Assembly: GCF_002797675.1 (NCBI RefSeq)
Contig: NZ_PGEX01000001.1
Location: forward strand, 2,418,001 to 2,482,000
Source: Hallerella succinigenes
GTDB taxonomy: Bacteria; Fibrobacterota; Fibrobacteria; Fibrobacterales; Fibrobacteraceae
Direction of reading: 5' to 3'
Length of the DNA stretch: 64,000 bases
A program made the translations under genes and the position numbers. Below, one piece after another: positions 1-64,000 of this stretch (positions within the stretch are counted from its first letter, which is position 1; the number at the start of each line of letters is the position of its first letter). The notes below the pieces were generated by a model that saw nothing but the letters and a program-made list of their open reading frames with translations, had not been told where the DNA came from and ran no database searches.

Positions 1-1640
1 TCCACTTCGATTTTTTCAGCGGTATTGTCAAAGTCGTTGATGGTAACGCCTGTATTCGTCTTCACTGCGTCATAGTACACATCACCATTGAAGCCTACTG
101 CGAAGATTTCAATGTAGACCTTGGAAATGTGGCTCATGAAGCTCGTGTAATCCGTACCGGTCAAGACAACCTGATCCTTGGCGGTCGTCGAAAGATCGAT
201 CGTGCAAGTCGTCGAGTCGCCCGCATCGATCCAGCAACCGTCCGGCTGTGCCCATGCCCAGCTGGTGCTTGCGTTGCCGAGGAATGCGATGGTGAACCAA
301 ATGCCGGAAAGCTTGTTCGTGTTGTAAACGTTGAAGGTAATCGTGCTGGCAGTCGAAAGATCGATAGCGCTTCCGCTCTGGATAATCACGTTACCCTTGG
401 CGGTATCGCTTGTGGCAGAAGTCGAAATCGAAGCGCGGAGCCAGCCGTTCGTTGCGGTATCGCCCGGAACGACGACTTCAACAGCGCGAGCGGTATCCAG
501 ATCGCCGAGAGCATAACCGGCTTCGCAGGCAGCCACTTTAGAAGTGCTGAGCGTATAGCTATTCCAACCCGGCATGTTTTCGAGGCTGATCGTGCAAGCG
601 CTTTCGAGGTTTGCCTTCCAAACGGCGTCCACCGTCTGGTCGAGGAATTTACCGTCCCAGGTCTGGTACCACGGCATCCACCAAGACCATGCGATGTTGT
701 TTGCCTTCATCACGGAAATATCCGGAATGGAACCGTTTTCGGAAACGGCAAGGATTTTGTCCGAACCGAAATTGGTCAAGAGTTCCGAATAGGCCTTGGT
801 GTACTTGGTCGAATAGTCCCAAGCTTCATAGATGTCAAGGCTAATGACGTCGTACTTCGAAGCTCCTGGATTCCAACCGATATCATTTGAATATTCCGGG
901 TTCCAAACCCAGACCAGGTTGTTCACGCCCTTGACGGAGACCATTTCGTCATAGACGAGATTGTAAAGAGCCTGAAAAGCGGCTCCGCCTTTGGAGCCCC
1001 ACCAGAACCACTTGCCGCTTGCTTCGTGAAGCGGACGGAAAATCGCGGCGACGCCGGCTTCTTGCAAGCCGAGGAACATATCGGCGATTTCGTCGATGTC
1101 GTTTACGAGCTGCTGATAAGTTTCAGAGCTTGTATTCCAAGTGCAATTTACGGTGCAGGAAGGATCGGTAAAGCCTTGGGTGAAATCAAATTCCGTATAT
1201 TCGTTTGCATTGCCGGATTTGGTATAGAAAGCGTCAATTTGATCGCTCGGGTCTTTCCAGTGCCAAGTGAAGGCCGGAATACCGCCCTGGTTCCACAGGT
1301 CCTTGGCGGCTTCGAGAGCCATCTGCGTGTAGCTCTGGTACCAGTCATCGCTTGCCTTCACGCCGGTAGCGAACAGGAAGTCGAATCCCACGAGAGCCGG
1401 ATATTTGCCGGTCTTTTTGTAGAATTCGGTCACATCGGGAAGTTCTTTCAGCGTCGAGCTAGAAACGTCGCCAGTCATCATACCGGAAACGGTTTTGACT
1501 CCGTAGTTTGTGGCGAGGAAGTTGTAAAGTTTCTGGGCTCCTTCGGTCGCGTTGGCGTTGACCGGGGTGTAGCTCACGTCTGCCTGTGCAGTCAAGGCGC
1601 AGAAGCCGGCTGCCAGGAGGGATTTTTTCAAAAGGTTCAT
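1..1640 (-). CDS. Secreted GH26 endo-beta-mannanase, 3' end outside window
   Basis: About 546 residues are visible; the C-terminus lies beyond base 1. The ATG at 1640 follows an AGGAG ribosome site and opens a signal peptide (cut near ALTAQA, residue 20). The GH26 barrel shows the acid/base Glu in FRPLHEASGKWFWWG (about E206) and the nucleophile Glu in LAVSENG (about E301), with an aromatic WHW stretch near 126, as in beta-mannanases that cleave mannan backbones. After about residue 370 a beta-rich domain follows (motifs GIWFTIAFLG and KVYIEIFAVG) that resembles a carbohydrate-binding module; this second call is inference. The protein is probably extracellular or surface-bound and works in plant fibre breakdown. 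The family call is firm; substrate choice (mannan, galactomannan or another beta-glycan) is not proven by sequence. Confidence 0.88.
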   Translation of the reverse strand, partial: MNLLKKSLLAAGFCALTAQADVSYTPVNANATEGAQKLYNFLATNYGVKTVSGMMTGDVSSSTLKELPDVTEFYKKTGKYPALVGFDFLFATGVKASDDWYQSYTQMALEAAKDLWNQGGIPAFTWHWKDPSDQIDAFYTKSGNANEYTEFDFTQGFTDPSCTVNCTWNTSSETYQQLVNDIDEIADMFLGLQEAGVAAIFRPLHEASGKWFWWGSKGGAAFQALYNLVYDEMVSVKGVNNLVWVWNPEYSNDIGWNPGASKYDVISLDIYEAWDYSTKYTKAYSELLTNFGSDKILAVSENGSIPDISVMKANNIAWSWWMPWYQTWDGKFLDQTVDAVWKANLESACTISLENMPGWNSYTLSTSKVAACEAGYALGDLDTARAVEVVVPGDTATNGWLRASISTSATSDTAKGNVIIQSGSAIDLSTASTITFNVYNTNKLSGIWFTIAFLGNASTSWAWAQPDGCWIDAGDSTTCTIDLSTTAKDQVVLTGTDYTSFMSHISKVYIEIFAVGFNGDVYYDAVKTNTGVTINDFDNTAEKIEV

Positions 1641-1787
1641 TTCACACTCCTAAAGAATTATTTTGAAAGAAAAATAAACTTTTATCCTGATATGCGGAAA
1701 TGAAAAATCCCTGCATTGGATGTTTTACAAAAGTTGTGTAACTCGTGTTTTTCGATAGTGAGTTTTGAACCCAACTGGGTAAAAAAG

Positions 1788-2891
1788 TTACACGTTGAAG
1801 AGGTAGTACATGATGTCGCCATCCTTCACCACGTATTCCTTACCTTCGGTACGGACGACGCCTGCTTCTTTCGCCGCATTCCAGGAACCGTACTTGCGGA
1901 AGTCTTCAAAGGCAAGAGTTTCTGCACGGATGAAGCCTTTTTCGAAGTCGGAGTGGATAACGCCAGCACACCGCGGAGCCTTGGAACCTTTTTCGAATGT
2001 CCAAGCGCGGCATTCCTTTTCGCCTGCGGTAAAGAACGTCTGCAGGCCGAGAATGCGGTAGCCTTCGCGGACGACAGAGTCGAGACCGGATTCTTCCATG
2101 CCGTAGTCCTTCAAAAGTTCAGCCTTGTCTTCCGGTTCCATCGTGGAAAGTTCTTCTTCGATTTTGCCGCTGATGACGACAACGGAAGTTCCTTGCTTGG
2201 CGGCGAATTCCTTCAACTGGTCCACATAGGCGTTGCCCTTCTTTTCGAGGTCGTCTTCGCGGATATTGGCGCAGTAGAAGAGAGGCTTTGCGGTGAGCAG
2301 GGCGAGGTCCTGAACGATCGCATCGAGAGCGTCTCCGTTCTTGCCGATGTATTCGCGGGCGCTGTGGCCTTCTTCAAGGCCTTTTTTCAAAAGTTCGCAA
2401 GCTTCGAGGTTTTCTTTTGCCTTGGCATTGCCCGTGCGAGCGGCCTTGGCTTCGGTATTCAAACGTTTTTCGACGGAGTCGAGATCTTTGAGGATGAGTT
2501 CCGTTTCGATGATGTCGATGTCGCGGACCGGATCAACGGAACCGAGAACGTGCGTGATATCGTCATCTTCAAAGCAGCGGACGACTTCCATGATCGCATT
2601 GCATTCGCGGATGTGGGTCAGGAACTGGTTGCCGAGACCTTCACCCTTGCTCGCGCCTTTCACAAGGCCAGCGATGTCGACGAATTCCGTCACAGCCGGC
2701 ACAATGGACTTCGGATTGTAAACCTTGACGAGTTCGTCGAGACGGCTGTCGGGGACGCTCACCATGCCTACATTCGGTTCAATGGTGCAGAACGGATAGT
2801 TGGCCGCTTCTGCGCCAGCGTTCGTGATGGCGTTGAAAATGGTGCTTTTGCCGACGTTCGGAAGACCGACGATACCGCATTTAAGACTCAT
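1788..2891 (-). CDS. ychF: Ribosome-associated GTPase/ATPase YchF (OLA1 family)
   Basis: This 367-aa protein has the full YchF layout: P-loop GLPNVGKST at residues 9-17, the G3 motif DIAG, a helical insertion, and a C-terminal TGS-like domain ending near GDIMYYLFNV. Length matches the family (about 363 aa). YchF proteins bind ribosomes and hydrolyse ATP more readily than GTP; they influence stress responses and translation. The ATG at 2891 has AAGGAG eight bases upstream, so the longer open frame reaching 3500 is not used; that extension overlaps the opposite-strand lipoprotein gene. The gene stands alone, divergent from the lipoprotein gene at 2937, with which it shares a 45-bp promoter region. 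Confidence 0.96.
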   Translation of the reverse strand: MSLKCGIVGLPNVGKSTIFNAITNAGAEAANYPFCTIEPNVGMVSVPDSRLDELVKVYNPKSIVPAVTEFVDIAGLVKGASKGEGLGNQFLTHIRECNAIMEVVRCFEDDDITHVLGSVDPVRDIDIIETELILKDLDSVEKRLNTEAKAARTGNAKAKENLEACELLKKGLEEGHSAREYIGKNGDALDAIVQDLALLTAKPLFYCANIREDDLEKKGNAYVDQLKEFAAKQGTSVVVISGKIEEELSTMEPEDKAELLKDYGMEESGLDSVVREGYRILGLQTFFTAGEKECRAWTFEKGSKAPRCAGVIHSDFEKGFIRAETLAFEDFRKYGSWNAAKEAGVVRTEGKEYVVKDGDIMYYLFNV

Positions 2892-2936
2892 GATGAACTC
2901 CTTGCTAATCGCGGTCAAATTTAGCATTTTTTTAGT

Positions 2937-3773
2937 ATGAAGTTTGCGAAAGTTCTCAAATATTCCGCTTGGTTCCTGACCTTTTTTCTCGCAGGTTGTG
3001 CGGGAAACCGTACAACTGAAAATCCGATGGGAGATTCGGGCTGTGCCGAATGTGGCGAACAGGGGGAAATCGAACTGGAAATATTTGACGAAAAGGGCTT
3101 TGTAGAAATCAACCCGAAACTTTTGAAAATGCTGGATTCCAAGGCGATACTTGGCAGTTTCCCTACGCAAAAAATGGTCGCTGACTGTCCGGAAGACGAA
3201 AAGATCTGCCACAGTTTTAGCGAAGACGCGGTAGATTTTGACCTCGCGCATTTTGAAGATTCTTTGCTCGAGAAACGCTTTCCGCAGATGGTCCATGAGC
3301 AGATGCTTGAAGGGCTTCGCATTCCGGAATCGGATTCGGCAAAAATCAAAGCGGAAATGGAAAACCTGCTGAAACTTTCCTTTGCAGATGGGGAACCTTT
3401 GAATTCGCTTGCGCCTTGGGAATCCCGCTCGGATTTTTCGATTGCCTATTCCGCATTCGACAGAGCCGTTCCTGCAAAGCTGCAAAATGCGCTTTCTCAA
3501 ATCGGCAAAAAATACAATGTCCGTTACCTGTCGATTCCTGTGACGGCACAGGTTCAGATTCTTCCGGACTTGGGACGCAGCGGAGGCTTTACATGGAAGT
3601 CCTTGTGGACGCTCTGGGACGCTCGCCAGGGAAAACTTTTGATTTTGAGCTATAACCGCTTTACGGCAAAAACGACAAGCCGAATTGCGCCGGAACGCGG
3701 TTGGGCAAAACCGTTCGCCGACCGCTTGGACAGTGCCTTAAATCGCGACCCGTCCACGATTGAAAATCATTAA
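2937..3773 (+). CDS. Lipoprotein of unknown function
   Basis: A 278-aa protein with an N-terminal signal ending in the lipobox LAGC (lipidated Cys about residue 21), so it should be anchored in the inner or outer membrane. After a short polar linker with two further Cys residues (SGCAEC) the body is mixed alpha/beta. The C-terminal third carries a stretch around LPDLGRSGGFTWKSLWTLWD and LLILSYNRFTAKTTSR, the sort of pattern seen in small envelope lipoproteins that describe a propagated tag value, but I do not recognise a named family. It is monocistronic, divergent from ychF and convergent with the GH8 gene. Confidence 0.75.
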   Translation: MKFAKVLKYSAWFLTFFLAGCAGNRTTENPMGDSGCAECGEQGEIELEIFDEKGFVEINPKLLKMLDSKAILGSFPTQKMVADCPEDEKICHSFSEDAVDFDLAHFEDSLLEKRFPQMVHEQMLEGLRIPESDSAKIKAEMENLLKLSFADGEPLNSLAPWESRSDFSIAYSAFDRAVPAKLQNALSQIGKKYNVRYLSIPVTAQVQILPDLGRSGGFTWKSLWTLWDARQGKLLILSYNRFTAKTTSRIAPERGWAKPFADRLDSALNRDPSTIENH

Positions 3774-3785
3774 AATTGGGAAAGC

Positions 3786-4925
3786 TTAATCGACTAAAGC
3801 GAGATACCCTAAAAGGTACAGAAGCCCATCATAATACCGCCACGTTCCCATGGGAACCGGGGTGTTCCAAAGGGTCGAAAGGAAGGGCCTTGCTAGCGCA
3901 ATATCGTCTGCTTTGGAAAGATCCAGAGCGCTTGTCGCCGCGGCATTCATCGCAATCAGACCGGTCGTCTGTGTACGGGCTTCTTTTGGAAAATCCGAAC
4001 CGTCTACGGCGTAGTCGGCAAGGTAGGGCTGATGCGAGGTAAAGAAGTTCAACAGTCGGCGGATGGCGGTGCGCTCAAAGTTTTTGGCGTCTTCACGAAT
4101 GTCTTCGCAAATGCCTGGAATTTTCCAGTTGTAATCCAGGGCAAGGTTTAAGGCAACGCGCCAAGCGTCACCGCTAAAGTATCCGCTCATCGGGTTGAAA
4201 TCGGTGAATTTGGGCGTTCCATCGAATTCGGAATAGTCGGCAGCAAGACCTGTCTCTGGGTGAACCGCTTTTTTCAAATAAGCGAGACTATTCTTGTAAA
4301 CGCGTTCCCAAAAAACATCGCCGGTCGCTTTCGCATAAAGTCGGTAAAAGGCGAGCGTGTGATAGCTCGGATCGGTGAAGTCGTTCCCTTCCATAGGGGA
4401 AAATCTCACCAGGGCGCGTTCCTTGTCGAACATGGAACGGACTTTGCCCTGCGTATTCTTGTAAAGCATCTGCTTTAAAAGTGCGAGCGCTTCTTCTTTG
4501 TATTCGGGCTCGTTGAATTTTTTTGCCGCAATCAAAAGGGCAGCGGCAATGTATTCTTCGCCATCGGGAGCGGCTCCGCTATCTATTTTGTAAAAATCCG
4601 CATGGGTGTTGTCAGGAATGCCGACTTGCCATGCGAAATAGGGCGCGTAATCGCCAGAATGATTTCTCAAATATTTTTTGGTAAATCGCCAAAGAGCATC
4701 AAAGTCGTCTTTGCGTCCAAGTCTCGCCGAAATGTACATGCCATAGCTCATGCCTTCGCTACGCACGTCGGAGTGTCCGATGTCGACAATGTACTTGAGA
4801 GTCTGATAGTTAAAGCAAATACGCTCTTTTTCCTTGTCGCCGGAAAAAAGTTGATGGTAAGCTTTTTCAATTTGAGTGCGAACGCACGGATCTGTTTTTC
4901 CGATGAGCTTAAAAGGACTGTTCAT
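3786..4925 (-). CDS. GH8 reducing-end xylose-releasing exo-oligoxylanase
   Basis: The 379-aa protein has the (alpha/alpha)6-barrel signature of GH8. DVRSEGMSYGM supplies the proton-donor Glu (E57), SGAAPDGEEY a conserved Asp (about D121), and YFSGDAWRV the likely base Asp (about D253). Absence of a signal peptide, the length (Rex enzymes are about 380-390 aa) and the overall pattern fit EC 3.2.1.156, which removes xylose from the reducing end of short xylo-oligosaccharides in the cytoplasm. A cytoplasmic GH8 of other specificity remains possible. Its ATG lies two bases after the stop of the HAD hydrolase gene, so the two are translationally coupled. Confidence 0.85.
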   Translation of the reverse strand: MNSPFKLIGKTDPCVRTQIEKAYHQLFSGDKEKERICFNYQTLKYIVDIGHSDVRSEGMSYGMYISARLGRKDDFDALWRFTKKYLRNHSGDYAPYFAWQVGIPDNTHADFYKIDSGAAPDGEEYIAAALLIAAKKFNEPEYKEEALALLKQMLYKNTQGKVRSMFDKERALVRFSPMEGNDFTDPSYHTLAFYRLYAKATGDVFWERVYKNSLAYLKKAVHPETGLAADYSEFDGTPKFTDFNPMSGYFSGDAWRVALNLALDYNWKIPGICEDIREDAKNFERTAIRRLLNFFTSHQPYLADYAVDGSDFPKEARTQTTGLIAMNAAATSALDLSKADDIALARPFLSTLWNTPVPMGTWRYYDGLLYLLGYLALVD

Positions 4926-4927
4926 TT

Positions 4928-5584
4928 TTAGCCGTTTTTAAAGATGTCAAAAAGAGAGGAACCGTTTTGGAACAGGTAAGTCTGCATGTCGACGGAGGTT
5001 GCTCCACGAATGTCGCGTTCCGGATCGTCCCCCACAAAAAGCGTTTCTTCAGCTTTTGTTCCTAAACGTTCGAGTGCAATTTTGAAAATCTCGGGATCGG
5101 GCTTGCGAACATGGACTTCACCCGAGATGATGACGGCGTCGAGGATTTTTAAGAGACCGTGCTTGCGCAAAACTTTGCGCACATGTGGAGCGTGCTGAAA
5201 ATTGGAAATGACACCGATTTTAAGCCCCTGTTTCTTGAGCTTTTTCAGGAGCGGGATTGTTTGCGGATGGATGGGCACGAGTCTTTGCCAACGGTTCATT
5301 GAAATGGCGGCGGTGTGCTTGATCCAGTTGTAATCGGGGGTTGCACCGAAAAACTCGGCAAGTCTTTTGAGACGGAGTTCGTATTGGGTGTACTGGTCCG
5401 TGTCAGGTACAGGTTCCGTAAAAAAGTGCTTGCACTGTTTTGAAACCTGCGAAACGGATGCGGAAATGCCGAGCTCTTTTAACGCGCGAGTTACATCCTC
5501 GTGCCAAAGCCCAAACGCCTTGGACATGTTGCCATAGGTGTAGAGGGTTCCGTAAAGATCGAAAAGAACACCGGCGATTTCCAT
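4928..5584 (-). CDS. HAD-superfamily phosphatase (subfamily IA type)
   Basis: A 218-aa soluble protein with all four HAD motifs: the nucleophile in DLYGT (D9 of LFDLYGT), motif II Ser-Asn in VISN, the Lys of KPDPEIF, and the acidic pair in VGDDPERDI. The helical cap lies between motifs I and II, as in phosphoglycolate phosphatase and pyrimidine nucleotidase relatives. The substrate cannot be read from sequence. It sits directly upstream of the GH8 oligoxylanase with a two-base gap and 9 bases downstream of the Dabb gene, so a role in sugar-phosphate clearance is possible but is inference. Confidence 0.85.
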   Translation of the reverse strand: MEIAGVLFDLYGTLYTYGNMSKAFGLWHEDVTRALKELGISASVSQVSKQCKHFFTEPVPDTDQYTQYELRLKRLAEFFGATPDYNWIKHTAAISMNRWQRLVPIHPQTIPLLKKLKKQGLKIGVISNFQHAPHVRKVLRKHGLLKILDAVIISGEVHVRKPDPEIFKIALERLGTKAEETLFVGDDPERDIRGATSVDMQTYLFQNGSSLFDIFKNG

Positions 5585-5593
5585 TGCGAAGTA

Positions 5594-5896
5594 TTAGACC
5601 TCGTAATCAATGACGCAACGGTCAGAAGCGACCTTTGCCATGAAGTGCTTGATTTCAACGTGAGCCGGGAAGTCCTGGTAGAAGTCGAGGTCGGCCTTGG
5701 TGTTGAAAGAAGTCAAGAGACCGACGTCCCAAGCGGCAGCGCTTCGGTTAAAGTCCACACCGGATTCGATCGAAACGAGACCCGGAACCTTGCCTTCGAG
5801 TGCCTTGAACTTTTCCACAATCTTCTTGCCGTTTTCGGCTGCGGTTGCACCTTCAGCTTCTGCCTTCAACTTCCAGAGAACGATATGCTTGATCAT
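5594..5896 (-). CDS. Dabb (stress-responsive A/B barrel) domain protein
   Basis: A single-domain 100-aa protein starting MIKHIVLWKLK, the typical opening strand of the Dabb dimeric ferredoxin-like barrel, followed by KVPGLVSIESGVDF, a WDVGLLTSF strand and a final HFMAKVASDRCVIDYEV strand. Such proteins form dimers; known members include stress proteins and small cyclases, but most bacterial ones have no assigned function. It is three bases downstream of the glycosyltransferase stop, so it is cotranscribed with it and with the primase-like gene. Confidence 0.88.
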   Translation of the reverse strand: MIKHIVLWKLKAEAEGATAAENGKKIVEKFKALEGKVPGLVSIESGVDFNRSAAAWDVGLLTSFNTKADLDFYQDFPAHVEIKHFMAKVASDRCVIDYEV

Positions 5897-5899
5897 AGT

Positions 5900-7087
5900 T
5901 TACCTTTGTACGAGTTTTTGATACATGGCGAATTGCCGCTCAAAGCAACTTTGCCAACTGAATTTTTTCGCATATTCTACAGATTTCTGCTTCAACTGCG
6001 CCATATCCATTTTAGAAATTTTCACAATGGCCTGTGCCAGAGCTTGCGGAGTGCGTTCTTCCAGAAGCACTCCGGCGCCCGATTCGCGCAGATGTTCAAG
6101 AGCGGCGCCGGTCGATGCGGCGACAAGCGCATCGCCGCAAGCGAGACTTTCTAAGATGGAAAGTCCAAAGGTTTCCCATCCCGAAAGCGCAAGTCCCATG
6201 TCGACGCTCGCATAATGGCGAGCCATTTCAGCGGTACTTTTGATAAAGCCTTCGTATCGAATATGCTTGTACTTTTTAGCTGCTTCTTCGACGAGCGGAA
6301 GGTCTGGGCCTGTGCCTGCGAAAAGAACGGCCGGTTCACTTTCGAGTTCCTTGCAAAGAATCGGGTACGCTTCGAGGAAAAGACGCAGACCTTTTTCGTC
6401 GCAAAAACGGTGCGGGAAGAAAATCGTCAAGCGGTTTGGATCGCCGTCCTTCAGTTCTTGCACGAGGGTTTCGTCCCGGGCTTCGGGATGGAAGGTTTCA
6501 AGGTCCACACCGAGCGGAATCCATTCGAGCTGTTCCGGCTTAAAACCGTTTGCTTGGATACGGTCCATCACTTCGTGAGAACTCGCTTCGATCTTCGCAT
6601 ATTTTTTGAAACTCGAACGGGCATAGGCAAAAGCAAGGGACTCAGCCTTCTTTGCAAAGCGGGGAAATCCCCATTTCTCAAAAAAGCGGCGCACATACGT
6701 CACCGGAAAATCGGCATGCCAGAATGCGGTGAGGATCGGCTTTTTCGGACAACCCTCACAAGCCTTTTCGATGGCTTTTGGCAAAATGTACGGAGAACCG
6801 ACTTCAATAATATCGGGCTTGTACTTGGCGATTGCCGGCTTCAAATCGATTTGCCTCCACAGAAAACGGTATTCCCAGTTTCCGGGAAAGCGGAACGCCT
6901 TGGTATGTTCAATAATCAGCGAGTCCGAAACCTTTTCGGTATAGGTCTTCCCGTCGTTCTGCACAAAGACGAGCAAAGCGTCGGGATGGTTTTTGTAATA
7001 CTTCATCCTTTCCAGATGGTAGCGGCGGACACCGCCTCCGGAAGGGCTCCAAAAGTTGTTGTAATCGACAATAACGAGTTGGCTCAT
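5900..7087 (-). CDS. GT4-family glycosyltransferase
   Basis: A 395-aa GT-B fold enzyme without signal peptide. The N-terminal Rossmann half begins VDYNNFWSPSGGGVRRYH (glycine-rich acceptor loop). The C-terminal half holds the GT4 nucleotide-sugar signature: FFPHRFCDEKGLRLFLEA, then ALSGWETFGLSILESLACG with the conserved Glu pair about seven residues apart. It should transfer a sugar from an NDP-sugar (retaining) onto a lipid, wall or exopolysaccharide acceptor; which one is unknown. Its ATG overlaps the stop of the upstream primase/helicase-like gene (ATGA), so it is translated by coupling. Confidence 0.88.
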   Translation of the reverse strand: MSQLVIVDYNNFWSPSGGGVRRYHLERMKYYKNHPDALLVFVQNDGKTYTEKVSDSLIIEHTKAFRFPGNWEYRFLWRQIDLKPAIAKYKPDIIEVGSPYILPKAIEKACEGCPKKPILTAFWHADFPVTYVRRFFEKWGFPRFAKKAESLAFAYARSSFKKYAKIEASSHEVMDRIQANGFKPEQLEWIPLGVDLETFHPEARDETLVQELKDGDPNRLTIFFPHRFCDEKGLRLFLEAYPILCKELESEPAVLFAGTGPDLPLVEEAAKKYKHIRYEGFIKSTAEMARHYASVDMGLALSGWETFGLSILESLACGDALVAASTGAALEHLRESGAGVLLEERTPQALAQAIVKISKMDMAQLKQKSVEYAKKFSWQSCFERQFAMYQKLVQR

Positions 7088-8979
7088 GGTTCCTTTTCTT
7101 TCATGCGGTAAGACTTGTCCGAGAATAAAAGATTTGCTTCGTACAAAGTCGAACCGGAATTTTTAAGGTTCACGGTAAGCCAAAGGGCTCCATCTTCCTT
7201 GCGTTCAATCCAGAACGTTGCGTCGGCATCGCGCAGGTACGGACGAGGACCGATCAGCTTGTCGCCGTCTTTCGTTACCGATCCGCTGATGAATACCGGG
7301 ATATCAAGTTCCTTGTAAAGGTCGATGGCGGCGGAAGACCTGCGTTCGTTCAAATCCGGAATGTCTCCGCGATCCGAAATTCTCAAGTGGTCCATGCCGT
7401 CGATGATCAAAATCAGCTTTTGCTTTTCGGAAAGCTCGGTCTGGAGTTCCTTTAGCAGAAGGTTGAACTTGAAGGTGTCCGTGTCTTCCCAAATTTCCAA
7501 ACGATCCGACTTCACAAAACCGATGAGTTCCTGCGTTGCCGCGTGAATCTTTTCGTTGATGGAGTCGTCCTTGTTCTGCTTTCTCACGTCGGCTTCCGAA
7601 ACGCCAGCGATCATGGCGACCAGCCGGTCAAAGGCTTGGCGACGCGGACTGTCGAGCGCTACGTAGATTACCTTTGCATCGGGATTTCCTTCGACAAGGT
7701 CCAGTGCAAAAGAAGAAAGCGCATAGCTCTTAAAGCCAAAAGGATCCGAAGAAAGGAAGTAGTAGCCCGGCTGAATGCCGTCGAGGGCATGAGTCAAAGC
7801 GGGGAAGTTCGAAAGCTGGAATCCGACGTCGGAATCGGCGTCACGGCTCATCGCCGTGTTGAAATTTTCACGGATGTCCTGCAACAGCACGGACTTGCGG
7901 TGCGTGCGCATCGTATCTTCTTCCGTATTGCGGATCATGTTCAAAAGGAAGTCGCCGCCTTCGGCACGCACGATCGTGTCGACCGTTTCGCCGGCAGGCA
8001 AAATAATGGACTTGAACTTGAGAGCTTCCGATTCGGCAAGTTCCAAGCACTTGCGCACGTGAAGTTCCTGATTGCGGCGGTTTGTTTCCTTGCGCAGGAC
8101 AAGCGTAATGCCTTCTGCACCGCAGGATTTTAACTTGTAAAGGTGGCTGCGGCTAAACGGCTGGTACATGGTCGATACAACGCCCGGAATGCCAGCGAGG
8201 TCTGCGGTCAAGGCGTCGAAAAAGCCTTCGACCACGATCGGATTGTCAATATCCTGCTGAATGTTGAATGGAATGTCAAGAGGTCCCGATGCGTAAGAAA
8301 TATAGGGTTCTTCACCGGAGTTCGGCGTACCAGCGTTGTCCAAAAGGCGCCCGTAAACGGAATGGACAATGCCCTTGGAATTGCGCGCCGGAATCGTAAG
8401 ACGCGGTTCATGGGAAATGTCCAGATTGTCCAGGTAGAAGCTGACTTCGTGACGTTCTAGCCCCGAAAGCAGGCAGTAGCTGTAGAACGGTTCAGGATCA
8501 CCGCTGTAATAGCCCAAACCGTAAATCTGTGCCTGCGCAAGGTCCCAACCGCGAGCCTTTAAAAATTCGGCTGTGCTTTCGCTTTTGCTCGCTGCCCAGT
8601 GGCAGTAGCGGACAAAACATTCAAGGACGCGAGCCTTTGCCCCGCCGATTTCCTTTTCGTGCAGGTTTTCTTCTTCGCTCTTTAAATCCGCTTCGGATGC
8701 ACCCCAAAAATCCAGGGCTTCTTTCCGTGCAGTCTTTTCGTCAAGCCCATTAAAGCGGCTACGCATCAAAAATTCAACCAGATCCCCGTCGTTGCCGCAT
8801 TGCAGACAACGATAGCGCCAATATCCCAGCGAATCATAGAAGAAAAGCGAAGATTCTTCCGGAGCATGGAATGGACATTGGGAAATGAGATTACGTCCCC
8901 AACGTCTTAAAGGTATCCCCAATCTTTTTGGATGGGTCTTGATGCGGGATAAACCTATTTTGTCTTCTTCGATGAGCAT
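7084..8979 (-). CDS. DnaG/DnaB-like primase-helicase fusion with eroded active sites
   Basis: A 631-aa protein from the ATG at 8979, chosen over the upstream ATG at 9003 because AGAGAGGTGG lies just before it. Residues about 30-65 form a CHC2-type zinc finger (C35, H38, C58, C61). A Toprim-like region follows (VVEGFFDALTADLAG), but the usual second acidic motif (DxD) is replaced by LVLRKETNRRN. From about 390 a DnaB-like RecA fold begins with PGYYFLSSDPFGFKS where a P-loop (GxxxxGKT/S) would be; Walker B-like LILIIDGMDHL and the DnaB-style end (DADATFWIERK) remain. The architecture resembles phage T7 gp4/Twinkle, yet both catalytic centres look damaged. Its job is unknown; a structural or regulatory DNA-binding role is inference. 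Confidence 0.72.
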   Translation of the reverse strand: MLIEEDKIGLSRIKTHPKRLGIPLRRWGRNLISQCPFHAPEESSLFFYDSLGYWRYRCLQCGNDGDLVEFLMRSRFNGLDEKTARKEALDFWGASEADLKSEEENLHEKEIGGAKARVLECFVRYCHWAASKSESTAEFLKARGWDLAQAQIYGLGYYSGDPEPFYSYCLLSGLERHEVSFYLDNLDISHEPRLTIPARNSKGIVHSVYGRLLDNAGTPNSGEEPYISYASGPLDIPFNIQQDIDNPIVVEGFFDALTADLAGIPGVVSTMYQPFSRSHLYKLKSCGAEGITLVLRKETNRRNQELHVRKCLELAESEALKFKSIILPAGETVDTIVRAEGGDFLLNMIRNTEEDTMRTHRKSVLLQDIRENFNTAMSRDADSDVGFQLSNFPALTHALDGIQPGYYFLSSDPFGFKSYALSSFALDLVEGNPDAKVIYVALDSPRRQAFDRLVAMIAGVSEADVRKQNKDDSINEKIHAATQELIGFVKSDRLEIWEDTDTFKFNLLLKELQTELSEKQKLILIIDGMDHLRISDRGDIPDLNERRSSAAIDLYKELDIPVFISGSVTKDGDKLIGPRPYLRDADATFWIERKEDGALWLTVNLKNSGSTLYEANLLFSDKSYRMKEKEP

Positions 8980-9045
8980 AGTGACCACCTCTCTCTTTAA
9001 CATAGAAAATTTGGAAACTAAGGGGTTCTTTATTAGTTTTTGGTT

Positions 9046-9618
9046 ATGATTATTTTAGGAGTTGACCCCGGTTCCCGAACTACAGGCTATGCGTTCTTAG
9101 AGAAGCGCGATGACGATTCGATTCGCGTATTGGAGTATGGGACTGTTTCGGCGAAGGCAAGGGATGATTTTCCCGACCGATTGGTGAAAATCGTTTCGGG
9201 CTTAGAAGAACTCGTGGATCATTACAAACCGCAGGCGCTGAGCATGGAAGGCGTTTTTTCTGCAAAGAATGTTCACAGCTCGCTTGTGCTCGGTCACATC
9301 CGAGGCGCAATCCTTGTGATGTGTCGTCGCCGTGGCATGGAATTTTTTGAATACAGTCCGCGCTCGGTCAAGCTAGCCGTTACAGGTGACGGCGGAGCCT
9401 CAAAAGAGAAAGTCGCCCTGCTTGTCCGCTCTAGGCTCGGCATGAAGCAAGCGGACGATGTAAAGCTTGACGCGACAGACGCTTTGGCGATTGCCTGTAC
9501 ACACCTCTTTCCGCAGAATGAATTGATGCGTAAAACGCCTTCCCGCAAAACGTCCAAGAAGAAAGCGGACCAGTGGAAAGATCTGATTTTGAAGATGGGA
9601 GGGAAATTGCCGGAATGA
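9046..9618 (+). CDS. ruvC: Holliday junction resolvase RuvC
   Basis: A 190-aa RuvC with the first catalytic Asp in IILGVDPGSRTTGY, the Glu in ALSMEGVFSAKN, and the C-terminal acidic pair in LDATDALAIACTH. It cuts Holliday junctions symmetrically together with RuvAB. The ATG at 9046 gives the standard MIILGVDPG start; a TTG six bases earlier is possible. The tail after residue 160 is basic (SRKTSKKKADQWKD), slightly longer than usual. It heads a three-gene unit with two wall peptidases: its TGA overlaps the ATG of the M15 gene. Confidence 0.95.
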   Translation: MIILGVDPGSRTTGYAFLEKRDDDSIRVLEYGTVSAKARDDFPDRLVKIVSGLEELVDHYKPQALSMEGVFSAKNVHSSLVLGHIRGAILVMCRRRGMEFFEYSPRSVKLAVTGDGGASKEKVALLVRSRLGMKQADDVKLDATDALAIACTHLFPQNELMRKTPSRKTSKKKADQWKDLILKMGGKLPE

Positions 9619-10295
9619 CAACCTTTGCCGCTTTTGGACTTGAAGAAGATGGACTTGTTTTGATTCCCGGAACGGAATACCGTGTACGGCAAGGTGCACT
9701 TGCCCCGTTCCTTGAACTTTCAGAAAAAGCCAAGTCCGCAGGCTATGAACTTCGCGTTGAAAGCGCTTACCGATCATTTGACCGCCAACTTTCCATTTGG
9801 AATCGTAAGGCGACGGGAAAGCTAAAACTTCTCGATGCAAACGGAGCGCCATTTAAGGAACTCCCGAAAGATGAAGAAGTGCTCATGCGGTCGATTCTTT
9901 TGTGGTCGGCACTCCCCGGAGGCTCTAGGCACCACTTTGGCACGGAACTCGATGTCGTTGACGGCAAGAGCGTTCCCGAAGGCTATGAAGTAGAGCTGAC
10001 GGAACAGGAATGCGACGGAATGTTCGCTCCTTTTCACAAGTGGCTTTCGGAGCAAATCGAAACACAGAATTCCTGCGGCTTTGAACGGGTCTTTGTGTCG
10101 GGGCGTGGAAAAATCCAGCCTGAACGTTGGCACATTTCGCACCGTCCTTCTGCATTCGAACTTGAAAAACTCTTTGATCCGAAGGCGTTGCGCAAAGTCT
10201 ACGAAAAAGCGGATCTGGAACTCAAAAGTGCGATTCTCGACAATTTCGATGAATTGATGCACGATTACGTTTATCCGTATTTTGTAGAAAAGTAA
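9615..10295 (+). CDS. M15B-type D,D-/L,D-carboxypeptidase (VanY-like)
   Basis: The 226-aa protein carries the M15 zinc site SxHxxGxxxD as SRHHFGTELDVV (H106, D113) and the third ligand in ERWHIS (H173). The AYRSF motif near residue 51 is the conserved Arg region. Such enzymes trim D-Ala or similar residues from peptidoglycan stems. No signal peptide is visible, so it may act in cytoplasmic muropeptide recycling, in line with the MpaA-like gene that follows six bases later. The start at 9615 overlaps the ruvC stop as ATGA; an upstream in-frame start inside ruvC is unlikely. Confidence 0.86.
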   Translation: MTTFAAFGLEEDGLVLIPGTEYRVRQGALAPFLELSEKAKSAGYELRVESAYRSFDRQLSIWNRKATGKLKLLDANGAPFKELPKDEEVLMRSILLWSALPGGSRHHFGTELDVVDGKSVPEGYEVELTEQECDGMFAPFHKWLSEQIETQNSCGFERVFVSGRGKIQPERWHISHRPSAFELEKLFDPKALRKVYEKADLELKSAILDNFDELMHDYVYPYFVEK

Positions 10296-10301
10296 ACTTG
10301 T

Positions 10302-11009
10302 ATGACGACGGATTTCGCATTTCGTTCTGGAGCGGAACAGGGAATTTTCCCGTTTGAACTCGTCGAATACGGACACTCTGTTGAAGGAGTTCCGCTTCGC
10401 TATTTGCCTGCAAAAAAAGAGGCGCGCCTGCTTGTGTTTGCCGCAATCCACGGGGAAGAATCGGAGACGACTTTTTTGCTTTCCCGTGCTTTGCGAAAGC
10501 TCTTTTCGGCACCCGATTACGTCGCCTGTATTTTAACGGCAAACCCCGACGGCATGCTCCGAGGAACGCGCTGTAACGCAAACGGCGTGGACCTGAACCG
10601 CAATTTTCCGACGTCGAACTGGAAAGCGGAAAAGACGCTTGTGAGGCTTGTGCTAGAAGCTCCTCGTGAAACGGAACTTTCGACGGGAAGCTCTGCGGGA
10701 AGTGAACCTGAAACCCAGGCGCTGATCGCTTTGATTCAAAAGCTCGGCGTAAAAAAAGTCGTGTCGTTGCATGCTCCCTTAGGACTTGTCGATTCTGATT
10801 TCCACACGGAACTCGCCGTGCAAATGGAAAACGTTTTTGCGCTACCGTGGCAGTCAGGCGTCGGATATCCGACGCCGGGAAGCTTTGGCACTTATGCCGC
10901 GGAAAAGAACCTCGAATGTGTAACGGTAGAGCTTCCTCGAGAAGCGCCCGAAATCTTGGCAATCCGGCACGCAGAAAAGCTCGCTGACTTTTTGCAGAAT
11001 TACCGCTGA
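10302..11009 (+). CDS. M14-family murein peptide amidase (MpaA-like)
   Basis: The 235-aa protein shows the M14 zinc motif HGEE (H50, E53), NPDGML, the substrate-binding RGTRCNANGVDLNRNFP stretch, a third His in VVSLHAP and a catalytic Glu in VTVELPRE. Size and lack of signal peptide match MpaA, which cleaves the gamma-D-Glu to diaminopimelate bond of murein tripeptides in the cytoplasm. With the upstream M15 peptidase it makes a small wall-recycling pair behind ruvC. The end of the gene is followed by a shared terminator at 11026-11057. Confidence 0.87.
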   Translation: MTTDFAFRSGAEQGIFPFELVEYGHSVEGVPLRYLPAKKEARLLVFAAIHGEESETTFLLSRALRKLFSAPDYVACILTANPDGMLRGTRCNANGVDLNRNFPTSNWKAEKTLVRLVLEAPRETELSTGSSAGSEPETQALIALIQKLGVKKVVSLHAPLGLVDSDFHTELAVQMENVFALPWQSGVGYPTPGSFGTYAAEKNLECVTVELPREAPEILAIRHAEKLADFLQNYR

Positions 11010-11025
11010 TCTTTGAAATGAAATC

Positions 11026-11057
11026 AAAAAAGCGCCGCAATTGTGACGCTTTTTTTG
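11026..11057. terminator. Bidirectional intrinsic terminator
   Basis: An A-tract followed by the stem AGCG/CGCT with an inner CGC/GTG pair around an AATT loop, then a T-tract. It lies between the convergent mpaA-like and pssA genes, so it can stop both. Confidence 0.8.
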
Positions 11058-11100
11058 AAATTTGGAAGTTTTGATTTGGCTTTGGGGGAACCTTAGAACC

Positions 11101-11922
11101 TTAAGCCGCATCTTTCTGCATCTTTTCGGCTTCCGCTTCGGCGATAATCTTGGAACGCTGAATGAATCCGAGAGTAAAGCCGATCATGACATAGCAGCCG
11201 CAGAGGATCATCAAGTAGGTGAGGATGATGTTCTGCAAAACCTCATTGGAAGTGATGAAGAAGAATCCGCTCAGATAAGTGATGACCACAATCACAATTT
11301 GGAATGCTGCAAGAAATTTGTTCTTGCGTGGCTGGAGCTTCGGGAGGAAGCACGGCGCAACCATCATCAGACCGGTCACGAGCAATACGAGAATCGGGAG
11401 GAATAGAAAGTTTTCGTTTCCTGGATTGAAGATTCCGTGCAAGGTCATGTAACTGAGGAAGATCATGTTGATCGCACCGGCGAATGTACTCGGCAAACCG
11501 GAGAAGTGATGGTGGTAAGTGTCTCCGTCCATCGCATTGTATTTCGCAAGGCGCATAGCGGCGCAAAGCACGTAGATTGCAAAGACGATTACCACGAGCA
11601 CCAAGTTCTGGCCGAGCCATTCCGTGGCATTTGCCTTATAACTGAAGAAAACGCAGAATGCAGGGGCAAGACCGAAACCGACGAGATCTCCAAGACTGTC
11701 GAATTGAGCTCCGAAATCAGAACTGGCGTCCACTAAACGGGCAGCAAAACCATCCAGCTTGTCACAGAGCACGGAAAGAAGGACAAAGTAGGCGCCCATG
11801 CGGAATGGGTCGAGAGTCGAATAACCGGTGAACATTCCGGCGGACCAGCAGATCGAAAATGCTCCCAGCAAAAAGTTCAAGCTGGTAAAGGCATTCGGCA
11901 AAATAAAACGAGCTCTTTTCAT
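11101..11922 (-). CDS. pssA: CDP-diacylglycerol-serine O-phosphatidyltransferase
   Basis: A 273-aa polytopic membrane protein with the CDP-alcohol phosphatidyltransferase signature DGFAAR...GAQFDSLGD (residues about 56-79). Roughly eight hydrophobic segments follow the family pattern of PssA type II. It makes phosphatidylserine, the precursor of phosphatidylethanolamine, at the inner membrane. The ATG at 11922 is chosen because TTTGGAG lies upstream; the longer frame to 11949 has no ribosome site. The C-terminus is a short charged helix. It is flanked by terminators on both sides and is probably monocistronic. Confidence 0.93.
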   Translation of the reverse strand: MKRARFILPNAFTSLNFLLGAFSICWSAGMFTGYSTLDPFRMGAYFVLLSVLCDKLDGFAARLVDASSDFGAQFDSLGDLVGFGLAPAFCVFFSYKANATEWLGQNLVLVVIVFAIYVLCAAMRLAKYNAMDGDTYHHHFSGLPSTFAGAINMIFLSYMTLHGIFNPGNENFLFLPILVLLVTGLMMVAPCFLPKLQPRKNKFLAAFQIVIVVITYLSGFFFITSNEVLQNIILTYLMILCGCYVMIGFTLGFIQRSKIIAEAEAEKMQKDAA

Positions 11923-11955
11923 CGTAAGATCTCCAAATCGTGGTAACAATCTAAT

Positions 11956-11985
11956 AAAAAAAGCCCATTCAAGAACGGGCTTTTT
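11956..11985. terminator. Intrinsic terminator
   Basis: A-tract, stem AAAGCCC/GGGCTTT, T-tract. It lies just after the binding-protein gene (minus strand) and before pssA. Confidence 0.8.
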
Positions 11986-12007
11986 ACGGAAATGTTATCC
12001 GTTCAGA

Positions 12008-13786
12008 TTACTGAACCGGTTTGATTTCCCAGAGCGCCTTGATTCCCGCTCCGACGATCAAACCCTGAGGCGGAGCATACGGATTTTCTTCGGTCGGGAA
12101 GTTCGTCCAATGCTTGGTCGAGAACTGATAATACTGCGTCGGACGGTACATCAGCGGCAAAACCGGGATCTTTTCCATGAAGATGCGGTTCAAGGCTCTG
12201 TATGCGTTCTTGAGTGCTGTAGAATCGGTGAGCGACGGGATGAGTTCAAGAAGGCTATCCGCCTTAGGATCGCTAAAGCGTCCGAGGTTTGCGAAGGCTT
12301 CTTCGCCCACAGGCTTTGTGCTCTTGCTGTTCATCACCTGGTCAAAACGGGTCCACGGCGTGGCGGCGGAAAGGTCTGCAGTCTGCGTTTTCATGGCGAG
12401 ATCGAACTTGCCGTAGCGCAAATCCTTATCCCATTCTGCGTATTCGACAAAACGCTGGTTCGTGGAAATGCCGATTTGCTTAAAGGATTCTGCGACCACC
12501 TTGATGACGTCTTCCCAGTCGGTCCAGCCGTTCGGGCATTCGATGCTCAGCGGGCGAACCGGCAAGCCTTCCTTGTTCAAAAGAAGACCGTTGTTATCCC
12601 AAGAATAGCCTGCATCGTTCAGAATCTTTTTTGCCTTTTCGATGTCGTAGGAATACCCATACTTTTCGGCATCCTCTTCGTTAAAGTATTTGGACTCCTG
12701 ACCGAACGGAAGGATGAAGCCCGGACGTACGGGATCCGTGTAGTTGGAGACGGCAACGGCCTTGATTTTTTCAAAGTTGATGGCATGGGCCAAGGCTCTG
12801 CGGAAGGCGACGTCGTTGAACGGGGTCGTGGTCGTCGCGATGAAGAGCGTCGGGATTGATCCCGGATAATGGTACGGTTCTTTGAGACTCCAGGAGCGGA
12901 TATCGTCACGCTTCTTTTCCCAAATGCGAGGCATGAAAATCGAGGAAACGTCGAGGTTTCCCTTATTCATCGCATTGTTGAAGTGGTTGTTGCCCGGGTA
13001 AAGCGTGTGAATCACATAGAGCGGAGCCGGAGCCTTGCCGCCGTGTTTCACGTTGCCCCAGTAATTTTCGACGCGTTTTAAAACAATCTTGTCCGGATAG
13101 TAGGAATCCAGATTGTACGGACCGGAAACGACCGGCGTGGAATCGTTCTTAAAGGTCAGCACATTTGCATAGTTGTAACGACCGCCTTTTTTGGAAGCTT
13201 CGACAATTGGCTTGAAAACGCTCTTCGGGAGAATGGAGGTTTCCGAAAGCAGGTTCAGAAGAACGAGCGGATTCTTTTCCGACTTGTTCATCAAAAATTC
13301 AATCTGGTTCCCGTTCGCAGAAACTTTGTCTAAATACTGCCAAACGGCATGACGCGGAGTCGGGAAAATCGAATCGAGGTAGAAGGTGTAAAGAACGTCG
13401 TCAACGGTAACCTTTTCGCCATTGCTCCAGTGGGCGCGTTCATCGAGTTCCACGGTAATCGAGGAATCCGTTTGTACGTAGCTCTTGGCAAGCATTGGCT
13501 CGGTTGTACCGTCTAAAAGGTTGTATGCGAAAAGCGATTCATACATCAAGCGGATATTGCCGTCGATGGGGAAGTTCGGGTCTCCGTCGAGAGGGTTGAA
13601 AGACGAGGGAGGAGCCCAGTCGTAACCGCCGATATAAAGGGTCTGAGCTCTCGGATAGAGAGATTCTTCTACGGAAGGTTGAGTCTCTTCCGTTTTATCA
13701 TCGCACGCAGTAAACGCTGCACAGACAAACATGCCTGTGAGAAGGATGCTTGCGACTCGACCAAACTGCAAACATTTTCTGAGCAA
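12008..13786 (-). CDS. Family 5 extracellular solute-binding lipoprotein
   Basis: A 592-aa SBP_bac_5 (peptide/oligosaccharide-binding, DppA/OppA-like) protein. The signal ends in the lipobox FTAC (Cys about 28), so it is membrane-anchored in the periplasm. Family landmarks are present: NPLDG, ANGEKVTVDDVLYTF-like segment (here HWSNGEKVTVDDVLYTF), ALAHAINFEKI, and YDIEKAKKILNDAGY. The only plausible start is the TTG at 13786, which gives a good signal peptide. No permease or ATPase is next to it, so its transporter partner is elsewhere. In fibre degraders this family often binds cello- or other oligosaccharides, but peptide binding is equally possible. Confidence 0.88.
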   Translation of the reverse strand: MLRKCLQFGRVASILLTGMFVCAAFTACDDKTEETQPSVEESLYPRAQTLYIGGYDWAPPSSFNPLDGDPNFPIDGNIRLMYESLFAYNLLDGTTEPMLAKSYVQTDSSITVELDERAHWSNGEKVTVDDVLYTFYLDSIFPTPRHAVWQYLDKVSANGNQIEFLMNKSEKNPLVLLNLLSETSILPKSVFKPIVEASKKGGRYNYANVLTFKNDSTPVVSGPYNLDSYYPDKIVLKRVENYWGNVKHGGKAPAPLYVIHTLYPGNNHFNNAMNKGNLDVSSIFMPRIWEKKRDDIRSWSLKEPYHYPGSIPTLFIATTTTPFNDVAFRRALAHAINFEKIKAVAVSNYTDPVRPGFILPFGQESKYFNEEDAEKYGYSYDIEKAKKILNDAGYSWDNNGLLLNKEGLPVRPLSIECPNGWTDWEDVIKVVAESFKQIGISTNQRFVEYAEWDKDLRYGKFDLAMKTQTADLSAATPWTRFDQVMNSKSTKPVGEEAFANLGRFSDPKADSLLELIPSLTDSTALKNAYRALNRIFMEKIPVLPLMYRPTQYYQFSTKHWTNFPTEENPYAPPQGLIVGAGIKALWEIKPVQ

Positions 13787-13801
13787 AGAACTATCCGCCT
13801 T

Positions 13802-13817
13802 TTGAATAGCTGTTCAA
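13802..13817. promoter_or_regulatory. Operator-like 16-bp palindrome in SBP leader
   Basis: ttgaatagctgttcaa is an inverted repeat with one mismatched pair. It lies 16 bases upstream of the TTG start of the solute-binding protein and just downstream of a TATATT hexamer (minus strand, near 13828), a typical repressor position. No known regulator is identified. Confidence 0.4.
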
Positions 13818-13933
13818 TGAAATGAATATACCCTTTTAAATCTACAGAATCTTTTTTCTAAGGGGAGGTTTATTTGCGTAAAAAAAAGGTAAATATAAGT
13901 TTTTGTTTTAGACAAAAAACGGGGAATTTCTCT

Positions 13934-16444
13934 CTATTTCGTCAAAGGGAAGGCATATAGGAGTCTTTTGGGCGAAGTGCAGAAAAGAGTATTGTCTAAA
14001 ATGAAAGGTGTTCCGGCACCCCCTGGTGTTGGATAACGCTTTTCCAAAGTCCCCTTGGAGAGCGATACCTGCGCAATGTAGGATTTTTGATCAATAAACA
14101 GGCTGTTTCCGCGGACGACCGGATTGGTGTAAATGGAACTTTGTCCGTCAAAAGTCCAAAGAGGATCCTGCGAAGTCAGAGCGTAAAGGCAAATCTTTTG
14201 ATCCGCAAGACCTGCGAGAAGATACTTGGTTTTTCCCAAGGTAACCCATTTGAGGGAAACGATTCCAGCGCTTGTCGGAAGCGTGTATTTGGGATTTCTA
14301 GAAGTTTGATCGTAAATGTGAATTTCGGAACGGTCCGTGGCGACTGCGAGAAGGCTGTCGGAAACTTCCATCCCGGAAATGTTCGTTCCAATCGATTTCA
14401 TCGGTTGTGCACTTTGACCGGTCGCTTCTTGGACAAAGCCAATGGACCCTTCGAGGCTCGCCACGGCGATCGAGGTCTTGGATATGTCAAAGTAGAACGG
14501 CAGATTAAAGAGCTTTCGCGCCCAAGCGATGCGGAAGTTCGGTGCGAGCAGTTTAATGAAGTAACCGTTCCAGGTCGAAACGAAAATGGCATCGTTCGAA
14601 AATTCAATCTGGAATGGCTTGCCCGGAAGATCGGTGGAACGGCTCTTGCCGTTTTGGGTCAAGTCCAAAATGTCTACGCGGAATCCGCTTGCGATTGCGA
14701 GATGCTCCGCATCGTTTGAAAGTGCGGGGCTGGTTTCAAGAGAGCCGAGCTTTGTGCTCCAGCGAATGTCGCCAGTTGTCGGATCCAAAGAAAGGAGCGT
14801 TTGGGCGGCTGGGTCCACGGTAAAGAGCTTGTTCCCGGCGTTAAACAGATTCGGGTAAAGAGTGCGCGGGGAGAGCGGTAAAAATTGCACATAAGAAGCA
14901 CCGATGATTTTTGCGTAATGCGAAAGAATACTTGATGAAGCTTTTTTATCGCCAAAGGAAAAGCGGACTGCGTTTGCCCAGGCGGCGGCGCGTTTCTTTT
15001 CGTCGGCTCCGGTCAGCTCCAAGTGAACGGCTCGGAGGTAGCTTGCCGTAGGATTTCCCGGTTCAAGAATGGTAGCGGAATCTACGAGGGGCAGAATGGA
15101 ATTCCAGTCGGCGGAAGGCAACTTGGAGGCTGCACGGTATGCGTACTGCTGCGAAAGAATCGGTTTTTTTCCGTAGTGCAGGGCGGTAATCGTCATCATC
15201 TCGTTGTTTTCAAATGGCAAAAAGATTTGACCTTGGCTCTTGAGAGGCCTAGCGGTCAAAGGCGATCCAAAGTGGTAATGCCAAAGAGGACGTAGCAGTG
15301 TATCGACAACGGTCAAAGCGCCTTCTTGAGAAAAGATTCCGAGAGCGCCCTTCGCTATTTCAAAAAGGACTTCGCCGTCGACCGAAGCGGTGGCGGTTTC
15401 TCGCCCCGTTTCGGGATTGAGCAACTTGATATTTCCGCCGCTTTCAAGAACGGCGAGATGTTTGCCAAAGAAGGTTGCGTCTTCGATCGGATTCCCGGAA
15501 TTTTCCCAGCGGTAAGAAAGTTTTGTCTGCGGCCGATAGAACCAGAAGGCGTTCGAAGAAGAAGCGTAGATGCCGTCATCGGTCAAAATCGCCTGGCGAA
15601 TCGGATCGATGAGCGAAATCGTTTGCTGCTCGTTCCCGTTTTCGGCGTTGAGCAAATGCAGGGCGTTATCTTGGCAATTCAAAACCAGTTCGTTCCGCGG
15701 CGTGTAATGTCCGACCGGGGTACAGCCACGGTAACGGTTTTCGATGGTAAAGCGAATACCTTCGTTCCCAGCTAAAGCAAAGTCTTTAGACGTCATCACC
15801 ATAGCTCCGAGACTTGGAATCGGCATGACTTCTTCAACCGGCGAATCAAAGCGGTACGTGTGAATCGGTTGCTTGGAATCCTTGGGCTGGAAGTTCAAAG
15901 AACTGCCTTGGTCGGTGCTGTACCAAACGCCTTGGCTGGTAATGGCGAAAATCTTGGATTCCGAAGGAATCACCATGGGAACGGAGATGAATTTTTCTCC
16001 GTGCAGGGTGTAAATCTGATTGTTGGCAAGAAGAATGGATGGAGAATTTCCGGGAAAGGTTTTGCGAATCGGAGCGGGGAATCGGGTGCGGCTTAAAACG
16101 ATCCGTTCTGGGGTCGAATCGAATTCTGCGATACGGCTTGCAAGGAAGTAGGCTTCAGGAATGTTAAGCGGATTTGCAAGCGCCTGGCGGTAATAGAAAG
16201 CGGCTGTTTGCGGATTTTCGGAAACTTCCTGAATCTTACCGAGCAAAAAGAACGCCTTGCTCTTGTCTTCTTCATCGCCTTCGAGCGAAACACGAGAAAG
16301 AAGGTCCAGGGCATCGGTAAAGTTCCCCTTGATTTCAAACTGGTATACAGCTTCGTAAAGTTCTTTGTCCATGCGCGAACAGAACGCCGCTGTCGAAAGC
16401 GCGCCTACGCAAAAACAAAGAATGGAAAGCCGCAACCGTTTCAT
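13934..16444 (-). CDS. Periplasmic TPR plus PQQ-type beta-propeller protein
   Basis: An 836-aa protein with a signal peptide (cut near AAFCS), an N-terminal TPR-like helical region (residues 30-100, ALDLLSRVSLEGDEEDKSKAF then AAFYYRQALANP), and two blocks of about seven beta-propeller blades. Blade motifs such as LLNPETGRETATASVDG and LLSLDPTTGDIRWSTKLG are PQQ/WD-like. A second helical segment (about 440-500) separates the propellers. It starts two bases after the response-regulator stop, so it belongs to the sensor operon. A periplasmic sensing or scaffold role for the kinase is a context inference. The catalytic residues of quinoprotein dehydrogenases are not apparent. Confidence 0.8.
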   Translation of the reverse strand: MKRLRLSILCFCVGALSTAAFCSRMDKELYEAVYQFEIKGNFTDALDLLSRVSLEGDEEDKSKAFFLLGKIQEVSENPQTAAFYYRQALANPLNIPEAYFLASRIAEFDSTPERIVLSRTRFPAPIRKTFPGNSPSILLANNQIYTLHGEKFISVPMVIPSESKIFAITSQGVWYSTDQGSSLNFQPKDSKQPIHTYRFDSPVEEVMPIPSLGAMVMTSKDFALAGNEGIRFTIENRYRGCTPVGHYTPRNELVLNCQDNALHLLNAENGNEQQTISLIDPIRQAILTDDGIYASSSNAFWFYRPQTKLSYRWENSGNPIEDATFFGKHLAVLESGGNIKLLNPETGRETATASVDGEVLFEIAKGALGIFSQEGALTVVDTLLRPLWHYHFGSPLTARPLKSQGQIFLPFENNEMMTITALHYGKKPILSQQYAYRAASKLPSADWNSILPLVDSATILEPGNPTASYLRAVHLELTGADEKKRAAAWANAVRFSFGDKKASSSILSHYAKIIGASYVQFLPLSPRTLYPNLFNAGNKLFTVDPAAQTLLSLDPTTGDIRWSTKLGSLETSPALSNDAEHLAIASGFRVDILDLTQNGKSRSTDLPGKPFQIEFSNDAIFVSTWNGYFIKLLAPNFRIAWARKLFNLPFYFDISKTSIAVASLEGSIGFVQEATGQSAQPMKSIGTNISGMEVSDSLLAVATDRSEIHIYDQTSRNPKYTLPTSAGIVSLKWVTLGKTKYLLAGLADQKICLYALTSQDPLWTFDGQSSIYTNPVVRGNSLFIDQKSYIAQVSLSKGTLEKRYPTPGGAGTPFILDNTLFCTSPKRLLYAFPLTK

Positions 16445-16446
16445 CT

Positions 16447-17169
16447 TTACACGTCGAATTTGTAACCGGCGCCACGGATCGAAAGAATTATCTTCGGATT
16501 CGCCTGGTCGTCTTCCAATTTTTTACGCAGGTTTACAATGTGATTGTCAATCGTGCGCGTGGACGGCATGTTTTCCGGAGTATAGCCCCAGATTTCCTGC
16601 AATAGGTCTTCACGCAGAACGACTTCGCCACGCTTGCTCCAGAAATATTTGAGAATCTGGAATTCGCGGGCAGACATTTCGAGCGCAACGCCATTCTTGC
16701 TCGCTTCGTACTTTTTGAAGTCGAGATGGATACCCTTGAAGTCCACAATGTCTTGCTTGACAGGTTCTGCCGAAGCCGCATTCGAAGATACGCCTGTACG
16801 CGGACCGCGACGAAGGAATGCCTTGACGCGGGCGAGGAGTTCCAAAATGGAGAATGGTTTTGTTACATAGTCGTCAGCACCCATTTCAAGGCCTGTTACC
16901 TTGGAGGTTTCTTCGGTCTTTGCGGTCAGCATGATGATGAACGTGTCCGGGTGCTTTTTGCGAATATACCGGCAAACTTCAAAGCCACTCTTCTTTGGAA
17001 TCATCAAGTCGAGAATGACGAGGTCCGGAATGAACGAGTCCGCTTTTTCAATGGCTTCGTCCCCGTCACCTGCGGTTTCCACGATATAGTTTTCAAGCTC
17101 AAAGTTGTCCTTGAGCCCGAGCCGGATGATCTCTTCATCTTCGACAATCAAAATCTTGTTGTTTTCCAT
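16447..17169 (-). CDS. OmpR/PhoB-family response regulator
   Basis: A 240-aa regulator: receiver domain with acidic pocket D11/E12, phospho-acceptor D54 in VILDLMIP, Thr/Lys switch residues in MLTAKTEE and VTKPFS; then a linker and a winged-helix DNA-binding domain with REFQILKYFWSKRGEVV and TIDNHIVNLRKKLEDD ending in RGAGYKFDV. It should be phosphorylated by the kinase encoded three bases upstream and bind promoter DNA as a dimer. Targets are unknown. Confidence 0.95.
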   Translation of the reverse strand: MENNKILIVEDEEIIRLGLKDNFELENYIVETAGDGDEAIEKADSFIPDLVILDLMIPKKSGFEVCRYIRKKHPDTFIIMLTAKTEETSKVTGLEMGADDYVTKPFSILELLARVKAFLRRGPRTGVSSNAASAEPVKQDIVDFKGIHLDFKKYEASKNGVALEMSAREFQILKYFWSKRGEVVLREDLLQEIWGYTPENMPSTRTIDNHIVNLRKKLEDDQANPKIILSIRGAGYKFDV

Positions 17170-17172
17170 GAT

Positions 17173-19221
17173 CTATTCCGCCTTTTTGAGTTTCACCGTA
17201 AAAGTCGAACCCTTGCCAGGATGACTTTGCACAGAAATACTCGCTTTGTGAGCTTCTGCCACGCGTTTGACAATCGCAAGTCCAAGGCCGGAACCTTTGG
17301 TGCTGCGCGTCATTTCGTCGCCGACGCGGTAGAAGTCGTTAAAGATATTCTTTTGCTCGGAAGGTTTGATTCCAATGCCTGTATCTGTTACCGAAAATAC
17401 GATTTTTTCATTTTCTTCGGCAACTCGGACGGTCACTTTTCCTGGTGGATTCGTGTACTTGATCGCATTTTCGATTAAACCCTGAGCGAGACTGTAAAGG
17501 GCCGTGTTGTCGCCCATGATGTAAGAACCCGGTGCGAGTTCCTTGATCATGGTAATGCCGCGATTGTCTGCAATATCCATGGTCGCTTCAAAAACGCGAT
17601 TCACACATTGCGACAGGTCGAGTTTTTCCCAATGGAAAACCTGCTTTCCGGTTTCCATGCGGGTGTAGTCCAAAATCGCAGCAATCAGATTCTCTAAACG
17701 GGTCGATTCTTTACCGATGAGTTTGGAATATTCTTGACATTTTTCAATCTTTTGAACACGGCCGTTGGAAATCATTTCGGCGAACATTTTGATCGAAGTC
17801 AGCGGTGTTTTGAGCTCATGCGACACTGACGAAAGGAAGTTCGTCTTCATCATAATGAGCTTGCGTTCCTGCGAAATGGATTTTAAGATAAAGAAGGATC
17901 CGAGCAAAACAGTGAGAAGCGAGAATGCGACAAGGCCGGAAAGCAAGAACATCTTGTGGCGCGCTTCGCTGTATAGTTCTTCCGTATCACGTTGATATAA
18001 AGTCATCGACCAGCCGAGTCCTTCGCCTAAGTCCATCTGTTTGGAAATCACCGCATTCTTTCCCGGAGCATTGCTCAGAATCACCGAATTGCGGCTGTCT
18101 GTAATGGAAAAAAGAACGTTCTTCCATTCGCGGGAAACATCGGCAAGCTGATTGCGCAGACGATTTTGGTAAGGCTCCGCATCGACCATTCCAATCAGGA
18201 CCTGATCGCCGGAAAGCCAAGGGTAGGCCATGCGGAAGAAAAGGGTCGAACCGTCTTTCTTGTAATGGATTCCGCTTTTTGCTTGGATTTCTTCGTTGGC
18301 AAAACGCTGCAAAAATTCTTGGTGCGTCGCAAAGGCTTCGGCGTGTTCCAGCTGACGGTTCAGGTTTTCACGCAAGTTCCAAAAGGCGTCGCGTTTTTGC
18401 TGGGAAAGATCTTCAAAGGAAAGAATCTGACTTAGAGCGTTGTCAAAAAAGAACTTGGCGCTGCCGATGTCCTGCATCGAATGGCCTTCCAAAAAATCCG
18501 AGAAGAGCTTTAAGCAGTAATCTTCGGCAAGGGCGTGCTTTTTCTGCTCCACGAAAATTTCAAACTTGAGATAGCGCAACGATTCGGTTAAGTTATTTGA
18601 AAGATAACCGTGGACATTCGGAATTCGTTCTAGGACGTCGATGATGCGAATCGCTTCGTCATAGTGCTTGTGCCGGTAATGCAGACGCAATAGACCGAGC
18701 AGATTCAAGATCTGGTCTTGCGGCATAAAACGGGCCGGCTGCATTAGAATCTTGTTGCGGATTTCTTCGATTCCCTTCTCGTTCGCTCCGGTCAATTCGA
18801 AATGGAGCATGTCTCTTTCGAGGGATCCTGGAATGGTGGTCGGCGGATCGAGCTTGGACGGTTCCCGGTGAATGGAAATGCTCGGGAAGACGAGAGCGTT
18901 CTCGTTAAAAACGAAAGTGGCAGCAATGCCTTTTACTTGTCTAAAGGAAGGCGCTTTGTCGAATTCGAGGAGTTTTTGAGGCTGTTCGTAAAGGTAGATC
19001 GACGCCGCTTTCGTTTCGCTCAGAATGGCGAGCTGTTCTTTTTGAACGGCTTGAATTGCCTGCTTTGAAAAAGAGGCTTGGGCGTTTTCAAAGCTTTTTT
19101 CTGCAAGAAGGCGCTCGTTTTGAACGTTTCGGAAACTGAGAAAAGCAAGGATAGCCGTCGGAATGATAATTCCGCAGAAAAAAAGCGCAATAAAGATGCG
19201 ATTGTTCTTCGGAAGTTTCAC
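17173..19221 (-). CDS. Membrane sensor histidine kinase
   Basis: A 682-aa kinase. TM1 is at about 9-29, a large periplasmic region of about 390 residues with helical repeats (around 165-245) follows, then TM2 at about 424-447, a HisKA domain with H468 in SSVSHELKTPL, and a HATPase domain with N box GLIENAIKYT, G1 DTGIGI and G2 GSGLGLAI. It starts at GTG 19221, with AAAGGAT upstream. Before the IS insertion it lay 15 bases after the 54-aa membrane protein gene. The large extracytoplasmic sensor and the propeller protein downstream suggest an envelope or substrate signal. Confidence 0.92.
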   Translation of the reverse strand: MKLPKNNRIFIALFFCGIIIPTAILAFLSFRNVQNERLLAEKSFENAQASFSKQAIQAVQKEQLAILSETKAASIYLYEQPQKLLEFDKAPSFRQVKGIAATFVFNENALVFPSISIHREPSKLDPPTTIPGSLERDMLHFELTGANEKGIEEIRNKILMQPARFMPQDQILNLLGLLRLHYRHKHYDEAIRIIDVLERIPNVHGYLSNNLTESLRYLKFEIFVEQKKHALAEDYCLKLFSDFLEGHSMQDIGSAKFFFDNALSQILSFEDLSQQKRDAFWNLRENLNRQLEHAEAFATHQEFLQRFANEEIQAKSGIHYKKDGSTLFFRMAYPWLSGDQVLIGMVDAEPYQNRLRNQLADVSREWKNVLFSITDSRNSVILSNAPGKNAVISKQMDLGEGLGWSMTLYQRDTEELYSEARHKMFLLSGLVAFSLLTVLLGSFFILKSISQERKLIMMKTNFLSSVSHELKTPLTSIKMFAEMISNGRVQKIEKCQEYSKLIGKESTRLENLIAAILDYTRMETGKQVFHWEKLDLSQCVNRVFEATMDIADNRGITMIKELAPGSYIMGDNTALYSLAQGLIENAIKYTNPPGKVTVRVAEENEKIVFSVTDTGIGIKPSEQKNIFNDFYRVGDEMTRSTKGSGLGLAIVKRVAEAHKASISVQSHPGKGSTFTVKLKKAE

Positions 19222-19260
19222 GGTATCCTTTTTGAGTTAGTATAGTTGACCCTTAAAAAG

Positions 19261-20613
19261 TCACTTCGCGAGCGCAGGATAAGGAGGTTCGCCGTTTTTA
19301 TTCACCCCTTCCCGGCAAAGGAAGCAACAGTATAGCCATTCCAACAGGACAAAAAAGCGCCTCATGGCCCTCTTGAAGTTGAACGCCGCTGCTGCAAGCT
19401 TTGCATTGAGCATGTCGCCAAAGATTCCCTTGTAGAAATTTCTACCCATACGGTGGTCGCTTTTCAGGTGGCCGTTGATAGGCTCGATGCCTGCCCTCTT
19501 GCAAAAAAGCTTGTGAGCCTTTTCCTTCTGGTAGTAAGTCGCGTTTTTCTTCGGGACGTCCGGTATCACGATCTTTGTCGTTCCGGATTCCTTTTGTCCG
19601 CGGTAGCCTCGGTCGCATGCGGCCTGGCTCGGCCTGAATCCAAGCATTTGTTCAACATGGTCAAGCGTATCGTCTATCGTATGTCCGTCATACTCGTCCC
19701 GGAACGAGACCGCGCCGACAATGATGCCGCTGTAGCTCCGGGCGATTGACACCTTGTTGCCGAACTCGTATTTCTTGTGTTCCTTGCCCTTGCCGATGCA
19801 TTTTACTTCGGGTTCGTGAAGCGAATAGACCTTGTCCTTGTCGCATTTCTTCTGTGCCAGAACTTTTTTGAAAAGCTCGATTTTTTCTTTGTACGTGTTC
19901 AACAAGTTCTTGCTGGCGAGATTTCGCTCTAATTCACGGACGAGCCGTCCCGCGATTGTCTTCAGCCTGCGATCTGCCTTGTGAGCCTTCTTGCCGTTCT
20001 TCGGGTGATTGCGGAAACGCTGGTCACGATGGACCTTCTTCAAGGTTCTCTTGTAGGACTGTCTTTGCGGAAGATCATGCTCTTCCACGATCCTCTGTAC
20101 CTGTTCTATTATCTTGTTCGCAAGTTTGGCGTCTGTAGGGAACGTGATGTTCTTTTCCTGCACGGTCGTGTCAAGAAAGACCGTGCCGCATCCTGTCGGT
20201 CCTTGTTTATCGTGGTCATCGTTGACGAGGATACTTTCCTTGAGGATCATGTCCATGCCCGCTTCGCCAATCATGTGCCGGAAGTGAACAAGTTCGCTCG
20301 GGTCGCAGGGTTGCTCCGTCGAGAAGAACCGTTCTCCGCAAAAATACTGGTAATAGGCGTTTTCCTGAAACTGCTCCACGACGGACTCGTCCGATACGTT
20401 GCGGATGTGCTTCAGGATGATGAGCCCGGTCATGAGACGGATCGGCTTGTTCGGCGCACCCATTTTGTCGTCAAACCGTTTCGAAAACTCGGTCTCGAAC
20501 TTGTTCCAGTCAATCTTGTTCGCGAGAACGTAGAGGGAATGCTTGTGGTTCAACTGCTCCTCAAGGGAACAGAAAAGGCTTGTCTGTGCGTGGGATTTTG
20601 GCGGTCTGTACAT
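19261..20613 (-). CDS. IS5-superfamily DDE transposase
   Basis: About 450 aa from ATG 20613 (a TTG at 20634 would add seven residues). The N-terminal DUF772-like part reads MGAPNKPIRLMTGLIILKHI. The DDE triad is likely the Asp in GTVFLDTTVQEKN, the Asp in AACDRGYRGQ and the Glu in AGIEPINGHLKSDHRMGRN. A Lys/Arg-rich insertion (about 185-235) lies between them. It moves the element by cut-and-paste. No good ribosome site precedes the ATG; a strong hairpin sits there instead. Confidence 0.92.
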   Translation of the reverse strand: MYRPPKSHAQTSLFCSLEEQLNHKHSLYVLANKIDWNKFETEFSKRFDDKMGAPNKPIRLMTGLIILKHIRNVSDESVVEQFQENAYYQYFCGERFFSTEQPCDPSELVHFRHMIGEAGMDMILKESILVNDDHDKQGPTGCGTVFLDTTVQEKNITFPTDAKLANKIIEQVQRIVEEHDLPQRQSYKRTLKKVHRDQRFRNHPKNGKKAHKADRRLKTIAGRLVRELERNLASKNLLNTYKEKIELFKKVLAQKKCDKDKVYSLHEPEVKCIGKGKEHKKYEFGNKVSIARSYSGIIVGAVSFRDEYDGHTIDDTLDHVEQMLGFRPSQAACDRGYRGQKESGTTKIVIPDVPKKNATYYQKEKAHKLFCKRAGIEPINGHLKSDHRMGRNFYKGIFGDMLNAKLAAAAFNFKRAMRRFFVLLEWLYCCFLCREGVNKNGEPPYPALAK

Positions 20614-20658
20614 AAAAAATTGCAAGGTTTTCAATCATATTTTAGAAAACCTTGCAAT
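20613..20658 (-). terminator. Terminator-like hairpin just upstream of transposase ATG
   Basis: On the minus strand a perfect 14-bp stem (arms at 20645-20658 and 20619-20632, 12-base loop) is followed by TTTTTT and then ATG. It should end transcripts that enter the IS from the host operon and so protect against read-through expression of the transposase. Confidence 0.7.
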
Positions 20659-20725
20659 ATTTTCACAGGGTAGAAATCAGTTTTTCCCAATAGTTATGCG
20701 GGCTGGGCGGGATTTTAAGGGACGA

Positions 20726-20890
20726 CTAGTATAAGATTCGAACAAGCGAGGAAAGCTTGACCGGACCCAAGGCTTCCGCAATCTGATCGGCAAGAGATGG
20801 GTTTAGTACCAAAACGATTGCAAAAGCGAGAAGCACTGCGACGAGGATAGCGAACACCCAGGCGCAGTACATCCATATCCGAAACTTCAT
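20726..20890 (-). CDS. 54-aa single-pass membrane protein
   Basis: The ATG (20890-20888) overlaps the TGA of the LysM gene as ATGA. The product starts MKFRIWMYCAWVF, has one strong hydrophobic segment (about residues 8-29) and a short cytoplasmic or periplasmic tail ending SSLVRILY. The stop is TAG, whose G is the first base of the IS; before insertion the stop would have been TAA at the same codon, so the protein is unchanged. Coupling to the LysM gene and original closeness to the histidine kinase suggest a role in that signalling unit. It is too short for most gene finders and has no recognised family. Confidence 0.68.
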   Translation of the reverse strand: MKFRIWMYCAWVFAILVAVLLAFAIVLVLNPSLADQIAEALGPVKLSSLVRILY

Positions 20891-22059
20891 TTGACGAGGC
20901 TAGCCTTGTGCGTAATGGAAACGAGACTGCCGAAGTCGATTCGACGATCGCCGTAGTAAGATTCACGCACGAGAATCACGGCATGTTTTTTGCTCAAGGT
21001 CGTCACAATACCGCGGGCGAGAAGGCGCGGCGGAATCAGTGCATCGGAACGGTCCTTTTCCCAAATGGCAACGCCATCGCCGAGGGCGTAACCGTTTTCA
21101 GAACCCTGATCGATCATCACATAACCGTACGGTCCAACGACCTGGCTCTTTTCCAAGGAGTAGCGGACAATCGCCATTTCATCGACCTTAGCGGTTTTAA
21201 CCGTGTCATAACCAACGACGTTGATCGGTTCAAACGGCTTTTGAATACGGGCCTTGGCCGTTTCCATCTTGATTTCGTACATAGTCTGCAAAATGACTGC
21301 ACGGGAAAGCGTATCGCCCACATCCGTGATGCGGGCAAGACCCGTATAGCGGAGAATGGCCGCCTTTTCGTCCTTGCGGATCTTGGTTGCAGGCAAGTTG
21401 GCACGATGAGCGTCCCAGATTTCGACCATGTCGCCGACGTGGGCCTTCTGTTCGGTATTCATACCGATGCCGATGACCACTTCCTTTTCGGCGGTGTGTA
21501 CAAGTGGTTCACGCTTTTCGCCGGAACGGATTGAAAGCCAGTTCTTGTCGTTCTTGATTTCCTTCGGGGGCATGACGATCGGTGCAAGCACCTGATAGAA
21601 GCCGTTGAAGGTCTTTGGCTGTGCACGCTGGGAGTAGTAGTAAGACGTTCCCTTTGGTTTGCTCGGCTTTTTCTTCTGATGTGCGGTGTCGTTCGCGAGC
21701 TTCCCGAGCATCTTTTCGAAGTTTGTGTTTTCGTTTCCGGCACAGCCGCTAGGAACGGTCACGCCCTTCGGAAGCGTCGAATCCGGTTTTGCGGTCGCGC
21801 ATGGAGCGGACTGTTTCGGAGCCGGCTTTTCCGAGGTGTCTTGCGCTTCGCCCAAATAGATGGAGTCACCCGGATAAATCCAGTGCGGATCCTGGATGTG
21901 CTGGTTGTTTTCCCAAAGGTCGGGCCAAGCAAACGGATCCTGCAGGTATTCATCGGAAATATCCCAAAGGGTATCTCCTTCCTTGACGAAATAGGCACTT
22001 GCGGCAAGGGCTGCAAGGCCAAGAGCAATAGAAATGCTTTTAATGTGCCTCATATTCAT
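20887..22059 (-). CDS. LysM-domain envelope protein
   Basis: A 390-aa protein; ATG 22059 has AAAAAGG eight bases upstream. A signal peptide (SIALGLAALAASA) leads straight into a LysM-type domain: YFVKEGDTLWDISDEYLQDPFAWPDLW (within residues 22-50) and GDSIYLG. A Pro/Lys-rich linker follows, then about 230 residues of beta-rich repeats (VGIGMNTEQKAHVGDMVEIW; YGYVMIDQGSENGYALGDGV). LysM binds peptidoglycan; this arrangement is known in Gram-negative envelope proteins of unclear function. It is the first gene of the operon now split by the IS. Confidence 0.85.
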   Translation of the reverse strand: MNMRHIKSISIALGLAALAASAYFVKEGDTLWDISDEYLQDPFAWPDLWENNQHIQDPHWIYPGDSIYLGEAQDTSEKPAPKQSAPCATAKPDSTLPKGVTVPSGCAGNENTNFEKMLGKLANDTAHQKKKPSKPKGTSYYYSQRAQPKTFNGFYQVLAPIVMPPKEIKNDKNWLSIRSGEKREPLVHTAEKEVVIGIGMNTEQKAHVGDMVEIWDAHRANLPATKIRKDEKAAILRYTGLARITDVGDTLSRAVILQTMYEIKMETAKARIQKPFEPINVVGYDTVKTAKVDEMAIVRYSLEKSQVVGPYGYVMIDQGSENGYALGDGVAIWEKDRSDALIPPRLLARGIVTTLSKKHAVILVRESYYGDRRIDFGSLVSITHKASLVK

Positions 22060-22091
22060 CAATTTAACCTTTTTATGAGCAATCGGTAATT

Positions 22092-23348
22092 TTAACGACG
22101 GCGCTTTTGGGTAAAATGCACTATTTCTGAGGGCTCTTCTGCGTGGAAACTTTGATTTTCACGGCGCTTGATGACCTTCGTTGAACGCTCTTCGTGGCGT
22201 CCCAATAAACCTGCGCGGTCCGGAACGAATAGGAAGAGCACCTGGAAAAAGTCTTTGCCCGGTTCGATGTCGAGAGGAATGATCTTGCGCAGCATATAGC
22301 CTTCGCGGCGGAAACGTTTGATTTCCATGGCGGCGACGGTCAGGTTCGAAGAATTCAAAAGAATGCGTTCCGGACCTTGGGCGGCGAGTACCGGAATCAC
22401 GTTCCCGGCAAGAGCCTTGCCGTCTGGTGGATCGAGGTAGACCGTCCATTTTCCTTCCTTGAATTTTCCGCTAAAGAACTTGGGGAAAAATTCTTTGTCG
22501 ACCGTGGATTGAATGTAGCGTACGTTCGGTGTCTGACGGGAAACCTTGCGAGCGTCCACAGCGAAGGTCGCTGCAAAATGCGGAGCGAGCGATTCTGCGA
22601 TGTAACCCGTGCCAGCATAGCATTCGAGGAACTTGTCGTCTTTGGCCGGATGGATCGCTTCGCGGATACGCTTGGGAAGTCCGATCCAAGGTTCCTTGGC
22701 AAGCGGAGTCCAATCGATGATGTTGAACGTTTTACCGGTTCCGGCAATCGGAAGGTAATCGCTGCCGAATCCCTTGTGCAAAGTGATGTGCGAGCCGGGA
22801 GCCGGATGCGCAGGGTCAAAAACTTGAACCGGGCGAACCTGCATCTGGTGGCAGCAGAGAATTTCTTTGGAATGTTCATGCTGCAGATAGTTGAGGAACG
22901 TTTTGAATTCGCGGGTTGCTTCTGCGGTATGGAGAATGTTCTGGACCGCAATGCCGTAACGGCCGTCGCCTGTAGCGCGGAACCAGATTTGCAGAATGGA
23001 CTTGCGGAATTTTTGCAAGTGCGGCTTGCGGATCTGGGCGTCGATGTCGAGGACAATCTTCGGCGGCTTTGCGCCTTTATACGGCCCCTCCAAGGAAAGG
23101 ACTCGGTTCGTCTTTGTCAGATTCTGGGTGCGGATTCGCCAGTCGCTTGTTTCGGACTTGGACGGTACGCTGTACCAGCTTTGGATTTTTCCTGGGATAC
23201 GATTGTCGAGAGCCCACTGTTCGAGGTAAGCTTTTTTCGCTTCGAGGTCAGAAGGGACTGGACCCAGAGATTTCTTCTCGGGTTCTTCTTGGACCTTTGC
23301 CGGTTTGCGGCTCCAAGTGCCGCGGTTATCCAATTTTTTTCTTTGCAT
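22092..23348 (-). CDS. TrmA/RumA-like methyltransferase lacking catalytic Cys
   Basis: From ATG 23348 the product has 418 aa. The C-terminal half follows the RNA uracil-C5 methyltransferase plan: SAM motif FLECYAGTGYIAESLA (about 240-254), a DPP motif in YLDPPDGK (304-311), then ILLNSSNLTVAAMEIKRF (329-346), where active enzymes have SCNPxTLARD. The nucleophilic Cys is Ser here (S333/S334), and the later EP box (PHTxHVE) reads DIEPGKDFFQ. A basic N-terminus of about 55 residues replaces the TRAM or iron-sulfur region. It may be a non-catalytic RNA-binding protein or use other chemistry. The gene lies 11 bases after the ATPase gene. Confidence 0.7.
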   Translation of the reverse strand: MQRKKLDNRGTWSRKPAKVQEEPEKKSLGPVPSDLEAKKAYLEQWALDNRIPGKIQSWYSVPSKSETSDWRIRTQNLTKTNRVLSLEGPYKGAKPPKIVLDIDAQIRKPHLQKFRKSILQIWFRATGDGRYGIAVQNILHTAEATREFKTFLNYLQHEHSKEILCCHQMQVRPVQVFDPAHPAPGSHITLHKGFGSDYLPIAGTGKTFNIIDWTPLAKEPWIGLPKRIREAIHPAKDDKFLECYAGTGYIAESLAPHFAATFAVDARKVSRQTPNVRYIQSTVDKEFFPKFFSGKFKEGKWTVYLDPPDGKALAGNVIPVLAAQGPERILLNSSNLTVAAMEIKRFRREGYMLRKIIPLDIEPGKDFFQVLFLFVPDRAGLLGRHEERSTKVIKRRENQSFHAEEPSEIVHFTQKRRR

Positions 23349-23359
23349 AAATGATGGGG

Positions 23360-25096
23360 TTAGACGATAAATCGCGGATAGCGCCAGGTGCAATCCCTGG
23401 AGGGAAGCGTGGGGAATTCGCGGAATGAGCCTTTGAGGTTGTACATGTTCGGGCAACCGTCGACAGGCGAAAGGGAAATCAAAGAGTCTGCGTGATTGGC
23501 GAGTTCCGTATATTCATCCGGGTTCATCGCCGTGATGACAGCGGAACCGGTGAGAGCGATGATCGTATCGATCATAAGCAAGAGTGACTGCTGCGGAGGC
23601 ATGCTGTTGCGGACCGCTTTCGGGTTATGCAGAATCGCGGAAATCGGATCGATGATGATGGCACCGTAATCGTGATCTTCGAGCTTTTTTGCACCTTTGA
23701 CGCGCTTGGCGATATACTGCGCCATTTCGAGCGGAGACTGCGCAAGTCCGCGGAGGTTCAAAAAGCCAAAGCCCGGAATCGAAGGGTTCAACCCGCGGGA
23801 AGCCGCCACGGTAAAGAGACGGTTCAAAAATGCAGAACGGGTGCTTTCAAAATTCACAAAGAGAACGTCGGTCTTGTGCGTCACAAGACCCATCCAGTCT
23901 TCGCCATGGGAAAGCGAAAGGGCTAGGTCCATCAAGGCAAAAGATTTGCCCGCCTTGGAAGGCGCTGTAAAGAGCATCATTTCACCGGCTTGCAGAACAT
24001 CGTCGATCAGGAGGCGGTCCTTTTTCGGAGCGTCGTCGCTGTCGCTTGCAAGTTCAATCAAAGGCTTGCCGTCCAAGCAGAATTCGACCCAGGTCTGCCA
24101 ATCTTCAAAAGTTTTGGCGCCTTGTTCAAGGCCGATCAGGTACTGTTGCTTTCCGTTGCGGAGAACGCCCGGAAGGCGCACCATCTGCGTCGGATTTGGA
24201 CCGTTCGAATTGACGTGGAAACCCTGTTCTTCCAAAGTTTTGAAAAGGTATTCGACGCGTTCGTCGTATTCTTTGCGTGATTGCGCATTGACCTTGATCC
24301 AAGCTTGCACGGAGTTTGCACCAGTGCTGACGAGGGCTGCGCACGGCAGGTTCAGAGCCTTGTAATAGGCGAGCTGCTTTGCGAGGCTGATCTCTGGATT
24401 GTCGATGACCGCATAACGGTAGCGGAAGGCTTCATCTTCGCCTTCAGGCCCGTTTGTCGCATTGATTGAAACGAGAGCCCCGTCCGGTCCGTCCAAGGCC
24501 TTCATGATCTTTTTGATGCCGTCCGCCTGGGCGAGAAAGTCCGAAATCAGGACCTGCGTCGCTTCCGGGGTGTTGGACATCTTGTAGTCGATGGATTCTT
24601 CCGGCTTAAAAAGCGCATTCAAAAGCTTGGCAAAGTCTAAGCGCCAGTCTGGAGTCGGCCATGGAATGTTCAGGGCTTCCGGATCGATGCGGTGATTTTG
24701 CAAAAGTTCAAGAGCCTGGGCGTCAAGACCCATGGCGAGAACCTGTTCGAGGGAAATCGCACCTGCGATAATCGGCTGTGTGGCAATGCCTTGTGCAGGG
24801 ATTGCAGGCATAGCTTGGGTCGCTTGTTGCTGCGGAACGGCAGGAGCCGGTTCTGTCGAGACTTCCCGTTCGCGAGCGCGCTTGTCGGCAGCATAGGCAC
24901 GGCGGATAGTCGCATCGGATTCATCTTCCGCAAGGCCTTCTTCCTTGGCGTGTTCGCCAAGCTGGAAGGTTGCTTCCATGTAGGTCATGCCGACTTGTTC
25001 GGCCGCTTCAGCCGCTCGGAAAAGTGCACTCTTGAGCTCTTCCGGTTTGTGCTTGCTGCTTAAAAACAAATTGATTATCTGACGGGGATTTTCCAT
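23360..25096 (-). CDS. Primase-like/RecA-like ATPase (AAA_25) protein
   Basis: A 578-aa protein. After a helical N-terminus and a Pro/Gln-rich linker (80-110), residues about 205-320 resemble the AEP primase module of plasmid and phage replication proteins: FRYRYAVIDNPEIS, NLPCAALVSTGANSVQAW and NPTQMVRLPGVLR. The catalytic DxD and SGGKSxH motifs are altered. From about 365 a RecA-type ATPase follows with Walker A APSKAGKS (378-385) and Walker B YGAIIIDPISAI. Such fusions act as replication initiators or helicase loaders on mobile elements; no phage or plasmid genes are adjacent, so it may be domesticated. Confidence 0.7.
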   Translation of the reverse strand: MENPRQIINLFLSSKHKPEELKSALFRAAEAAEQVGMTYMEATFQLGEHAKEEGLAEDESDATIRRAYAADKRAREREVSTEPAPAVPQQQATQAMPAIPAQGIATQPIIAGAISLEQVLAMGLDAQALELLQNHRIDPEALNIPWPTPDWRLDFAKLLNALFKPEESIDYKMSNTPEATQVLISDFLAQADGIKKIMKALDGPDGALVSINATNGPEGEDEAFRYRYAVIDNPEISLAKQLAYYKALNLPCAALVSTGANSVQAWIKVNAQSRKEYDERVEYLFKTLEEQGFHVNSNGPNPTQMVRLPGVLRNGKQQYLIGLEQGAKTFEDWQTWVEFCLDGKPLIELASDSDDAPKKDRLLIDDVLQAGEMMLFTAPSKAGKSFALMDLALSLSHGEDWMGLVTHKTDVLFVNFESTRSAFLNRLFTVAASRGLNPSIPGFGFLNLRGLAQSPLEMAQYIAKRVKGAKKLEDHDYGAIIIDPISAILHNPKAVRNSMPPQQSLLLMIDTIIALTGSAVITAMNPDEYTELANHADSLISLSPVDGCPNMYNLKGSFREFPTLPSRDCTWRYPRFIV

Positions 25097-25145
25097 ACGG
25101 ATGAAATATAATTTTATTCGACTTTGCGGAATTCTGCGGAGATTT

Positions 25146-26510
25146 TTAGCGCGTCACATTCCGAATCCAGCTTTTTTTCTCGACTCGCCAGACCAAAATG
25201 GGGAATTTGACGATCTCATCCAGCCGAAGCATCAGGAAAATCATCGCATAGGAGAGCCCCCATTCAAAGCCGGCGAGGTAGCCGAATGGAATGGAAAAGA
25301 TCCAGAGCGTTCCGATGTCAAGGATCGATGTGAACGTAGTATCGCCTCCGGCTCGAAGAATTCCGACAATCGCGGGCGATGTGTAAGATTGCAGTAAAAT
25401 CATAATGCACTGGATGCCGATGAAAGTCTTGGCGAGCTCGATCGTTCCGTGGGGAATCGCATAGAGCGTAAGAATTGGATCCTTGAAAATAAAGAGGCTT
25501 CCTGCCATGAAAGCTCCCACAAAGAATCCGGCGAGAATCAGTGTGTTCGCATAACGCTTGGCGTCTTGCAGGTTCTTGCCCGAACCGAGAAGGTTCCCGA
25601 TAATCGGGGCAGAGGCTCCAGCGACGCCGAAGATAGAGACAAGGGCCATTTGCTGCAAGGTTCCGACGATGCTTGCCGCAGCGACGATCGTCGAATTTAA
25701 ATGCCCAAGAATTACAGACTGCATGGCGACACCGATGGACCAGCCAGTTTCGTTGATGACGACCGGGATACTGTAGTGCAAAAAGTCCTTGAAGAGAACG
25801 GCGTCAAAGTGGAACATCTTTTTGAAGCGAAAATGCAGATGGCACTCCATAAAACGCACATACACAAGGAGTGCAAAACATTCCGCGGCACGGGCAATCA
25901 CCGTTCCCATGGCAGCACCTTGCACACCCAAAGCGGGAATTCCAAAATGCCCAAAAATCAAAGTCCAGTTCAGGAATATGTTTAGCACAAAGGCGCTCAG
26001 GTTCACAATCAAGCCCGCCTTGACTTCGCGCGTGCTGCGCATCAGCATAATCATCGTATTGCTGAAGCCGTAGAAGAAATACGCAAAACCCTGGATCCGT
26101 AAATATTCCGCTCCGATATCGATCAGTTCCGGCACGTTCGTAAAGAGCTGCATGACCAGCCGCGGAAAGAGTGTTGTCCCAAGCCCAAAAAGAAATGAAA
26201 AAAGGACACCGATACAGATGGTAATCGAAACGATTTTCTGAATGCTTTCGGCATCGTGCTTTCCGTAGTACTGCGCCACGAGAACGCCGCCACCGCTTGC
26301 AATGCCAAACGAAAGCATCGAGAAGATAAAGAACGGCTGACTTGCGAGCGTTACCGCACCAAGGGCCGCTTCCGAAAGACTGCCGACCATCATGTTGTCA
26401 GCGAGCGAAAGAGAAAACTTGATGAGGTCCTGCAGGGCAATCGGCAAGGCGAGTCCGGCGAGGACTGCAAAAAAGTGAGGCTCTAAAATGAATTTTTTAG
26501 AGAGCTTCAA
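25146..26510 (-). CDS. MATE-family multidrug/cation exporter
   Basis: A 454-aa protein with about twelve hydrophobic segments and MATE features: LPIALQDLIKFSLSLADNMMVG in the first bundle, GASAPIIGNLLGSGK at the start of the second half, and an internal twofold repeat. It should export cationic drugs or metabolites using a Na+ or H+ gradient at the inner membrane. No ATG fits; the TTG at 26510 is the only start that keeps TM1. It begins three bases after the XPB helicase stop, so coupling is likely. Confidence 0.88.
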   Translation of the reverse strand: MKLSKKFILEPHFFAVLAGLALPIALQDLIKFSLSLADNMMVGSLSEAALGAVTLASQPFFIFSMLSFGIASGGGVLVAQYYGKHDAESIQKIVSITICIGVLFSFLFGLGTTLFPRLVMQLFTNVPELIDIGAEYLRIQGFAYFFYGFSNTMIMLMRSTREVKAGLIVNLSAFVLNIFLNWTLIFGHFGIPALGVQGAAMGTVIARAAECFALLVYVRFMECHLHFRFKKMFHFDAVLFKDFLHYSIPVVINETGWSIGVAMQSVILGHLNSTIVAAASIVGTLQQMALVSIFGVAGASAPIIGNLLGSGKNLQDAKRYANTLILAGFFVGAFMAGSLFIFKDPILTLYAIPHGTIELAKTFIGIQCIMILLQSYTSPAIVGILRAGGDTTFTSILDIGTLWIFSIPFGYLAGFEWGLSYAMIFLMLRLDEIVKFPILVWRVEKKSWIRNVTR

Positions 26511-26513
26511 CAG

Positions 26514-28262
26514 TTATACTCGAGCAGCGACAATGTCTTCGCCAGAATAGTGCATGATTTTGTACGCGTAACCCTGTTCGGTCAGGAACAGCTGACGGTT
26601 CATGGCGAATTCCTGCTCCTTCGAATCCTTGGTGACGAGCGAGAAGAAGTGCGCCGGACGACCGTCTTCCTTGGGGCGAAGAACGCGGCCAAGACGCTGG
26701 GCTTCTTCCTGACGGCTACCGAACGTACCCGATATCTGAATTAGGATGCTTGCGTCCGGAAGGTCGATGGCGAAGTTACCGACTTTCGAAACCATCAGGT
26801 TGCGAAGTTCACCGCGGCGGAAAGCGAGGTAAAGTTTATCGCGTTCCTTGTTCGGCGTCTTACCGGTGATTAGCGGAATGTTCAGCTTTTCGGAAAGTTT
26901 CGTGAGCTGTTCAATGTACTGGCCGATGATCAGGATACGGTCTTCCGGTTCGTTGTACTGAGCGATCAGTTTTTCGACGACGTCGTCCTTTTGCTCGTTT
27001 GTACTTGCGATGTTGATTTTGTCGCGGTTTTGGGCGAGCGCATACTTCATCTTGAGTTCCGGATTCATCGTGACGCGGATTTCGCTACAGTCGGCGGTCG
27101 CAATCCAACCTTGGGATTCAAGGACCTTCCATGGAAGATCGAACTTTTTGGGTCCGATGAGGGAGAACACTTCGGTTTCCTTGCCGTCTTCACGCACGAG
27201 GGTTGCCGTAAGACCGAGACGTCTTGTCGCCTGCATTTCGGCGCTGAAACGGAAAACGGGAGCCGGGAGCAAGTGAACTTCATCGTAAATCATGAGGCCC
27301 CACTTGTGTTCGCTGAAGAGCGGGAAGTTGACGAGCGGCTTATTGATATCGCTCTTATTTTCTTCGGCTTCTTCCATTTCTTCGTCGGTCTTTTTCAAAC
27401 GCTTGCGCTGTGTCAAGATTTGGTATGTGGCGACTGTCACCGGACCGATTTCCTTGACATCGCCCGAGTATTCCTTCACCTGGTCTGCGGTGAGGGTCGT
27501 CTTGTCGAGAATTTCGCGAATCCACTGACGGGCTGCGGAAATGTTCGGGGTGAGGATGAGCGTGCGGGTCTTCATGAGGACCATCGTCGCCATGCCGATC
27601 ACGGTCTTACCCGAACCGCAAGGGAGAACGATCACGCCCGAACCGCCCTTTTCAGAACCGGAGGCGTAGAATATTTCGGAAGCTTCCTTCTGGTAGCTGC
27701 GGAGAGTGAGCTTTTTACCGGCCAAGGTTTCCTTTCGGAAATCGACTTCGAGCGGATCGCCGGCGACGTAGCCTGCGATGTCTTCGACCGGGAAGCCGTT
27801 TAGCGTGAGAGACATCTTGAGAATGCCACGCTTGTTCGGGTCCACGTAAGCCTTGTCTTCACCTTCAAATTCGATAAGGCAATCGGCCACGTTCGGAAGC
27901 TTGGTGATTTCTTTGAAAAGAGCTACATCGGTCGATTCCAGGCAAAGGCCTTTGTCGTTCTTCACGAGCTTGAGCATACCGTAACGGCCCATATAGTCTT
28001 GGACTTCCGTGACGACAGTTTCTGGGATCGGATATTTGCTCTGGGATTCAAGACGGGCTAGCACATCTTCGGCGGTAAGACCCGTCGATGCGGCATTCCA
28101 CAAAGAAAGATGGGAAATTCGATATGTATGTAAATGTTCCGGACTCTTCACGAGTTCGGTAAATGGAGCAATGGCATCTCTGGCTTCAATGTAGTGCGGA
28201 TTGTGCACTTCAACGAGAATTTCCAAGTTGCTCTGAACAATAATAGCGCCTTCGGGATTCAT
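26514..28262 (-). CDS. XPB/Rad25-type DNA helicase
   Basis: A 582-aa SF2 helicase: N-terminal domain (1-190) typical of bacterial XPB, then LTLRSYQKEASEIFY (Q-like motif), Walker A LPCGSGKT, DEVHLLPA (DEVH box), LGLTATLVREDG (motif III), and C-terminal FGSRQEEAQRLGRVLRPK (motif VI). Bacterial XPB proteins unwind DNA 3' to 5' and are linked to repair. ATG 28262 is preferred over an upstream TTG; no good ribosome site precedes it, but a 9-bp inverted repeat does. It probably forms an operon with the MATE gene. Confidence 0.93.
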   Translation of the reverse strand: MNPEGAIIVQSNLEILVEVHNPHYIEARDAIAPFTELVKSPEHLHTYRISHLSLWNAASTGLTAEDVLARLESQSKYPIPETVVTEVQDYMGRYGMLKLVKNDKGLCLESTDVALFKEITKLPNVADCLIEFEGEDKAYVDPNKRGILKMSLTLNGFPVEDIAGYVAGDPLEVDFRKETLAGKKLTLRSYQKEASEIFYASGSEKGGSGVIVLPCGSGKTVIGMATMVLMKTRTLILTPNISAARQWIREILDKTTLTADQVKEYSGDVKEIGPVTVATYQILTQRKRLKKTDEEMEEAEENKSDINKPLVNFPLFSEHKWGLMIYDEVHLLPAPVFRFSAEMQATRRLGLTATLVREDGKETEVFSLIGPKKFDLPWKVLESQGWIATADCSEIRVTMNPELKMKYALAQNRDKINIASTNEQKDDVVEKLIAQYNEPEDRILIIGQYIEQLTKLSEKLNIPLITGKTPNKERDKLYLAFRRGELRNLMVSKVGNFAIDLPDASILIQISGTFGSRQEEAQRLGRVLRPKEDGRPAHFFSLVTKDSKEQEFAMNRQLFLTEQGYAYKIMHYSGEDIVAARV

Positions 28263-28265
28263 AGG

Positions 28266-28298
28266 CGCCAATTTTAGAAAAATATGGCGAAATTGGCG
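28266..28298. promoter_or_regulatory. Perfect 9-bp inverted repeat upstream of XPB gene
   Basis: cgccaattt and aaattggcg, 15 bases apart, end three bases upstream of the helicase ATG. It could be an operator or an mRNA hairpin that covers the start region, since no Shine-Dalgarno sequence is seen. Confidence 0.45.
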
Positions 28299-28360
28299 AA
28301 GTAGAGAAGTTACGTACTGAAAAAAATAGTTCTTCCGGGAAAAAACTATCTTATTTGCGT

Positions 28361-29137
28361 ATGCAGCCTTTACGTATAATTTCTTTTTCTTTCTTAGCCC
28401 TCGTCACCTTGTTGACGACGGGATGTATTACGACGACGATTCGCAACTTCAGCATGACCGCATCCGAAGCGCCAGAAGTCCACGGGGCAAATACCGAGCA
28501 GGAACCATTTTCCGCATTGTGGCGTTTTACCGGAAAGGTCCGTTATAACTTTCAAGAGGATGTGGATATTACCGATGACACATATAAGGATGGTTCTCTC
28601 GACGATCTGTTCAGTGATGATGTGATAATGGTGAAGAAGTCGACATATAGGATGGGCGGGGTTGACTTCAGCGGGAAAATCGATTTCTTGTACAAAGTCG
28701 GCTGGTTTATGTGTGGGGGCGGACTCGGTTATAAAGATGGAGCGTTTTTCCACACCACGCTAGGTGCCAATTTTTCACATTTTGAATTAGGCGCGTTCCT
28801 TGGAGTGTACAACCAATATAGCGAGATGAGTTACGAGATCGAAAAGGATGATGAAACCGATTGGGGATATGATTCTGATTTTAATGCCTCTCTCTTTGGA
28901 GGCGGCTATGCCGGATTTTATTTGGAAAAGCTCTTTTTCAATCTCAGTGTCAGTGCTTACGAGCCGAATCCTAAAATCGAAGACATTCGGCTGGGTGTCC
29001 CTACTATTACGACAGGATATCTGACGGCTGGGTACCGAATCAATCGCTGGGTAGAATTCAGCGTCGGGGGAATTGTGACTTATACCTCCGAGGAATTCAA
29101 TGGGGGCGTCACCAGCGGGATAAGCCTTTATCTGTAG
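28361..29137 (+). CDS. Outer-membrane lipoprotein with beta-barrel-like body
   Basis: A 258-aa product; ATG 28361 gives a signal ending LLTTGC (lipidated Cys about 22). The rest alternates hydrophobic and polar residues in strand-like runs: VGWFMCGGGLGYKDGAFFH, FELGAFLGVYNQYSE, YAGFYLEKLFFNLSVSAYE, YLTAGYRINRWVEFSVGG, ending SGISLYL with no aromatic terminus. This suggests a small barrel or a beta-sheet lipoprotein at the outer membrane. I do not recognise a named family. It is divergent from the XPB gene. Confidence 0.7.
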   Translation: MQPLRIISFSFLALVTLLTTGCITTTIRNFSMTASEAPEVHGANTEQEPFSALWRFTGKVRYNFQEDVDITDDTYKDGSLDDLFSDDVIMVKKSTYRMGGVDFSGKIDFLYKVGWFMCGGGLGYKDGAFFHTTLGANFSHFELGAFLGVYNQYSEMSYEIEKDDETDWGYDSDFNASLFGGGYAGFYLEKLFFNLSVSAYEPNPKIEDIRLGVPTITTGYLTAGYRINRWVEFSVGGIVTYTSEEFNGGVTSGISLYL

Positions 29138-29139
29138 TC

Positions 29140-29205
29140 GGGGCGTCACCCGGGATTGCCACGCCCCTTTGGGCCTCGCAATGACATGATGGATTGTCAC
29201 TCGCG
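29140..29205. repeat. Dispersed palindromic repeat (GTCATTGCGAGG type), intergenic
   Basis: On the minus strand the stretch reads GTCATTGCGAGGCCCAAAGG followed by GGCGTGGCAATCCCGGGTGA. This is the well-known look of dispersed bacterial repeats whose accidental translation gives HCE...RRSNP. It sits in the 133-bp gap after the lipoprotein gene. A related sequence appears inside the coding region at 34524-34880. Confidence 0.55.
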
Positions 29206-29231
29206 AAAGGCGAAGCCTTGAAGCATTCCAC

Positions 29232-29267
29232 AAAAAAAGAACCGGATTCTTTCGAACCCGGTTCTTT
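29232..29267 (-). terminator. Terminator of tRNA-Thr
   Basis: On the minus strand AAAGAACCGG and CCGGTTCTTT form a 10-bp stem followed by further T residues, four bases downstream of the tRNA. Confidence 0.8.
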
Positions 29268-29270
29268 AAG

Positions 29271-29343
29271 AGCCACCCAGCAGATTTGAACTGCCGACCT
29301 GCTGATTACGAATCAGCTGCTCTACCAGCTGAGCTAGAGTGGC
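29271..29343 (-). tRNA. tRNA-Thr (anticodon CGT)
   Basis: A 73-nt cloverleaf. Acceptor GCCACTC pairs with GGGTGGC, the D arm has GCTCAGCTGGTAGAGC, and the anticodon loop is TTCGTAA on a five-pair stem (GCTGA/TCAGC), reading ACG. The T arm has the GTTCAAATC loop. CCA is not encoded. Confidence 0.95.
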
Positions 29344-29418
29344 ATAACGCGCACAAATGTAGCAAACTTTTTGAAAAAATGCTATATTTATTTCAAAATT
29401 TTTTTAAGGACCTAAAAC

Positions 29419-30132
29419 ATGGCCAACAATATGCCGAATAATATGCCGAATGCGGGAACTTCCGCCTCCGGTTCTGATATGAAGGAATTTTTTATCCAGC
29501 ACGGGGTGAAGGTCGGGGCTATTCTCCTCGTCGTCATTTTGGTTGTGATAGCCATTATTCATTTCCAGGGTTCCAAGAACAAGGCTGACGCTGCTCAGGC
29601 AGAACTTCTTGGTCCGGCTCTTGCCTATGAATATACGGGGAAGAAGGATAGCGCTCTTGCCGCATACGAAGAACTGATCGTTTCGAAGCAGTTGAAGGGG
29701 GAAACCCTCGCCAAGGCCGCACTTCTCGCTGGCAATATCCGCTTCCAGAACGGCGAATTTGATAATGCTGCCATCCTTTACCAGAAGGCTTTGGACAATG
29801 CGGGCTCGCTTCCGCTGATTCGTGGCGGAGCTCTTCACGGTCAGGCCGCTGTTGCAATTGAAAAGAAGGATTACGCTGCAGCAGTGAACCTGCTTGAAAA
29901 GTTTATCGCTGAATTCGGTAAGCGTACGGGCGATCTTGAAGACCGCTACGAAAAGCTCGAACCGGCAGACCAGGTTCCGACTGTGGCTGACGCTTTTTGG
30001 AAGCTCGCCCTCGTTTACAACCAGATGGGTTATCCGGATAAGGCAAAGACTGCCGCTGAAAAGATTCTCAAGAATTACGGCGACAATCAGATTTATTCCG
30101 ACCGCGCAAAGAAGTTAATTGCGACGCTCTAA
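29419..30132 (+). CDS. YfgM-like membrane-anchored TPR protein
   Basis: A 237-aa protein: Asn/Met/Pro-rich N-terminus, KEFFIQHG, one transmembrane helix (about 33-52, AILLVVILVVIAIIHF), and a periplasmic helical domain of TPR-like repeats (LLGPALAYEYTGKKDSALAAY; AALLAGNIRFQNGEFDNAAILYQKAL; FWKLALVYNQMGYPDKAKTAAEKIL). The layout matches YfgM/TPR_21 proteins that sit near the SecYEG translocon with periplasmic chaperones. The function here is inferred from the fold. A GCTATATTT hexamer-like promoter element lies about 35 bases upstream and an intrinsic terminator follows the gene. Confidence 0.82.
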   Translation: MANNMPNNMPNAGTSASGSDMKEFFIQHGVKVGAILLVVILVVIAIIHFQGSKNKADAAQAELLGPALAYEYTGKKDSALAAYEELIVSKQLKGETLAKAALLAGNIRFQNGEFDNAAILYQKALDNAGSLPLIRGGALHGQAAVAIEKKDYAAAVNLLEKFIAEFGKRTGDLEDRYEKLEPADQVPTVADAFWKLALVYNQMGYPDKAKTAAEKILKNYGDNQIYSDRAKKLIATL

Positions 30133-30152
30133 TTTTTAAAAGAAATCATGCA

Positions 30153-30187
30153 GAAGCTCGCCGGCGAATGCTGGCGAGCTTCTTTTG
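30153..30187 (+). terminator. Intrinsic terminator
   Basis: A 10-bp stem GAAGCTCGCC/GGCGAGCTTC with a 10-base loop and TTTT, 20 bases after the YfgM-like gene. The remaining gap to dapL (about 190 bp) shows an AT-rich hairpin at 30344-30362 and no gene. Confidence 0.85.
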
Positions 30188-30380
30188 TCGTGTCATTTCG
30201 ATAACCACGCCTTCGCTCGTTACCATTACCCCTTCAATTCCTTTGTGACAAATATGTCGCAAAATTTCAGTTCGCCTTCCAAAAAGTCCCTGCTACGGCA
30301 AAAAAAACGGGTGCAGAAAAATCGGCAAAAAAAGGTCTACTTCTAAATTTTTCTCAAAAATTTTAACACTGGAGAAAAAG

Positions 30381-31616
30381 ATGTCCGACTACGTTCAAAA
30401 TCTGTTTGCAGATCGCATCGGTGGCAGTTCCTTTGGCAAGGGAACAGTCCTGTACAAGTTTGAAAAAATCAAGCGCGCCCGCCGTCAGGCGGAAAAGGAT
30501 CACCCGGAAACGCCGATCATCGATATGGGCGTCGGGGAACCGGACTGGATGGCGGACAAGGTTGTTGTCGAACGCCTTTACGCCGAAGCGCAAAAGCGTG
30601 AAAATCGCGGTTACTCGGACAACGGCATTTTGCCGTTCCAGGAAGCGGCTGCACATTACATGGATCAGGTCTTTGGTGTCAAGGACCTCGACCCGCAGAG
30701 CGAAATTTGCCACTGCATCGGTTCGAAGCCGGCTCTCGCCATGATTCCGCAGGCGTTCATCAATCCGGGCGACGTCGCGATTGTGACCGTTCCTGGGTAC
30801 GGAGTCCTCGCTACGATGACGCGCTTCCTCGGCGGTGAAGTCTATAACCTTCCGCTTCTTAAGGAAAACGACTTCCTTCCGGACTTGGATTCGATTCCGG
30901 CGGATATCGCAAAGCGAGCCAAGCTTCTTTACATCAACTACCCGAACAATCCGACGGGTGCGGTCGCCTCTGTGGATTTTTTCAAGAAGGTGATTGACTT
31001 TGCAAAGAAGAATGAAATCATCGTGATTTCTGACGCGGCCTATGCGGCTCTCACCTTCGACGGTTATGCTCCGCTAAGCTTCCTCTCCGTTCCGGGAGCA
31101 AAGGAAGTCGGAGTGGAAATTCAATCGCTTTCGAAGGCTTTCAACATGACCGGTTGGCGCCTCGGCTTTGTCGCCGGCAATGAAAAGGTGGTGAAGGGAT
31201 TCGCTTGCGTGAAGGACAACAATGACTCCGGTCAGTTCAAGGCGATTCAGCTCGCTGGCGTAGAAGCGCTTTCGAACCCGTCGATCACGGAAAAGACGGT
31301 CGTAAAATATTCCCGTCGCCACGGCCTGCTAGTGAAAGCTCTTTCCGAAGTCGGCTTTAAGGTCTCGAAGCCGAAGGGAAGCTTTTACCTGTACACACAG
31401 GCTCCGAAGGGAATCGAAGGGGGTGAAACCTTCAATACCGCAGAAGACTTCTCGCAGTGGCTCATTCGCGAAAAGCAGATTTCGACCGTGCCTTGGGACG
31501 ATGCAGGTCACTTCATCCGTTTCAGCGTAACGTTCATGGCTGATACGGAAGCGGAAGAAGTCGCTTTGATGGAAGAAATCAAGCGTCGCCTTTCCGGCTC
31601 GAAGTTCATTTGGTAA
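30381..31616 (+). CDS. dapL: LL-diaminopimelate aminotransferase DapL
   Basis: A 411-aa class I/II PLP aminotransferase. DapL hallmarks include the N-terminal LYKFEKIKRARRQ, IDMGVGEPDWMAD, GYSDNGILPFQEA, NYPNNPTGAVAS, the PLP Lys in SLSKAFNMTGWRLGF and the C-terminal IRFSVTF. It converts tetrahydrodipicolinate to LL-diaminopimelate in one step (EC 2.6.1.83), for lysine and peptidoglycan synthesis. A GGAG ribosome site precedes the ATG. It is monocistronic between terminators at 30153 and 31635; no lysine riboswitch is seen in the leader. Confidence 0.92.
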   Translation: MSDYVQNLFADRIGGSSFGKGTVLYKFEKIKRARRQAEKDHPETPIIDMGVGEPDWMADKVVVERLYAEAQKRENRGYSDNGILPFQEAAAHYMDQVFGVKDLDPQSEICHCIGSKPALAMIPQAFINPGDVAIVTVPGYGVLATMTRFLGGEVYNLPLLKENDFLPDLDSIPADIAKRAKLLYINYPNNPTGAVASVDFFKKVIDFAKKNEIIVISDAAYAALTFDGYAPLSFLSVPGAKEVGVEIQSLSKAFNMTGWRLGFVAGNEKVVKGFACVKDNNDSGQFKAIQLAGVEALSNPSITEKTVVKYSRRHGLLVKALSEVGFKVSKPKGSFYLYTQAPKGIEGGETFNTAEDFSQWLIREKQISTVPWDDAGHFIRFSVTFMADTEAEEVALMEEIKRRLSGSKFIW

Positions 31617-31634
31617 ATGCTTTGCTAAAACGAA

Positions 31635-31667
31635 GAAGCGCGACTTTTGCAAGCCGCGCTTTCTTTT
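31635..31667. terminator. Bidirectional terminator after dapL
   Basis: Stem AAGCGCG-CTT/AAG-CGCGCTT with a TTG loop and flanking T/A-tracts, between the convergent dapL and thioredoxin-like genes. Confidence 0.75.
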
Positions 31668-31682
31668 TAAAGGAGAAAAATT

Positions 31683-32219
31683 TTACGGGAGCATCTTGTT
31701 CAAGATTTCTTGAAGCTGCTCAAGACTCTTTTTGGACGAGTCGCTGAAACGGTAGAACGTGCCATCCTTGTTCACGAGGAAGATGACCGGGACGTAGCCC
31801 GTTCCGTAACGCGGACCGAACTTTGCGTTCACATCCTGGAAAATTGGAAGCGAAGCGTTGAACTGGTCGATGAACAGGCGCACATCGTTCTTCTTGATGC
31901 CGCTGCCGACAGAAATGCCGATGCCGTTCAAACCTTTTTCTTCGTACTGCTTGATCAACGTTTGCATGTGCGGGAAGTTTGCCTGGCAATGCGGGCACTT
32001 CGGGCTAAAGTAGAAGATCATGAGCGGTTTGTTCGAAAAATGGGAAAACAGCATTCCCGGGTCGCTGATCCCTGCGAGAGGAATCGTAAAATCAATCTTC
32101 ATCGTGGTGCCGGAAGAATCCTTCATCAGTTCCGGCGCGTTCTGCTTGGCTTCTACCTGTGCGAATACGGTTGCTGCAAAAAGAGCAATCAAGGAAAAAG
32201 CTTTTCCCATAAATCTCAT
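31683..32219 (-). CDS. Periplasmic TlpA/AhpC-like thioredoxin-fold protein
   Basis: A 178-aa protein with a signal peptide (cut near VFAQVEA) and a thioredoxin fold with the redox motif CPHC in FYFSPKCPHCQANFP. VPVIFLVNKDGTFYRF holds the cis-Pro. It is likely a thiol-disulfide reductase acting in the periplasm, for example in cytochrome maturation or oxidant defence; the partner is unknown. ATG 32219 has CAGGAG eight bases upstream. It stands alone, divergent from the barrel gene at 32317. Confidence 0.85.
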   Translation of the reverse strand: MRFMGKAFSLIALFAATVFAQVEAKQNAPELMKDSSGTTMKIDFTIPLAGISDPGMLFSHFSNKPLMIFYFSPKCPHCQANFPHMQTLIKQYEEKGLNGIGISVGSGIKKNDVRLFIDQFNASLPIFQDVNAKFGPRYGTGYVPVIFLVNKDGTFYRFSDSSKKSLEQLQEILNKMLP

Positions 32220-32316
32220 TCAAAAACTCCTGTGATGACAGGGAGTAAAATACAAAAGAAATTGCGAAAAAAAAGAGTTTTCTTCAGGTTTTAAATTTTC
32301 CTACATTTTAAATCAC

Positions 32317-33105
32317 ATGGCACGACTTCTCAAAATTTGGACGGTCCTTCTTTTTACGCTCTGCGCAGTGCTGCTTGCGGACGAGGGAAATTCCGTGCAA
32401 ACGACTGGAAGGAAGCTCGCTGACGGAGGCATTCTTCTTCCGCGTGAATCCAGTTACCAGGGCAAAGGCTTTGGCGTGGGAATTGGCGGTGGGGCACTTT
32501 TCCCCAGTGGAAAAAAATGTAAGGCACTTGCTCAGTGGCAGGGGACCGGGGAATACGCGTATTCGCAGTATGTGAGCGCAGGCGTCTCTGTGCGCATGTA
32601 TGGCGGCAATATCGATGACGAAATTTCGATCATCTATCAGCGTTATCACAGCCACGTGCGCTTGCATTACCTGGTGAATCCGAACTGGGTGCTTTTTGCT
32701 GAACCCGCGTTTGGTTTTGAATCGACTTCTTTGGACGAAATCCGCGGCAAAAACTCGCCGGGAACGTCTTTTGCGACAGAGGAAGAGGTGAACAAGGCTG
32801 TCGGCTGTGATAATGAATATTCTTTGGATGGCGCTTCGGGCGCGTTGACCCTGGGTTCTGGCTTTGCGCTTAGCGAAAGTTGGTCTGTAAACGGGGCGGC
32901 GGGCTACGAACAAAGCTGGTCGGGCGTCGGTCAGCTGTCGATCAGTCTTGGATTTGGGTTTAACCTGCGCAATAACGTGGATTACCTCAAAAGGAACGTC
33001 CTCGGTGCGTGGATTGCCTTTGAAATGGTCGCTCGCCGCTATTTTTCGAACGAAACGGGTGACTGGGGCGTGGCCAATATGATTGCGCTGATTTTAAACA
33101 TTTGA
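32317..33105 (+). CDS. Secreted beta-barrel-like outer membrane protein
   Basis: A 262-aa protein with a signal peptide (VLLFTLCAVLLADEG). Its body shows alternating strand patterns typical of an 8- to 10-strand barrel: GKGFGVGIGGGALFPSG, SQYVSAGVSVRMYGG, NWVLFAEPAFGFES, GALTLGSGFALSESWSVNGAAGYE, GQLSISLGFGFNLRNN. Two Cys residues are present. No family is recognised; it resembles small outer membrane barrels. Its stop codon overlaps the -35 box of the rpsF promoter. Confidence 0.7.
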   Translation: MARLLKIWTVLLFTLCAVLLADEGNSVQTTGRKLADGGILLPRESSYQGKGFGVGIGGGALFPSGKKCKALAQWQGTGEYAYSQYVSAGVSVRMYGGNIDDEISIIYQRYHSHVRLHYLVNPNWVLFAEPAFGFESTSLDEIRGKNSPGTSFATEEEVNKAVGCDNEYSLDGASGALTLGSGFALSESWSVNGAAGYEQSWSGVGQLSISLGFGFNLRNNVDYLKRNVLGAWIAFEMVARRYFSNETGDWGVANMIALILNI

Positions 33106-33130
33106 CGATTTTTTAGCCTTTTGCTATATT
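33102..33130 (+). promoter_or_regulatory. Sigma70-like promoter of rpsF-rpsR-rplI
   Basis: TTGACG (33102-33107) and TATATT (33125-33130) are spaced by 17 bases. Transcription would begin near 33137, so the hairpin at 33132-33156 would be at or near the 5' end of the mRNA. Confidence 0.75.
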
Positions 33131-33131
33131 T

Positions 33132-33156
33132 GGGTTCCCCATGTACAGTGGGGCCC
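33132..33156 (+). promoter_or_regulatory. GC-rich leader hairpin before rpsF
   Basis: GGG-TT-CCCCAT, loop GTACA, GTGGGG-CCC. It lies 45 bases upstream of the rpsF ATG. It could be a 5' stabiliser or part of an S6:S18 autoregulatory leader, but the conserved bases of the known S6:S18 motif are not evident. Confidence 0.4.
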
Positions 33157-33200
33157 TCCTGTATCTATGGTGGATATGGGCTGAAGTCCAAAGGGATTTT

Positions 33201-33566
33201 ATGAAACAGTACGAAACAATGGTGCTTCTCGACGCCATGCTCTCTGACGACGTGATTGCGTCTGAAGTTCAGAGCTTCGCCGACAAGATTACCGCAGCAG
33301 GCGAAATCCTTCGCCGCGACGATTGGGGCAAGCGCAAGCTCGCTTACGAAATCAAGCACAAGACTCACGGCTACTATGTGATCTTCTACTACAAGGCAGA
33401 AGCTTCCGTGGTTGCAGAACTTGAAAACATCTTCAAGCTCGACGAAAACGTTCTCCGTTGGATCACCCTCGTGGATTATCCGATGTCTGAAGTCGTCTAT
33501 GACAAGAACTTGAGCCAGACCGAAGATGTGACTCCGATCGACGCTGAAGAAGGAGATGCTGAATAA
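33201..33566 (+). CDS. rpsF: Ribosomal protein bS6
   Basis: A 121-aa bS6 ([39 protein letters not shown]) with an acidic tail. It binds 16S rRNA as a partner of bS18. The start at 33201 matches the family N-terminus; the longer frame from 33141 runs through the leader hairpin. Its stop overlaps the rpsR start (TAATG). First gene of the rpsF-rpsR-rplI operon. Confidence 0.97.
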
Positions 33567-33817
33567 TGGCTTTCGAAGATAAGAAGAACAATTCTCGCGT
33601 TCGTCGCAAGAAGACCTGCTGGTTCACCGAAAATAAGGTCCAGTACATCGATTATAAGGACGAAAAGGTCCTCCGTCGCTTCATCTCTGAACGTGGCAAG
33701 ATCATTCCTCGTCGTATTTCCGGCACGAGTGCCAAGTATCAGCGCATGCTCGTCGAAGCTATCAAGCGCGCACGTCACATGGCTATTTTGCCGTTCGTCG
33801 CAGACACTCTGCGCTAA
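33566..33817 (+). CDS. rpsR: Ribosomal protein bS18
   Basis: An 83-aa bS18 with the conserved core [20 protein letters not shown] and [21 protein letters not shown]. It contains one Cys (KTCWF), not the multi-Cys zinc form. It starts on the last base of the rpsF stop codon and is followed nine bases later by rplI. Confidence 0.97.
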
Positions 33818-33826
33818 GGAGCAAAA

Positions 33827-34273
33827 ATGGAAGTTATTCTTAAAGCCAATGTGCCGAACCTCGGCAACATGATGGACGTGGTGAAGGTAAAGAACGGCTA
33901 TGCCATGAACTACCTCATCCCGAACAAGCTCGCTATCCGTGCTACGGAAGAAGCTAAGAAGAAGATTGCTGAAAACCGCGAAGCGATGGAAGCTCTCTTC
34001 AACAAGGAACTCGGCGCTGCACGCGAAGTCGCTGCTAAGCTCGCCGAAGTGACCGTCAACCTCTCTCGTCGCGTTGTCGAAGGCGAACGCCTTTATGGTT
34101 CCGTGACGGCTGCAGATATCGCTGACGAAATCACGAAGCAGGGTATCAAGATCACCCGTGCTCAGGTGGCTCTCGCAGAACCGATCAAGCAGCTCGGTGT
34201 CTATCCGGTGACCATCAAGGTCTTCGGTGAAGTCTCCGCTGAAGTGAAGGTTTGGGTCGTCAAGGCTGACTAA
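33827..34273 (+). CDS. rplI: Ribosomal protein bL9
   Basis: A 148-aa bL9: N-terminal rRNA-binding domain (VILKANVPNLGNMMDVVKVK, NGYAMNYLIP), long connecting helix (EAKKKIAENREAMEALF) and C-terminal domain (LYGSVTAADIADEI). A ribosome site (AAGGAGC) overlaps the gap after rpsR. It ends the operon before the terminator at 34301. Confidence 0.97.
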   Translation: MEVILKANVPNLGNMMDVVKVKNGYAMNYLIPNKLAIRATEEAKKKIAENREAMEALFNKELGAAREVAAKLAEVTVNLSRRVVEGERLYGSVTAADIADEITKQGIKITRAQVALAEPIKQLGVYPVTIKVFGEVSAEVKVWVVKAD

Positions 34274-34300
34274 GCTGAAACGTTCCTTTTCAAGCTTTGA

Positions 34301-34337
34301 AAACAAAAAACCGTCCCTTTGGGACGGTTTTTTGTTT
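34301..34337 (+). terminator. Strong intrinsic terminator of ribosomal operon
   Basis: A perfect 17-bp stem (AAACAAAAAACCGTCCC and its complement) with a TTT loop; the 3' arm ends in a T-tract. It may act in both directions. Confidence 0.9.
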
Positions 34338-34368
34338 GCAGTCCTATTTTTTGCTATTTTACAAGCAA

Positions 34369-35778
34369 ATGCATAAGTTTGCTCTTTTACCATTGTTTGC
34401 GGCTCTGTTGTTCGCTTCTTCGGCGAATGCGCAGGTCCGTGATTTGTTTGCCGAATTTGAAGAAGAAACCAAGACGGCGGATTCTGCCGCTACGGTCGCA
34501 CCCACTTCGTCAAGCTCGGACAGTTCGAGTGTCCTAGCGAGCGAAGTGCCGCAATCCAGTTCAAGTGAGGCGGCATCCTCCTCTTCGAGTCTTCGCAATG
34601 ACGGTTCTTCTTCGAGTGTCCTTGCGAGCGAAGTGCCGCAATCCAGTTCAAGTGCGGCGTCTTCCTCCTCTTCGAGTCTTCGCAATGACGGTTCTTCTTC
34701 GAGTGTCCTTGCGAGCGAAGTGCCGCAATCCAGTTCAAGTGAGGCGTCTTCCTCCTCTTCGAGTCTTCGCAATGACGGTTCTTCTTCGAGTGTCCTTGTG
34801 AGCGAAGTGCCGCAATCCAGTTCAAGTGAGGCGGCATCCTCCTCTTCGAGTCTTCGCAATGACACTTCATCTTCGAGTGTAGCCGTGTCTTCGTCTTCGA
34901 TTTCCCGTCGAGATATCTTGGGACCGACCAAGGTTTCGAAGGTTTACAGTATCGACGAAATGAAAGGGCAGTACAAGAGCCCGCGTAAGGCTTTGTTCTT
35001 CTCTCTTGTGATTCCTGGCTCGGGGCAGCTTTATGTGGGCGGTTCCACTTTCAACTACGTCCGTGGCGCGGCCTATCTTGCGATTGAAGGCGCTCTGTGG
35101 GGCGGTTGGTACTACTATTCCGTTCACAAGTACAACAAGCAGGTGAAGCGTTACAAGAAGTTTGCCAAGAATCATTACAGCGCTTATACGTATGAATCCA
35201 AGATTCACGATCTGTACAACAGCTTGGATGATTCGGACGAAGAAGCGGAATTCATCGAAAGATATCTGTCAAACCGTGAAACGTACTGCAAGTCTATTTA
35301 CGGAAACGCTTCGACCAACGGTTGCTATGTCGAAGGCAAGGAACTCACGAACGACAAGAATCACACGAATCATGTGAACGGATCGTTCAGCCTGTACAAT
35401 TCAGGTTCGTATTATTCCACCATTGCCGGTTCTGCCTATGTGCTCGGCTGGGATGACGTAGAGGATGAAGCGGCCGCATCCGCGCTTAACCTTTCGGATA
35501 ATGATGCAGAAACCGTCGCTTTGGGAACTTCGACAAATTGGAAGACTTACCGCAGCATGCGCAACAAGGCGAACGATTATGCCGACATGCAGGCGTGGTT
35601 CTTTGGCGGCTTGATTTTGAATCATATCGTGTCGGCTCTCGATGCAGCCTGGTCGGCGCATTCCCACAACAAGGTTCTTTACGAAGAAGAACTTTCCTGG
35701 TATGACAAGCTCCATTTTGAAGGCGGTTTCATTCCGATGAATTCGCAGTCGATGGTGAACGTTTACTTTAACTTCTAG
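34369..35778 (+). CDS. Secreted Ser-rich protein with DUF5683-like membrane domain
   Basis: A 469-aa protein. ATG 34369 gives a clean signal peptide (LFASSANAQ). Residues about 40-180 are a Ser-rich linker made of four 29-residue repeats (SSSSVLASEVPQSSSS then SSSSSLRNDG). From about 205 a domain begins SPRKALFFSLVIPGSGQLYVGG, with hydrophobic helices around 230 and 415; the PGxGQxY core resembles DUF5683 proteins. The function is unknown; the linker should place the domain across or at the envelope. The next gene, five bases away, encodes a shorter relative without the linker. The linker DNA is a tandem repeat. Confidence 0.75.
   Translation: MHKFALLPLFAALLFASSANAQVRDLFAEFEEETKTADSAATVAPTSSSSDSSSVLASEVPQSSSSEAASSSSSLRNDGSSSSVLASEVPQSSSSAASSSSSSLRNDGSSSSVLASEVPQSSSSEASSSSSSLRNDGSSSSVLVSEVPQSSSSEAASSSSSLRNDTSSSSVAVSSSSISRRDILGPTKVSKVYSIDEMKGQYKSPRKALFFSLVIPGSGQLYVGGSTFNYVRGAAYLAIEGALWGGWYYYSVHKYNKQVKRYKKFAKNHYSAYTYESKIHDLYNSLDDSDEEAEFIERYLSNRETYCKSIYGNASTNGCYVEGKELTNDKNHTNHVNGSFSLYNSGSYYSTIAGSAYVLGWDDVEDEAAASALNLSDNDAETVALGTSTNWKTYRSMRNKANDYADMQAWFFGGLILNHIVSALDAAWSAHSHNKVLYEEELSWYDKLHFEGGFIPMNSQSMVNVYFNF
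34524..34880 (+). repeat. Four 87-bp in-frame tandem repeats
   Basis: Units begin (ttcgagtgtc) at 34524, 34611, 34698 and 34785, with a partial fifth at 34872. They are nearly identical. Read on the minus strand each unit holds GTCATTGCGAAGACTCGAAG and CTGGATTGCGGCACTTCGCT, matching the style of the dispersed repeat at 29140. Confidence 0.9.
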
Positions 35779-35783
35779 ACCGC

Positions 35784-36524
35784 ATGAAAAAACTGCTCGT
35801 AGTCTTTTTGATGGTGCTCCTCTGTTCTGCGGAAGCCTTTGCGCAGCCGATGGTGATTACTGTCGACGAATCGATCAGCCGGAACTCGTCAAAAAGTTTG
35901 GCGCTTGCAATCGGAGCTTCTGTTTTGCTTCCGGGACTTGGCCAGCATTACTTGGGCGAACAATCCTATGCGAAGGCGTTCATTTGGACGGATGTGGCTC
36001 TTTGGGTAGCGACTTTTGGCAGCTACTATTTTGGAGAACGTCAAATTGCGAGCGCGCGATCCTATGCCTCCCGTTATGCGGGAATTTCGAATCCGCCTTC
36101 GAGCGAAAGCTTTTTGAATTTGATGGCGGATTACCGCAGCCGTGGCGGTGTCGATGGCGAAAACGCCAATCCGGATTCGGATGAAGATTACAACCAGGCG
36201 ATGCTTCGCAGCGGAAAAGCGATTGATGAAGATTATCCTTACGACGAAGAGCATACTTGGAATTGGGGATCGAGCGATAATCCGGAAACCTCTAGGCACA
36301 TGGATCATTACAGCGACATTTTGCGCAATTACCGTATCTCTCGCATCGCCTTTCAGATTTCGATTGGAGCCTTAATTTTGAATCGCGTCATTTCTGTTCT
36401 TGACGTAATGCGAATATATCGTTCGACTTCGAGCAATCTTGCCACGGTAGAACCTCGCCGTTGGAATGTGTTCCCGGAATTTCGTCCGGAAGGCCCTGGC
36501 GCTACGTTCCTGATTTCTTTCTAA
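35784..36524 (+). CDS. DUF5683-like membrane protein
   Basis: A 246-aa protein with a signal peptide (LLCSAEAFAQ) and the same core as the preceding gene: ALAIGASVLLPGLGQHYLGEQSYAKAF, then AFIWTDVALWVATFGSYYFGER and a late hydrophobic helix IAFQISIGALILNRVISVLD. The acidic middle segment (about 110-165) is probably exposed. It lacks the Ser-rich linker. The two genes look like an ancient tandem duplication and are cotranscribed. Function unknown. Confidence 0.72.
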   Translation: MKKLLVVFLMVLLCSAEAFAQPMVITVDESISRNSSKSLALAIGASVLLPGLGQHYLGEQSYAKAFIWTDVALWVATFGSYYFGERQIASARSYASRYAGISNPPSSESFLNLMADYRSRGGVDGENANPDSDEDYNQAMLRSGKAIDEDYPYDEEHTWNWGSSDNPETSRHMDHYSDILRNYRISRIAFQISIGALILNRVISVLDVMRIYRSTSSNLATVEPRRWNVFPEFRPEGPGATFLISF

Positions 36525-36622
36525 GACAAACAACTTTTTATATGTAAAAAGTGTTGTAAAAAACAAAACGGTAAATTTCCAATTTCTGACACACTTTTCG
36601 GAGCCTTTTGTTCTATTGGGGG

Positions 36623-36651
36623 AGTCGCCTTCGGCTTGGGGCGTCTTTTTT
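36623..36651 (+). terminator. Probable terminator after the DUF5683-like pair
   Basis: Stem AGTCGCC/GGGCGTCT with one mismatch, loop TTCGGCTT, then TTTTTT. A weaker AT-rich hairpin lies at 36528-36556. No gene is seen in 36525-36680. Confidence 0.55.
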
Positions 36652-36683
36652 GTTCCAGCTCTGAAACTTTGGAATGCTAAAAA

Positions 36684-36714
36684 AGAAAAAACCACTCAAG
36701 AAGAGTGGTTTTTG
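36684..36714 (-). terminator. Terminator of tRNA-Gly copy 1
   Basis: Minus strand: AAAACCACTC/GAGTGGTTTT stem, TTCTT loop, T-tract, five bases after the tRNA. Confidence 0.85.
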
Positions 36715-36718
36715 AGAG

Positions 36719-36791
<73 letters not shown>

Positions 36792-36803
36792 AGGGGTGTC
36801 CCA

Positions 36804-36831
36804 AGTATAGAAATAAAATGAATCTCCTCAA
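36804..36831 (-). promoter_or_regulatory. Promoter of tRNA-Gly copy 1
   Basis: Minus strand TTGAGG (36831-36826), 16-base spacer, TATACT (36809-36804), 12 bases before the tRNA. Confidence 0.65.
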
Positions 36832-36883
36832 AGGGGTTCCCTAAAAAAATTCACTTTTTTAAAGAAATTTTCGACGTTAAAAA

Positions 36884-36914
36884 AGAAAAAACCACTCAAG
36901 AAGAGTGGTTTTTA
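36884..36914 (-). terminator. Terminator of tRNA-Gly copy 2
   Basis: Same stem and T-tract as copy 1, with one base changed at 36914. Confidence 0.85.
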
Positions 36915-36918
36915 AGAG

Positions 36919-36991
<73 letters not shown>

Positions 36992-37003
36992 GAGGACACG
37001 CCA

Positions 37004-37032
37004 ATAATAACTATAAAAAATCGGAGTGTCAA
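37004..37032 (-). promoter_or_regulatory. Consensus promoter of tRNA-Gly copy 2
   Basis: Minus strand TTGACA (37032-37027), 17-base spacer, TATTAT (37009-37004), 12 bases upstream of the tRNA. Confidence 0.8.
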
Positions 37033-37068
37033 GGGCAGAAAAGAGGGAAAATGAAAAAAAATGAATTT

Positions 37069-38178
37069 TTATTCCTCGTCCGACCTGTTTTCTTCGTGAA
37101 CGTCGGGATGCATGAACTTTAAGGCGTACACGACCGTTTCATGGCTCTTGCCTTTGAGTTCAAAAGTTCCCTTGGGCAGCGGATGGTAACGGCCCACGTT
37201 CGGCAAGGCTTCTAAAAGTTCTTTGGAAATCAGGAATTCTTCACCGAGCATTCTGCAAAGATCCTGCAGGCGGGATGTCGTGTTGATGGCGTCGCCGTGG
37301 TAAGCCATTTCACTGCGGAAGTTGCCGACTTCGGTCATGGTGACCTTTCCCCAGTGGGCTGCGGCCTTGAAAGTGGGGTAGGCACCGAATTCCGCGCGGA
37401 AGCGGCGACGTGTGCGGAAGAAACAACGCTTTAAGTCGCCAAAGCAAAGTATAGGACGGGGATTTTTACGGCAGGCGGAAAGCGGCCAGGTCAGGTAGAC
37501 GCCATCGCCTGCGATCTGGTAAATGTCGCCGCCGTTTTCTTCGCAGCAGTTCGACAGCAGTCGGTAGTATTCTTTGAGGAATCGGCTGTATTTGATGTGT
37601 CCCATCTGTTCGGCGAGGTGTGTCGATTGGCTAAGATCCACGAACATAAAGACGAGTTCGACTTCGGTCGGGTTCTGGGTCTTGCCGAGGACCGCGTTGA
37701 GAAATACGTTGAGACCGAACTTCTTGTTCACGGAACGGATGAACGTGATAAAGAATCCGCAGAGCACGCCGTAGATGGCGAAGGACTGGACAAATGGCAG
37801 TTGGAAAGCGTCGCGGATCGATTCTATTCCCTGCTCATCGATCAAAAATCCATCCTTGTACCAGTTCTGTACCAGAATGCAAAGCGTGATATCGATAAAG
37901 ACGACGGCGATAAAATACCAGAGACGAATGAGGAAGGCTCCGATAATCGGACGGGGGTCCTGATCGTCGTGAAGAACGATCACGTCGTAAACACCGTGCG
38001 AAAGCCCCGTCAGAATCGAGAACTGGAGCGCGTTCATGAAAAGGATCGGATCAAGCGCCTGGGGCGTGCCGTAAAAATGGAAATAGCAAAACAGCAAACT
38101 GAAAAAAGTCCAACAGCCTATGTAAAAGGCGATGGATTTGATTTTTCTCTTTTGAAGTCTTGTACTGATGATTGCCAT
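37069..38178 (-). CDS. Membrane class III adenylate/guanylate cyclase
   Basis: A 369-aa protein from ATG 38178 (AAAGG upstream); a GTG at 38214 would add 12 residues. Four hydrophobic segments lie in the first 170 residues, then a class III cyclase domain: metal Asp in FMFVDLSQSTHLAEQMG and in YQIAGDGVYLTW, the Asn/Arg transition-state pair in GDAINTTSRLQ, and a base-recognition Lys in FELKGKSHE. The key residues look intact, so it probably makes a cyclic nucleotide at the inner membrane. cAMP versus cGMP cannot be decided by eye. It follows a small membrane gene by eight bases. Confidence 0.85.
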   Translation of the reverse strand: MAIISTRLQKRKIKSIAFYIGCWTFFSLLFCYFHFYGTPQALDPILFMNALQFSILTGLSHGVYDVIVLHDDQDPRPIIGAFLIRLWYFIAVVFIDITLCILVQNWYKDGFLIDEQGIESIRDAFQLPFVQSFAIYGVLCGFFITFIRSVNKKFGLNVFLNAVLGKTQNPTEVELVFMFVDLSQSTHLAEQMGHIKYSRFLKEYYRLLSNCCEENGGDIYQIAGDGVYLTWPLSACRKNPRPILCFGDLKRCFFRTRRRFRAEFGAYPTFKAAAHWGKVTMTEVGNFRSEMAYHGDAINTTSRLQDLCRMLGEEFLISKELLEALPNVGRYHPLPKGTFELKGKSHETVVYALKFMHPDVHEENRSDEE

Positions 38179-38186
38179 AAGAGCCT

Positions 38187-38318
38187 TTAGTGCAAAAATA
38201 AGGGGAGGCTCCACAGCATCAAGGCAAGGAAAATTTCCTTATAGGAAGGCCCAAATAGAAGAGCGGAAACAAGAGCGAGAACGACCGACGACAGCAGAAA
38301 AAACAGGATGGAAGGCAT
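38187..38318 (-). CDS. Small two-helix membrane protein (43 aa or longer)
   Basis: MPSILFFLLSSVVLALVSALLFG and EIFLALMLWSLPLFLH are two hydrophobic segments split by GPSYK. The ATG at 38318 has AGG directly against it, a poor site; a GTG at 38360 would add 14 basic residues. The stop is eight bases before the cyclase ATG, and its stop region overlaps the cyclase ribosome site, which suggests coupling. It is not recognised as a known family and could be a chance frame, although the hydrophobic pattern supports it. Confidence 0.42.
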   Translation of the reverse strand: MPSILFFLLSSVVLALVSALLFGPSYKEIFLALMLWSLPLFLH

Positions 38319-38384
38319 CCTTTTTTTTAACAAGGCTTTGAATTTTGATGGAACACTCACGTGGTTAATATATATTCGCTTTGG

Positions 38385-39527
38385 ATGAACGGACTTTATA
38401 TTCACGTCCCTTTTTGTGCAAAAATTTGTGGCTATTGCGATTTTGCAACGGTCGCGAGTTCTGCACGCCTCTTTCGCGAGTATGTGGATTTGCTGTTGCG
38501 GGAAGCGGCAATTCGTTTGGACGAAAATGCGAATTTTGCGAAAGAAATTTCGACTGTCTATTTGGGTGGAGGAACTCCGTCCGCGCTTCCGGTCGAAGAA
38601 TTGTCGCGTTTGGTGCAAGGTCTTGAAAACCTTGGAATTCATTTGAAGGAAATGCGCGAAGTCGATATCGAATGTAACCCGGAATCCTCTTCAGATGCCT
38701 TTTTGGAAGAGGCTTATCGGATCGGGGTGACGCGTTTTAGCCTTGGAATCCAGACCTTTGACGATGCGCTTTTACAGGCGATTGGGCGCAAGGGCTCAGC
38801 GGCGGAGAGCCGAGATGCGCTTTCGAGAATTTTGCGTTTTACGCAAAAAAACGGGCTTCATGCGACTGCGGACCTTATGTTTTGGCTTCCGGGCCAGACG
38901 CTCGAACGTTTTGAAAAAGATGTGACGGAACTTGCGGAATCGGGCATTGGACATGTGAGCTTTTACGGTCTCACGCTGAATTCGCATACGGTTCTTGGCA
39001 GGCGCTTTGAAAAGGGGGAAATCGCCCTCGACGAAGATCTTTACCCGGCGATGTACCAAAGCGGCGTAAACATTCTCAAAGAACATGGGATTGAGCGCTA
39101 CGAAGTCTCGAATTTTGCGAGAAAAGGCGAAGAAAGCTTGCATAATCGCAATTATTGGCTGCGGGGCGAATATTTGGGCCTTGGACCGGGCGCTCATGGA
39201 TTTATCGGCGATAAACGCATGGCGACACCGGGAAGATATCTCGCTTGGAAGCGCTGGGTGGAAGCGGGCTGTCCCGAAGCTCAAATGGAAGTCGATTTGC
39301 TCGGAAAAAAGGAACGCGTGGACGAAAAAATTTGGCTTTCGTTGCGCACCCGAGAAGGTCTGGATTTGCAATCCCTTGAAAGAGAAGAACTTACGAAAAT
39401 TCCTGACGAAAAAATCCAGCGTTTTGTGGACCAGGGATACCTCAAAAAGAGCGGCTCTCGCGTATTTCTCGTCGGAGATGGCTGGCTTTTGATGGATTCC
39501 ATCGTGGAGAATCTTTTGCCGGAATGA
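38385..39527 (+). CDS. hemW: Radical SAM heme chaperone HemW
   Basis: A 380-aa protein with the HemW/HemN-like radical SAM Cys motif CAKICGYC near residue 15 after GLYIHVPF. YLGGGTPSALP and SLGIQTFDDALLQAIGR (HemW, not HemN) follow, and the C-terminal HemN-like domain holds GPGAHGF and RNYWL. HemW binds heme and hands it to respiratory enzymes; earlier annotations call it coproporphyrinogen oxidase. A TATATT hexamer lies only about 15 bases before the ATG, so the mRNA may have almost no leader. Confidence 0.9.
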   Translation: MNGLYIHVPFCAKICGYCDFATVASSARLFREYVDLLLREAAIRLDENANFAKEISTVYLGGGTPSALPVEELSRLVQGLENLGIHLKEMREVDIECNPESSSDAFLEEAYRIGVTRFSLGIQTFDDALLQAIGRKGSAAESRDALSRILRFTQKNGLHATADLMFWLPGQTLERFEKDVTELAESGIGHVSFYGLTLNSHTVLGRRFEKGEIALDEDLYPAMYQSGVNILKEHGIERYEVSNFARKGEESLHNRNYWLRGEYLGLGPGAHGFIGDKRMATPGRYLAWKRWVEAGCPEAQMEVDLLGKKERVDEKIWLSLRTREGLDLQSLEREELTKIPDEKIQRFVDQGYLKKSGSRVFLVGDGWLLMDSIVENLLPE

Positions 39528-39644
39528 GATTTTTGGCGGTTGCAAAAATCTTACATTGTAAATATCTGAGTACATTCCTAAATATTTGGTTTATCTTTAT
39601 AATAAGAAAGAAACCTTTCGGGCGTTGCTTTGTGAGAATCTAAT

Positions 39645-42332
39645 ATGTTTCGTTGGTTCTTGAATTTTGTATCCGTAAGGATTTTTTGTGTCGTTGCTTT
39701 TTCGGCTGCGATGGTTTTTTCTGCTGTAGAATGCCCGGTTAAAGGCGCTTGCCGTTATTATTCCATTTATACGTCTCCGATTTCCTATTTGTGGACCGTT
39801 CCGGACGGTGTGGACACCTGGAATTCGGAGAGTGCGATTAAAGGCGCAAGCTTTTTGGTTTATGCGCCGAACGACACGCTCCTTTTGAATCCTTGTACAA
39901 AGGATTATTCGACGGGAAAAACGACCTGTTCGACAACGGATTCCCTTTCGCATCCGACGGCTTCGGTGACCGCCGATACGGTCAAGGGATTTGTCTATGT
40001 GAAGGCTTCTTCGCAGTTCCCGGCGACGCATATTCCGCTTGGAATGGCGGTCGATCCCAATGCGGAACCGGTGATTTTCCGCTATTACACGTTCTACGTG
40101 CCATATCTTGAATTTTCCTATATGAATGCGAAGGGCGATACGGTTGTGGTCGATGAAAAATCGGTTTTCAATCTGCCGGTGGATTCGTCTTTGACGGTCT
40201 TTGTGCGTTCGGTGATTCCAGTCGGTCCGGATTCCGGTTTGACGGATACGACGATCCACAAGCGTTCTTTTGCGCTGAATCCCAAGCGTGGCTCCGAAAA
40301 TCTCGTGTTTACGACCTTGGCGGGGGATACGACGGATCAGGTCATTTTGCAAAAGGGCGTTGGCGCTTTCCAGATTCATGCGGTCTCTGCGGTTTCGGGT
40401 GGGGAATTTACGGCGAGCGGTTTGGTGAACCCGTCGGATTCCTCGTATTTTGTGAACGAAACCTTCCCCGGTTCGCTCGCCTTTGAGTATTCGGATTTGC
40501 CGTCCCTCGACAGCGCCTTTATTTACGATGCAAACGGTGACGGTGTGGGCGATAGTATCATCGCTTATCTTTCTGGTAAAACGCAGACGGTTTCTCTCGA
40601 CAGCTTCTTTACCACCTGGCCGAACGGCAGCAAGCGCACACAGTATTCGGGCGATTACAATGTGAATGCCGAAGGGACGGTGCTCGAACTTTTAGACGTG
40701 AAGACATCCCTTGCCAAGGATTCCGCGACGGGTGAATTGATCGTGTATGTGACGTCGGAAGAGAGCGGTTCTGCGGCAGAACTCAGCACGGTTCTTCAGG
40801 ACCGTATCGGTCCTGCCATTCAGGGAGTGACTCTCATCAAGGGTCAGGGCGAAGCTCAGGACACCCTCGTCATCGACTTCAACAAGGATTTGGACACGTC
40901 GTTTACAGAAGGCTCTGTTCTGCAACTTGCGAACGGCGAAAAAGTGACCGTGAAGGCGATTTCGAAGGACGGCTCCCGTTGGATCTTTACAACGGATCCG
41001 GGCACTGTAGAAGTCGGGGATTCGCTTTCGGTGGTCGTCGGACTTGGCGACTTGGGCCTTGTGGCTGCAGACGGTAATGTAGCGACTTACAACTTGCCTG
41101 CGGAAGTAACGAATGCGGGCCATGTGTATCTGTCTAATGAAAACAACGGTTTCTTTGATTCGGACGGCGACGGCAAAATGGATTCCGTGACGATCGGCGT
41201 AGACAGCCCGATTACGCAAGAAGAACTCGCCAATTTGAACTTCCAATTTTTCTGGCTCGATTCCGCAAAAAATGAAATGATCATCACTCCGGATCCGGAA
41301 GATTTGACCCTTTCCGAAGACGGCAAAATTATTTCATACAAGCTTTCGAAAAAGGAACAGGCGATGGTAATGCCGAACCTCACATCGATTGACGATCCGA
41401 ATGCGTACGGCTATTCCGCAATGGAAAACATTACCGTCGTCAATGGAGATTCCAGCTCGACGATCCAGTATCTGAATATGAATGATCGTATGGCTCCGGT
41501 AATCACCTCCACTTTCCTCAATCCGGAATCGAGTAACGAAAAACGTCCGGACCGCTTGGTCATAACCTTCTCGGAATCAATCGATGTGAACGCGATCCGC
41601 AATCCGAACTTTATCGGCTTTGTCGTGGACGGTGATTCCGTGTACTTCGACTTCTCTTATGCAATCTGGAACGAAGACAGCTCGGAAGTTTCGCTGTTGC
41701 TCGGCGAAAATGACGATCTCTTGAACCGTGCAAATCCGAACGACTCCCTCTTCATCCATCCGTCCGCATCCTTTTCGGATAAGAGCGGTAATGCGGTCAG
41801 CGAAACTTCGAAGACCGTGACGATTGAAGGCGATCCGCGCGTGGTGATGGAAACGGCTTCGATGGTGGGTCTTGACCGTGTCGCTTTGGCAGATGACGGC
41901 CCAGAATTTACCGAACGTTTCTTCCCGGAAGGAACTTCGACTAAATCGGAAATGGGCAAGTCTTTGGGCGTGATGCTTGACGTCGCGTTCTCGACGATCT
42001 TTGCCGATTCTTCGGAAGGTGAACTGGATTTGGACAAGATCGGTTTGCACTGGTCGATGGAAATTTATACGAACACCGGATCCTTTGTGGCAAGTGCGAA
42101 TAATAAGATTCTTTGCAGCGACGAGGATTTTGGCGGAAACTGCTTTGAAAATGCGAAAAGACTTTACTTGCGCTGGAATTTACGTGCGAATTCAGGACGT
42201 AAAGCGGGCGTGGGCGTTTATCTGGCTCAGTTCCATTTGAAGGTGTACGGAAGCAAAAATTCCTACACTTATGATAAAATTTTCAAATGGGGTGTCCATG
42301 GTGGAAAGAATGGGCTTGCTTTGGATGATTGA
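39645..42332 (+). CDS. Large secreted protein with Ca-type DGDG repeats and FlgD-like C-terminus
   Basis: An 895-aa secreted protein. A signal peptide (VAFSAAMVFSAVE) leads to an N-terminal region with Cys pairs (VECPVKGACRYY; NPCTKDYSTGKTTC). From about 280 repeats carry Asp-rich calcium-like motifs (YDANGDGVGDSII; FFDSDGDGKMDSV) and Ig-like modules (DRMAPVITSTFLNPE; DRLVITFSESID). The last 100 residues form a FlgD-like domain (GRKAGVGVYLAQFHLKV) ending FKWGV. The same end recurs in the next gene, 15 bases later. The protein is probably exported to the cell surface; the end domain may be a sorting signal (Fibrobacterota have type IX secretion), but this is inference. Confidence 0.75.
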   Translation: MFRWFLNFVSVRIFCVVAFSAAMVFSAVECPVKGACRYYSIYTSPISYLWTVPDGVDTWNSESAIKGASFLVYAPNDTLLLNPCTKDYSTGKTTCSTTDSLSHPTASVTADTVKGFVYVKASSQFPATHIPLGMAVDPNAEPVIFRYYTFYVPYLEFSYMNAKGDTVVVDEKSVFNLPVDSSLTVFVRSVIPVGPDSGLTDTTIHKRSFALNPKRGSENLVFTTLAGDTTDQVILQKGVGAFQIHAVSAVSGGEFTASGLVNPSDSSYFVNETFPGSLAFEYSDLPSLDSAFIYDANGDGVGDSIIAYLSGKTQTVSLDSFFTTWPNGSKRTQYSGDYNVNAEGTVLELLDVKTSLAKDSATGELIVYVTSEESGSAAELSTVLQDRIGPAIQGVTLIKGQGEAQDTLVIDFNKDLDTSFTEGSVLQLANGEKVTVKAISKDGSRWIFTTDPGTVEVGDSLSVVVGLGDLGLVAADGNVATYNLPAEVTNAGHVYLSNENNGFFDSDGDGKMDSVTIGVDSPITQEELANLNFQFFWLDSAKNEMIITPDPEDLTLSEDGKIISYKLSKKEQAMVMPNLTSIDDPNAYGYSAMENITVVNGDSSSTIQYLNMNDRMAPVITSTFLNPESSNEKRPDRLVITFSESIDVNAIRNPNFIGFVVDGDSVYFDFSYAIWNEDSSEVSLLLGENDDLLNRANPNDSLFIHPSASFSDKSGNAVSETSKTVTIEGDPRVVMETASMVGLDRVALADDGPEFTERFFPEGTSTKSEMGKSLGVMLDVAFSTIFADSSEGELDLDKIGLHWSMEIYTNTGSFVASANNKILCSDEDFGGNCFENAKRLYLRWNLRANSGRKAGVGVYLAQFHLKVYGSKNSYTYDKIFKWGVHGGKNGLALDD

Positions 42333-42347
42333 TAGGAGGAATTGTTT

Positions 42348-45300
42348 ATGTTGATCGGGAAAAAATTCATTGCCTTAGGGTGGCTTTTAGTCGCAACGGC
42401 GATCGCATTTGCCGACAGTTCGGATTCCGTGACTGTCAATACTCCATATAATCCGGCAACGGGTATTTGGATTCAGCAGGTGGGTGACCTGTATCCGTCG
42501 GCAAGTACAACGGAAACGGTTTATTACACCCGTTACAGCGCACAGCTGAGTGCAAAGTCGCTCGACTATTACTATGATGGTAACGGCTACTTGAAGCTTT
42601 CGAACAAGAAGCTCCTTTGCCGCACTCCGGGTGCCGACGGGATTGTACACCATCCGGATGGAGACTTGCTTGTGGCGGGTCAGGGCAACAATGCGGTCTA
42701 TAAAGTGGACATGGATGCTTCGGATACGCTTACATCCGTTTGCGTGACAAAGACGGTCAAATCGGGCGTCGGTGCTTCGACTTATCACTTGATGGTGAAT
42801 CCGGATAATTCCGTCCTTTGGTCTGCGGGTATTCCGGGTAACCTGGTGACGTATGCAATTGATTCGGCGACAAACGGTCGTTTGGAAAAGATTCGCCAGG
42901 TGAAGGTTTCTGGGGATATTTCGAATATCACGACGATCCTGTGGGATCAGACCGGTCAGGCGTTCTATACGCGTTCGAGTAACCTCGGTACCATTTCCAA
43001 GTATTCTTCTAATAACGCTCAGTTCGGTATGATCGTGGATACGGTTTGCGCTATCAATGCGAATCCATGCCCGGCTAAGTACATTACAGGATTAAAAACC
43101 AAGACTTTGATCGACTCGTTGAAGGGTGCTCATGGTGCAAGCTTTGACGAATATTCGAATACGATTCTTTTGTTCGGCGACTCCCATATTGTGCAGATCG
43201 ATCCGACGACGAAAAAAGTCATTGCGGATGTGGACCTGCGTAAATATGTGTTCCCCGATAGTTTGATGACGGGTAGCTATTCGACGAACAGCGCTGAAAC
43301 GAGCGGTTATGCAATTCGCGGTTCGAATGAAATCCGTTGGCTTTTGGACCAGGGCACGGCAGACCACAAGGGACATATCTTTGTGGCTTCCAACTCGGGT
43401 CATTTGATTTTTCTCGACTACACGTCCAATCCGAATAAACTGATCAATAACAACATTTTGATTCACGTGCAGTGGATCGACAACTACTTGGATGATCTTG
43501 CTCCGATTGCAGGTGCAGGTTCAAACCGTACTTCCGCAAATACGAGCGGCGGAACGATTCTTTCTTCGAATTCTCACTCCTCTTCGAGTGCGCCGGTTTA
43601 TCACGAGTCTTCGAGCTCTGCGGTTTCTTCGAGTTCGAAGGAAAATTCTAGCAGTTCTTCGGGCGGCTCTAATACGCATTCCAGTTCAAGTGGTACATCG
43701 TATTCATCGAGCAGCGGCACTGGCACAGGCGACGATCCGAATTCATCGAGCAGCGGTACTGGCACGGGCGACAATCCGAATTCATCGAGCAGCGGCACTG
43801 GCACGGGCGACGATCCGAATTCATCGAGCAGCGGTACTGGCACGGGCGACGATCCAAAGTCTTCGAGCAGTGGCACTGGCACGGGCGACGATCCAAAGTC
43901 TTCGAGCAGTGGCACTGGCACGGGCGATGACGATGTGCCGGGCAGTTCGAGTTCGAGTGCCTCGGGCACTGGGGACGATTGGGTTCCGCCTTGGGTGAAC
44001 GATTCGACTTTCTATGAGGGCTTTGATGATGAAAATACGGAAACGCAGGACGGTTCCGACGTCTATCCGACCAACGATAAGCGCGATAAGGGCGATACCT
44101 TGGTGACGGAAGGCTCGAAGCTCATTCCGACTTCTTCGGATTCTTCTTCGGGATTGAATACGGTCGTCATCAACGGCAATACCTATGTGACGGATTCGAC
44201 GGCCTCTTCGACTCTGCTTCCGAGCTACGGTTCCGATACGACTTCGGCAACGGGCCGTGAAAATGTGAACGTGGGTGACGTTATCCAGATTACGCTTGAT
44301 GCAGGCAAGATCAAGGAATATTTCGAAGATGCGGATTCGATTTTCGTGTCCGGCTCGGATGGCCTACTCTTTGTGGATCCGACGAATCCGAGCAATCCGA
44401 ATGCGAATATCGCAGTCTCGGTCTCCGATTCGGACATTATGATTTGGGTGACGGCAGATACGGTCGTTTCTGTCGGCAGCATCTACTTTACGGATAAAGA
44501 CGGTCACTTGATCATCTTTGACGGCATTAACTTCTACGATCCGATTCCGAAGGCGGAAACCGCATATATCCAGGATTCGGACGATGACGGTTTCTTGGAT
44601 TCGCTCGAAGTGATTCTTGCAGATACGATTCCTGATGGCATGTCGGTCACGGGGCTTGCAATCGTCGTGGATGGGGACACCCTTGAAGTCAGCAGTGCGA
44701 TTACGGTTTCGGGATCGAGAATCTACGCAAGCGCTGAAGGCCTTTCTCTGGAATCGGAAAAGTTCCCGGAAGATGCGCGGGTCATTGTAACCTATACGAG
44801 CGAAACGGGTTCCAATTACCGCCGTGATTCTGAACTTTTGCAGCTCGGCTCTCACGTGATCAAGCAGGCTTATGCAATCCGCAACCAGAATGGCCGAGAC
44901 TCGCTTTTCGTCGAATTCAACATCGACATCATTCCGGCGGATTTGAACAATCCGGAGATGATCGTCTGGTTGAACGGCTTGGGCTTTGATCTCGACGAAG
45001 TCAGCGTTTACCTGCCGACGAAGAACATGATCATTCTCGTGGGAGATTCGCTTGGACTGAACGGTAGCACAGACTATGTGACTCTGGCTCCGGCGGCGAC
45101 TTTCCACAATCTTTCGTTTATTGCAACAGCGGAATACGACCGTCAGGTTCCGGTGACGGTGACGAATCGTTATCCAGCAGCTACTTCGGTGCAGTACTAC
45201 GATACGGATGGAGACGGCGCTCTCGATTCGATCTCGGTCCAGTTCTCTTCGAAGGTGACCGCGGAAGATCTCGAAAGCTTCTACTTCTCGTTCCCGTGGT

Positions 45301-46394
45301 ACAGCTCTCGTGGGCTTTTGATTGAACTCCAGGCTCAGCCGAGAGATTTGATCTTGAGCGCGGACGGCAAGAGTGTCGGCTGGATTGTGAAGAGCAATGT
45401 GAACGTGGCTTCGAACCTTACGAGCATTAGCTCGGAAATTCCGGCTGCAACGCTTTACACGTACTATGACATTTTCGGCAATTCCTTTGTGAATTCCCAG
45501 ACGATTTCGATCGAAGACAAAATGGCGCCTGTCATTGCATCGGCCACTCTCCATTACGGCGAAGAGTCGAAGCGCGATACGTTGACGGTGACCTTCTCGG
45601 AAGAGGTGGACTATTCTTCTCTGACGGGTAAGGACTTCTTTGCTTACATCCATGGCAAGGATACGATTGACCTGAATCCGGTGACGATTCTTTGGGCTTC
45701 GGATGGCAAGAGCGTTCGCTTGGTCCTTCGCGAATCCACGGATGGCATTGTGCCGGGAGACTCTTTGATGATCGTCGCTGGCGAAAAGTCGAAGATCTCG
45801 GATATCTACGGTAACGAATCGGTGGAAAATGCTTCGCCGGTCGTCATCGGAGGCTTGCTCGGCAAGATCGTGGAATCGGTGAACATGGGCTTCTTCGATC
45901 CGGAAAAGTATGTGGAGAACACGCTGAATTCGGTGTCGATCTCGTACGTTTCGAATCAGACGCGTACTTCCGATTTGCGTGACGAAGGGACGCTAGGACA
46001 TTTGATTTCCCTCGGCGAACGCTTTGTTCCGCAGCTGATTGACGGCGCAAAGATCGATGCAGACGGCAATTACGACTCTTCGGTCCTCGACAGTATCGAT
46101 CCGGCTGACGTGTTTGTGAACTTCAGCGTAAGCTACTTCGACAATCAGGGTCAGTATGTGACGGACACAACGTTCAACATTCCGTGTAACAGCCCTGCAT
46201 TCGGAACGAATCAGAACTGCTTGACGACGGATAAGAAGGTGTTTGTCAACTGGAATTATAAGGATCACACCGGTCGTTTGGTCGGCGCAGGGGTCTATAT
46301 TGTCCAGTTCAAGCTCGTTGTCCGCTACAAACAAAAGAAAATTCAGGAAGAAATGCGTGACAAGTGGGGCGTTCGTCGGAAAAAGAAGAAATAA
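42348..46394 (+). CDS. Giant secreted beta-propeller/Ser-rich linker protein
   Basis: A 1,348-aa protein; AGGAGG precedes ATG 42348. A signal peptide (LLVATAIAFAD) is followed by a beta-propeller-like region (about 25-385; LLCRTPGADGIVHHPDGDLLVAGQG; ILLFGDSHIVQIDPTTKKVI). A Ser-rich linker (about 395-560) includes six copies of SSSSGTGTGDDPN. The rest is Ig-like modules with Asp motifs (QDSDDDGFLDSLEV; YYDTDGDGALDSISV; DKMAPVIASATLHYG) matching the preceding protein, and the C-terminus has GRLVGAGVYIVQFKLVV then DKWGVRRKKKK. It is probably surface-attached and may act in adhesion or display; no catalytic motif is seen. Confidence 0.75.
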   Translation: MLIGKKFIALGWLLVATAIAFADSSDSVTVNTPYNPATGIWIQQVGDLYPSASTTETVYYTRYSAQLSAKSLDYYYDGNGYLKLSNKKLLCRTPGADGIVHHPDGDLLVAGQGNNAVYKVDMDASDTLTSVCVTKTVKSGVGASTYHLMVNPDNSVLWSAGIPGNLVTYAIDSATNGRLEKIRQVKVSGDISNITTILWDQTGQAFYTRSSNLGTISKYSSNNAQFGMIVDTVCAINANPCPAKYITGLKTKTLIDSLKGAHGASFDEYSNTILLFGDSHIVQIDPTTKKVIADVDLRKYVFPDSLMTGSYSTNSAETSGYAIRGSNEIRWLLDQGTADHKGHIFVASNSGHLIFLDYTSNPNKLINNNILIHVQWIDNYLDDLAPIAGAGSNRTSANTSGGTILSSNSHSSSSAPVYHESSSSAVSSSSKENSSSSSGGSNTHSSSSGTSYSSSSGTGTGDDPNSSSSGTGTGDNPNSSSSGTGTGDDPNSSSSGTGTGDDPKSSSSGTGTGDDPKSSSSGTGTGDDDVPGSSSSSASGTGDDWVPPWVNDSTFYEGFDDENTETQDGSDVYPTNDKRDKGDTLVTEGSKLIPTSSDSSSGLNTVVINGNTYVTDSTASSTLLPSYGSDTTSATGRENVNVGDVIQITLDAGKIKEYFEDADSIFVSGSDGLLFVDPTNPSNPNANIAVSVSDSDIMIWVTADTVVSVGSIYFTDKDGHLIIFDGINFYDPIPKAETAYIQDSDDDGFLDSLEVILADTIPDGMSVTGLAIVVDGDTLEVSSAITVSGSRIYASAEGLSLESEKFPEDARVIVTYTSETGSNYRRDSELLQLGSHVIKQAYAIRNQNGRDSLFVEFNIDIIPADLNNPEMIVWLNGLGFDLDEVSVYLPTKNMIILVGDSLGLNGSTDYVTLAPAATFHNLSFIATAEYDRQVPVTVTNRYPAATSVQYYDTDGDGALDSISVQFSSKVTAEDLESFYFSFPWYSSRGLLIELQAQPRDLILSADGKSVGWIVKSNVNVASNLTSISSEIPAATLYTYYDIFGNSFVNSQTISIEDKMAPVIASATLHYGEESKRDTLTVTFSEEVDYSSLTGKDFFAYIHGKDTIDLNPVTILWASDGKSVRLVLRESTDGIVPGDSLMIVAGEKSKISDIYGNESVENASPVVIGGLLGKIVESVNMGFFDPEKYVENTLNSVSISYVSNQTRTSDLRDEGTLGHLISLGERFVPQLIDGAKIDADGNYDSSVLDSIDPADVFVNFSVSYFDNQGQYVTDTTFNIPCNSPAFGTNQNCLTTDKKVFVNWNYKDHTGRLVGAGVYIVQFKLVVRYKQKKIQEEMRDKWGVRRKKKK
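43703..43936 (+). repeat. Six 39-bp in-frame tandem repeats
   Basis: Units start at 43703, 43742, 43781, 43820, 43859 and 43898 and encode SSSSGTGTGDDPN/K. Only a few bases differ among them, so copy number can change by slippage or recombination. Confidence 0.92.
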
Positions 46395-46422
46395 AAATTC
46401 CCCTCTTTCCTATATTTCGGAC

Positions 46423-47181
46423 ATGCTTCAAATTGGAAAAACGGAATCAGCCTTGAATGCGGCAATCGAAAAACGCGGCGCTTTGTTCGCCGTGTTGCTC
46501 GACCCGGATACTTCGGACGATACAGCTCTCTTGAAAGCGGGCTCCATGGCTGCGGAAAACGGCGCAGACCTTTTGCTTGTGGGCGGCTCGTTCATGGGAA
46601 ATTTCAAGTTGCCGGACCAGGTGGCGGCTCTCAAGAAAGAAGTTTCGCTTCCGGTGGTACTTTTCCCGGGAGGCGCTTCTCAGGTTGTGCCGGGCTTTGA
46701 TGCCGTCCTTTTCATTACGCTTGTTTCTGGACGGAATCCGAATTACCTGATCGATGAACAGGTGCGCGGTGGCGTCCTCATCCGTTCTCTTGGCATGGAA
46801 GCGATTCCGACCGCTTACGAGCTAATCAATAGCGGAAAACCGACTGCGGTGGAATACATCAGCAATACTTCTCCGATTCCGGCGGATAAACCAAAGCTTT
46901 CGATGGTGCATTCGATTGCGGCGGAACTCATGGGCATGCGCTACGTGTATTTAGAGGCGGGTTCTGGCGCAGAATTGCCGGTGCCGGTGGAACATATCGC
47001 CTACACGCGAAAAGCGACGCAGATGAAGATTATTACAGGCGGTGGCATCCGTGAACCGGAAACCGCTCATGCTCGCGTTGCTGCGGGAGCGCAGATCATT
47101 GTGACGGGCACCCTTTGGGAAAAGGTGAAGGACCCGGTTCTGCTTCAGGAATTCGCGGCGTCAATCCACGTAAAGGGTTAA
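46423..47181 (+). CDS. GGGP synthase-like prenyltransferase (PcrB/GGGPS family)
   Basis: A 252-aa TIM barrel. FAVLLDPDTSDD gives the Mg-binding Asp, and the phosphate/glycerol-phosphate pocket shows in LLVGGSFMG, VVLFPGGASQV, YVYLEAGSGAELPV, KIITGGGIRE and IIVTGTLWEK. GGGPS enzymes join sn-glycerol-1-phosphate to a prenyl diphosphate, the first step of archaeal-type ether lipids; bacterial members also occur. Start 46423 is taken because it gives the family N-terminus; the upstream frame overlaps the previous gene. A TATATT hexamer lies ten bases before the start. Chain length and lipid fate are unknown. Confidence 0.87.
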   Translation: MLQIGKTESALNAAIEKRGALFAVLLDPDTSDDTALLKAGSMAAENGADLLLVGGSFMGNFKLPDQVAALKKEVSLPVVLFPGGASQVVPGFDAVLFITLVSGRNPNYLIDEQVRGGVLIRSLGMEAIPTAYELINSGKPTAVEYISNTSPIPADKPKLSMVHSIAAELMGMRYVYLEAGSGAELPVPVEHIAYTRKATQMKIITGGGIREPETAHARVAAGAQIIVTGTLWEKVKDPVLLQEFAASIHVKG

Positions 47182-47209
47182 CATTTTTTCTGTTAAAAGA
47201 GTATTTTTT

Positions 47210-47241
47210 CTCCGAAGGAACTTCCCCTCGGAGATTTTTTA
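47210..47241 (+). terminator. Terminator/attenuator hairpin covering next gene's ribosome site
   Basis: CTCCGAAGG/CCCTCGGAG (one mismatch, loop AACTTC) followed by ATTTTTT and then ATG at 47241. It looks like a terminator for the GGGPS-like gene, but its 3' arm contains the GGAG ribosome site of the following gene, so it may control entry into the operon. Confidence 0.6.
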
Positions 47242-47477
47242 TGGATAAGAAAATTGTTTTGACGTATGGGCTACGTTTACTCGGTGTCGTTTTGGTTTTG
47301 ATGTATTTCTTTGGACATCCTTTGCTGAATCGCATCTTCCCGGGTTTTCCGATCTCTTCGCTCAATTATTTCTTCTATGCGGGACTGCTCTGTTATTTGA
47401 TTGGCGCAGTGCTTTATTACGTATTCAACCGAAAGACGTTGAAGAAGATGGCGAAGGGGAATGAGGACGAATTATGA
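47241..47477 (+). CDS. Small two-helix membrane protein
   Basis: A 78-aa protein with two hydrophobic helices (TYGLRLLGVVLVLMYFFG and NYFFYAGLLCYLIGAVLYYVF) and a basic/acidic tail. GGAG precedes the ATG, inside a hairpin. Its TGA overlaps the ABC ATPase ATG (ATGA). It heads the six-gene exporter/ATPase/autotransporter operon. No family is recognised; it could be an accessory subunit of the exporter. Confidence 0.75.
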   Translation: MDKKIVLTYGLRLLGVVLVLMYFFGHPLLNRIFPGFPISSLNYFFYAGLLCYLIGAVLYYVFNRKTLKKMAKGNEDEL

Positions 47478-48388
47478 TTGAAGTGGAGAATCTCCAAAAG
47501 ACGTATCACTCGGGATTTTTCATGCGTCCCAAAAAGGCGCTTACCGATGTGACCTTCCATGTGCCGAAGGGTGTCATCTACGGTTTTATCGGCCCGAACG
47601 GCGCCGGAAAATCGACGACGATCAAACTGCTCACAGGGCTTCTCCGTAAGGATTCGGGAAAGATTCTCGTCGCAGGCTTTGAACCTTCGAAGGTCGAAAG
47701 TCGCAAGCACTTAGGATATTCCCCTGAACAGCCGTACTTTTACGATTACCTCACCGGTCGCGAACTGATGCGTTTTTACGGACGCTTGTGCGGCCTTGAT
47801 GGTAAGCCTCTCGAAGACCGCATCACGTGGGCGCTTTCGCTTTTGAATGCGGACAAGGATTGGATCGACCGCAGGCTGCGCACCTATTCGAAAGGGATGA
47901 TGCAGCGCGTAGGCATTGCCCAGGCGATTCTTTCTAAGCCGGAACTCCTGATTCTCGATGAACCGATGAGCGGACTTGACCCGGTGGGTCGTAAGGATGT
48001 CCGTGAAGCGATCCTTTCCTTGAACAAGGAAGGCGTGACCGTATTCTATTCAAGCCACTTGCTTTCGGATGTGGAAACGATCAGTCATCGTGTGGCGATG
48101 GTCGTGGGCGGTAAGATCGTTCGCGAAGGTACAGTGGATGACATTACGTTGAATACTTCTGCGGAATATCACGTTCACGTGGCTGCTGACATTCCAGATG
48201 CGGATCTTCCGCAAGATGTGAAACCGCAGGGAACGACTCCGCGCGAATGGGTCTGCAAGAATGCAGAAGCCCGCGACCGCTTCATTGATTTTTGTCTCAA
48301 GTCTGGACTTCCGATTGAACGCATGGAACATCAGCGTCCGAGCCTGGAAGACGTTTTGACCGAGGAGATTGCTCGTGCAGAACATTAA
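47474..48388 (+). CDS. ABC-2 exporter ATPase
   Basis: A 304-aa ABC ATPase with Walker A GPNGAGKSTT, signature YSKGMMQRVGIAQAIL, Walker B LLILDEPMSGLDPVGR, the D-loop and switch His in FYSSHLLSDVE. A C-terminal extension of about 80 residues follows, as in NosF/CcmA-like exporter ATPases. It pairs with the permease gene, which starts inside its end. The substrate could be a lipid, polysaccharide or protein component of the operon; this is not shown by sequence. Confidence 0.92.
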   Translation: MIEVENLQKTYHSGFFMRPKKALTDVTFHVPKGVIYGFIGPNGAGKSTTIKLLTGLLRKDSGKILVAGFEPSKVESRKHLGYSPEQPYFYDYLTGRELMRFYGRLCGLDGKPLEDRITWALSLLNADKDWIDRRLRTYSKGMMQRVGIAQAILSKPELLILDEPMSGLDPVGRKDVREAILSLNKEGVTVFYSSHLLSDVETISHRVAMVVGGKIVREGTVDDITLNTSAEYHVHVAADIPDADLPQDVKPQGTTPREWVCKNAEARDRFIDFCLKSGLPIERMEHQRPSLEDVLTEEIARAEH

Positions 48389-49178
48389 GAATATTGGAAT
48401 TATCGCGTTGAACACCTTCCGCGAATCCGTTCGAAACAAGGTGCTCTATAACATCGTGTTCTTGGCGATTGCGCTTGCCTTTTTTAGCATCTTGCTCGGC
48501 GAATGGTCTGTCTTTGACCGTGCGCATGTGATCAAGTCTACGACTCTCAGCATCATGTCGATTTCGGGCCTTTTGATTTCCGTCTTTGTGGGCATTAGCC
48601 TTGTACAGAAGGAAATCCAGGGACGAACCGTTTTGACCTTGCTTTCGAAGCCGATTAGCCGTGCGGTGTTTATCGTCGGCAAGTATCTTGGCCTTTTGGG
48701 AGTGATTGCGGTACACCTTGCCTTGCTGACCGTGGTCTATTACGTGATCCTTGCACTGACCGGTTCGAATCCGACGCTTTCCCTTTTGAACGCGGTGTAT
48801 TTGATTTTCTGGGAAATGGCGATTGTCGTTGCCGTGGCGCTTCTCTTCTCGACCTTTTCGAGTCCGGTGCTTTCAGCTCTTTTCACAATCGGCATTTACA
48901 TGGCTGGACGTCTTTCCAATGAACTCATGGAACAGGTGAACTTTGTGCGCCGCGTGGGTGAAATCGAAGGCGGTCAGGGTGTGGTTTTGGAAAAGGTGGC
49001 GAGCTTGATTCACGCGGTGTTCCCGGGTCTTTACCGTTTTGATATTTCTGCCTATGTGGTGCATAACGTTGCGCTTCCGACTCATTACATCTTCTGGAAT
49101 AGCTTGTATGCTCTGGGCTATATCGGAGTGTTCCTTGCGATTGCCAGCTGGTGGTTTAGCCGTAGGGATTTCGTATGA
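48375..49178 (+). CDS. ABC-2 exporter permease
   Basis: A 267-aa protein with about six transmembrane segments, starting QNIKNIGIIALNTFRESVRNK, the interfacial helix of ABC-2/NosY-type permeases. TM1 is ALAFFSILL and a conserved stretch is KEIQGRTVLTLLSKPISRAVFIVGKY. GTG 48375 with GAGGAG seven bases before it is the likely start; it overlaps the ATPase gene by 14 bases. Its stop overlaps the next ATG (ATGA). Confidence 0.85.
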   Translation: MQNIKNIGIIALNTFRESVRNKVLYNIVFLAIALAFFSILLGEWSVFDRAHVIKSTTLSIMSISGLLISVFVGISLVQKEIQGRTVLTLLSKPISRAVFIVGKYLGLLGVIAVHLALLTVVYYVILALTGSNPTLSLLNAVYLIFWEMAIVVAVALLFSTFSSPVLSALFTIGIYMAGRLSNELMEQVNFVRRVGEIEGGQGVVLEKVASLIHAVFPGLYRFDISAYVVHNVALPTHYIFWNSLYALGYIGVFLAIASWWFSRRDFV

Positions 49179-50821
49179 TGACAAAAAACCAAATCATGGC
49201 CAAGGTCCTGTTCTCGAACAATTTGGTTTCGGAACGGCAGATTCAAGAGTATTGGGGTAAAATCGATGCGTCGCACGACCTCGGCGAACTCTTGCTCGAA
49301 GCTGGGATTCTCGATCAGCAGACCTATGCTGCGGTTTCGCAGTATGTCCAGGATTTGGAAGTCAAGCTGAAGGCGGCGGAAGAAGCCAAGGCTGCACAGA
49401 CAAAACAGGAACAGGCAAATCCTGCATCTTCTGCATTTGAACGCCCGAAGGCGGCCGCTCCGAAGCCCGCGCAGAAACCTGCTCCAACGTCGAAACCCGC
49501 TCCAGTTGCAGAAGCTCCGAAGACGGATGCAGAAAAGCCTCTGGCTTTGGAAGGCAATAATCCGTATGGGGAATCCACTGCGACAAGCGTTCAGATTGAA
49601 AAGGTCGAAGGCTTGGAACAGACGCGCATTGCCCCGGTCGCCATCGCCTCTGCAGAAGAAGAACTGATGGCAGACGACAAGCCTGTGGAAGAGGCTTTGC
49701 CGGACCGCTTTGAAATCGAAAGCGGGGAAGGGTCGATTGCTGTTCCGAGTCAGCTAACGAATGAAAATTCTCTCGCCGAAATCTTGGCGTTTGCCAGAAA
49801 TTATAAAGCGACGGACGTTTATCTTTCGGCAACCGCTCCGATCGCGATGCGAGTCTGCGGCTCGGTCCATTACGTGAACGAGAATCCGTTTGATGCTTCG
49901 CAACTTTCGAAACTGCTTTCCGAAGCCAAGCTGGGCTTTGCGGATGGATACGAACCGGTTGTCGGGGTGGATTTTAGCAAGTCCTTTGCTCTTGCCGGTG
50001 CAGGCCGTAACCGTTTGACGGTCACGTGGAACGATACGATTCCTTCGCTTGCCATCCGTGTGATTTCGGCGGAATCAATCCCGCTCGATAAGCTTTACCT
50101 GCCGCCGTTCTGTGCCGATTTTTTGGATTTGCCGCACGGCCTTGTGTTGATTGCAGGCCCTTCGGGAAGTGGGCGTTCGACGACGATTGGCGCCTTTGGC
50201 GAAGCTCTTTCTCAAAAGCGCTTTGTCCTTTTGGAATCCATAGAAAAGCCGGTGGAACGTTTGCTTTCAAATGGGAATGGCATGACGGTGCAGAAGGAAG
50301 TCGGCTTGCATGCAAAATCCGGTGTTTCGGCTTTGCACGATGCTGTGCAGGCTGGGGCGGGCGTGATTCTTTTTGACCATCTCGAAACGGTCGATGAACT
50401 TTGGGCTGCTTTGCAGGCCTCTTCGGCAGGCGCGCTCGTGTTTGCTGTGGCTGCCGGCAATGATGTTTACGGTTTGCTTTCTCGCTTGCTCAGTGCGGCT
50501 GCGGATCGTGAAGATGAGCTCGCCGCAGCTCTTTCCGATGAACTGAAGGGAGTCATTGTTCAACACTTGATTCCGGTGATCGATAATCAGGATCAGGTGC
50601 TCGCTGTAGAAGCGTTGAAGGTGACTTTTTCGATTGCGAATTTGATCCGTCGCAGGGAACTGATTCAGCTTCCGTCTGCGATTGCGGCTGCCAAGAATTT
50701 GGGACTCAGCTTGGATGATTCCTTGCAGAACCTGGTGGAATCCGGTTATATTCGCGGGGAAGACGCCTGGCAGCGTTCTTTGAACCGTCGCCGTTTTGCG
50801 GCATACCGTCCTAAGAAGTAA
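49175..50821 (+). CDS. PilT/GspE-like ATPase with P-loop Lys replaced by Arg
   Basis: A 548-aa protein. Residues 1-65 resemble the GspE N-terminal module (FSNNLVSERQIQEYWGKI, LGELLLEAGILDQQTY), followed by an Ala/Pro/Lys-rich linker (80-190) and a PilT-like ATPase from about 200. The P-loop is GPSGSGRSTT (R334 where Lys is needed), the Asp box is ESIEKP, and Walker B reads GVILFDHLETVDE without the GE pair; the PilT HxxT box is absent. ATP hydrolysis is therefore doubtful. It probably partners the second PilT-like protein encoded 13 bases later. Confidence 0.78.
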   Translation: MMTKNQIMAKVLFSNNLVSERQIQEYWGKIDASHDLGELLLEAGILDQQTYAAVSQYVQDLEVKLKAAEEAKAAQTKQEQANPASSAFERPKAAAPKPAQKPAPTSKPAPVAEAPKTDAEKPLALEGNNPYGESTATSVQIEKVEGLEQTRIAPVAIASAEEELMADDKPVEEALPDRFEIESGEGSIAVPSQLTNENSLAEILAFARNYKATDVYLSATAPIAMRVCGSVHYVNENPFDASQLSKLLSEAKLGFADGYEPVVGVDFSKSFALAGAGRNRLTVTWNDTIPSLAIRVISAESIPLDKLYLPPFCADFLDLPHGLVLIAGPSGSGRSTTIGAFGEALSQKRFVLLESIEKPVERLLSNGNGMTVQKEVGLHAKSGVSALHDAVQAGAGVILFDHLETVDELWAALQASSAGALVFAVAAGNDVYGLLSRLLSAAADREDELAAALSDELKGVIVQHLIPVIDNQDQVLAVEALKVTFSIANLIRRRELIQLPSAIAAAKNLGLSLDDSLQNLVESGYIRGEDAWQRSLNRRRFAAYRPKK

Positions 50822-50834
50822 AGGAGATGTGAGC

Positions 50835-51842
50835 ATGGCGAATTCTCTGGATACGTTTTTGAATTATGCGTTGCAGATTGGCGCTTCGGATTTGATTTTG
50901 GCGGAAGGACTTGTGCCTGCTGTGCGTATTGCAGGACAGGTGCGCATGATTCCGGATGCTCCCAAATTAGAGTTCGGCGATTTGGAAAACTTTTTAGGTC
51001 CGCTAGACGGAGAAAGCGGCGCTTTTCGCGGTGGCCCGTGGGAAAATATCGAATGGCGCGTGCGCTATTCACGTGAAGCTTTCGGTAAGATGGCGACATT
51101 GCATCCGATTGGCTTGGACGCTCCGATGCTCGCTTCGCTAGAGGTTCCGGATTCGGTGACGAGCCTGCTTGGCGCCTGTTCGGGAATTGTTCTGTTTGCA
51201 GGTCCGATGGCGTGCGGTAAGACGACGACGGCTTCGGCTTATGTTTCGGAACTTTGCACAAAGAAGGTTCTCCGCGCGAGCTTCCTCGATCCTCTGCCGG
51301 AATACAAAATGCAGACCGGTCAGAGCCTTGTCAAAAAGAACCGCGCACATGTATCGCTTGTCGATGAAATCGCCCAGAACGTTCTTTCTGGAACCGACCT
51401 TTTCTGGCTCGGAGATCTGCAAGCGGAATCCTGCGTCCCCATGCTCAAAGCCGCAGAATCGGGCGCGCTGGTCGTCGCCACGGTCAATGCAGGCAGTGTC
51501 AAGGACGTTTTGACGTATCTGCTTTCCGCAGAAACCGCGGAAAATAAAAAGCTCGCCCAGACGCTTCTCGCCGCAAACTTGAAGGCGATTGTCACGCAAA
51601 GGCTTATCCTTTCTGCAGACCAGACATCTCTTGTTTCGGCGTGGGAAGTGCTTTACAACGACACGAACATTGCACCGCTCATTCACGCAGGCGAATATTA
51701 CAAGGTTCCTCAGGCGATGCGTTCCGCTATTTCGGAAGGAATGCTCCCGCTCGACGATTCCTTGCTCGCACTGGTGAAGGATAACCGCATTACGAAGGAT
51801 GCGGCTCGCCTTTACGCGGTCGATGAATCGCACTTTCTGTAG
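50835..51842 (+). CDS. PilT-like ATPase, P-loop intact, other motifs altered
   Basis: A 335-aa protein starting with PilT-like LDTFLNYALQIGASDLILAEG. Walker A is intact as GPMACGKTTT (123-132), but the Walker B region reads LFWLGDLQAESCVPMLKAAESGALVVATVNAGS, where PilT has VGEMRD and HTNSA; the catalytic Glu becomes Asp and both His boxes are lost. The C-terminal AIRNLIRE retraction motif is absent. It may bind ATP and form mixed rings with the upstream protein. No pilin or pilus assembly genes are nearby. AAGGAG sits eight bases before ATG 50835. Confidence 0.78.
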   Translation: MANSLDTFLNYALQIGASDLILAEGLVPAVRIAGQVRMIPDAPKLEFGDLENFLGPLDGESGAFRGGPWENIEWRVRYSREAFGKMATLHPIGLDAPMLASLEVPDSVTSLLGACSGIVLFAGPMACGKTTTASAYVSELCTKKVLRASFLDPLPEYKMQTGQSLVKKNRAHVSLVDEIAQNVLSGTDLFWLGDLQAESCVPMLKAAESGALVVATVNAGSVKDVLTYLLSAETAENKKLAQTLLAANLKAIVTQRLILSADQTSLVSAWEVLYNDTNIAPLIHAGEYYKVPQAMRSAISEGMLPLDDSLLALVKDNRITKDAARLYAVDESHFL

Positions 51843-51863
51843 TCGGTAAAAGGAGAACGGCTC

Positions 51864-54110
51864 ATGAGCATTTTCCAAAGCGGATGTGCCGCAATCCTTT
51901 TTGCAAGTGCATTGATTTTTGCACAAGGCGAAACAGTCGTTTCAACGCAAGATTCTGCCGTTTCAAATGAACAGCTCGTTTCACATGAACAGCTCGTTTC
52001 AAACGAACGGTCTGTTTCAAATGAACAACCCGTTCCACAAAAAACGGTCCTTTATCTCGGCGGGGGAGCATATTCTCCATGGTATTCGCTCGGCGTCTTG
52101 TATGCGGTGCGTGATTACCGCATTCCGGTGGATTCTGTCGTAGGAACCTCTTGGGGCGCATTCATCGGAGCCCTTTGGAGTCAAGGCTTTGAACTGGACA
52201 ACATCCAAAGATTGATCACAGACTCGCTTTTTGTTTCTCAGCTTCTTTCTAAAAATGCAGCGGAAAAGCCTTTGGTGAATCTTCCGATTTCCAAATCGGG
52301 AACACCGTCGCTTGCCTTCCGTTATGCGTTCTTTGGGGATTCTGATGGTTATGCGCATTTTCGTGCAAAAGATCTGGATCCGGATTCCGCCGCTTATAGC
52401 CGGGCCCTTTTTCGCTTTCAAATTCAAGAGGCTTTAACGCGAGCGGATTCCAGTGTGGTACCGTTTACCGCACTCGCCTGCAAAGAGGGAACTCTTGTTT
52501 CGTCAACGGCCTTGGCTTCGCTTCCGTTCCGCGAAACTTCGGGGGAAAACTGCCCGACTTTTGTGCCACAGGATTCCGCTTTTGCCCTTTACGTGAGCGC
52601 GTATCCGCTGCGAAAGAGCCTTTCTCACGACGGTGTGATGACAATTGCCGGCTTTGAAAACGCTCTTGAACAGGTGCGCCTGCAAAAAGAAGATTCCTCT
52701 CGGCATTTGGTCGTCATCCGTCCGCATGTCGTTTCGGAAGATTCGCCGCTTGCCTTGATGCAGTTGGGTTACTCGGATGTTGAAAAGAAAATGGGGGAGC
52801 TTGCTCCGATTGCCAAATTTGCCAAGGATCGCCCGCCTCCACAAGATTCCATTCTTCCGCGCTTTACCATTGAACCGTCTTTTGAAAGTTTGCCGTCCGC
52901 TTCCTATTCGCATGTATCTGCGTATTGGAACGAAGCGGATACAGGTCTTCAGGCACCGGCCAAGTTCTTGAAGCGGATTTCTGAATCGCCTTTCTATGAT
53001 TCTGTACAAATTAATATGGACTCCGTGGGCATCGCCAAAGTCTCGGCAAAGACGACTCCGATTCTAGAATTCCGAGTGGGCGGTTTCGGGTCCAATCTTT
53101 TTGGGCCTCTTGCTTATGCGGGCATGGATTTTCGCTATGTGAATCAGTTTGAATATGCGTTTACCGTGGACGGCTATGTGGGGGAATATTCTTACGCGGT
53201 CCGTCCGATTCTTGGAATTCACGGTATGTTCGGCGGTCGTGGAAGCGTTTCCGTCCAAGGAAATATTTCCAAGCGGGAACCGCTCAAAGGATATTTTTCG
53301 GATTTCGACGAGGAACTTCGCATTCTGGAAGTCCGCGAAAACGATTTGACTTTAGCCTTGGATTACAAGGATTCTGCATTGGACATCGTCGTGAGCGTTC
53401 TCCTTGGAGAATCGGAATTTAAAACGTCTCTTTCGGAAGATTTCGGAACGTTACATGTGAATTCCTGGATTCCGCAGGTTTCTCTTGTTCGCAGTCGGGG
53501 AGGCTTTGAAGAATGGTTTGGCAGTCGCGGTTACCGCTTGCAGGGAAACTTAGGGCTGCGGTCGGTGAACCTTACCTCCGATGGCTCGGGAAGCGCTCCG
53601 CTGTATTTTTCGTCGACGCTCGATGCGCAAAAGGCTTTTGCTCCAACGGATTTTCTAGCTCTTGGGATCGGAGCGTCGGGGGCTGTAAATGTGCGTCGGA
53701 AATCGGGCTACGGTTATGAATATCCCGAAGATCTGGAAGTCTTTCCAGAGGTGACGGATCCTGCAATCAGCAACTGGTTTCGCTTGCACGCGGCACTTTC
53801 CCCTTGGAGTGAAGCCTGGAATTATGCAGAACAAAGCTCGCATCATTACGGAGCGATCCGTGCAAATGCGGGCTTGCACAATGGAATCTTTGGCGCCTGG
53901 ATTTTTGGCGCGTATATGCGCGACTTTGAAGAAAATCCGACCGTGGAACTCGATGCTGACAGGCTTCTCTTGGAATCGATGCTCCGGGTTGCATACCGCA
54001 GCGTGGACGTACGCGTCGGTATGAGCCGTCTAGTTTCCTTAAAAGATTTTAGCGACTTCACCCATGTGAAGCAGTATCACTACTTCTTCCAGGTCGGAGC
54101 GAATTGGTAA
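51864..54110 (+). CDS. Type Vd-like patatin autotransporter
   Basis: A 748-aa protein: signal peptide (ALIFAQG), hexapeptide repeats (34-57), a patatin phospholipase domain (60-330) with nucleophile S96 in GTSWG and Asp256 in SLSHDG, a POTRA-like segment (about 350-400, APAKFLKRISESPFYDSVQI), and a 16-strand-type barrel ending FFQVGANW with a terminal aromatic. This matches PlpD-type autotransporters that display a lipase at the outer membrane. The oxyanion loop is GGGAYSPWYSLG rather than GGGxRG, so activity is uncertain. It closes the six-gene operon; MltG converges four bases later. Confidence 0.82.
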   Translation: MSIFQSGCAAILFASALIFAQGETVVSTQDSAVSNEQLVSHEQLVSNERSVSNEQPVPQKTVLYLGGGAYSPWYSLGVLYAVRDYRIPVDSVVGTSWGAFIGALWSQGFELDNIQRLITDSLFVSQLLSKNAAEKPLVNLPISKSGTPSLAFRYAFFGDSDGYAHFRAKDLDPDSAAYSRALFRFQIQEALTRADSSVVPFTALACKEGTLVSSTALASLPFRETSGENCPTFVPQDSAFALYVSAYPLRKSLSHDGVMTIAGFENALEQVRLQKEDSSRHLVVIRPHVVSEDSPLALMQLGYSDVEKKMGELAPIAKFAKDRPPPQDSILPRFTIEPSFESLPSASYSHVSAYWNEADTGLQAPAKFLKRISESPFYDSVQINMDSVGIAKVSAKTTPILEFRVGGFGSNLFGPLAYAGMDFRYVNQFEYAFTVDGYVGEYSYAVRPILGIHGMFGGRGSVSVQGNISKREPLKGYFSDFDEELRILEVRENDLTLALDYKDSALDIVVSVLLGESEFKTSLSEDFGTLHVNSWIPQVSLVRSRGGFEEWFGSRGYRLQGNLGLRSVNLTSDGSGSAPLYFSSTLDAQKAFAPTDFLALGIGASGAVNVRRKSGYGYEYPEDLEVFPEVTDPAISNWFRLHAALSPWSEAWNYAEQSSHHYGAIRANAGLHNGIFGAWIFGAYMRDFEENPTVELDADRLLLESMLRVAYRSVDVRVGMSRLVSLKDFSDFTHVKQYHYFFQVGANW
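51960..52031 (+). repeat. Four 18-bp coding repeats
   Basis: gtttcaaatgaacagctc and close variants encode V-S-N-E-Q-L-like hexapeptides just after the signal peptide of the patatin autotransporter. Confidence 0.85.
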
Positions 54111-54113
54111 GGC

Positions 54114-55118
54114 TTATTCGCCGCGGTTCCGAGCGGCTGTCGACTTGAACTTGTTGTGCTGTGAAAGCGTCCTTGCAAAGAAATGCGTTCCCGAACCGTC
54201 GTCTTTGGCGACAAAGAAAAGCGCATCCGTGTTTGCTGGGTGGAGAGTCGCTTCGATTGCCTTGCGTCCTGGATTAGAGATCGGGCCCGGCATCAGCCCG
54301 CGGAAGCGTCTTGTGTTGTAAGGGCTATCGCTTTGCAACTGGCTTCGGTAGATCGGGCCTGTCAGGTTGCGGTAGATAAAGCGGACAGTCGGGTCCGCTC
54401 CGAGCGAAATTCCTTGGCGCAAGCGATTCACAAAAACGCCTGCAATCATTGCGCGTTCGTCGGTCTTGCCCGTTTCTTCTTCGACAACGCTTGCAAGGGT
54501 CAGTACCTGGTGCCATCCGCCGAGCTCGTTCCAGAGGGGGCTGTTCAAAGCTTCCATCTCGGACTTGAGCTTCAGGTTGGCTCTTACCATCTGCCGGGCG
54601 ATGTCCTTTTCGGTTGCGCCGTATTCTATTGGGTATGTATCCGGGAGCAGATAGCCTTCCAAGCTGTGGGCGTTTATCCCGAGTTCCTTGGCGAACTCCG
54701 CATCGTGGACGAGGTTTTCCCATTGGGTAGAATCAAAGTCCGGGATGGCTTCTCGGAAGTAGGCGGGCATTTCCCAAGAGGCTCGGCCTTCCGGAATCGT
54801 GACTTTACGCGTGGCGGTCTTTCCCGAGGAAAGAATTTCGGCAAGACTTGCGATGCTGGTCTTGGGCGGAATATCGTACCAGCCTGCTTTCAACTGGATT
54901 TTTTCGAGTCTGCACCACCAGGAAAACAGTTTGCCGTTTGAAATCAGGCCGTTTGCTTCTAAAATTTTGCCAATTTTGACCGCAGAGGAGCCGTTTTCCA
55001 CCTGGAAAGTGGTCCAATTTTCGGTTTCAGAAGGGGCGAAAATACGCTGTTTGGCAAAATAAAGCGATCCTGCGGCGAGGAAAGCCAATATGAGGAGTGC
55101 GAAAAAAAATTTTTTCAT
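54114..55118 (-). CDS. mltG: Endolytic murein transglycosylase MltG
   Basis: A 334-aa protein with one N-terminal transmembrane helix (FFFALLILAFLAAG), a LysM-like subdomain and the YceG/MltG catalytic domain: IPEGRASWEMPAYF, LEGYLLPDTYPIEYG, catalytic Glu in TLASVVEEETG, VNRLRQGISLGADPTV, SPYNTRRFRGLMPGPISNPG and HFFARTLSQHN. It cleaves nascent glycan strands and sets their length. ATG 55118 is preferred; the frame upstream runs through a promoter. It is monocistronic and convergent with the patatin gene. Confidence 0.94.
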   Translation of the reverse strand: MKKFFFALLILAFLAAGSLYFAKQRIFAPSETENWTTFQVENGSSAVKIGKILEANGLISNGKLFSWWCRLEKIQLKAGWYDIPPKTSIASLAEILSSGKTATRKVTIPEGRASWEMPAYFREAIPDFDSTQWENLVHDAEFAKELGINAHSLEGYLLPDTYPIEYGATEKDIARQMVRANLKLKSEMEALNSPLWNELGGWHQVLTLASVVEEETGKTDERAMIAGVFVNRLRQGISLGADPTVRFIYRNLTGPIYRSQLQSDSPYNTRRFRGLMPGPISNPGRKAIEATLHPANTDALFFVAKDDGSGTHFFARTLSQHNKFKSTAARNRGE

Positions 55119-55146
55119 ATGAACCGAATATAAAAAGAAAAAATCC

Positions 55147-55176
55147 TTGCCATTTTGCAAAAATAAAGGATATATT
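55147..55176 (+). promoter_or_regulatory. Sigma70-like promoter of the 145-aa secreted protein gene
   Basis: TTGCCA (55147-55152), 18-base spacer, TATATT (55171-55176). The leader then has about 44 bases and a GAGGA ribosome site. Confidence 0.65.
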
Positions 55177-55226
55177 TGGGATAAAGATTTAGGAAAAGGG
55201 TATCCCCTATTTATCGAGGATGTGAA

Positions 55227-55667
55227 ATGACTAAAAAGATTTTGTTCTGCCTTCTTGCTGTGATGGTTGTTGCTGCTATGGCTGCTCCGAAGACGGTGAA
55301 GTCCAAGCGCGGTGATATTGACCTGACTAAGACCAAGGGTGGTTCCGATGTGGTTTGTACCGCTGCTTTCACGGATGAACTTCGCATTGTGAAGGATGAC
55401 GGCGATGCCGTTCTCGTGAAGGGTGCCTGTGGTCAAGGCTGGGTTGGCAAGAGCGCTGTGGAATATGTCGCTAAGGCTGAAGGCGATAAGTCTTTATCTC
55501 TTGAAGGCGTCGACGTTGTTGGTTGGTTGGATAACCCGAGCGCCGTGTTCGTGTTGGATGCAGACGCTGCTGAATTTGACGGTGTGAACATCGATCGTGA
55601 CTTTAAGGAATACCTTCAGCACACGATGGACCGTGAAACGATGGAAATGCAGAACAACGAAAACTAA
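55227..55667 (+). CDS. Small secreted protein, SH3-like
   Basis: A 146-aa protein with a signal peptide (LAVMVVAAMAA) and a body that may form a small beta-barrel like bacterial SH3 domains (TAAFTDELRIVKDDGDAVLVKGACGQGWVGKSAVEYV); two Cys could pair. The second half is acidic and ends in a charged helix (MDRETMEMQNNEN). Codon use is regular (GCT, AAG, GAA), the promoter is good and a terminator follows, so it may be abundant. Function unknown. Confidence 0.72.
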   Translation: MTKKILFCLLAVMVVAAMAAPKTVKSKRGDIDLTKTKGGSDVVCTAAFTDELRIVKDDGDAVLVKGACGQGWVGKSAVEYVAKAEGDKSLSLEGVDVVGWLDNPSAVFVLDADAAEFDGVNIDRDFKEYLQHTMDRETMEMQNNEN

Positions 55668-55689
55668 TTCGTTTATCTGTTACAAAGGT

Positions 55690-55718
55690 GCTCTCGCAAT
55701 TCTGCGGGAGCGTTTTTG
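55690..55718 (+). terminator. Intrinsic terminator
   Basis: Stem GCTCTCGCA/TGCGGGAGC with an ATTC loop and GTTTTTG, 22 bases after the preceding gene. The rest of the gap to tRNA-Ala (about 85 bp) shows no gene. Confidence 0.85.
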
Positions 55719-55799
55719 TTTTCAATGACCAAGATGTTTTGCTGAAGCGGATGGAACAGGCTTTGACGGCTGTCGTTTTGAGATATTGGAACGCAAAAG

Positions 55800-55829
55800 A
55801 AAAAGGCCCGCAGAGTTGCGGACCTTTTC
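55800..55829 (-). terminator. Terminator of tRNA-Ala
   Basis: Minus strand AAAAGGTCCGCA/TGCGGGCCTTTT stem with an ACTC loop and T-tract, two bases after the tRNA. Confidence 0.85.
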
Positions 55830-55903
<74 letters not shown>

Positions 55904-55918
55904 ATAGATTGCGGGCTA

Positions 55919-55947
55919 AATATATCTTAAGAAAAATCCCTTGTCAA
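55919..55947 (-). promoter_or_regulatory. Consensus promoter of tRNA-Ala
   Basis: Minus strand TTGACA (55947-55942), 17-base spacer, TATATT (55924-55919). The -35 overlaps the ung stop codon. Confidence 0.85.
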
Positions 55948-56612
55948 GGTGTCCAATCAATTTCCGCAATTCCCTTGCTCTTCAAAAAAGCGTTTGCCAG
56001 GCTAAAGTGTTTACAACCAAAGAAGCCCCTATAAGCAGAAAGCGGGCTCGGGTGCGGGGCTTCCAAAATCAGATGGCCGCGGTTCTTGGCGACGAGCATT
56101 TTTTTGCGAATGGCAAAGCTTCCCCACAGCAAAAAGACCAGGTTTTCCTTGCGTTCGGAAAGGCGCTGGATAATCGTATCGGTAAACTGTTGCCAGCCGA
56201 TCTGAGAGTGGGAGGCAGCCTGGTGCGCGCGGACGGTCAGGCTTGCGTTCAACAGAAGAACACCCTGGTGTGCCCAGTTTTCGAGGTTACCGCTCTGTGG
56301 AAAGGGGATGCCCACGTCGTCGTGGAGTTCCTTGAAAATGTTCACAAGGGACGGTGGCGGCTGGACGCCGTCGGCTACGGAAAAGCAGAGCCCGTTTGCC
56401 TGCCCCGGATTGTGGTAAGGATCCTGGCCGATGATGACCGCTTTGACCTTGTCCACCGGGCATTCGTCGAGGGCTGCAAAAATCTGCGGTCCCGGCGGGT
56501 ACACGGTGTACTTCTTTTTTTCTTCTGTAAGGACTTCTTTCAAGTGCAAAAAGTACGGCTGCTCAAATTGGTCTTTGAGCATTTCCAGCCATGTCGGATC
56601 TAACTTCACCAT
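55944..56612 (-). CDS. ung: Uracil-DNA glycosylase
   Basis: A 222-aa family 1 UDG: catalytic water-activating GQDPYHNPGQANGL, uracil pocket FSV, LLLNASLTV, and minor-groove loop HPSPLSAYRGF. It removes uracil from DNA for base excision repair. It ends the long operon running from the CBM9-like gene and starts 28 bases after the THUMP-like methyltransferase. Confidence 0.97.
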   Translation of the reverse strand: MVKLDPTWLEMLKDQFEQPYFLHLKEVLTEEKKKYTVYPPGPQIFAALDECPVDKVKAVIIGQDPYHNPGQANGLCFSVADGVQPPPSLVNIFKELHDDVGIPFPQSGNLENWAHQGVLLLNASLTVRAHQAASHSQIGWQQFTDTIIQRLSERKENLVFLLWGSFAIRKKMLVAKNRGHLILEAPHPSPLSAYRGFFGCKHFSLANAFLKSKGIAEIDWTP

Positions 56613-56640
56613 GTTTTAAAAATAAGAAATTGCGGACGCG

Positions 56641-57810
56641 TTAAAGAGCTTCGGCTAGAATCGCTGTCTTTTCGCCTGCAACGCGCGTATAAAAGAGAAT
56701 CGCTTCGCGTCCCCCCTTGGGGGCGAGACGCTTGATTTCGGCTTCTGGGACAATCTCTACGCCACGTTTTTTAAGGGTGAGCTTGCCGACGTCGAATTCC
56801 TTCAAAAGCTTTTTGACTTTGCCGGTTGAAATCGGGGCGCTGCCGAGGACGCGGAAGTTGTGGAATGCTTCGCTATCGAGTGGGCAATCGCTTGCCGCAT
56901 AGGCGATGCCTGCAGAAATCAGATGCGCATCCGGTGCGGATTTTAAGGCGGCTTCGGCAAAGAGATGGCTGCGGACAAGAACAGGAATCGGTTCTGAGAT
57001 ATAGGCGCTGAGTTCTCCGAGGGGAAGTTCTTTGGCTGTCGATGAGGCGCTTTCAGAAATCCAACTGTGAGCGCTTCCTTGGTTGTCAATGGCTATGGCG
57101 CGGGTCTTGCCCGGGTTTTCGGCGAGGGCGCCAAAGAGAACAAGGCATTCGCGGCAATCGTTTTTCGCGCCTAAATAAATGATTTCGGCGTCTGCGGGAA
57201 ATTCTTCTGTCGGGTATCCCGGGGGAAGCTTTGCCATACCGCCCTTGTAGAGCCTAGAAAGTTCAAGGACTTCGGCAAAGGTCGGGGTGAGCTCTGAAAA
57301 GTTTCGCTGGTTATCGCCTTCCTTGGCACGCCGGGCGGGATCGACGGTAAAGTAATCGCTCCGCTTTTCAAGGGTGCGGATATCGGCGAGGATCGCTTCA
57401 CGGGGAGCGCCTAAAGCTTTGGTGTTAAAGCGATACATGGCGACGCGTTCTTCTGAAAGGTCTACGCCGCGGACCGGAATCCCTTTGTTCAAAAAAAAGC
57501 TGTCGCCGCCCATACCGCAGCAAAGATCGTCGATCGAAGTCGCCTTTTCAAAAAGGCGTGCTTTAAAAATTCCGATGTCGGCGGCGGTGGACTGCTCCAG
57601 GGCAAGCTTATCGCAGGCGAGGAGCGCATCTGTTCCAAACTTTTTACGGTACTTGGGAACGAGCGCAATGTAGTCGAGAATCGGTCCGCGCAAGTCGGCG
57701 AACGGGCCTTTCGAGATTTTTTCGGCGAGTTTTAGAACATCCGTCTTCTTTTGGACAGCTTCGTTCACAAAGCGCGCAAATTCAGCGTTTTCCCAAGGAA
57801 TGCTCTGCAT
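56641..57810 (-). CDS. Class I SAM methyltransferase with THUMP-like domain
   Basis: A 389-aa protein. An N-terminal helical region precedes the SAM motif DDLCCGMGGDSFFL (about 113-126), motif II VRGVDLSEERVAMY and the catalytic-type motif VDPARR (like DPPR/NPPY). The C-terminal part (about 300-389, VGKLTLKKRGVEI, GGREAILFYTRV) matches the THUMP-like domain found fused to such enzymes. The likely substrate is RNA, but the target base is unknown. It lies eight bases after the SpoU gene stop. Confidence 0.82.
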   Translation of the reverse strand: MQSIPWENAEFARFVNEAVQKKTDVLKLAEKISKGPFADLRGPILDYIALVPKYRKKFGTDALLACDKLALEQSTAADIGIFKARLFEKATSIDDLCCGMGGDSFFLNKGIPVRGVDLSEERVAMYRFNTKALGAPREAILADIRTLEKRSDYFTVDPARRAKEGDNQRNFSELTPTFAEVLELSRLYKGGMAKLPPGYPTEEFPADAEIIYLGAKNDCRECLVLFGALAENPGKTRAIAIDNQGSAHSWISESASSTAKELPLGELSAYISEPIPVLVRSHLFAEAALKSAPDAHLISAGIAYAASDCPLDSEAFHNFRVLGSAPISTGKVKKLLKEFDVGKLTLKKRGVEIVPEAEIKRLAPKGGREAILFYTRVAGEKTAILAEAL

Positions 57811-57818
57811 GGCGGCGG

Positions 57819-58796
57819 TTATTTCGGCATGCGTGTGCGCGCGATTTCGTAAAGGCCAAGAGACAGAGCCACGGATGCGTTATAAGACTGGGCTTCCGGA
57901 TTCATTGGAATGCGAAGAATGTCGGTGCACTGCTTGCCGATAAACGGCGGAAGGCCGACGTCTTCACCGCCCACGGCGAGAACGATCTGGTCGCCGAACT
58001 TGTAATCGACGAGAGAAATTTCTGTGGCCGCATCCAGTCCAAGAACCTGGTAACCGGCCTGCTTGAGTTCGCCGATGGTCGCTTCGAGATTGTCCGGACG
58101 GCAGATGCGGAGCTTGTCCACAGCGCCGGTAGAAGCTCGGGTGACAGTCGGAGTCAGGCCGCACATTCCCTTCGACGGCATCAAGAAAATGTCGGCGCCG
58201 AGTCCGAGGGAAGAACGGATGCATGCGCCGAGGTTTCTCGGGTCTTCGATGTTTGTTGCGACGACGACGAGCTTGCGTTCGCCTTTTTCCTTGGCGTCGA
58301 AGAATTCGGACTTGACCTCCTCCCACTTGAGAAGTTCCTTTTCGTTGCAGAGGGCGACAACGCCCTGATTTGGAACGGCATAGGAATCCAGAATGCGGGC
58401 TTCCACCTGCTGCACGTGAATGCGATTCTTCTTCGCCATCTTCTGCAAGTTGTAAAGCTTCGGATTTCCGGAATTGTGACGGAAGAGTACGCGGTGTACC
58501 TTCATCGGGGAATTCGTCAAAAGTTCAGTGACTTCGCGGATGCCGCCGACAGCTGTCTGCGGAGCGCTTTCGGCATCGCCCAAGGCAACGTTCACCTGGT
58601 TTGGACGCGGACGGGCATCTTCGCCTAGAAAACGGCGCGGTGCGCGGTCACGGCGAAAATCGCGGTCTCCACGGCTCAAGTCACGATCGCGGTTGTAGCG
58701 CGGAGAACGTCTCTGCGAAAAGGCCGGCCTTTCCGAGAAAGACGGTTCTTCTTCGTTGTTTTCGCGGCCTGCGTTAAACGGTTGCTTCTTCCACAT
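57819..58796 (-). CDS. SpoU/TrmH-family rRNA or tRNA 2'-O-methyltransferase
   Basis: A 325-aa protein. Residues 1-75 are Arg/Asp-rich and probably disordered (RDRDLSRGDRDFRRDR). A substrate-binding domain follows (VHRVLFRHNSGNPKLYNLQ), and the SPOUT knot has motif 1 NIEDPRNLGACIRSS, motif 2 VLAVGGEDVGLP and motif 3 IPMNPEAQSYNASVALSLGLYE. RlmB is the closest well-known type. Its start overlaps the end of the tatB fusion gene by 23 bases with its own AAAGGAG site. Confidence 0.9.
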   Translation of the reverse strand: MWKKQPFNAGRENNEEEPSFSERPAFSQRRSPRYNRDRDLSRGDRDFRRDRAPRRFLGEDARPRPNQVNVALGDAESAPQTAVGGIREVTELLTNSPMKVHRVLFRHNSGNPKLYNLQKMAKKNRIHVQQVEARILDSYAVPNQGVVALCNEKELLKWEEVKSEFFDAKEKGERKLVVVATNIEDPRNLGACIRSSLGLGADIFLMPSKGMCGLTPTVTRASTGAVDKLRICRPDNLEATIGELKQAGYQVLGLDAATEISLVDYKFGDQIVLAVGGEDVGLPPFIGKQCTDILRIPMNPEAQSYNASVALSLGLYEIARTRMPK

Positions 58797-59478
58797 GGGG
58801 GTTCTCCTTTTCCGGATCGTTTTTCGGGGCTACAATATAGTTCATTGGAACGTCATGTGGCTTGAGGGTTAAAGGCTTTTCGGATACTTGAGTGCTAAAT
58901 GCGACGCCACATTTGATTGCCTGCGGATTCTTTTCGAGAAAACGGTCGTAATAGCCTTTGCCGTGACCGTGGCGACCTCCGTCCCAAGAAAATTGAACGC
59001 CTGGGGTCAGCACGAACGGAATTTCGCCGCGGTAAATCGGCAGTTCTTTTTTAGGCTCGTGAACGTGAAAGCGTCCTTCGACAAGGTCCTTTTCCAAATC
59101 GTGAATTTCGACAAAGTCCATGAGACCGCCGTCGTATGTAATCGGAAGCAGCAAGCGGCCTTCCTTGGCGAGTTCCTGAAGGATCGGGCGAATGTCAGGC
59201 TCATCCGGGAGAGGATAAAAGGCGGCGACTTTGGCGGCGGCTTTGTAAGGCTCAAAACGGCGAATCGCTTGAACGATCCAGGCGCTTTCTTTTTCTTTGC
59301 GGGACGGATTTTTTTGCGTTTCCAAGAGCTCATCCTCCAGGTCAAACTTCAAGCGGTAAAGGCGACCCTTCCAATATTTGAAAGTCGCAACGGCTTTTCC
59401 CAAATCCTTGGGCTTAAACAGGAGCAGTGCGAGCAAGAATAAAAGCCCGAATTCCGAAAATCCGATTTCTGCGTTCAT
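58774..59478 (-). CDS. TatB-like N-terminus fused to 5-formyltetrahydrofolate cyclo-ligase
   Basis: A 234-aa fusion. Residues 1-52 are TatB-like: GFSEF, a hydrophobic helix (LLFLLALLLF), the hinge KPKDLGKAV and an amphipathic helix (KYWKGRLYRLKFDLEDELLE). Residues about 58-218 form 5-formyl-THF cyclo-ligase (EC 6.3.3.2): KVAAFYPLPDEPDIRPIL, GVQFSWDGGRHGHGKGYYDRFL and GVAFSTQ. The start at 59478 overlaps the tatC stop (ATGA), with tatA upstream, so it takes the tatB position in the tat operon. The reading frame is continuous across the junction with no stop. An assembly error is unlikely, since both halves share one frame, but has not been tested. Confidence 0.88.
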   Translation of the reverse strand: MNAEIGFSEFGLLFLLALLLFKPKDLGKAVATFKYWKGRLYRLKFDLEDELLETQKNPSRKEKESAWIVQAIRRFEPYKAAAKVAAFYPLPDEPDIRPILQELAKEGRLLLPITYDGGLMDFVEIHDLEKDLVEGRFHVHEPKKELPIYRGEIPFVLTPGVQFSWDGGRHGHGKGYYDRFLEKNPQAIKCGVAFSTQVSEKPLTLKPHDVPMNYIVAPKNDPEKENPHVEEATV

Positions 59479-60170
59479 CGCGCTCTCCAGGCCATCCGGT
59501 AAGTGATTAGACTGATCCCGTATAAAATAATCATCGGAATCGCAACCCAAAAAAGTGACATCAGATCGGGTGGCGTTACAATCGCAGAAAACAGCGCAGA
59601 AAGAAAAATCACCAAGCGAAAATGCTTCAGTAGAAAATCCTTGCCCGCGATGCCCGTTCTGCCGAGGAATGCCGCCGCTACGGGCATCTGGAAAATCAGC
59701 GCGAACAGCACTTCAAACCGGAACAGAAACGAGACATAAGAAGTCTGTGACCACATCTGCATTGCGGAATTCGAATAGCCGGCGAGAAAGGAAAAAAGAA
59801 ATGGAATTGCAAAAAAATAGGCAAAGGCGGCGCCTGCAAAAAAGAGGAGGCTCGCCGTGAAAACCGAAAACAGAAAAGTCTTTTTCCGCTCAGTCGGAAC
59901 GGCTGGGGCGCAAAAGGCGTAAATGTGGTAAAGAAAAATCGGCGATGTCGCAAGAGCCGCGATCATACAGGCGACGAGCAGGTTCACCGAAACGCCTTCC
60001 GCGGGAGAAAGGTTCACCAGCGTCACCAGGTTTGTACCGAATAACGGAAGCTCTACAAATCGCCAAAAGAAAGGAAATTGGTAAAAGGCGATACCTGCGA
60101 CAACAGCAAAGCAAGCGAGACAGGTCAAAAGTCTCGAACGGAGTTCCTGAAAATGCTCAGAGAGCTCCAT
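59475..60170 (-). CDS. tatC: Twin-arginine translocase subunit TatC
   Basis: A 231-aa TatC with six hydrophobic segments. ELSEHFQELRSRLL is the conserved N-terminal motif. SPAEGVSVNLLVA is the first conserved loop, then TERKKTFLF and the late ALFSAIVTPPDLMSLFWVAIPM. It binds RR signal peptides and, with TatA and TatB, exports folded proteins. ATG 60170 has AAGG nine bases upstream, overlapping the tatA stop. It is followed by the tatB fusion with an ATGA overlap. Confidence 0.95.
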   Translation of the reverse strand: MELSEHFQELRSRLLTCLACFAVVAGIAFYQFPFFWRFVELPLFGTNLVTLVNLSPAEGVSVNLLVACMIAALATSPIFLYHIYAFCAPAVPTERKKTFLFSVFTASLLFFAGAAFAYFFAIPFLFSFLAGYSNSAMQMWSQTSYVSFLFRFEVLFALIFQMPVAAAFLGRTGIAGKDFLLKHFRLVIFLSALFSAIVTPPDLMSLFWVAIPMIILYGISLITYRMAWRAR

Positions 60171-60181
60171 CGGCAAAAGCC

Positions 60182-60370
60182 TTAAGCGTTACTGTTGGAA
60201 TCATTCTTGGAGTCTTCCGAAGACTTTTCGTCTTCGATATCTTTTTTCGCCTTGCGGAATTCGCGAAGTGCCTTGCCCAAAGAGGCTCCGAGTTCCGGAA
60301 TGCGGCGGGCTCCTAAAAGGAGAATTGCCAAGAAAACCAACAACAAAAGTTCTGGAATTCCAATGTTCAT
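60182..60370 (-). CDS. tatA: Twin-arginine translocase subunit TatA
   Basis: A 62-aa protein: transmembrane helix IPELLLLVFLAILLLG, hinge RRIPELG and amphipathic helix KALREFRKAKKDIEDE, then a polar tail rich in Ser/Asp/Asn. It forms the pore-like oligomer of the Tat pathway. It follows the RNase D gene by seven bases and precedes tatC by 11. Confidence 0.95.
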   Translation of the reverse strand: MNIGIPELLLLVFLAILLLGARRIPELGASLGKALREFRKAKKDIEDEKSSEDSKNDSNSNA

Positions 60371-60377
60371 GAGAACC

Positions 60378-61511
60378 TCAATGGATTAATTTGTTGTGCA
60401 AAATGCCATTCCAAATGGTGCGCTGCCAGTTCAAGAAATGCGCCGCGTCATAACGGTCATCCCAGGTCAAACCGATAGGGGAGGCTAGGGCGATCAACTG
60501 CGCCCGATTAGCGAGCATAGCCCCGTCCAAATGGAGCTCTGCGGCGCGTTCGTTTCGCCATTCCTTCAAAGTGTCGATGAGCTCGCCGTCCGGACTGATC
60601 AGCGGAGGAGGAACCTTCTGATTTTCTTCGGGCCATTCGGATTCGGGAACCTGCATGGCGTTTTGCAGCATCGTCAAAAAGTCGGTGCGACGTTCCCCAA
60701 AAAAGTTTCGGGGGAGTTTTGGCAGGTAATCTTCTCGAAGTTCCGGGAAGGAATAGGTAGCGGATCGGACTATGGCGAGCATCAGTTCGTTGCCAAAAAC
60801 CTTATACGGCGGACGGTCCAGCTTTTCGGCTTCCTTTTCGCGCCATTCCCAAATGTGCTTCAGGATGTTCAAAGACTTGGATTGCAAACGGAACGAACCC
60901 GAAATGCGCCAACGTTCCGGATCTTCTTCCTTTTTTTGACGCGCTTTTTCAATCAGTTCGTTGCAGGTCTCGATCATCCAGGTGAATTTTCCTTGGGCTT
61001 TGAGCTGTTCGCCAAGCTTTGCACAGAGTTCATGCAAATAGAAGGTATCGTGAATCGCGTATTCGCACATGTCAGGCGGTAACGGACGTGTTGTCCAGTC
61101 GGACTTCTGATTGTCCTTGGGAAGATCGATGCCAAAATATTTGCGGACAAGACTTGCGTAACCCAGACCTTCTTCGCCGAGGAATTTTGCGGCGATCATC
61201 GTATCGAAAACGTGCTTGGGAGAGAACCGGTAATGATGCCAGAGCATGCGCAAGTCGTAATCGGCGCCGTGCAGAATCAAACTGTTCATGGCGCGTGTTT
61301 TAAAGATCGGGGTAATGTCAATCGGAGCAAACGGATCGACAATGTAATGATGCTCACCGATGGTAATCTGTATTAAGCAGAGACGTACCGTATAATGGTA
61401 CATCGAATCGGCTTCCGTGTCGACCGCTGCGATTTCGTAGAGAGACAAGTCCTCGATAAGCTTATCGAGAGACTCTTGGTCTGCTACGAGAATGTACGGA
61501 TCGTTTACCAT
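60378..61511 (-). CDS. RNase D-like 3'-5' exonuclease
   Basis: A 377-aa protein with the DEDDy nuclease domain: AAVDTEADSMYHY, ILHGADYDLRML and EYAIHDTFYLHEL (Tyr/Asp). A HRDC-like helical domain follows (SKSLNILKHIWEWREKEAEKLDRPPYKVFGN), and a second HRDC-like region lies near the end. RNase D trims tRNA 3' ends and other small RNAs. It starts 20 bases after the M23 peptidase stop and is cotranscribed with tatA. Confidence 0.92.
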   Translation of the reverse strand: MVNDPYILVADQESLDKLIEDLSLYEIAAVDTEADSMYHYTVRLCLIQITIGEHHYIVDPFAPIDITPIFKTRAMNSLILHGADYDLRMLWHHYRFSPKHVFDTMIAAKFLGEEGLGYASLVRKYFGIDLPKDNQKSDWTTRPLPPDMCEYAIHDTFYLHELCAKLGEQLKAQGKFTWMIETCNELIEKARQKKEEDPERWRISGSFRLQSKSLNILKHIWEWREKEAEKLDRPPYKVFGNELMLAIVRSATYSFPELREDYLPKLPRNFFGERRTDFLTMLQNAMQVPESEWPEENQKVPPPLISPDGELIDTLKEWRNERAAELHLDGAMLANRAQLIALASPIGLTWDDRYDAAHFLNWQRTIWNGILHNKLIH

Positions 61512-61531
61512 ATGAATTGTAATATAAATAC

Positions 61532-63418
61532 TTATTCCGCTTTCGATGCGGAAGGCACTTTGATTTGGAAGGTTTTGGCGTTGCCCGCTTCATCGCGAAT
61601 CCGGACCTGGAATTTTTGACCGGCAGGCGGCAAATCGCTCAGGATAAAGACAAGTTCCTTCGGCTCGGAATCGTATTCCGCATAAATATAAGGCATACCT
61701 TTTGCCGAAGCCTTGATAGCGTTTCCGTTTTCGATGCCGGATTCTTTTTCGATGACCGGAATGCGAAGAACCGGAGACATCTTTCCCGCGATAACAGCGG
61801 AATCCAAACGGACATCGCCGAGTTCCGGCGCGGTCCTGTCTTCGATAAAGCCGATGTCGCGGAGTTCATTCATGCTCGTGAAACGCGTTTGCTTCGTCTT
61901 CTTTTGCTTGCTAAAGTAAAACCAAAGGCGCGTTGTTTCGCCGAGGTAATACAGCGGAGCGTTGGCGAGCTTTGCATCGAATGAAACCGTCCAAGCTCCC
62001 CAAAAGTGCAGTCCCTTCGGATGAAATTCGTAAGCGGGAACACTGTCATTTGCAAACTTGCGGACGGCAAAGGTTCTTGTCCACGGCACATCGGCAAGCT
62101 TTGTCACGGATTGAGAGATCTTTTTACTGCTGAAGGTTGTTTCCCAAGAAAAATCCTTGGCATCTGCCGGAATTTCTGTAACGCGGATCGTATCCGCTTT
62201 TCCATTCTGTTCCAAACGGATTTCGTCTAAGTTGGGGTAGAGCGCAAGAATTTTTCCCAAAGGTTGGGGTTCTATAGGGAAGGCTTCGCAGGGATTCAGC
62301 TCTTTTCCTTCGCTGTCAAGGACCGGCATTCCCTTTCCGAAAAAGCGGAAGTTCGTCTTCAAAGAATCGGATTTGCAAAGATCCAAACCGATCCAGGTTC
62401 GGCTGAGGAACGAGAACATTTCCGGATTTTGGAAGTTTCCGCGCATCCTAGGCTTTGGACCGTTGCATTTTTCGGCAAGAATGAGTTTGCGTTTGGAAAT
62501 GCGATAGTTCATGTCTTCGGTTTCAAAGGTCAGCGTATCGCCGGGATTTAATTTGTACGGATTCGGGATGTAATGCCAGTCGCCTGCGGTGTCCGCTTCT
62601 TCTGCCCAGAGAAGTTCCTCGCGGATCTGAAGCATCGAGGAGAAATGCAGGGTGTCCTTGATGATTTCTCCGATGGTTTCGTTGCCTTTTTTGAGCGTCA
62701 CGCGGCGCACGGACATCGGGTTGTCTAAAGGTTCGCGACTGTAATCCGCAATTTTAAAGGTAAAGCGGAGGGAGTCTTCGCGGTTGCGAATGTCGGGAAC
62801 TTCAATGCAACCGTTTTTCAAATCTTCTTCGCCGGTCAGCGCTACGTCTTCCCCTTGGAAAACGGCTGCTCCGAGAATCAGCGGATCCAGTGTGTCACCG
62901 CAAAGCACGTTGTGATGGCAAGCGTTTACAAGGTGTTCCCCGAAGCGCAGTTCCAGGTGCAAATGGGGATTTCCGATGCCTGAACTTCCCGTGTACGAAA
63001 TGGTATCGCCTTTGTGGAAGGCGGGAATTTTCGGATTCACCAAAGAAACGTCGTTCTTTTTCGTTTTTTTCTGCGTATAGCGGATTAAAGAATCCAAGTG
63101 CTTGGAAAACCCGCTTTGATGGGCAAAGACCCATGTGCGGCCGAGCTTGTCTTCAAAATAGACGACCTTGCCATAGGCGTAAGGCGAAACCTTGACCTGT
63201 ACAATTTTACCGTCTTCCGGTGCGATGGAAGGGAAGCCTTCCTTCATTTCTGTCGAATAGTCAATGCCCGCATGGTAACGTGTTCCGCGGTTTTCGCCAA
63301 AAGAACTGCTCAAATAGCCTAGTTTTCCAAAGGGAACATAAATTGAGTCTGCGGCAAAAAGGACCCCTGCAGAAATCGCAAGAGTCCCGAGAAAAATCCC
63401 CTTCCATTTTTTCATCAT
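61532..63418 (-). CDS. M23/LytM peptidase with long C-terminal extension
   Basis: A 628-aa protein. A signal peptide (LGTLAISAGVLFAAD) is followed by an M23 domain with HAGIDYS (His/Asp ligands), the Gly-rich strands and the HLHLE motif (HxH). The core residues of M23 are present, so it may be an active peptidoglycan endopeptidase; an insertion (about 115-145, YTQKKTKKNDVSLVNPKIPA) splits the domain. The remaining 400 residues are beta-rich, with Ig-like stretches such as DALPLRFTFKIADY-type repeats, of unknown role. ATG 63418 (AAGGATAGG upstream) or ATG 63415 starts it. Confidence 0.85.
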   Translation of the reverse strand: MMKKWKGIFLGTLAISAGVLFAADSIYVPFGKLGYLSSSFGENRGTRYHAGIDYSTEMKEGFPSIAPEDGKIVQVKVSPYAYGKVVYFEDKLGRTWVFAHQSGFSKHLDSLIRYTQKKTKKNDVSLVNPKIPAFHKGDTISYTGSSGIGNPHLHLELRFGEHLVNACHHNVLCGDTLDPLILGAAVFQGEDVALTGEEDLKNGCIEVPDIRNREDSLRFTFKIADYSREPLDNPMSVRRVTLKKGNETIGEIIKDTLHFSSMLQIREELLWAEEADTAGDWHYIPNPYKLNPGDTLTFETEDMNYRISKRKLILAEKCNGPKPRMRGNFQNPEMFSFLSRTWIGLDLCKSDSLKTNFRFFGKGMPVLDSEGKELNPCEAFPIEPQPLGKILALYPNLDEIRLEQNGKADTIRVTEIPADAKDFSWETTFSSKKISQSVTKLADVPWTRTFAVRKFANDSVPAYEFHPKGLHFWGAWTVSFDAKLANAPLYYLGETTRLWFYFSKQKKTKQTRFTSMNELRDIGFIEDRTAPELGDVRLDSAVIAGKMSPVLRIPVIEKESGIENGNAIKASAKGMPYIYAEYDSEPKELVFILSDLPPAGQKFQVRIRDEAGNAKTFQIKVPSASKAE

Positions 63419-63432
63419 CCTATCCTTTTTTC

Positions 63433-63984
63433 TTAGATCAGTTTTTTGAAAAAACGCGGTTGGTGAAAGTCCGGCTTTTCGGTATTTACCGGGAAATGCA
63501 CCAAGTGATGCGGACGGCGCGTCTTGTCGCCGCACTTGTAAATATTTCCGTAGATTTCTGCGATCGAAAGATTGCGGCAGCCTATCAAGAATCCCGGAAT
63601 GGAAACGCGAAGTTCCCAGGTCACCTTGCCGTTTTCAAAAACCGGTTCGGTTTTGGAACGCAGAATCTGCGAATACTGGGTTTGCAAAAATTCCTTGCGG
63701 TGCTCGCGGTTCAAACCTCTTGCCGCGTAGCAAAAACCTTTGCTTGTGAATTCAAAGTTGATGTATTCGTTCGCGGAATCGAGGGCTTTCACGAAAATTT
63801 CCACGCAACTGTCTTCCCAGGCGTGCCCACCGTCATGGTCAACTGTTGCGGCGTAGCATTCGTCGGGCTCTGTCACTTGGAAGCGCACGTGCAAAAAATG
63901 GTGGTCCTTCAAAATGTGGACAATCACTTGGGGAAGCGTATTTTCATCGCCGTTATCCCAACGGCCGTTCGGAATAAGTTTCAT
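63433..63984 (-). CDS. CBM9-like carbohydrate-binding domain protein
   Basis: A 183-aa protein made of a single CBM9_2-type beta sandwich: FLHVRFQVTEPDECYAA, GHAWEDSCVEIFVKAL, EYINFEFTSKGFCYAARG and VTWELRVSIPGFLIG. Relatives bind sugars or occur as short standalone proteins of unknown role. No signal peptide is seen. It is the first visible gene of the operon and starts 16 bases from the window edge; upstream control lies outside. Confidence 0.8.
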   Translation of the reverse strand: MKLIPNGRWDNGDENTLPQVIVHILKDHHFLHVRFQVTEPDECYAATVDHDGGHAWEDSCVEIFVKALDSANEYINFEFTSKGFCYAARGLNREHRKEFLQTQYSQILRSKTEPVFENGKVTWELRVSIPGFLIGCRNLSIAEIYGNIYKCGDKTRRPHHLVHFPVNTEKPDFHQPRFFKKLI

Positions 63985-64000
63985 ATTTTGAAATCTAACA

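Follow-up and report, generated by a model that had tools for sequence, protein, structure and literature searches.

Organization and conservation of the locus

The window, a stretch of 64,000 nt from the genome of Hallerella succinigenes, carries six closely packed genes on the plus strand. TM78 (47241-47477) encodes a small membrane protein and opens the operon, followed by a PilH-type ABC ATPase (47474-48388; ABC_tran 5e-28), a PilI-type ABC-2 permease with a GTG start (48375-49178; ABC2_membrane_2 4e-9), the two PilT-family genes PilTA (49175-50821; T2SSE 2.3e-12) and PilTB (50835-51842; T2SSE 1.1e-11), and the patatin barrel gene PAT (51864-54110; Patatin 8.3e-7). TM78 and the ATPase gene share 4 bases through an ATGA, as do the permease gene and PilTA, the ATPase and permease genes overlap by 14 bases, and gaps of 13 and 21 bases precede PilTB and PAT, which bears out the six overlapping genes described in the first-pass annotation. 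A PcrB/GGGP synthase gene (46423..47181, plus strand; NF003198 1.1e-82, over the cut-off) often lies next upstream but is excluded from the module; it is adjacent in some genera, whereas in others it lies kilobases off or was not found. Promoter and terminator scans of the operon gave signals at chance level only.

Across the 24 Fibrobacteraceae loci examined, which include the window, the identical six-gene order was found in all 22 that are uncut, in 8 genera; in the remaining two a contig end truncates the block, and the visible part matches the operon. The flanking genes vary across the same 8 genera, and the predicted operon is fixed in most Fibrobacteraceae. The coupling of an ABC-2 pair with two atypical PilT-family proteins and a patatin-Omp85 protein, recognized initially in the window alone, is thereby extended to most of the family. 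In Fibrobacterota loci, genes masked by antisense frames during ORF calling were recovered by profile search. Estimates of dN/dS for PilTA, PilTB and PAT ranged from 0.02 to 0.19 over eight genome pairs, with synonymous sites saturated in the more distant ones, and point to purifying selection on the three genes; pseudogene decay of PilTA, PilTB and PAT is ruled out by these values. The operon is absent from the examined passages of the F. succinogenes genome paper (PMC3079729) and of the Fibrobacteres phylogenomics paper (PMC4704652), and a literature search, with most subscription journals outside its reach, returned nothing on it.

An ABC transporter of the PilGHI type

Walker A, signature, Walker B and His switch are all readable in the ABC ATPase sequence, and a homologue was found in a Geomonas pil cluster. 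The permease profile retrieved a Geomonas permease (E 2.2e-29) encoded within a pilB-pilT-pilR-pilA cluster, and permease genes lie in pil clusters of loci L236 and L217. With a TPR-like protein (TPRx), the ATPase and permease form a triad that is located 3' of pilA in Geomonas and within pilM-Q in genome G065. The permease is present in 49 of 60 relatives and co-occurs with TPRx, with joint counts of 47/2/2/9 over the 60 genomes and 15/0/0/8 outside Fibrobacteraceae; four Fibrobacterota genomes (G051, G052, G054 and G055) are without permease and TPRx, yet contain PilT-family matches. In the window genome, the TPR-like, PilG-like third component is encoded at G000:C1:622405-623043 (E 3.0e-15), unlinked to the operon. 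Judged by sequence and gene order, the ABC pair shares homology and organization with the PilGHI transporter of Myxococcus and Geobacter pilus clusters (Wu et al., 1998, as cited in passages of PMC3724824 and PMC6060248). Of the 13 genomes in the G065 group that gave a strong permease match, 12 have the triad away from recognizable pil genes. TM78 had no match over the cut-off in a family-profile search; in the Fibrobacteraceae loci seen, homologues of TM78 precede the ABC gene, even where PilTA and PilTB are missing.

A PilT pair with lost catalytic residues

PilTA comprises an MshEN-N/PilB-type helical domain (residues 1-80), a disordered linker (82-172) and a PilT-fold core (197-545). Its N-domain aligned with MshEN-N in hhalign (95%, E 3e-8; best of 20 column-shuffled controls, 0.5%), the matching comparison being that against the N-terminal half of PilB; MshEN was not among the 25 families listed in a Pfam search of 32 PilTA proteins. 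The core superimposes on 6okv with a Z of 40.6 and an rmsd of 2.1 over 346 residues, and TIGR01420 matches PilTA at 7e-51 and PilTB at 2.9e-33, both under the curated cut-off of 319 bits. PilTA combines a PilT core with an N-terminal domain of the PilB type. The c-di-GMP receptor motif of MshEN is RLGxxL...Q; in the alignment with MshEN-N, the window protein has other residues at its Arg and Gln positions.

The pair has lost residues expected for hydrolysis across the Fibrobacteraceae loci examined. The Walker A Lys is replaced by Arg in the window PilTA and in 23 of 24 Fibrobacteraceae loci, and retained in 23 of 24 PilTB. The catalytic Glu and the His of the His box are absent from 24/24 PilTA and 24/24 PilTB; in PilTB the Glu site holds D or N in all 24, with Asp in 20, the window protein among them. 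The earlier label of PilT-like ATPases is therefore not upheld, since the catalytic Glu is missing from every copy. In genome G011 the P-loop has gone from both proteins with all six genes present, and in G013 only the PilTA N-domain remains, adjoining PAT. Outside Fibrobacteraceae, in contrast, Lys and Glu are retained in 11/11 PilTA and 11/11 PilTB. By these motifs, the Fibrobacteraceae pair has lost its hydrolysis residues and resembles a PilT-type pair that stays intact elsewhere. Grouping Fibrobacteraceae PilTB with PilTB from elsewhere, as tree-based orthology, received a p-AU of 0.41, the tree being compatible with either placement. A scan of 80 loci with a PilTA profile of the type found in genus g15 recovered mostly canonical PilT genes, and a clear pair was scored only in locus L095, where it occurs together with PAT.

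Between about 36 and 64 kb, the part of the window that was read, neither a pilin gene nor pilus genes beside the operon came to light. The first-pass remark that pilins are not near thus stands for that stretch; it is misleading all the same, because the ABC pair is of a pilus-associated type. The window genome has canonical pilT genes elsewhere, with pilT-pilC at 2288418-2290649, a secretin at 549577 and the operon at 2465-2472 kb; PilC and secretin are each encoded by a single gene, and passages of PMC4704652 count three PilT genes in strain S85. It had also been considered that the PilT pair might accompany pilus genes in relatives, with the ABC and patatin genes unlinked. Pilus genes are indeed near in G017, where the pair lies close upstream of canonical pilT-pilC with PAT in between, and in G009, a few kilobases from a T2SS/T4P-like cluster, but in every Fibrobacteraceae locus where the complete pair was inspected, the ABC and patatin genes stay linked to it.

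PAT, a PL-Omp85 protein with an apparently eroded active site

PAT begins with a signal-peptide-like N-terminal helix, followed by a patatin domain (58-317), a POTRA-like segment (about 340-397) and 16 beta strands (400-744), and its structure model (pLDDT 84.6) likewise has 16 strands. The patatin domain matches 5fya (Z 20.1, 201 residues) and the barrel resembles BamA/TamA (Z about 20); on this model PAT is a PlpD-like PL-Omp85 protein. The Ser elbow, kept in the window protein, is found in 22 of 27 PAT homologues and the Ser is lost in the other five, GGGxRG (oxyanion) occurs in none of the 27, and the Asp-Gly-Gly of a canonical homologue pairs with no Asp in the window protein, in a region where the alignment is weak. 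The proposal of a type Vd-like surface lipase is not supported: PlpD, the closest relative, has a periplasmic patatin domain rather than one on the surface, according to passages of PMC11116518, and the active site of PAT looks eroded.

Proposed role and alternative explanations

A pilus-type export pump, two non-catalytic relatives of a pilus motor and an outer-membrane barrel in one operon look like a pilus-derived machine kept for non-motor work; for a motility or predation machine, as first suggested, no supporting neighbour gene or paper was found. The favoured reading, plausible if short of probable, is that the operon is a family-wide accessory module built from type IV pilus parts, whose PilT ring would not pull but serve as a clamp or scaffold. 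It draws on the kept gene order, the loss of hydrolysis residues under purifying selection, the N-domain match, the PilT fold, the persistence of all six genes in G011 and of the N-domain beside PAT in G013, the triads in pil clusters and the single PilC and secretin genes. We infer that PilTA and PilTB would still form rings, with little or no ATP hydrolysis. They could dock via the N-domain on a PilM-like stator and by their PilT face on a platform, which may be the genome's only PilC or the permease of the operon, and would keep the machine fixed in a single state, comparable to the hindered retraction of a PilT Walker B mutant. At the same envelope site, the PL-Omp85 barrel may work alongside the ABC exporter and the PilG-like partner encoded elsewhere, and the outcome in sessile, fibre-bound Fibrobacter would be static attachment favoured over retraction. 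Mutants of V. cholerae PilT serve as a precedent, as passages of PMC6821130 report that E204A is hyperpiliated and that the K136A form still supports PilU-driven retraction. The missing pilus neighbours in the stretch read, the unlinked triads of the G065 group (12/13), the four Fibrobacterota genomes with PilT-family matches but neither permease nor TPRx, the rarity of patatin linkage outside the family (1/12) and the equivocal tree placement of PilTB count against the clamp. More tentatively, a retraction-type PilT pair may have turned into a dedicated pseudo-ATPase across Fibrobacteraceae, a ring of natural Walker mutants that is equipped with an extension-type docking domain and locks or scaffolds an envelope machine, with a PilHI-type exporter at the bottom and a PL-Omp85 barrel devoid of catalysis at the top; the genomes would then show the stages of this change, from active pair through K-to-R pair and P-loop-free pair to N-domain alone.

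It is possible, although somewhat unlikely, that the PilT pair has parted from the pilus and acts as a regulator or gate of the ABC exporter encoded in the same operon; this exporter, with the PL-Omp85 protein, would move or edit lipids or lipoproteins across the envelope in a Tam- or Mla-like manner. The ATGA that couples translation of permease and PilTA, the linkage of ABC, PilT pair and PAT in Fibrobacteraceae, the similarity of the barrel to TamA/BamA and the position of PcrB, an ether-lipid enzyme, beside the operon in several genera are all consistent with such gating, as are the ABC-PERM genes near a degenerate PAT homologue in 6/6 permease-carrying genomes of g15 and the g6 loci seen, which retain TM78-ABC-PERM with the PilT pair lost and PAT unlinked. 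The PilB-type N-domain of PilTA, whose partners, known or inferred, are pilus or T2SS stator proteins according to passages of PMC11656802, argues against it, as does the PilGHI type of the triad, and no sign of a lipid substrate was seen.

That the genes are operon neighbours only, unrelated envelope genes under common regulation that bring a decaying motor pair with them, is improbable: a patatin gene adjoins the PilT pair in only 1 of 12 pair loci examined outside Fibrobacteraceae, g6 genomes manage without the pair and the G013 remnant could be a relic, but purifying selection acts on PilTA, PilTB and PAT, the order is unbroken in 22/22 uncut loci while the flanks change, and these neighbourhoods return in separate lineages, where ABC-PERM lies near a PAT homologue (g15) or the PilT pair is accompanied by PAT (L095). 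An active, unusual PilT/PilU-like retraction motor that tolerates K to R and E to D and hydrolyses ATP slowly is improbable as well, for the complete PilT fold, the Walker A Lys of PilTB (23/24) and its acidic Asp (20/24) are set against the missing Glu in all 48 proteins, the lost His box, the replaced Lys of PilTA (23/24), the retention of both proteins without a P-loop in G011 and the canonical pilT genes of the same genome.

On the clamp reading, the interest of the locus lies in the fact that pilus-motor studies rely on engineered Walker mutants, and Fibrobacteraceae seem to keep natural ones across most of the family; together with sister lineages bearing the intact form, these make a non-catalytic role of the ring testable. 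The operon also offers a function-by-association lead for PilGHI-type ABC exporters and PL-Omp85 proteins, both poorly understood, in bacteria whose way of holding cellulose remains an open question.

Comparison with known systems

The operon is a new combination of known parts. With PilT and PilU (PilT4 of Geobacter, 6okv/6ojx; PilU, 9n32), it shares the core fold of PilTA 197-545 (Z about 40) and two PilT-family genes in tandem; it differs in that the catalytic Glu and the His box are gone, the Lys of PilTA has become Arg, and PilTA has an N-terminal domain of the extension-ATPase type. This helical domain is held in common with the MshEN/GSPII N1 domain of PilB, MshE and GspE, but is here fused to a PilT-type core, and N1 domains of this type are said to be missing from retraction ATPases in passages of PMC11656802. 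PAT and PlpD (PL-Omp85, "type Vd", Pseudomonas aeruginosa) both have a patatin domain, a POTRA and a 16-strand Omp85 barrel; unlike PlpD, PAT appears to lack a conserved oxyanion Arg and Asp-Gly motif, has homologues without the Ser (5/27) and sits in an operon with pilus-type genes. Finally, PilGHI and the system described here have homologous ATPases, permeases and TPR-like third proteins, with co-occurrence of permease and third protein, whereas in Fibrobacteraceae the third gene is non-adjacent and the ABC pair is joined to PilTA, PilTB and PAT instead of pilA.

Operon layout, conservation and selection

The six plus-strand genes of the operon (window 47241-54110) encode a small membrane protein (TM78), a PilH-type ABC ATPase, a PilI-type permease, two tandem PilT-family proteins (PilTA and PilTB) and a patatin barrel of the PL-Omp85 type (PAT), and lie in a closed genome of 3.13 Mb. 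The gene coordinates agree with the positions in the first-pass annotation; the first four genes overlap by 4, 14 and 4 bases in turn, and 13 and 21 bases separate the last three. The gene for PcrB precedes the block across a gap of 59 bases and that for an MltG/YceG homologue follows it on the opposite strand; the presence of both flanks varies from genus to genus. Just upstream of PcrB are two very large tandem genes (window 39645-46394; 895 and 1350 aa), the second of which contains repeats rich in Ser and in Gly-Thr. No Pfam match was obtained for either, and homologues in the same position were seen in genus g1 only among the loci fetched. The product of window 37069-38214 carries a guanylate/adenylate cyclase catalytic domain (Pfam 1.7e-7).

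When 60 relatives were searched for PilTA, strong matches (E below 1e-60) were obtained in 25 of the 37 Fibrobacteraceae genomes, one of them split across two contigs (G018), and a weaker, degenerate copy in a further genome (G011). None was seen in the nine genomes of genus g6, in G022 (71% complete) or, apart from a remnant, in G013. Neighbourhoods were examined at 24 loci, comprising 23 from PilTA-bearing Fibrobacteraceae and the window. At 22 of these, spanning eight genera (g1, g2, g3, g4, g5, g8, g10 and g11), all six genes stand in the order TM78-ABC-permease-PilTA-PilTB-PAT; at the remaining two (L040 and L049) contig ends interrupt the block and the visible part agrees. Synonymous and non-synonymous rates were compared for eight genome pairs and, where computable, dN/dS ranged from 0.02 to 0.09 in ABC and permease, from 0.02 to 0.19 in PilTA, from 0.05 to 0.10 in PilTB and from 0.10 to 0.17 in PAT. 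These low ratios mark PilTA, PilTB and PAT as proteins under selection rather than relics. For TM78, two close pairs gave ratios of 0.38 and 0.80, a sign of weaker constraint.

Catalytic residues of the PilT pair and N-terminal domain of PilTA

The predicted model of PilTA (pLDDT 81) comprises a helical domain (residues 1-80), a disordered linker (82-172) and a PilT core, with PilT4 of Geobacter as the best structure matches (Z about 40). Across the 24 loci, the Walker A lysine of PilTA is replaced by Arg in 23 (Lys in G012 only) and the catalytic Glu is missing from all. PilTB retains the Walker A lysine in 23/24 (Thr in G015), carries Asp (20/24) or Asn (4/24) at the catalytic Glu site and lacks the His-box His throughout (24/24). 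Pairs of the same layout from outside the family (n=11; six Fibrobacterota loci from g15 and G059, L095 and L212-L215) retain Lys and Glu in 11/11 PilTA and 11/11 PilTB, and the His-box His in 11/11 PilTB and 5/11 PilTA. The tree neither supports nor rejects orthology of the Fibrobacteraceae PilTB with PilTB elsewhere. In G011, all six genes are present and the P-loop is missing from both PilTA and PilTB. In G013, a 143-residue protein consisting of the PilTA N-domain alone (L084:6140-6568) overlaps the start of PAT, and TM78-ABC-permease is located on a different contig; here, the pair seems to be reduced to its docking domain.

This N-domain is common to Fibrobacteraceae and g15 (hhalign 99%) and to Fibrobacteraceae and the L095 group (96%), with no direct match between the g15 and L095-group domains (6%). 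It also aligns with the helical first half of the PilB MshEN/N1 region (hhalign 95%, E 3e-8), the highest of 20 column-shuffled control alignments reaching 0.5%. According to a review, N1/MshEN-type domains distinguish extension from retraction ATPases and probably dock on the stator (PMC11656802). By this rule, PilTA combines an extension-type dock with a retraction-type core.

The patatin barrel

In the predicted model of PAT (pLDDT 84.6), an N-terminal helix leads into a patatin domain, which is followed by a POTRA-like part and a barrel of 16 strands. The patatin part resembles PlpD (5fya, Z 20.1 across 201 residues; sequence match to 5fqu, E 2.8e-10) and the rest resembles BamA/TamA (Z about 20). 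Because the patatin domain of PlpD was shown to remain periplasmic (PMC11116518), the surface lipase initially proposed for PAT is unlikely. Among 27 PAT homologues, the Ser elbow is retained in 22 and GGGxRG in none, and the Asp-Gly-Gly of a canonical homologue stands opposite no Asp in the window PAT, in a weakly aligned region. All six permease-bearing g15 genomes (L063-L068) have, near ABC-permease, a weakly similar homologue that is just as eroded and lacks a GGG motif; two opposite-strand genes, presumably encoding ThpR and CutA, lie between. Outside Fibrobacteraceae, a patatin gene adjoins PilTA-PilTB at 1/12 loci examined, a MAG contig (L095:9704-14957) on which an apparently intact pair is followed 175 bases on by a canonical PL-Omp85 patatin gene. 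None follows the pair at five other loci of the G065 group (relatives of the L095 genome, G065) or at six Fibrobacterota loci outside the family.

The ABC pair, its third component and pilus genes

The permease is present in 49/60 Fibrobacterota genomes. In 12 of the 13 G065-group genomes with a strong permease match it is followed by a TPR-like, PilG-type third protein (TPRx); the remaining genome (L224) has an antisense frame called over the TPRx position. Of 60 relatives searched, 47 have both permease and TPRx and 9 have neither, and the four discordant genomes are all Fibrobacteraceae of 71-87% completeness; outside the family the split is 15/0/0/8 (both, one or the other, neither). In Geomonas (L236), the genes for permease, TPRx and ATPase come after pilA in a pilB-pilT-pilR-pilA cluster (genes Pfam-checked, except pilT, assigned by a canonical-PilT profile); those of G065 (L217) are placed between pilM/pilO and secretin plus pilT. 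Both arrangements correspond to the PilGHI layout of Myxococcus, in which PilGHI mutants are described as lacking pili (PMC3724824; PMC6060248). A strict pilus link of permease and TPRx is countered by four genomes that are without both yet have PilT-family matches (G051, G052, G054 and G055), and by the triad not being found near recognisable pil genes in the other 12 G065-group genomes or in L237. All four g13 genomes gave no permease, no TPRx and no match in the PilTA search. Unlike in the G065 group, TPRx of the window genome (G000:C1:622405-623043) is distant from the operon and does not adjoin its presumed transporter.

Canonical pilT and a PilC-like gene directly follow PAT in G017, and a T2SS/T4P-like cluster with a secretin begins about 2.4 kb past PAT in G009. 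A single PilC gene, one 401-residue frame with two T2SSF domains, and one secretin match were obtained in the window genome; any pilus-type target is therefore probably a single machine.

Proposed function and comparison with known systems

Beyond the demonstrated linkage, selection, loss of catalytic residues and domain make-up of the operon products, a working can be tentatively proposed: PilTA and PilTB would form a ring, which would dock via the PilB-type domain and, being unable to cycle, would lock or scaffold. Such a docked, non-cycling ring is considered possible, somewhat short of probable. The main rival, which places the pair at the ABC exporter and gives exporter and barrel a joint part in moving envelope lipids, appears rather unlikely. 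The loss of flagella in Fibrobacteraceae and the implication of pili in F. succinogenes adhesion (PMC4704652; PMC3079729) are in keeping with a role in holding and not in pulling. In result lists and chosen passages of the open-licence PMC literature, neither the fixed six-gene combination, nor a loss of catalysis in a PilT pair across most of a family with intact sister lineages, nor a PilB-type dock on a PilT core was found. Each part of the operon has a known relative. A precedent for the proposed locking effect comes from V. cholerae, where the PilT mutant E204A is hyperpiliated and rarely retracts (PMC6821130).

Follow-up and report, generated by a model that had tools for sequence, protein, structure and literature searches.

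Organization of the tat locus

The window, the whole stretch of 64,000 nucleotides of Hallerella succinigenes DNA that was analyzed, carries on its minus strand an operon in which tatA and tatC are followed by a single reading frame that joins a TatB-like N-terminus to a 5-formyltetrahydrofolate cyclo-ligase (MTHFS). The genes and the features of the fusion are as follows.

60378–61511, minus strand: RNase D-like 3'-5' exonuclease (DNA_pol_A_exo1 and HRDC), upstream; a customary neighbor in Fibrobacteraceae
60182–60367, minus strand: tatA (PF02416, 61.2 bits)
59475–60173, minus strand: tatC (PF00902, 160.7 bits)
58774–59478, minus strand: TatB-MTHFS fusion gene (P0001), 234 amino acids in a single frame
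57819–58796, minus strand: SpoU-type rRNA methyltransferase, downstream; its start overlaps the 3' end of the fusion gene
59419–59460, minus strand: TatB-like transmembrane helix, residues 7–20 in the AlphaFold2 model, after the N-terminal GFSE (TIGR01410 match, residues 4–53)
59452–59454, minus strand: Glu9, corresponding to the TatC-binding Glu8 of E. coli TatB (E in 43/43 fusions)
59347–59412, minus strand: TatB-like amphipathic helix, residues 23–44 (AlphaFold2 model; hhalign to residues 1–52 of other fusions, E=7e-15)
59323–59338, minus strand: possible internal ribosome-binding site and TTG start at codon 52 (GGAGG, spacing 8), in the four closest genomes only
58828–59319, minus strand: cyclo-ligase domain, residues 54–217 (TIGR02727, 114.3 bits; VIA-align Z 21.2 with 2jcb)
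58939–58977, minus strand: GRHGHGKGYYDRF, the glycine-rich MTHFS nucleotide-binding motif, residues 168–180 (invariant R, G, G, Y, D and F columns in the alignment)

The fusion gene (59478–58774) translates without a stop over 234 amino acids, and its ATG overlaps the stop codon of tatC as ATGA, in the order tatA, tatC, fusion. The coordinates agree with the initial annotation, which had placed the fusion in the tatB slot behind tatA and tatC with this overlap. The single frame joining a TatB-like N-terminus to a cyclo-ligase is equally borne out, the same join being found in 43 loci. A stop or frameshift near residue 55 was looked for and none was found, and the same single frame recurs throughout the phylum. 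Past the SpoU-type gene, the operon contains one more methyltransferase gene, and repeats near the fusion locus are at chance level only. The source genome consists of one contig of 3,127,022 bases and is 100% complete.

The TatB-like domain

The N-terminus of the window protein falls below the curated cut-offs for TatB. Residues 4–53 match the TIGR01410 tatB model weakly (18.9–22.4 bits; cut-off 56.5), and the match to PF02416 is 11.1 bits, under the cut-off of 21. Orthologues of the fusion pass PF02416, and the best of them reaches E=2e-12 with TIGR01410, still below the cut-off of that model. In 11 more distantly related genomes, one open frame holds both the cyclo-ligase and a PF02416 match above cut-off. 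Judged from such profile matches, both halves are unmistakable in one protein in the Chitinivibrionia-type members (tatB E=2e-12, MTHFS E=2e-39). The L085 fusion matches tatB over residues 4–61 (E=2e-12) and MTHFS over residues 70–251, covering all 182 model positions (E=2e-39), and the L053 and L037 fusions resemble it, with tatB and full-length MTHFS matches. TatA-type models score equal to the TatB model in the L033 and L046 fusions. An hhalign comparison of the first 54 residues of the window family with the other fusions (residues 1–52) gives E=7e-15, versus 6e-7 with TatA, which supports recognition of the window N-terminus as TatB through its orthologues.

A separate tatB gene in the same genome would have counted against this reading. 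Profile searches with TIGR01410 and PF02416 across the complete 3.13 Mb genome found none: TIGR01410 matches only tatA and the fusion frame, and PF02416 is above cut-off only in tatA. The assignment as TatB thus relies on homology to the better-preserved orthologues, on a tatA gene distinct from the fusion and on the fact that the genome offers no further candidate.

A glutamate occupies the position of E. coli TatB Glu8 in 43/43 fusions. In E. coli, the Glu8Ala exchange abolishes TatB-TatC binding and transport (PMC5201420), and in cryo-EM structures from 2026 the Glu8 side chain bonds TatC Thr208 (PMC13323110). The window tatA also carries Glu at the equivalent position, so that this residue alone does not separate TatB from TatA here. 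The median dN/dS within the genus of the window is 0.05 for the TatB half versus 0.13 for the enzyme; the N-terminus is therefore held more tightly than the enzyme, and purifying selection on the TatB half is strong.

Compared with known TatB (TIGR01410; TatA_B_E, PF02416; E. coli (TatBC)3), the fusion likewise displays a GFSE motif, one transmembrane helix, a hinge and an amphipathic helix, adjoins tatA and tatC, and is the sole tatB candidate of its genome. It differs in the operon order, tatA-tatC-tatB, in the score of the window copy under the curated cut-offs, and in its C-terminus, which is an enzyme, whereas known TatB ends in a short mobile tail. The E. coli TatBC structures show nothing ordered beyond TatB residue 63, the tail being mobile (PMC13323110), which leaves room for an appended domain with no obvious clash.

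The cyclo-ligase domain

Residues 54–217 match the MTHFS_bact equivalog TIGR02727 with 114.3 bits (cut-off 84.9), and the motif R-x-G-x-G-x-G-Y-Y-D is present as RHGHGKGYYD (residues 169–178). PF01812 has one match in the complete genome, the fusion frame itself, and there is no second cyclo-ligase. The description of this half as a full cyclo-ligase with its ATP-site motif stands for the motif and the equivalog score, but not for completeness, as the first 10 of the 182 model positions are missing. These positions usually form an N-terminal K-x-x-[LI]-R helix, with a presumed role in binding the ATP phosphates. The helix appears to be absent in Fibrobacteraceae and is kept in most other members of the phylum; K72 and R76 of the helix are invariant in the Chitinivibrionia-type fusions, and in the window the site is missing or replaced by K44-F-D-L-E48.

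The fusion shares with known MTHFS families and structures (TIGR02727, PF01812; 3hy6, 2jcb, 1sou) an equivalog-level score, the fold (Z about 20) and the GYYD motif, and differs from them in bearing a membrane anchor. The Fibrobacteraceae fusions apparently differ further in lacking the K-x-x-[LI]-R helix, at whose place the end of the amphipathic helix sits in a low-confidence part of the model. In one genome of the sample (G125:C105:744-1168), the cyclo-ligase appears as two adjoining matches with overlapping positions, as from a frameshift or assembly error.

Predicted structure

Structure prediction gave the arrangement expected from the initial annotation, with a transmembrane helix, a hinge and an amphipathic helix followed by an MTHFS core. 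The AlphaFold2 model of the window protein (mean pLDDT 80) consists of helices 7–20 and 23–44 and a confident MTHFS core, much of it with pLDDT >90, connected by a joint (residues 37–54) with values <50. The model of the Chitinivibrionales fusion L094 has helices 7–21 and 26–54 followed by a flexible linker; its MTHFS is complete and retains a first helix of its own (residues 71–87). The amphipathic helix is of moderate to low confidence in both models.

The window model superimposes by VIA-align to 2jcb with Z 21.2 (185 residues, 2.6 Å) and to human MTHFS (3hy6) with Z 20.5 (183 residues, 3.2 Å). The aligned range to MTHFS structures begins at residues 33–36 of the window model, so that the end of the TatB amphipathic helix lies at the usual position of the first MTHFS helix. 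The model may suggest, at this low-confidence joint, that one helix is shared by the TatB and MTHFS halves.

Distribution in Fibrobacterota

The phylum was searched in a sample of 168 Fibrobacterota genomes, and 60 further loci were annotated with the proteins of the window. A single frame holds the fusion in each of 43 loci, of which 11 belong to the family of the window and 32 lie outside it; by hand count, these cover 25/41 genera and 11/14 families of the phylum. Full-length relatives are present in 6/6 genomes of the genus of the window, the other five at 68–96% identity, and also in two other genera of the family, g5 and g10. The fusion had been asked about in close relatives, where its absence would have weighed against it; it is present in all six genomes of the genus. 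The fusion is thus ancient and phylum-wide in Fibrobacterota, and a recent fusion limited to the genus is rejected by the 25/41 genera of the phylum search.

The fusion usually follows tatC in the order tatA-tatC-fusion; L060 has no adjoining tatC, and L033 and L045 have no adjoining tatA. A scan of 84,980 named species with three phylum-specific peptide patterns yielded 21 confirmed relatives, all in Fibrobacterota (Chitinivibrionales, Chitinispirillaceae, Fibrobacter sp. bins and Fibrimonas). Of these, 17/21 match over both halves and 4/21, of the Fibrimonas type, over only about the first 50 residues.

Origin and decay of the fusion

The MTHFS tree follows families, with the TatB-fused state in both halves of the phylum and the anchor-only (98*) and RNase D-fused (99*) forms each in a single clade, a topology consistent with one ancestral fusion and later losses. 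The fusion would have a single origin, at the root of Fibrobacterota or close to it, from a tatA-tatC-tatB-mthfs gene order, with vertical inheritance thereafter. Certain lineages would later have shed tatA and tatC, and kept, trimmed or lost the anchor.

In the family of the window, a full tat operon with the fusion is found in g1, g5 and g10. The cyclo-ligase of g6, a genus with many species (L016-L032, L086, L087), retains a degenerate hydrophobic N-terminus with an FGSS hinge and no Glu, at a locus without tatA and tatC; where present, tatA and tatC of g6 lie elsewhere in the genome, and genome G102 of this genus, which is 100% complete, encodes the anchored cyclo-ligase and neither TatA nor TatC. 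By hhalign, the g6 anchor matches TatB weakly (E=2e-5, probability 77%), and it is likely homologous to TatB, given the same locus and the FGSS hinge. The window fusion and the g6 protein share the hydrophobic N-terminus, the hinge and a locus between the rnd and SpoU-type genes; unlike the window, g6 has lost the TatC-binding Glu and tatA and tatC at the locus. In g7, g9 and g11, the cyclo-ligase has no anchor. In g2 and g4 (L061-L064), it follows the RNase D-like exonuclease in frame, fused to its C-terminus, apparently after loss of the intervening tat genes. As lineages without tatA and tatC still have the enzyme, the enzyme can do without Tat.

The cyclo-ligases of L069:1929-4283 and L070:252-2630 (family f2) are extended at the C-terminus by about 600 residues that include a hydrophobic stretch; no further Pfam match was found in L069. 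At L073 (G063:C5), a tatA-tatC pair of g6 adjoins a CobW/COG0523-like GTPase gene, recognized by eye from a GYLGAGKTTLL motif.

TatC partners and Tat substrates

The equivalent of TatC Thr208 is retained in 41/42 partner TatCs. In the Fibrobacteraceae fused operons (window tatC, 59475–60173, and relatives), the equivalent of Gln215 is Leu or Met in 11/11, and 6/11 have Arg or Asn at the equivalent of the signal-peptide residue Glu103, unlike most TatC elsewhere in the phylum. A search of the window genome for Tat signal peptides, with two signal family models and a strict RRxF[FL]K DNA pattern, gave no convincing N-terminal signal. Given the drift of TatC and the lack of recognized signals, Tat in Fibrobacteraceae may be degenerate, weakened or specialized.

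The phylum also contains TatAC-only systems, which likewise have a tatA-tatC pair and differ in having no attached cyclo-ligase. In g21 and g28 (L077-L081), no cyclo-ligase adjoins the pair. Two genomes of the genus of the window, G141 (L071) and G140 (L072), have a second tatA-tatC pair beside a DUF362-like gene with a twin-arginine signal, whose product starts MDRRDFLK or MDRREFLK; this second pair is absent from the genome of the window.

Function of the fusion protein

The gene product is probably a membrane protein with two functions, in which MTHFS stands in for the mobile cytoplasmic C-terminus of a TatB subunit; most likely it is the TatB component of a TatABC translocon and carries the cyclo-ligase as a tethered domain. 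The N-terminal and amphipathic helices would bind TatC in the TatBC receptor and take part in Tat transport. The enzyme would hang on the cytoplasmic side, with at most three copies to a (TatBC)3 core, assuming the same stoichiometry as in E. coli, and, as the equivalog score, fold and motif suggest, would convert 5-formyl-THF to 5,10-methenyl-THF with ATP. The architecture points to a metabolic enzyme that probably resides at the cytoplasmic face of a protein export machine.

An N-terminus that now serves as a mere anchor for the cyclo-ligase, the TatB role being lost or unimportant in Fibrobacteraceae and TatA alone serving TatC, is the less likely reading, although it has some weight. The g6 anchor persists without tatA and tatC at the locus and with its Glu lost, even in G102 without TatA or TatC; no Tat signals were recognized in the genome of the window; and the partner TatC drifts at Q215 and E103. 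Against it, tatA, tatC and the fusion remain together in the genus of the window with an invariant Glu9, the TatB half shows a lower dN/dS than the enzyme (0.05 vs 0.13), and g7, g9 and g11 have dropped the anchor and kept the enzyme, which therefore does not need anchoring. We consider it very unlikely that the halves are joined in DNA and work apart, through cleavage or through an internal start that also gives soluble enzyme. The low pLDDT of linker 37–54 would suit such a separation, as would the GGAGG-8nt-TTG site that the window shares with its three closest relatives; a possible start at TTG-52 would yield a soluble cyclo-ligase. The site is the only one of its kind in about 2,450 codons of neighboring genes, barring one at the 3' end of the fusion that adjoins the start of the downstream gene. 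Neither L007 nor L008 has the site, nor do the other genera of Fibrobacteraceae that were examined, and a conserved cleavage site was not observed; as the start site is conserved only in the four closest genomes, an internal start is rejected as a general mechanism. A sequencing or assembly artefact, such as a lost stop or a frameshift, has a negligible probability and is rejected: nothing but the oddity of the fusion speaks for it, whereas 43 independent loci, including a one-contig genome, have the same join, and substitutions across the joint are of the coding type, with synonymous changes far exceeding replacements.

For a TatB with a tethered cyclo-ligase, the simplest reading is a fusion that was tolerated at the TatB C-terminus and that ensures co-expression of the enzyme and its location at the membrane; a benefit of the tether is conjectural. 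Tat or the anchor has been lost repeatedly, which indicates that the two functions are separable and makes a tolerated fusion the simplest view. True functional coupling is possible, and nothing in the data demands it. A translocon coupled to one-carbon metabolism, with export and folate status regulating each other, is given little credence; the cyclo-ligase at the TatBC receptor would then sense the folate or ATP state, or perform a folate-linked step for folded cargo.

Significance for Fibrobacterota

Both halves belong to known families. The initial annotation knew of no described system of this kind, and we likewise found no description of the fusion, its phylum-wide conservation or the decay series in the open literature (5.4 million papers), outside of which most subscription journals lie. 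As the TatB part falls short of the curated cut-off for TatB, annotation pipelines will label these proteins as cyclo-ligase only and score Fibrobacterota as TatAC-only, where the missing TatB of a phylum would be supplied by the fusion. The series of full TatB fusion, trimmed fusion, anchor without Tat, free enzyme and RNase D fusion offers a natural evolutionary progression in which to examine the use of the tether. The fusion also bears on the purpose of the TatB C-terminus, and implies that an entire phylum can maintain a metabolic enzyme as part of a receptor subunit in a core export machine.
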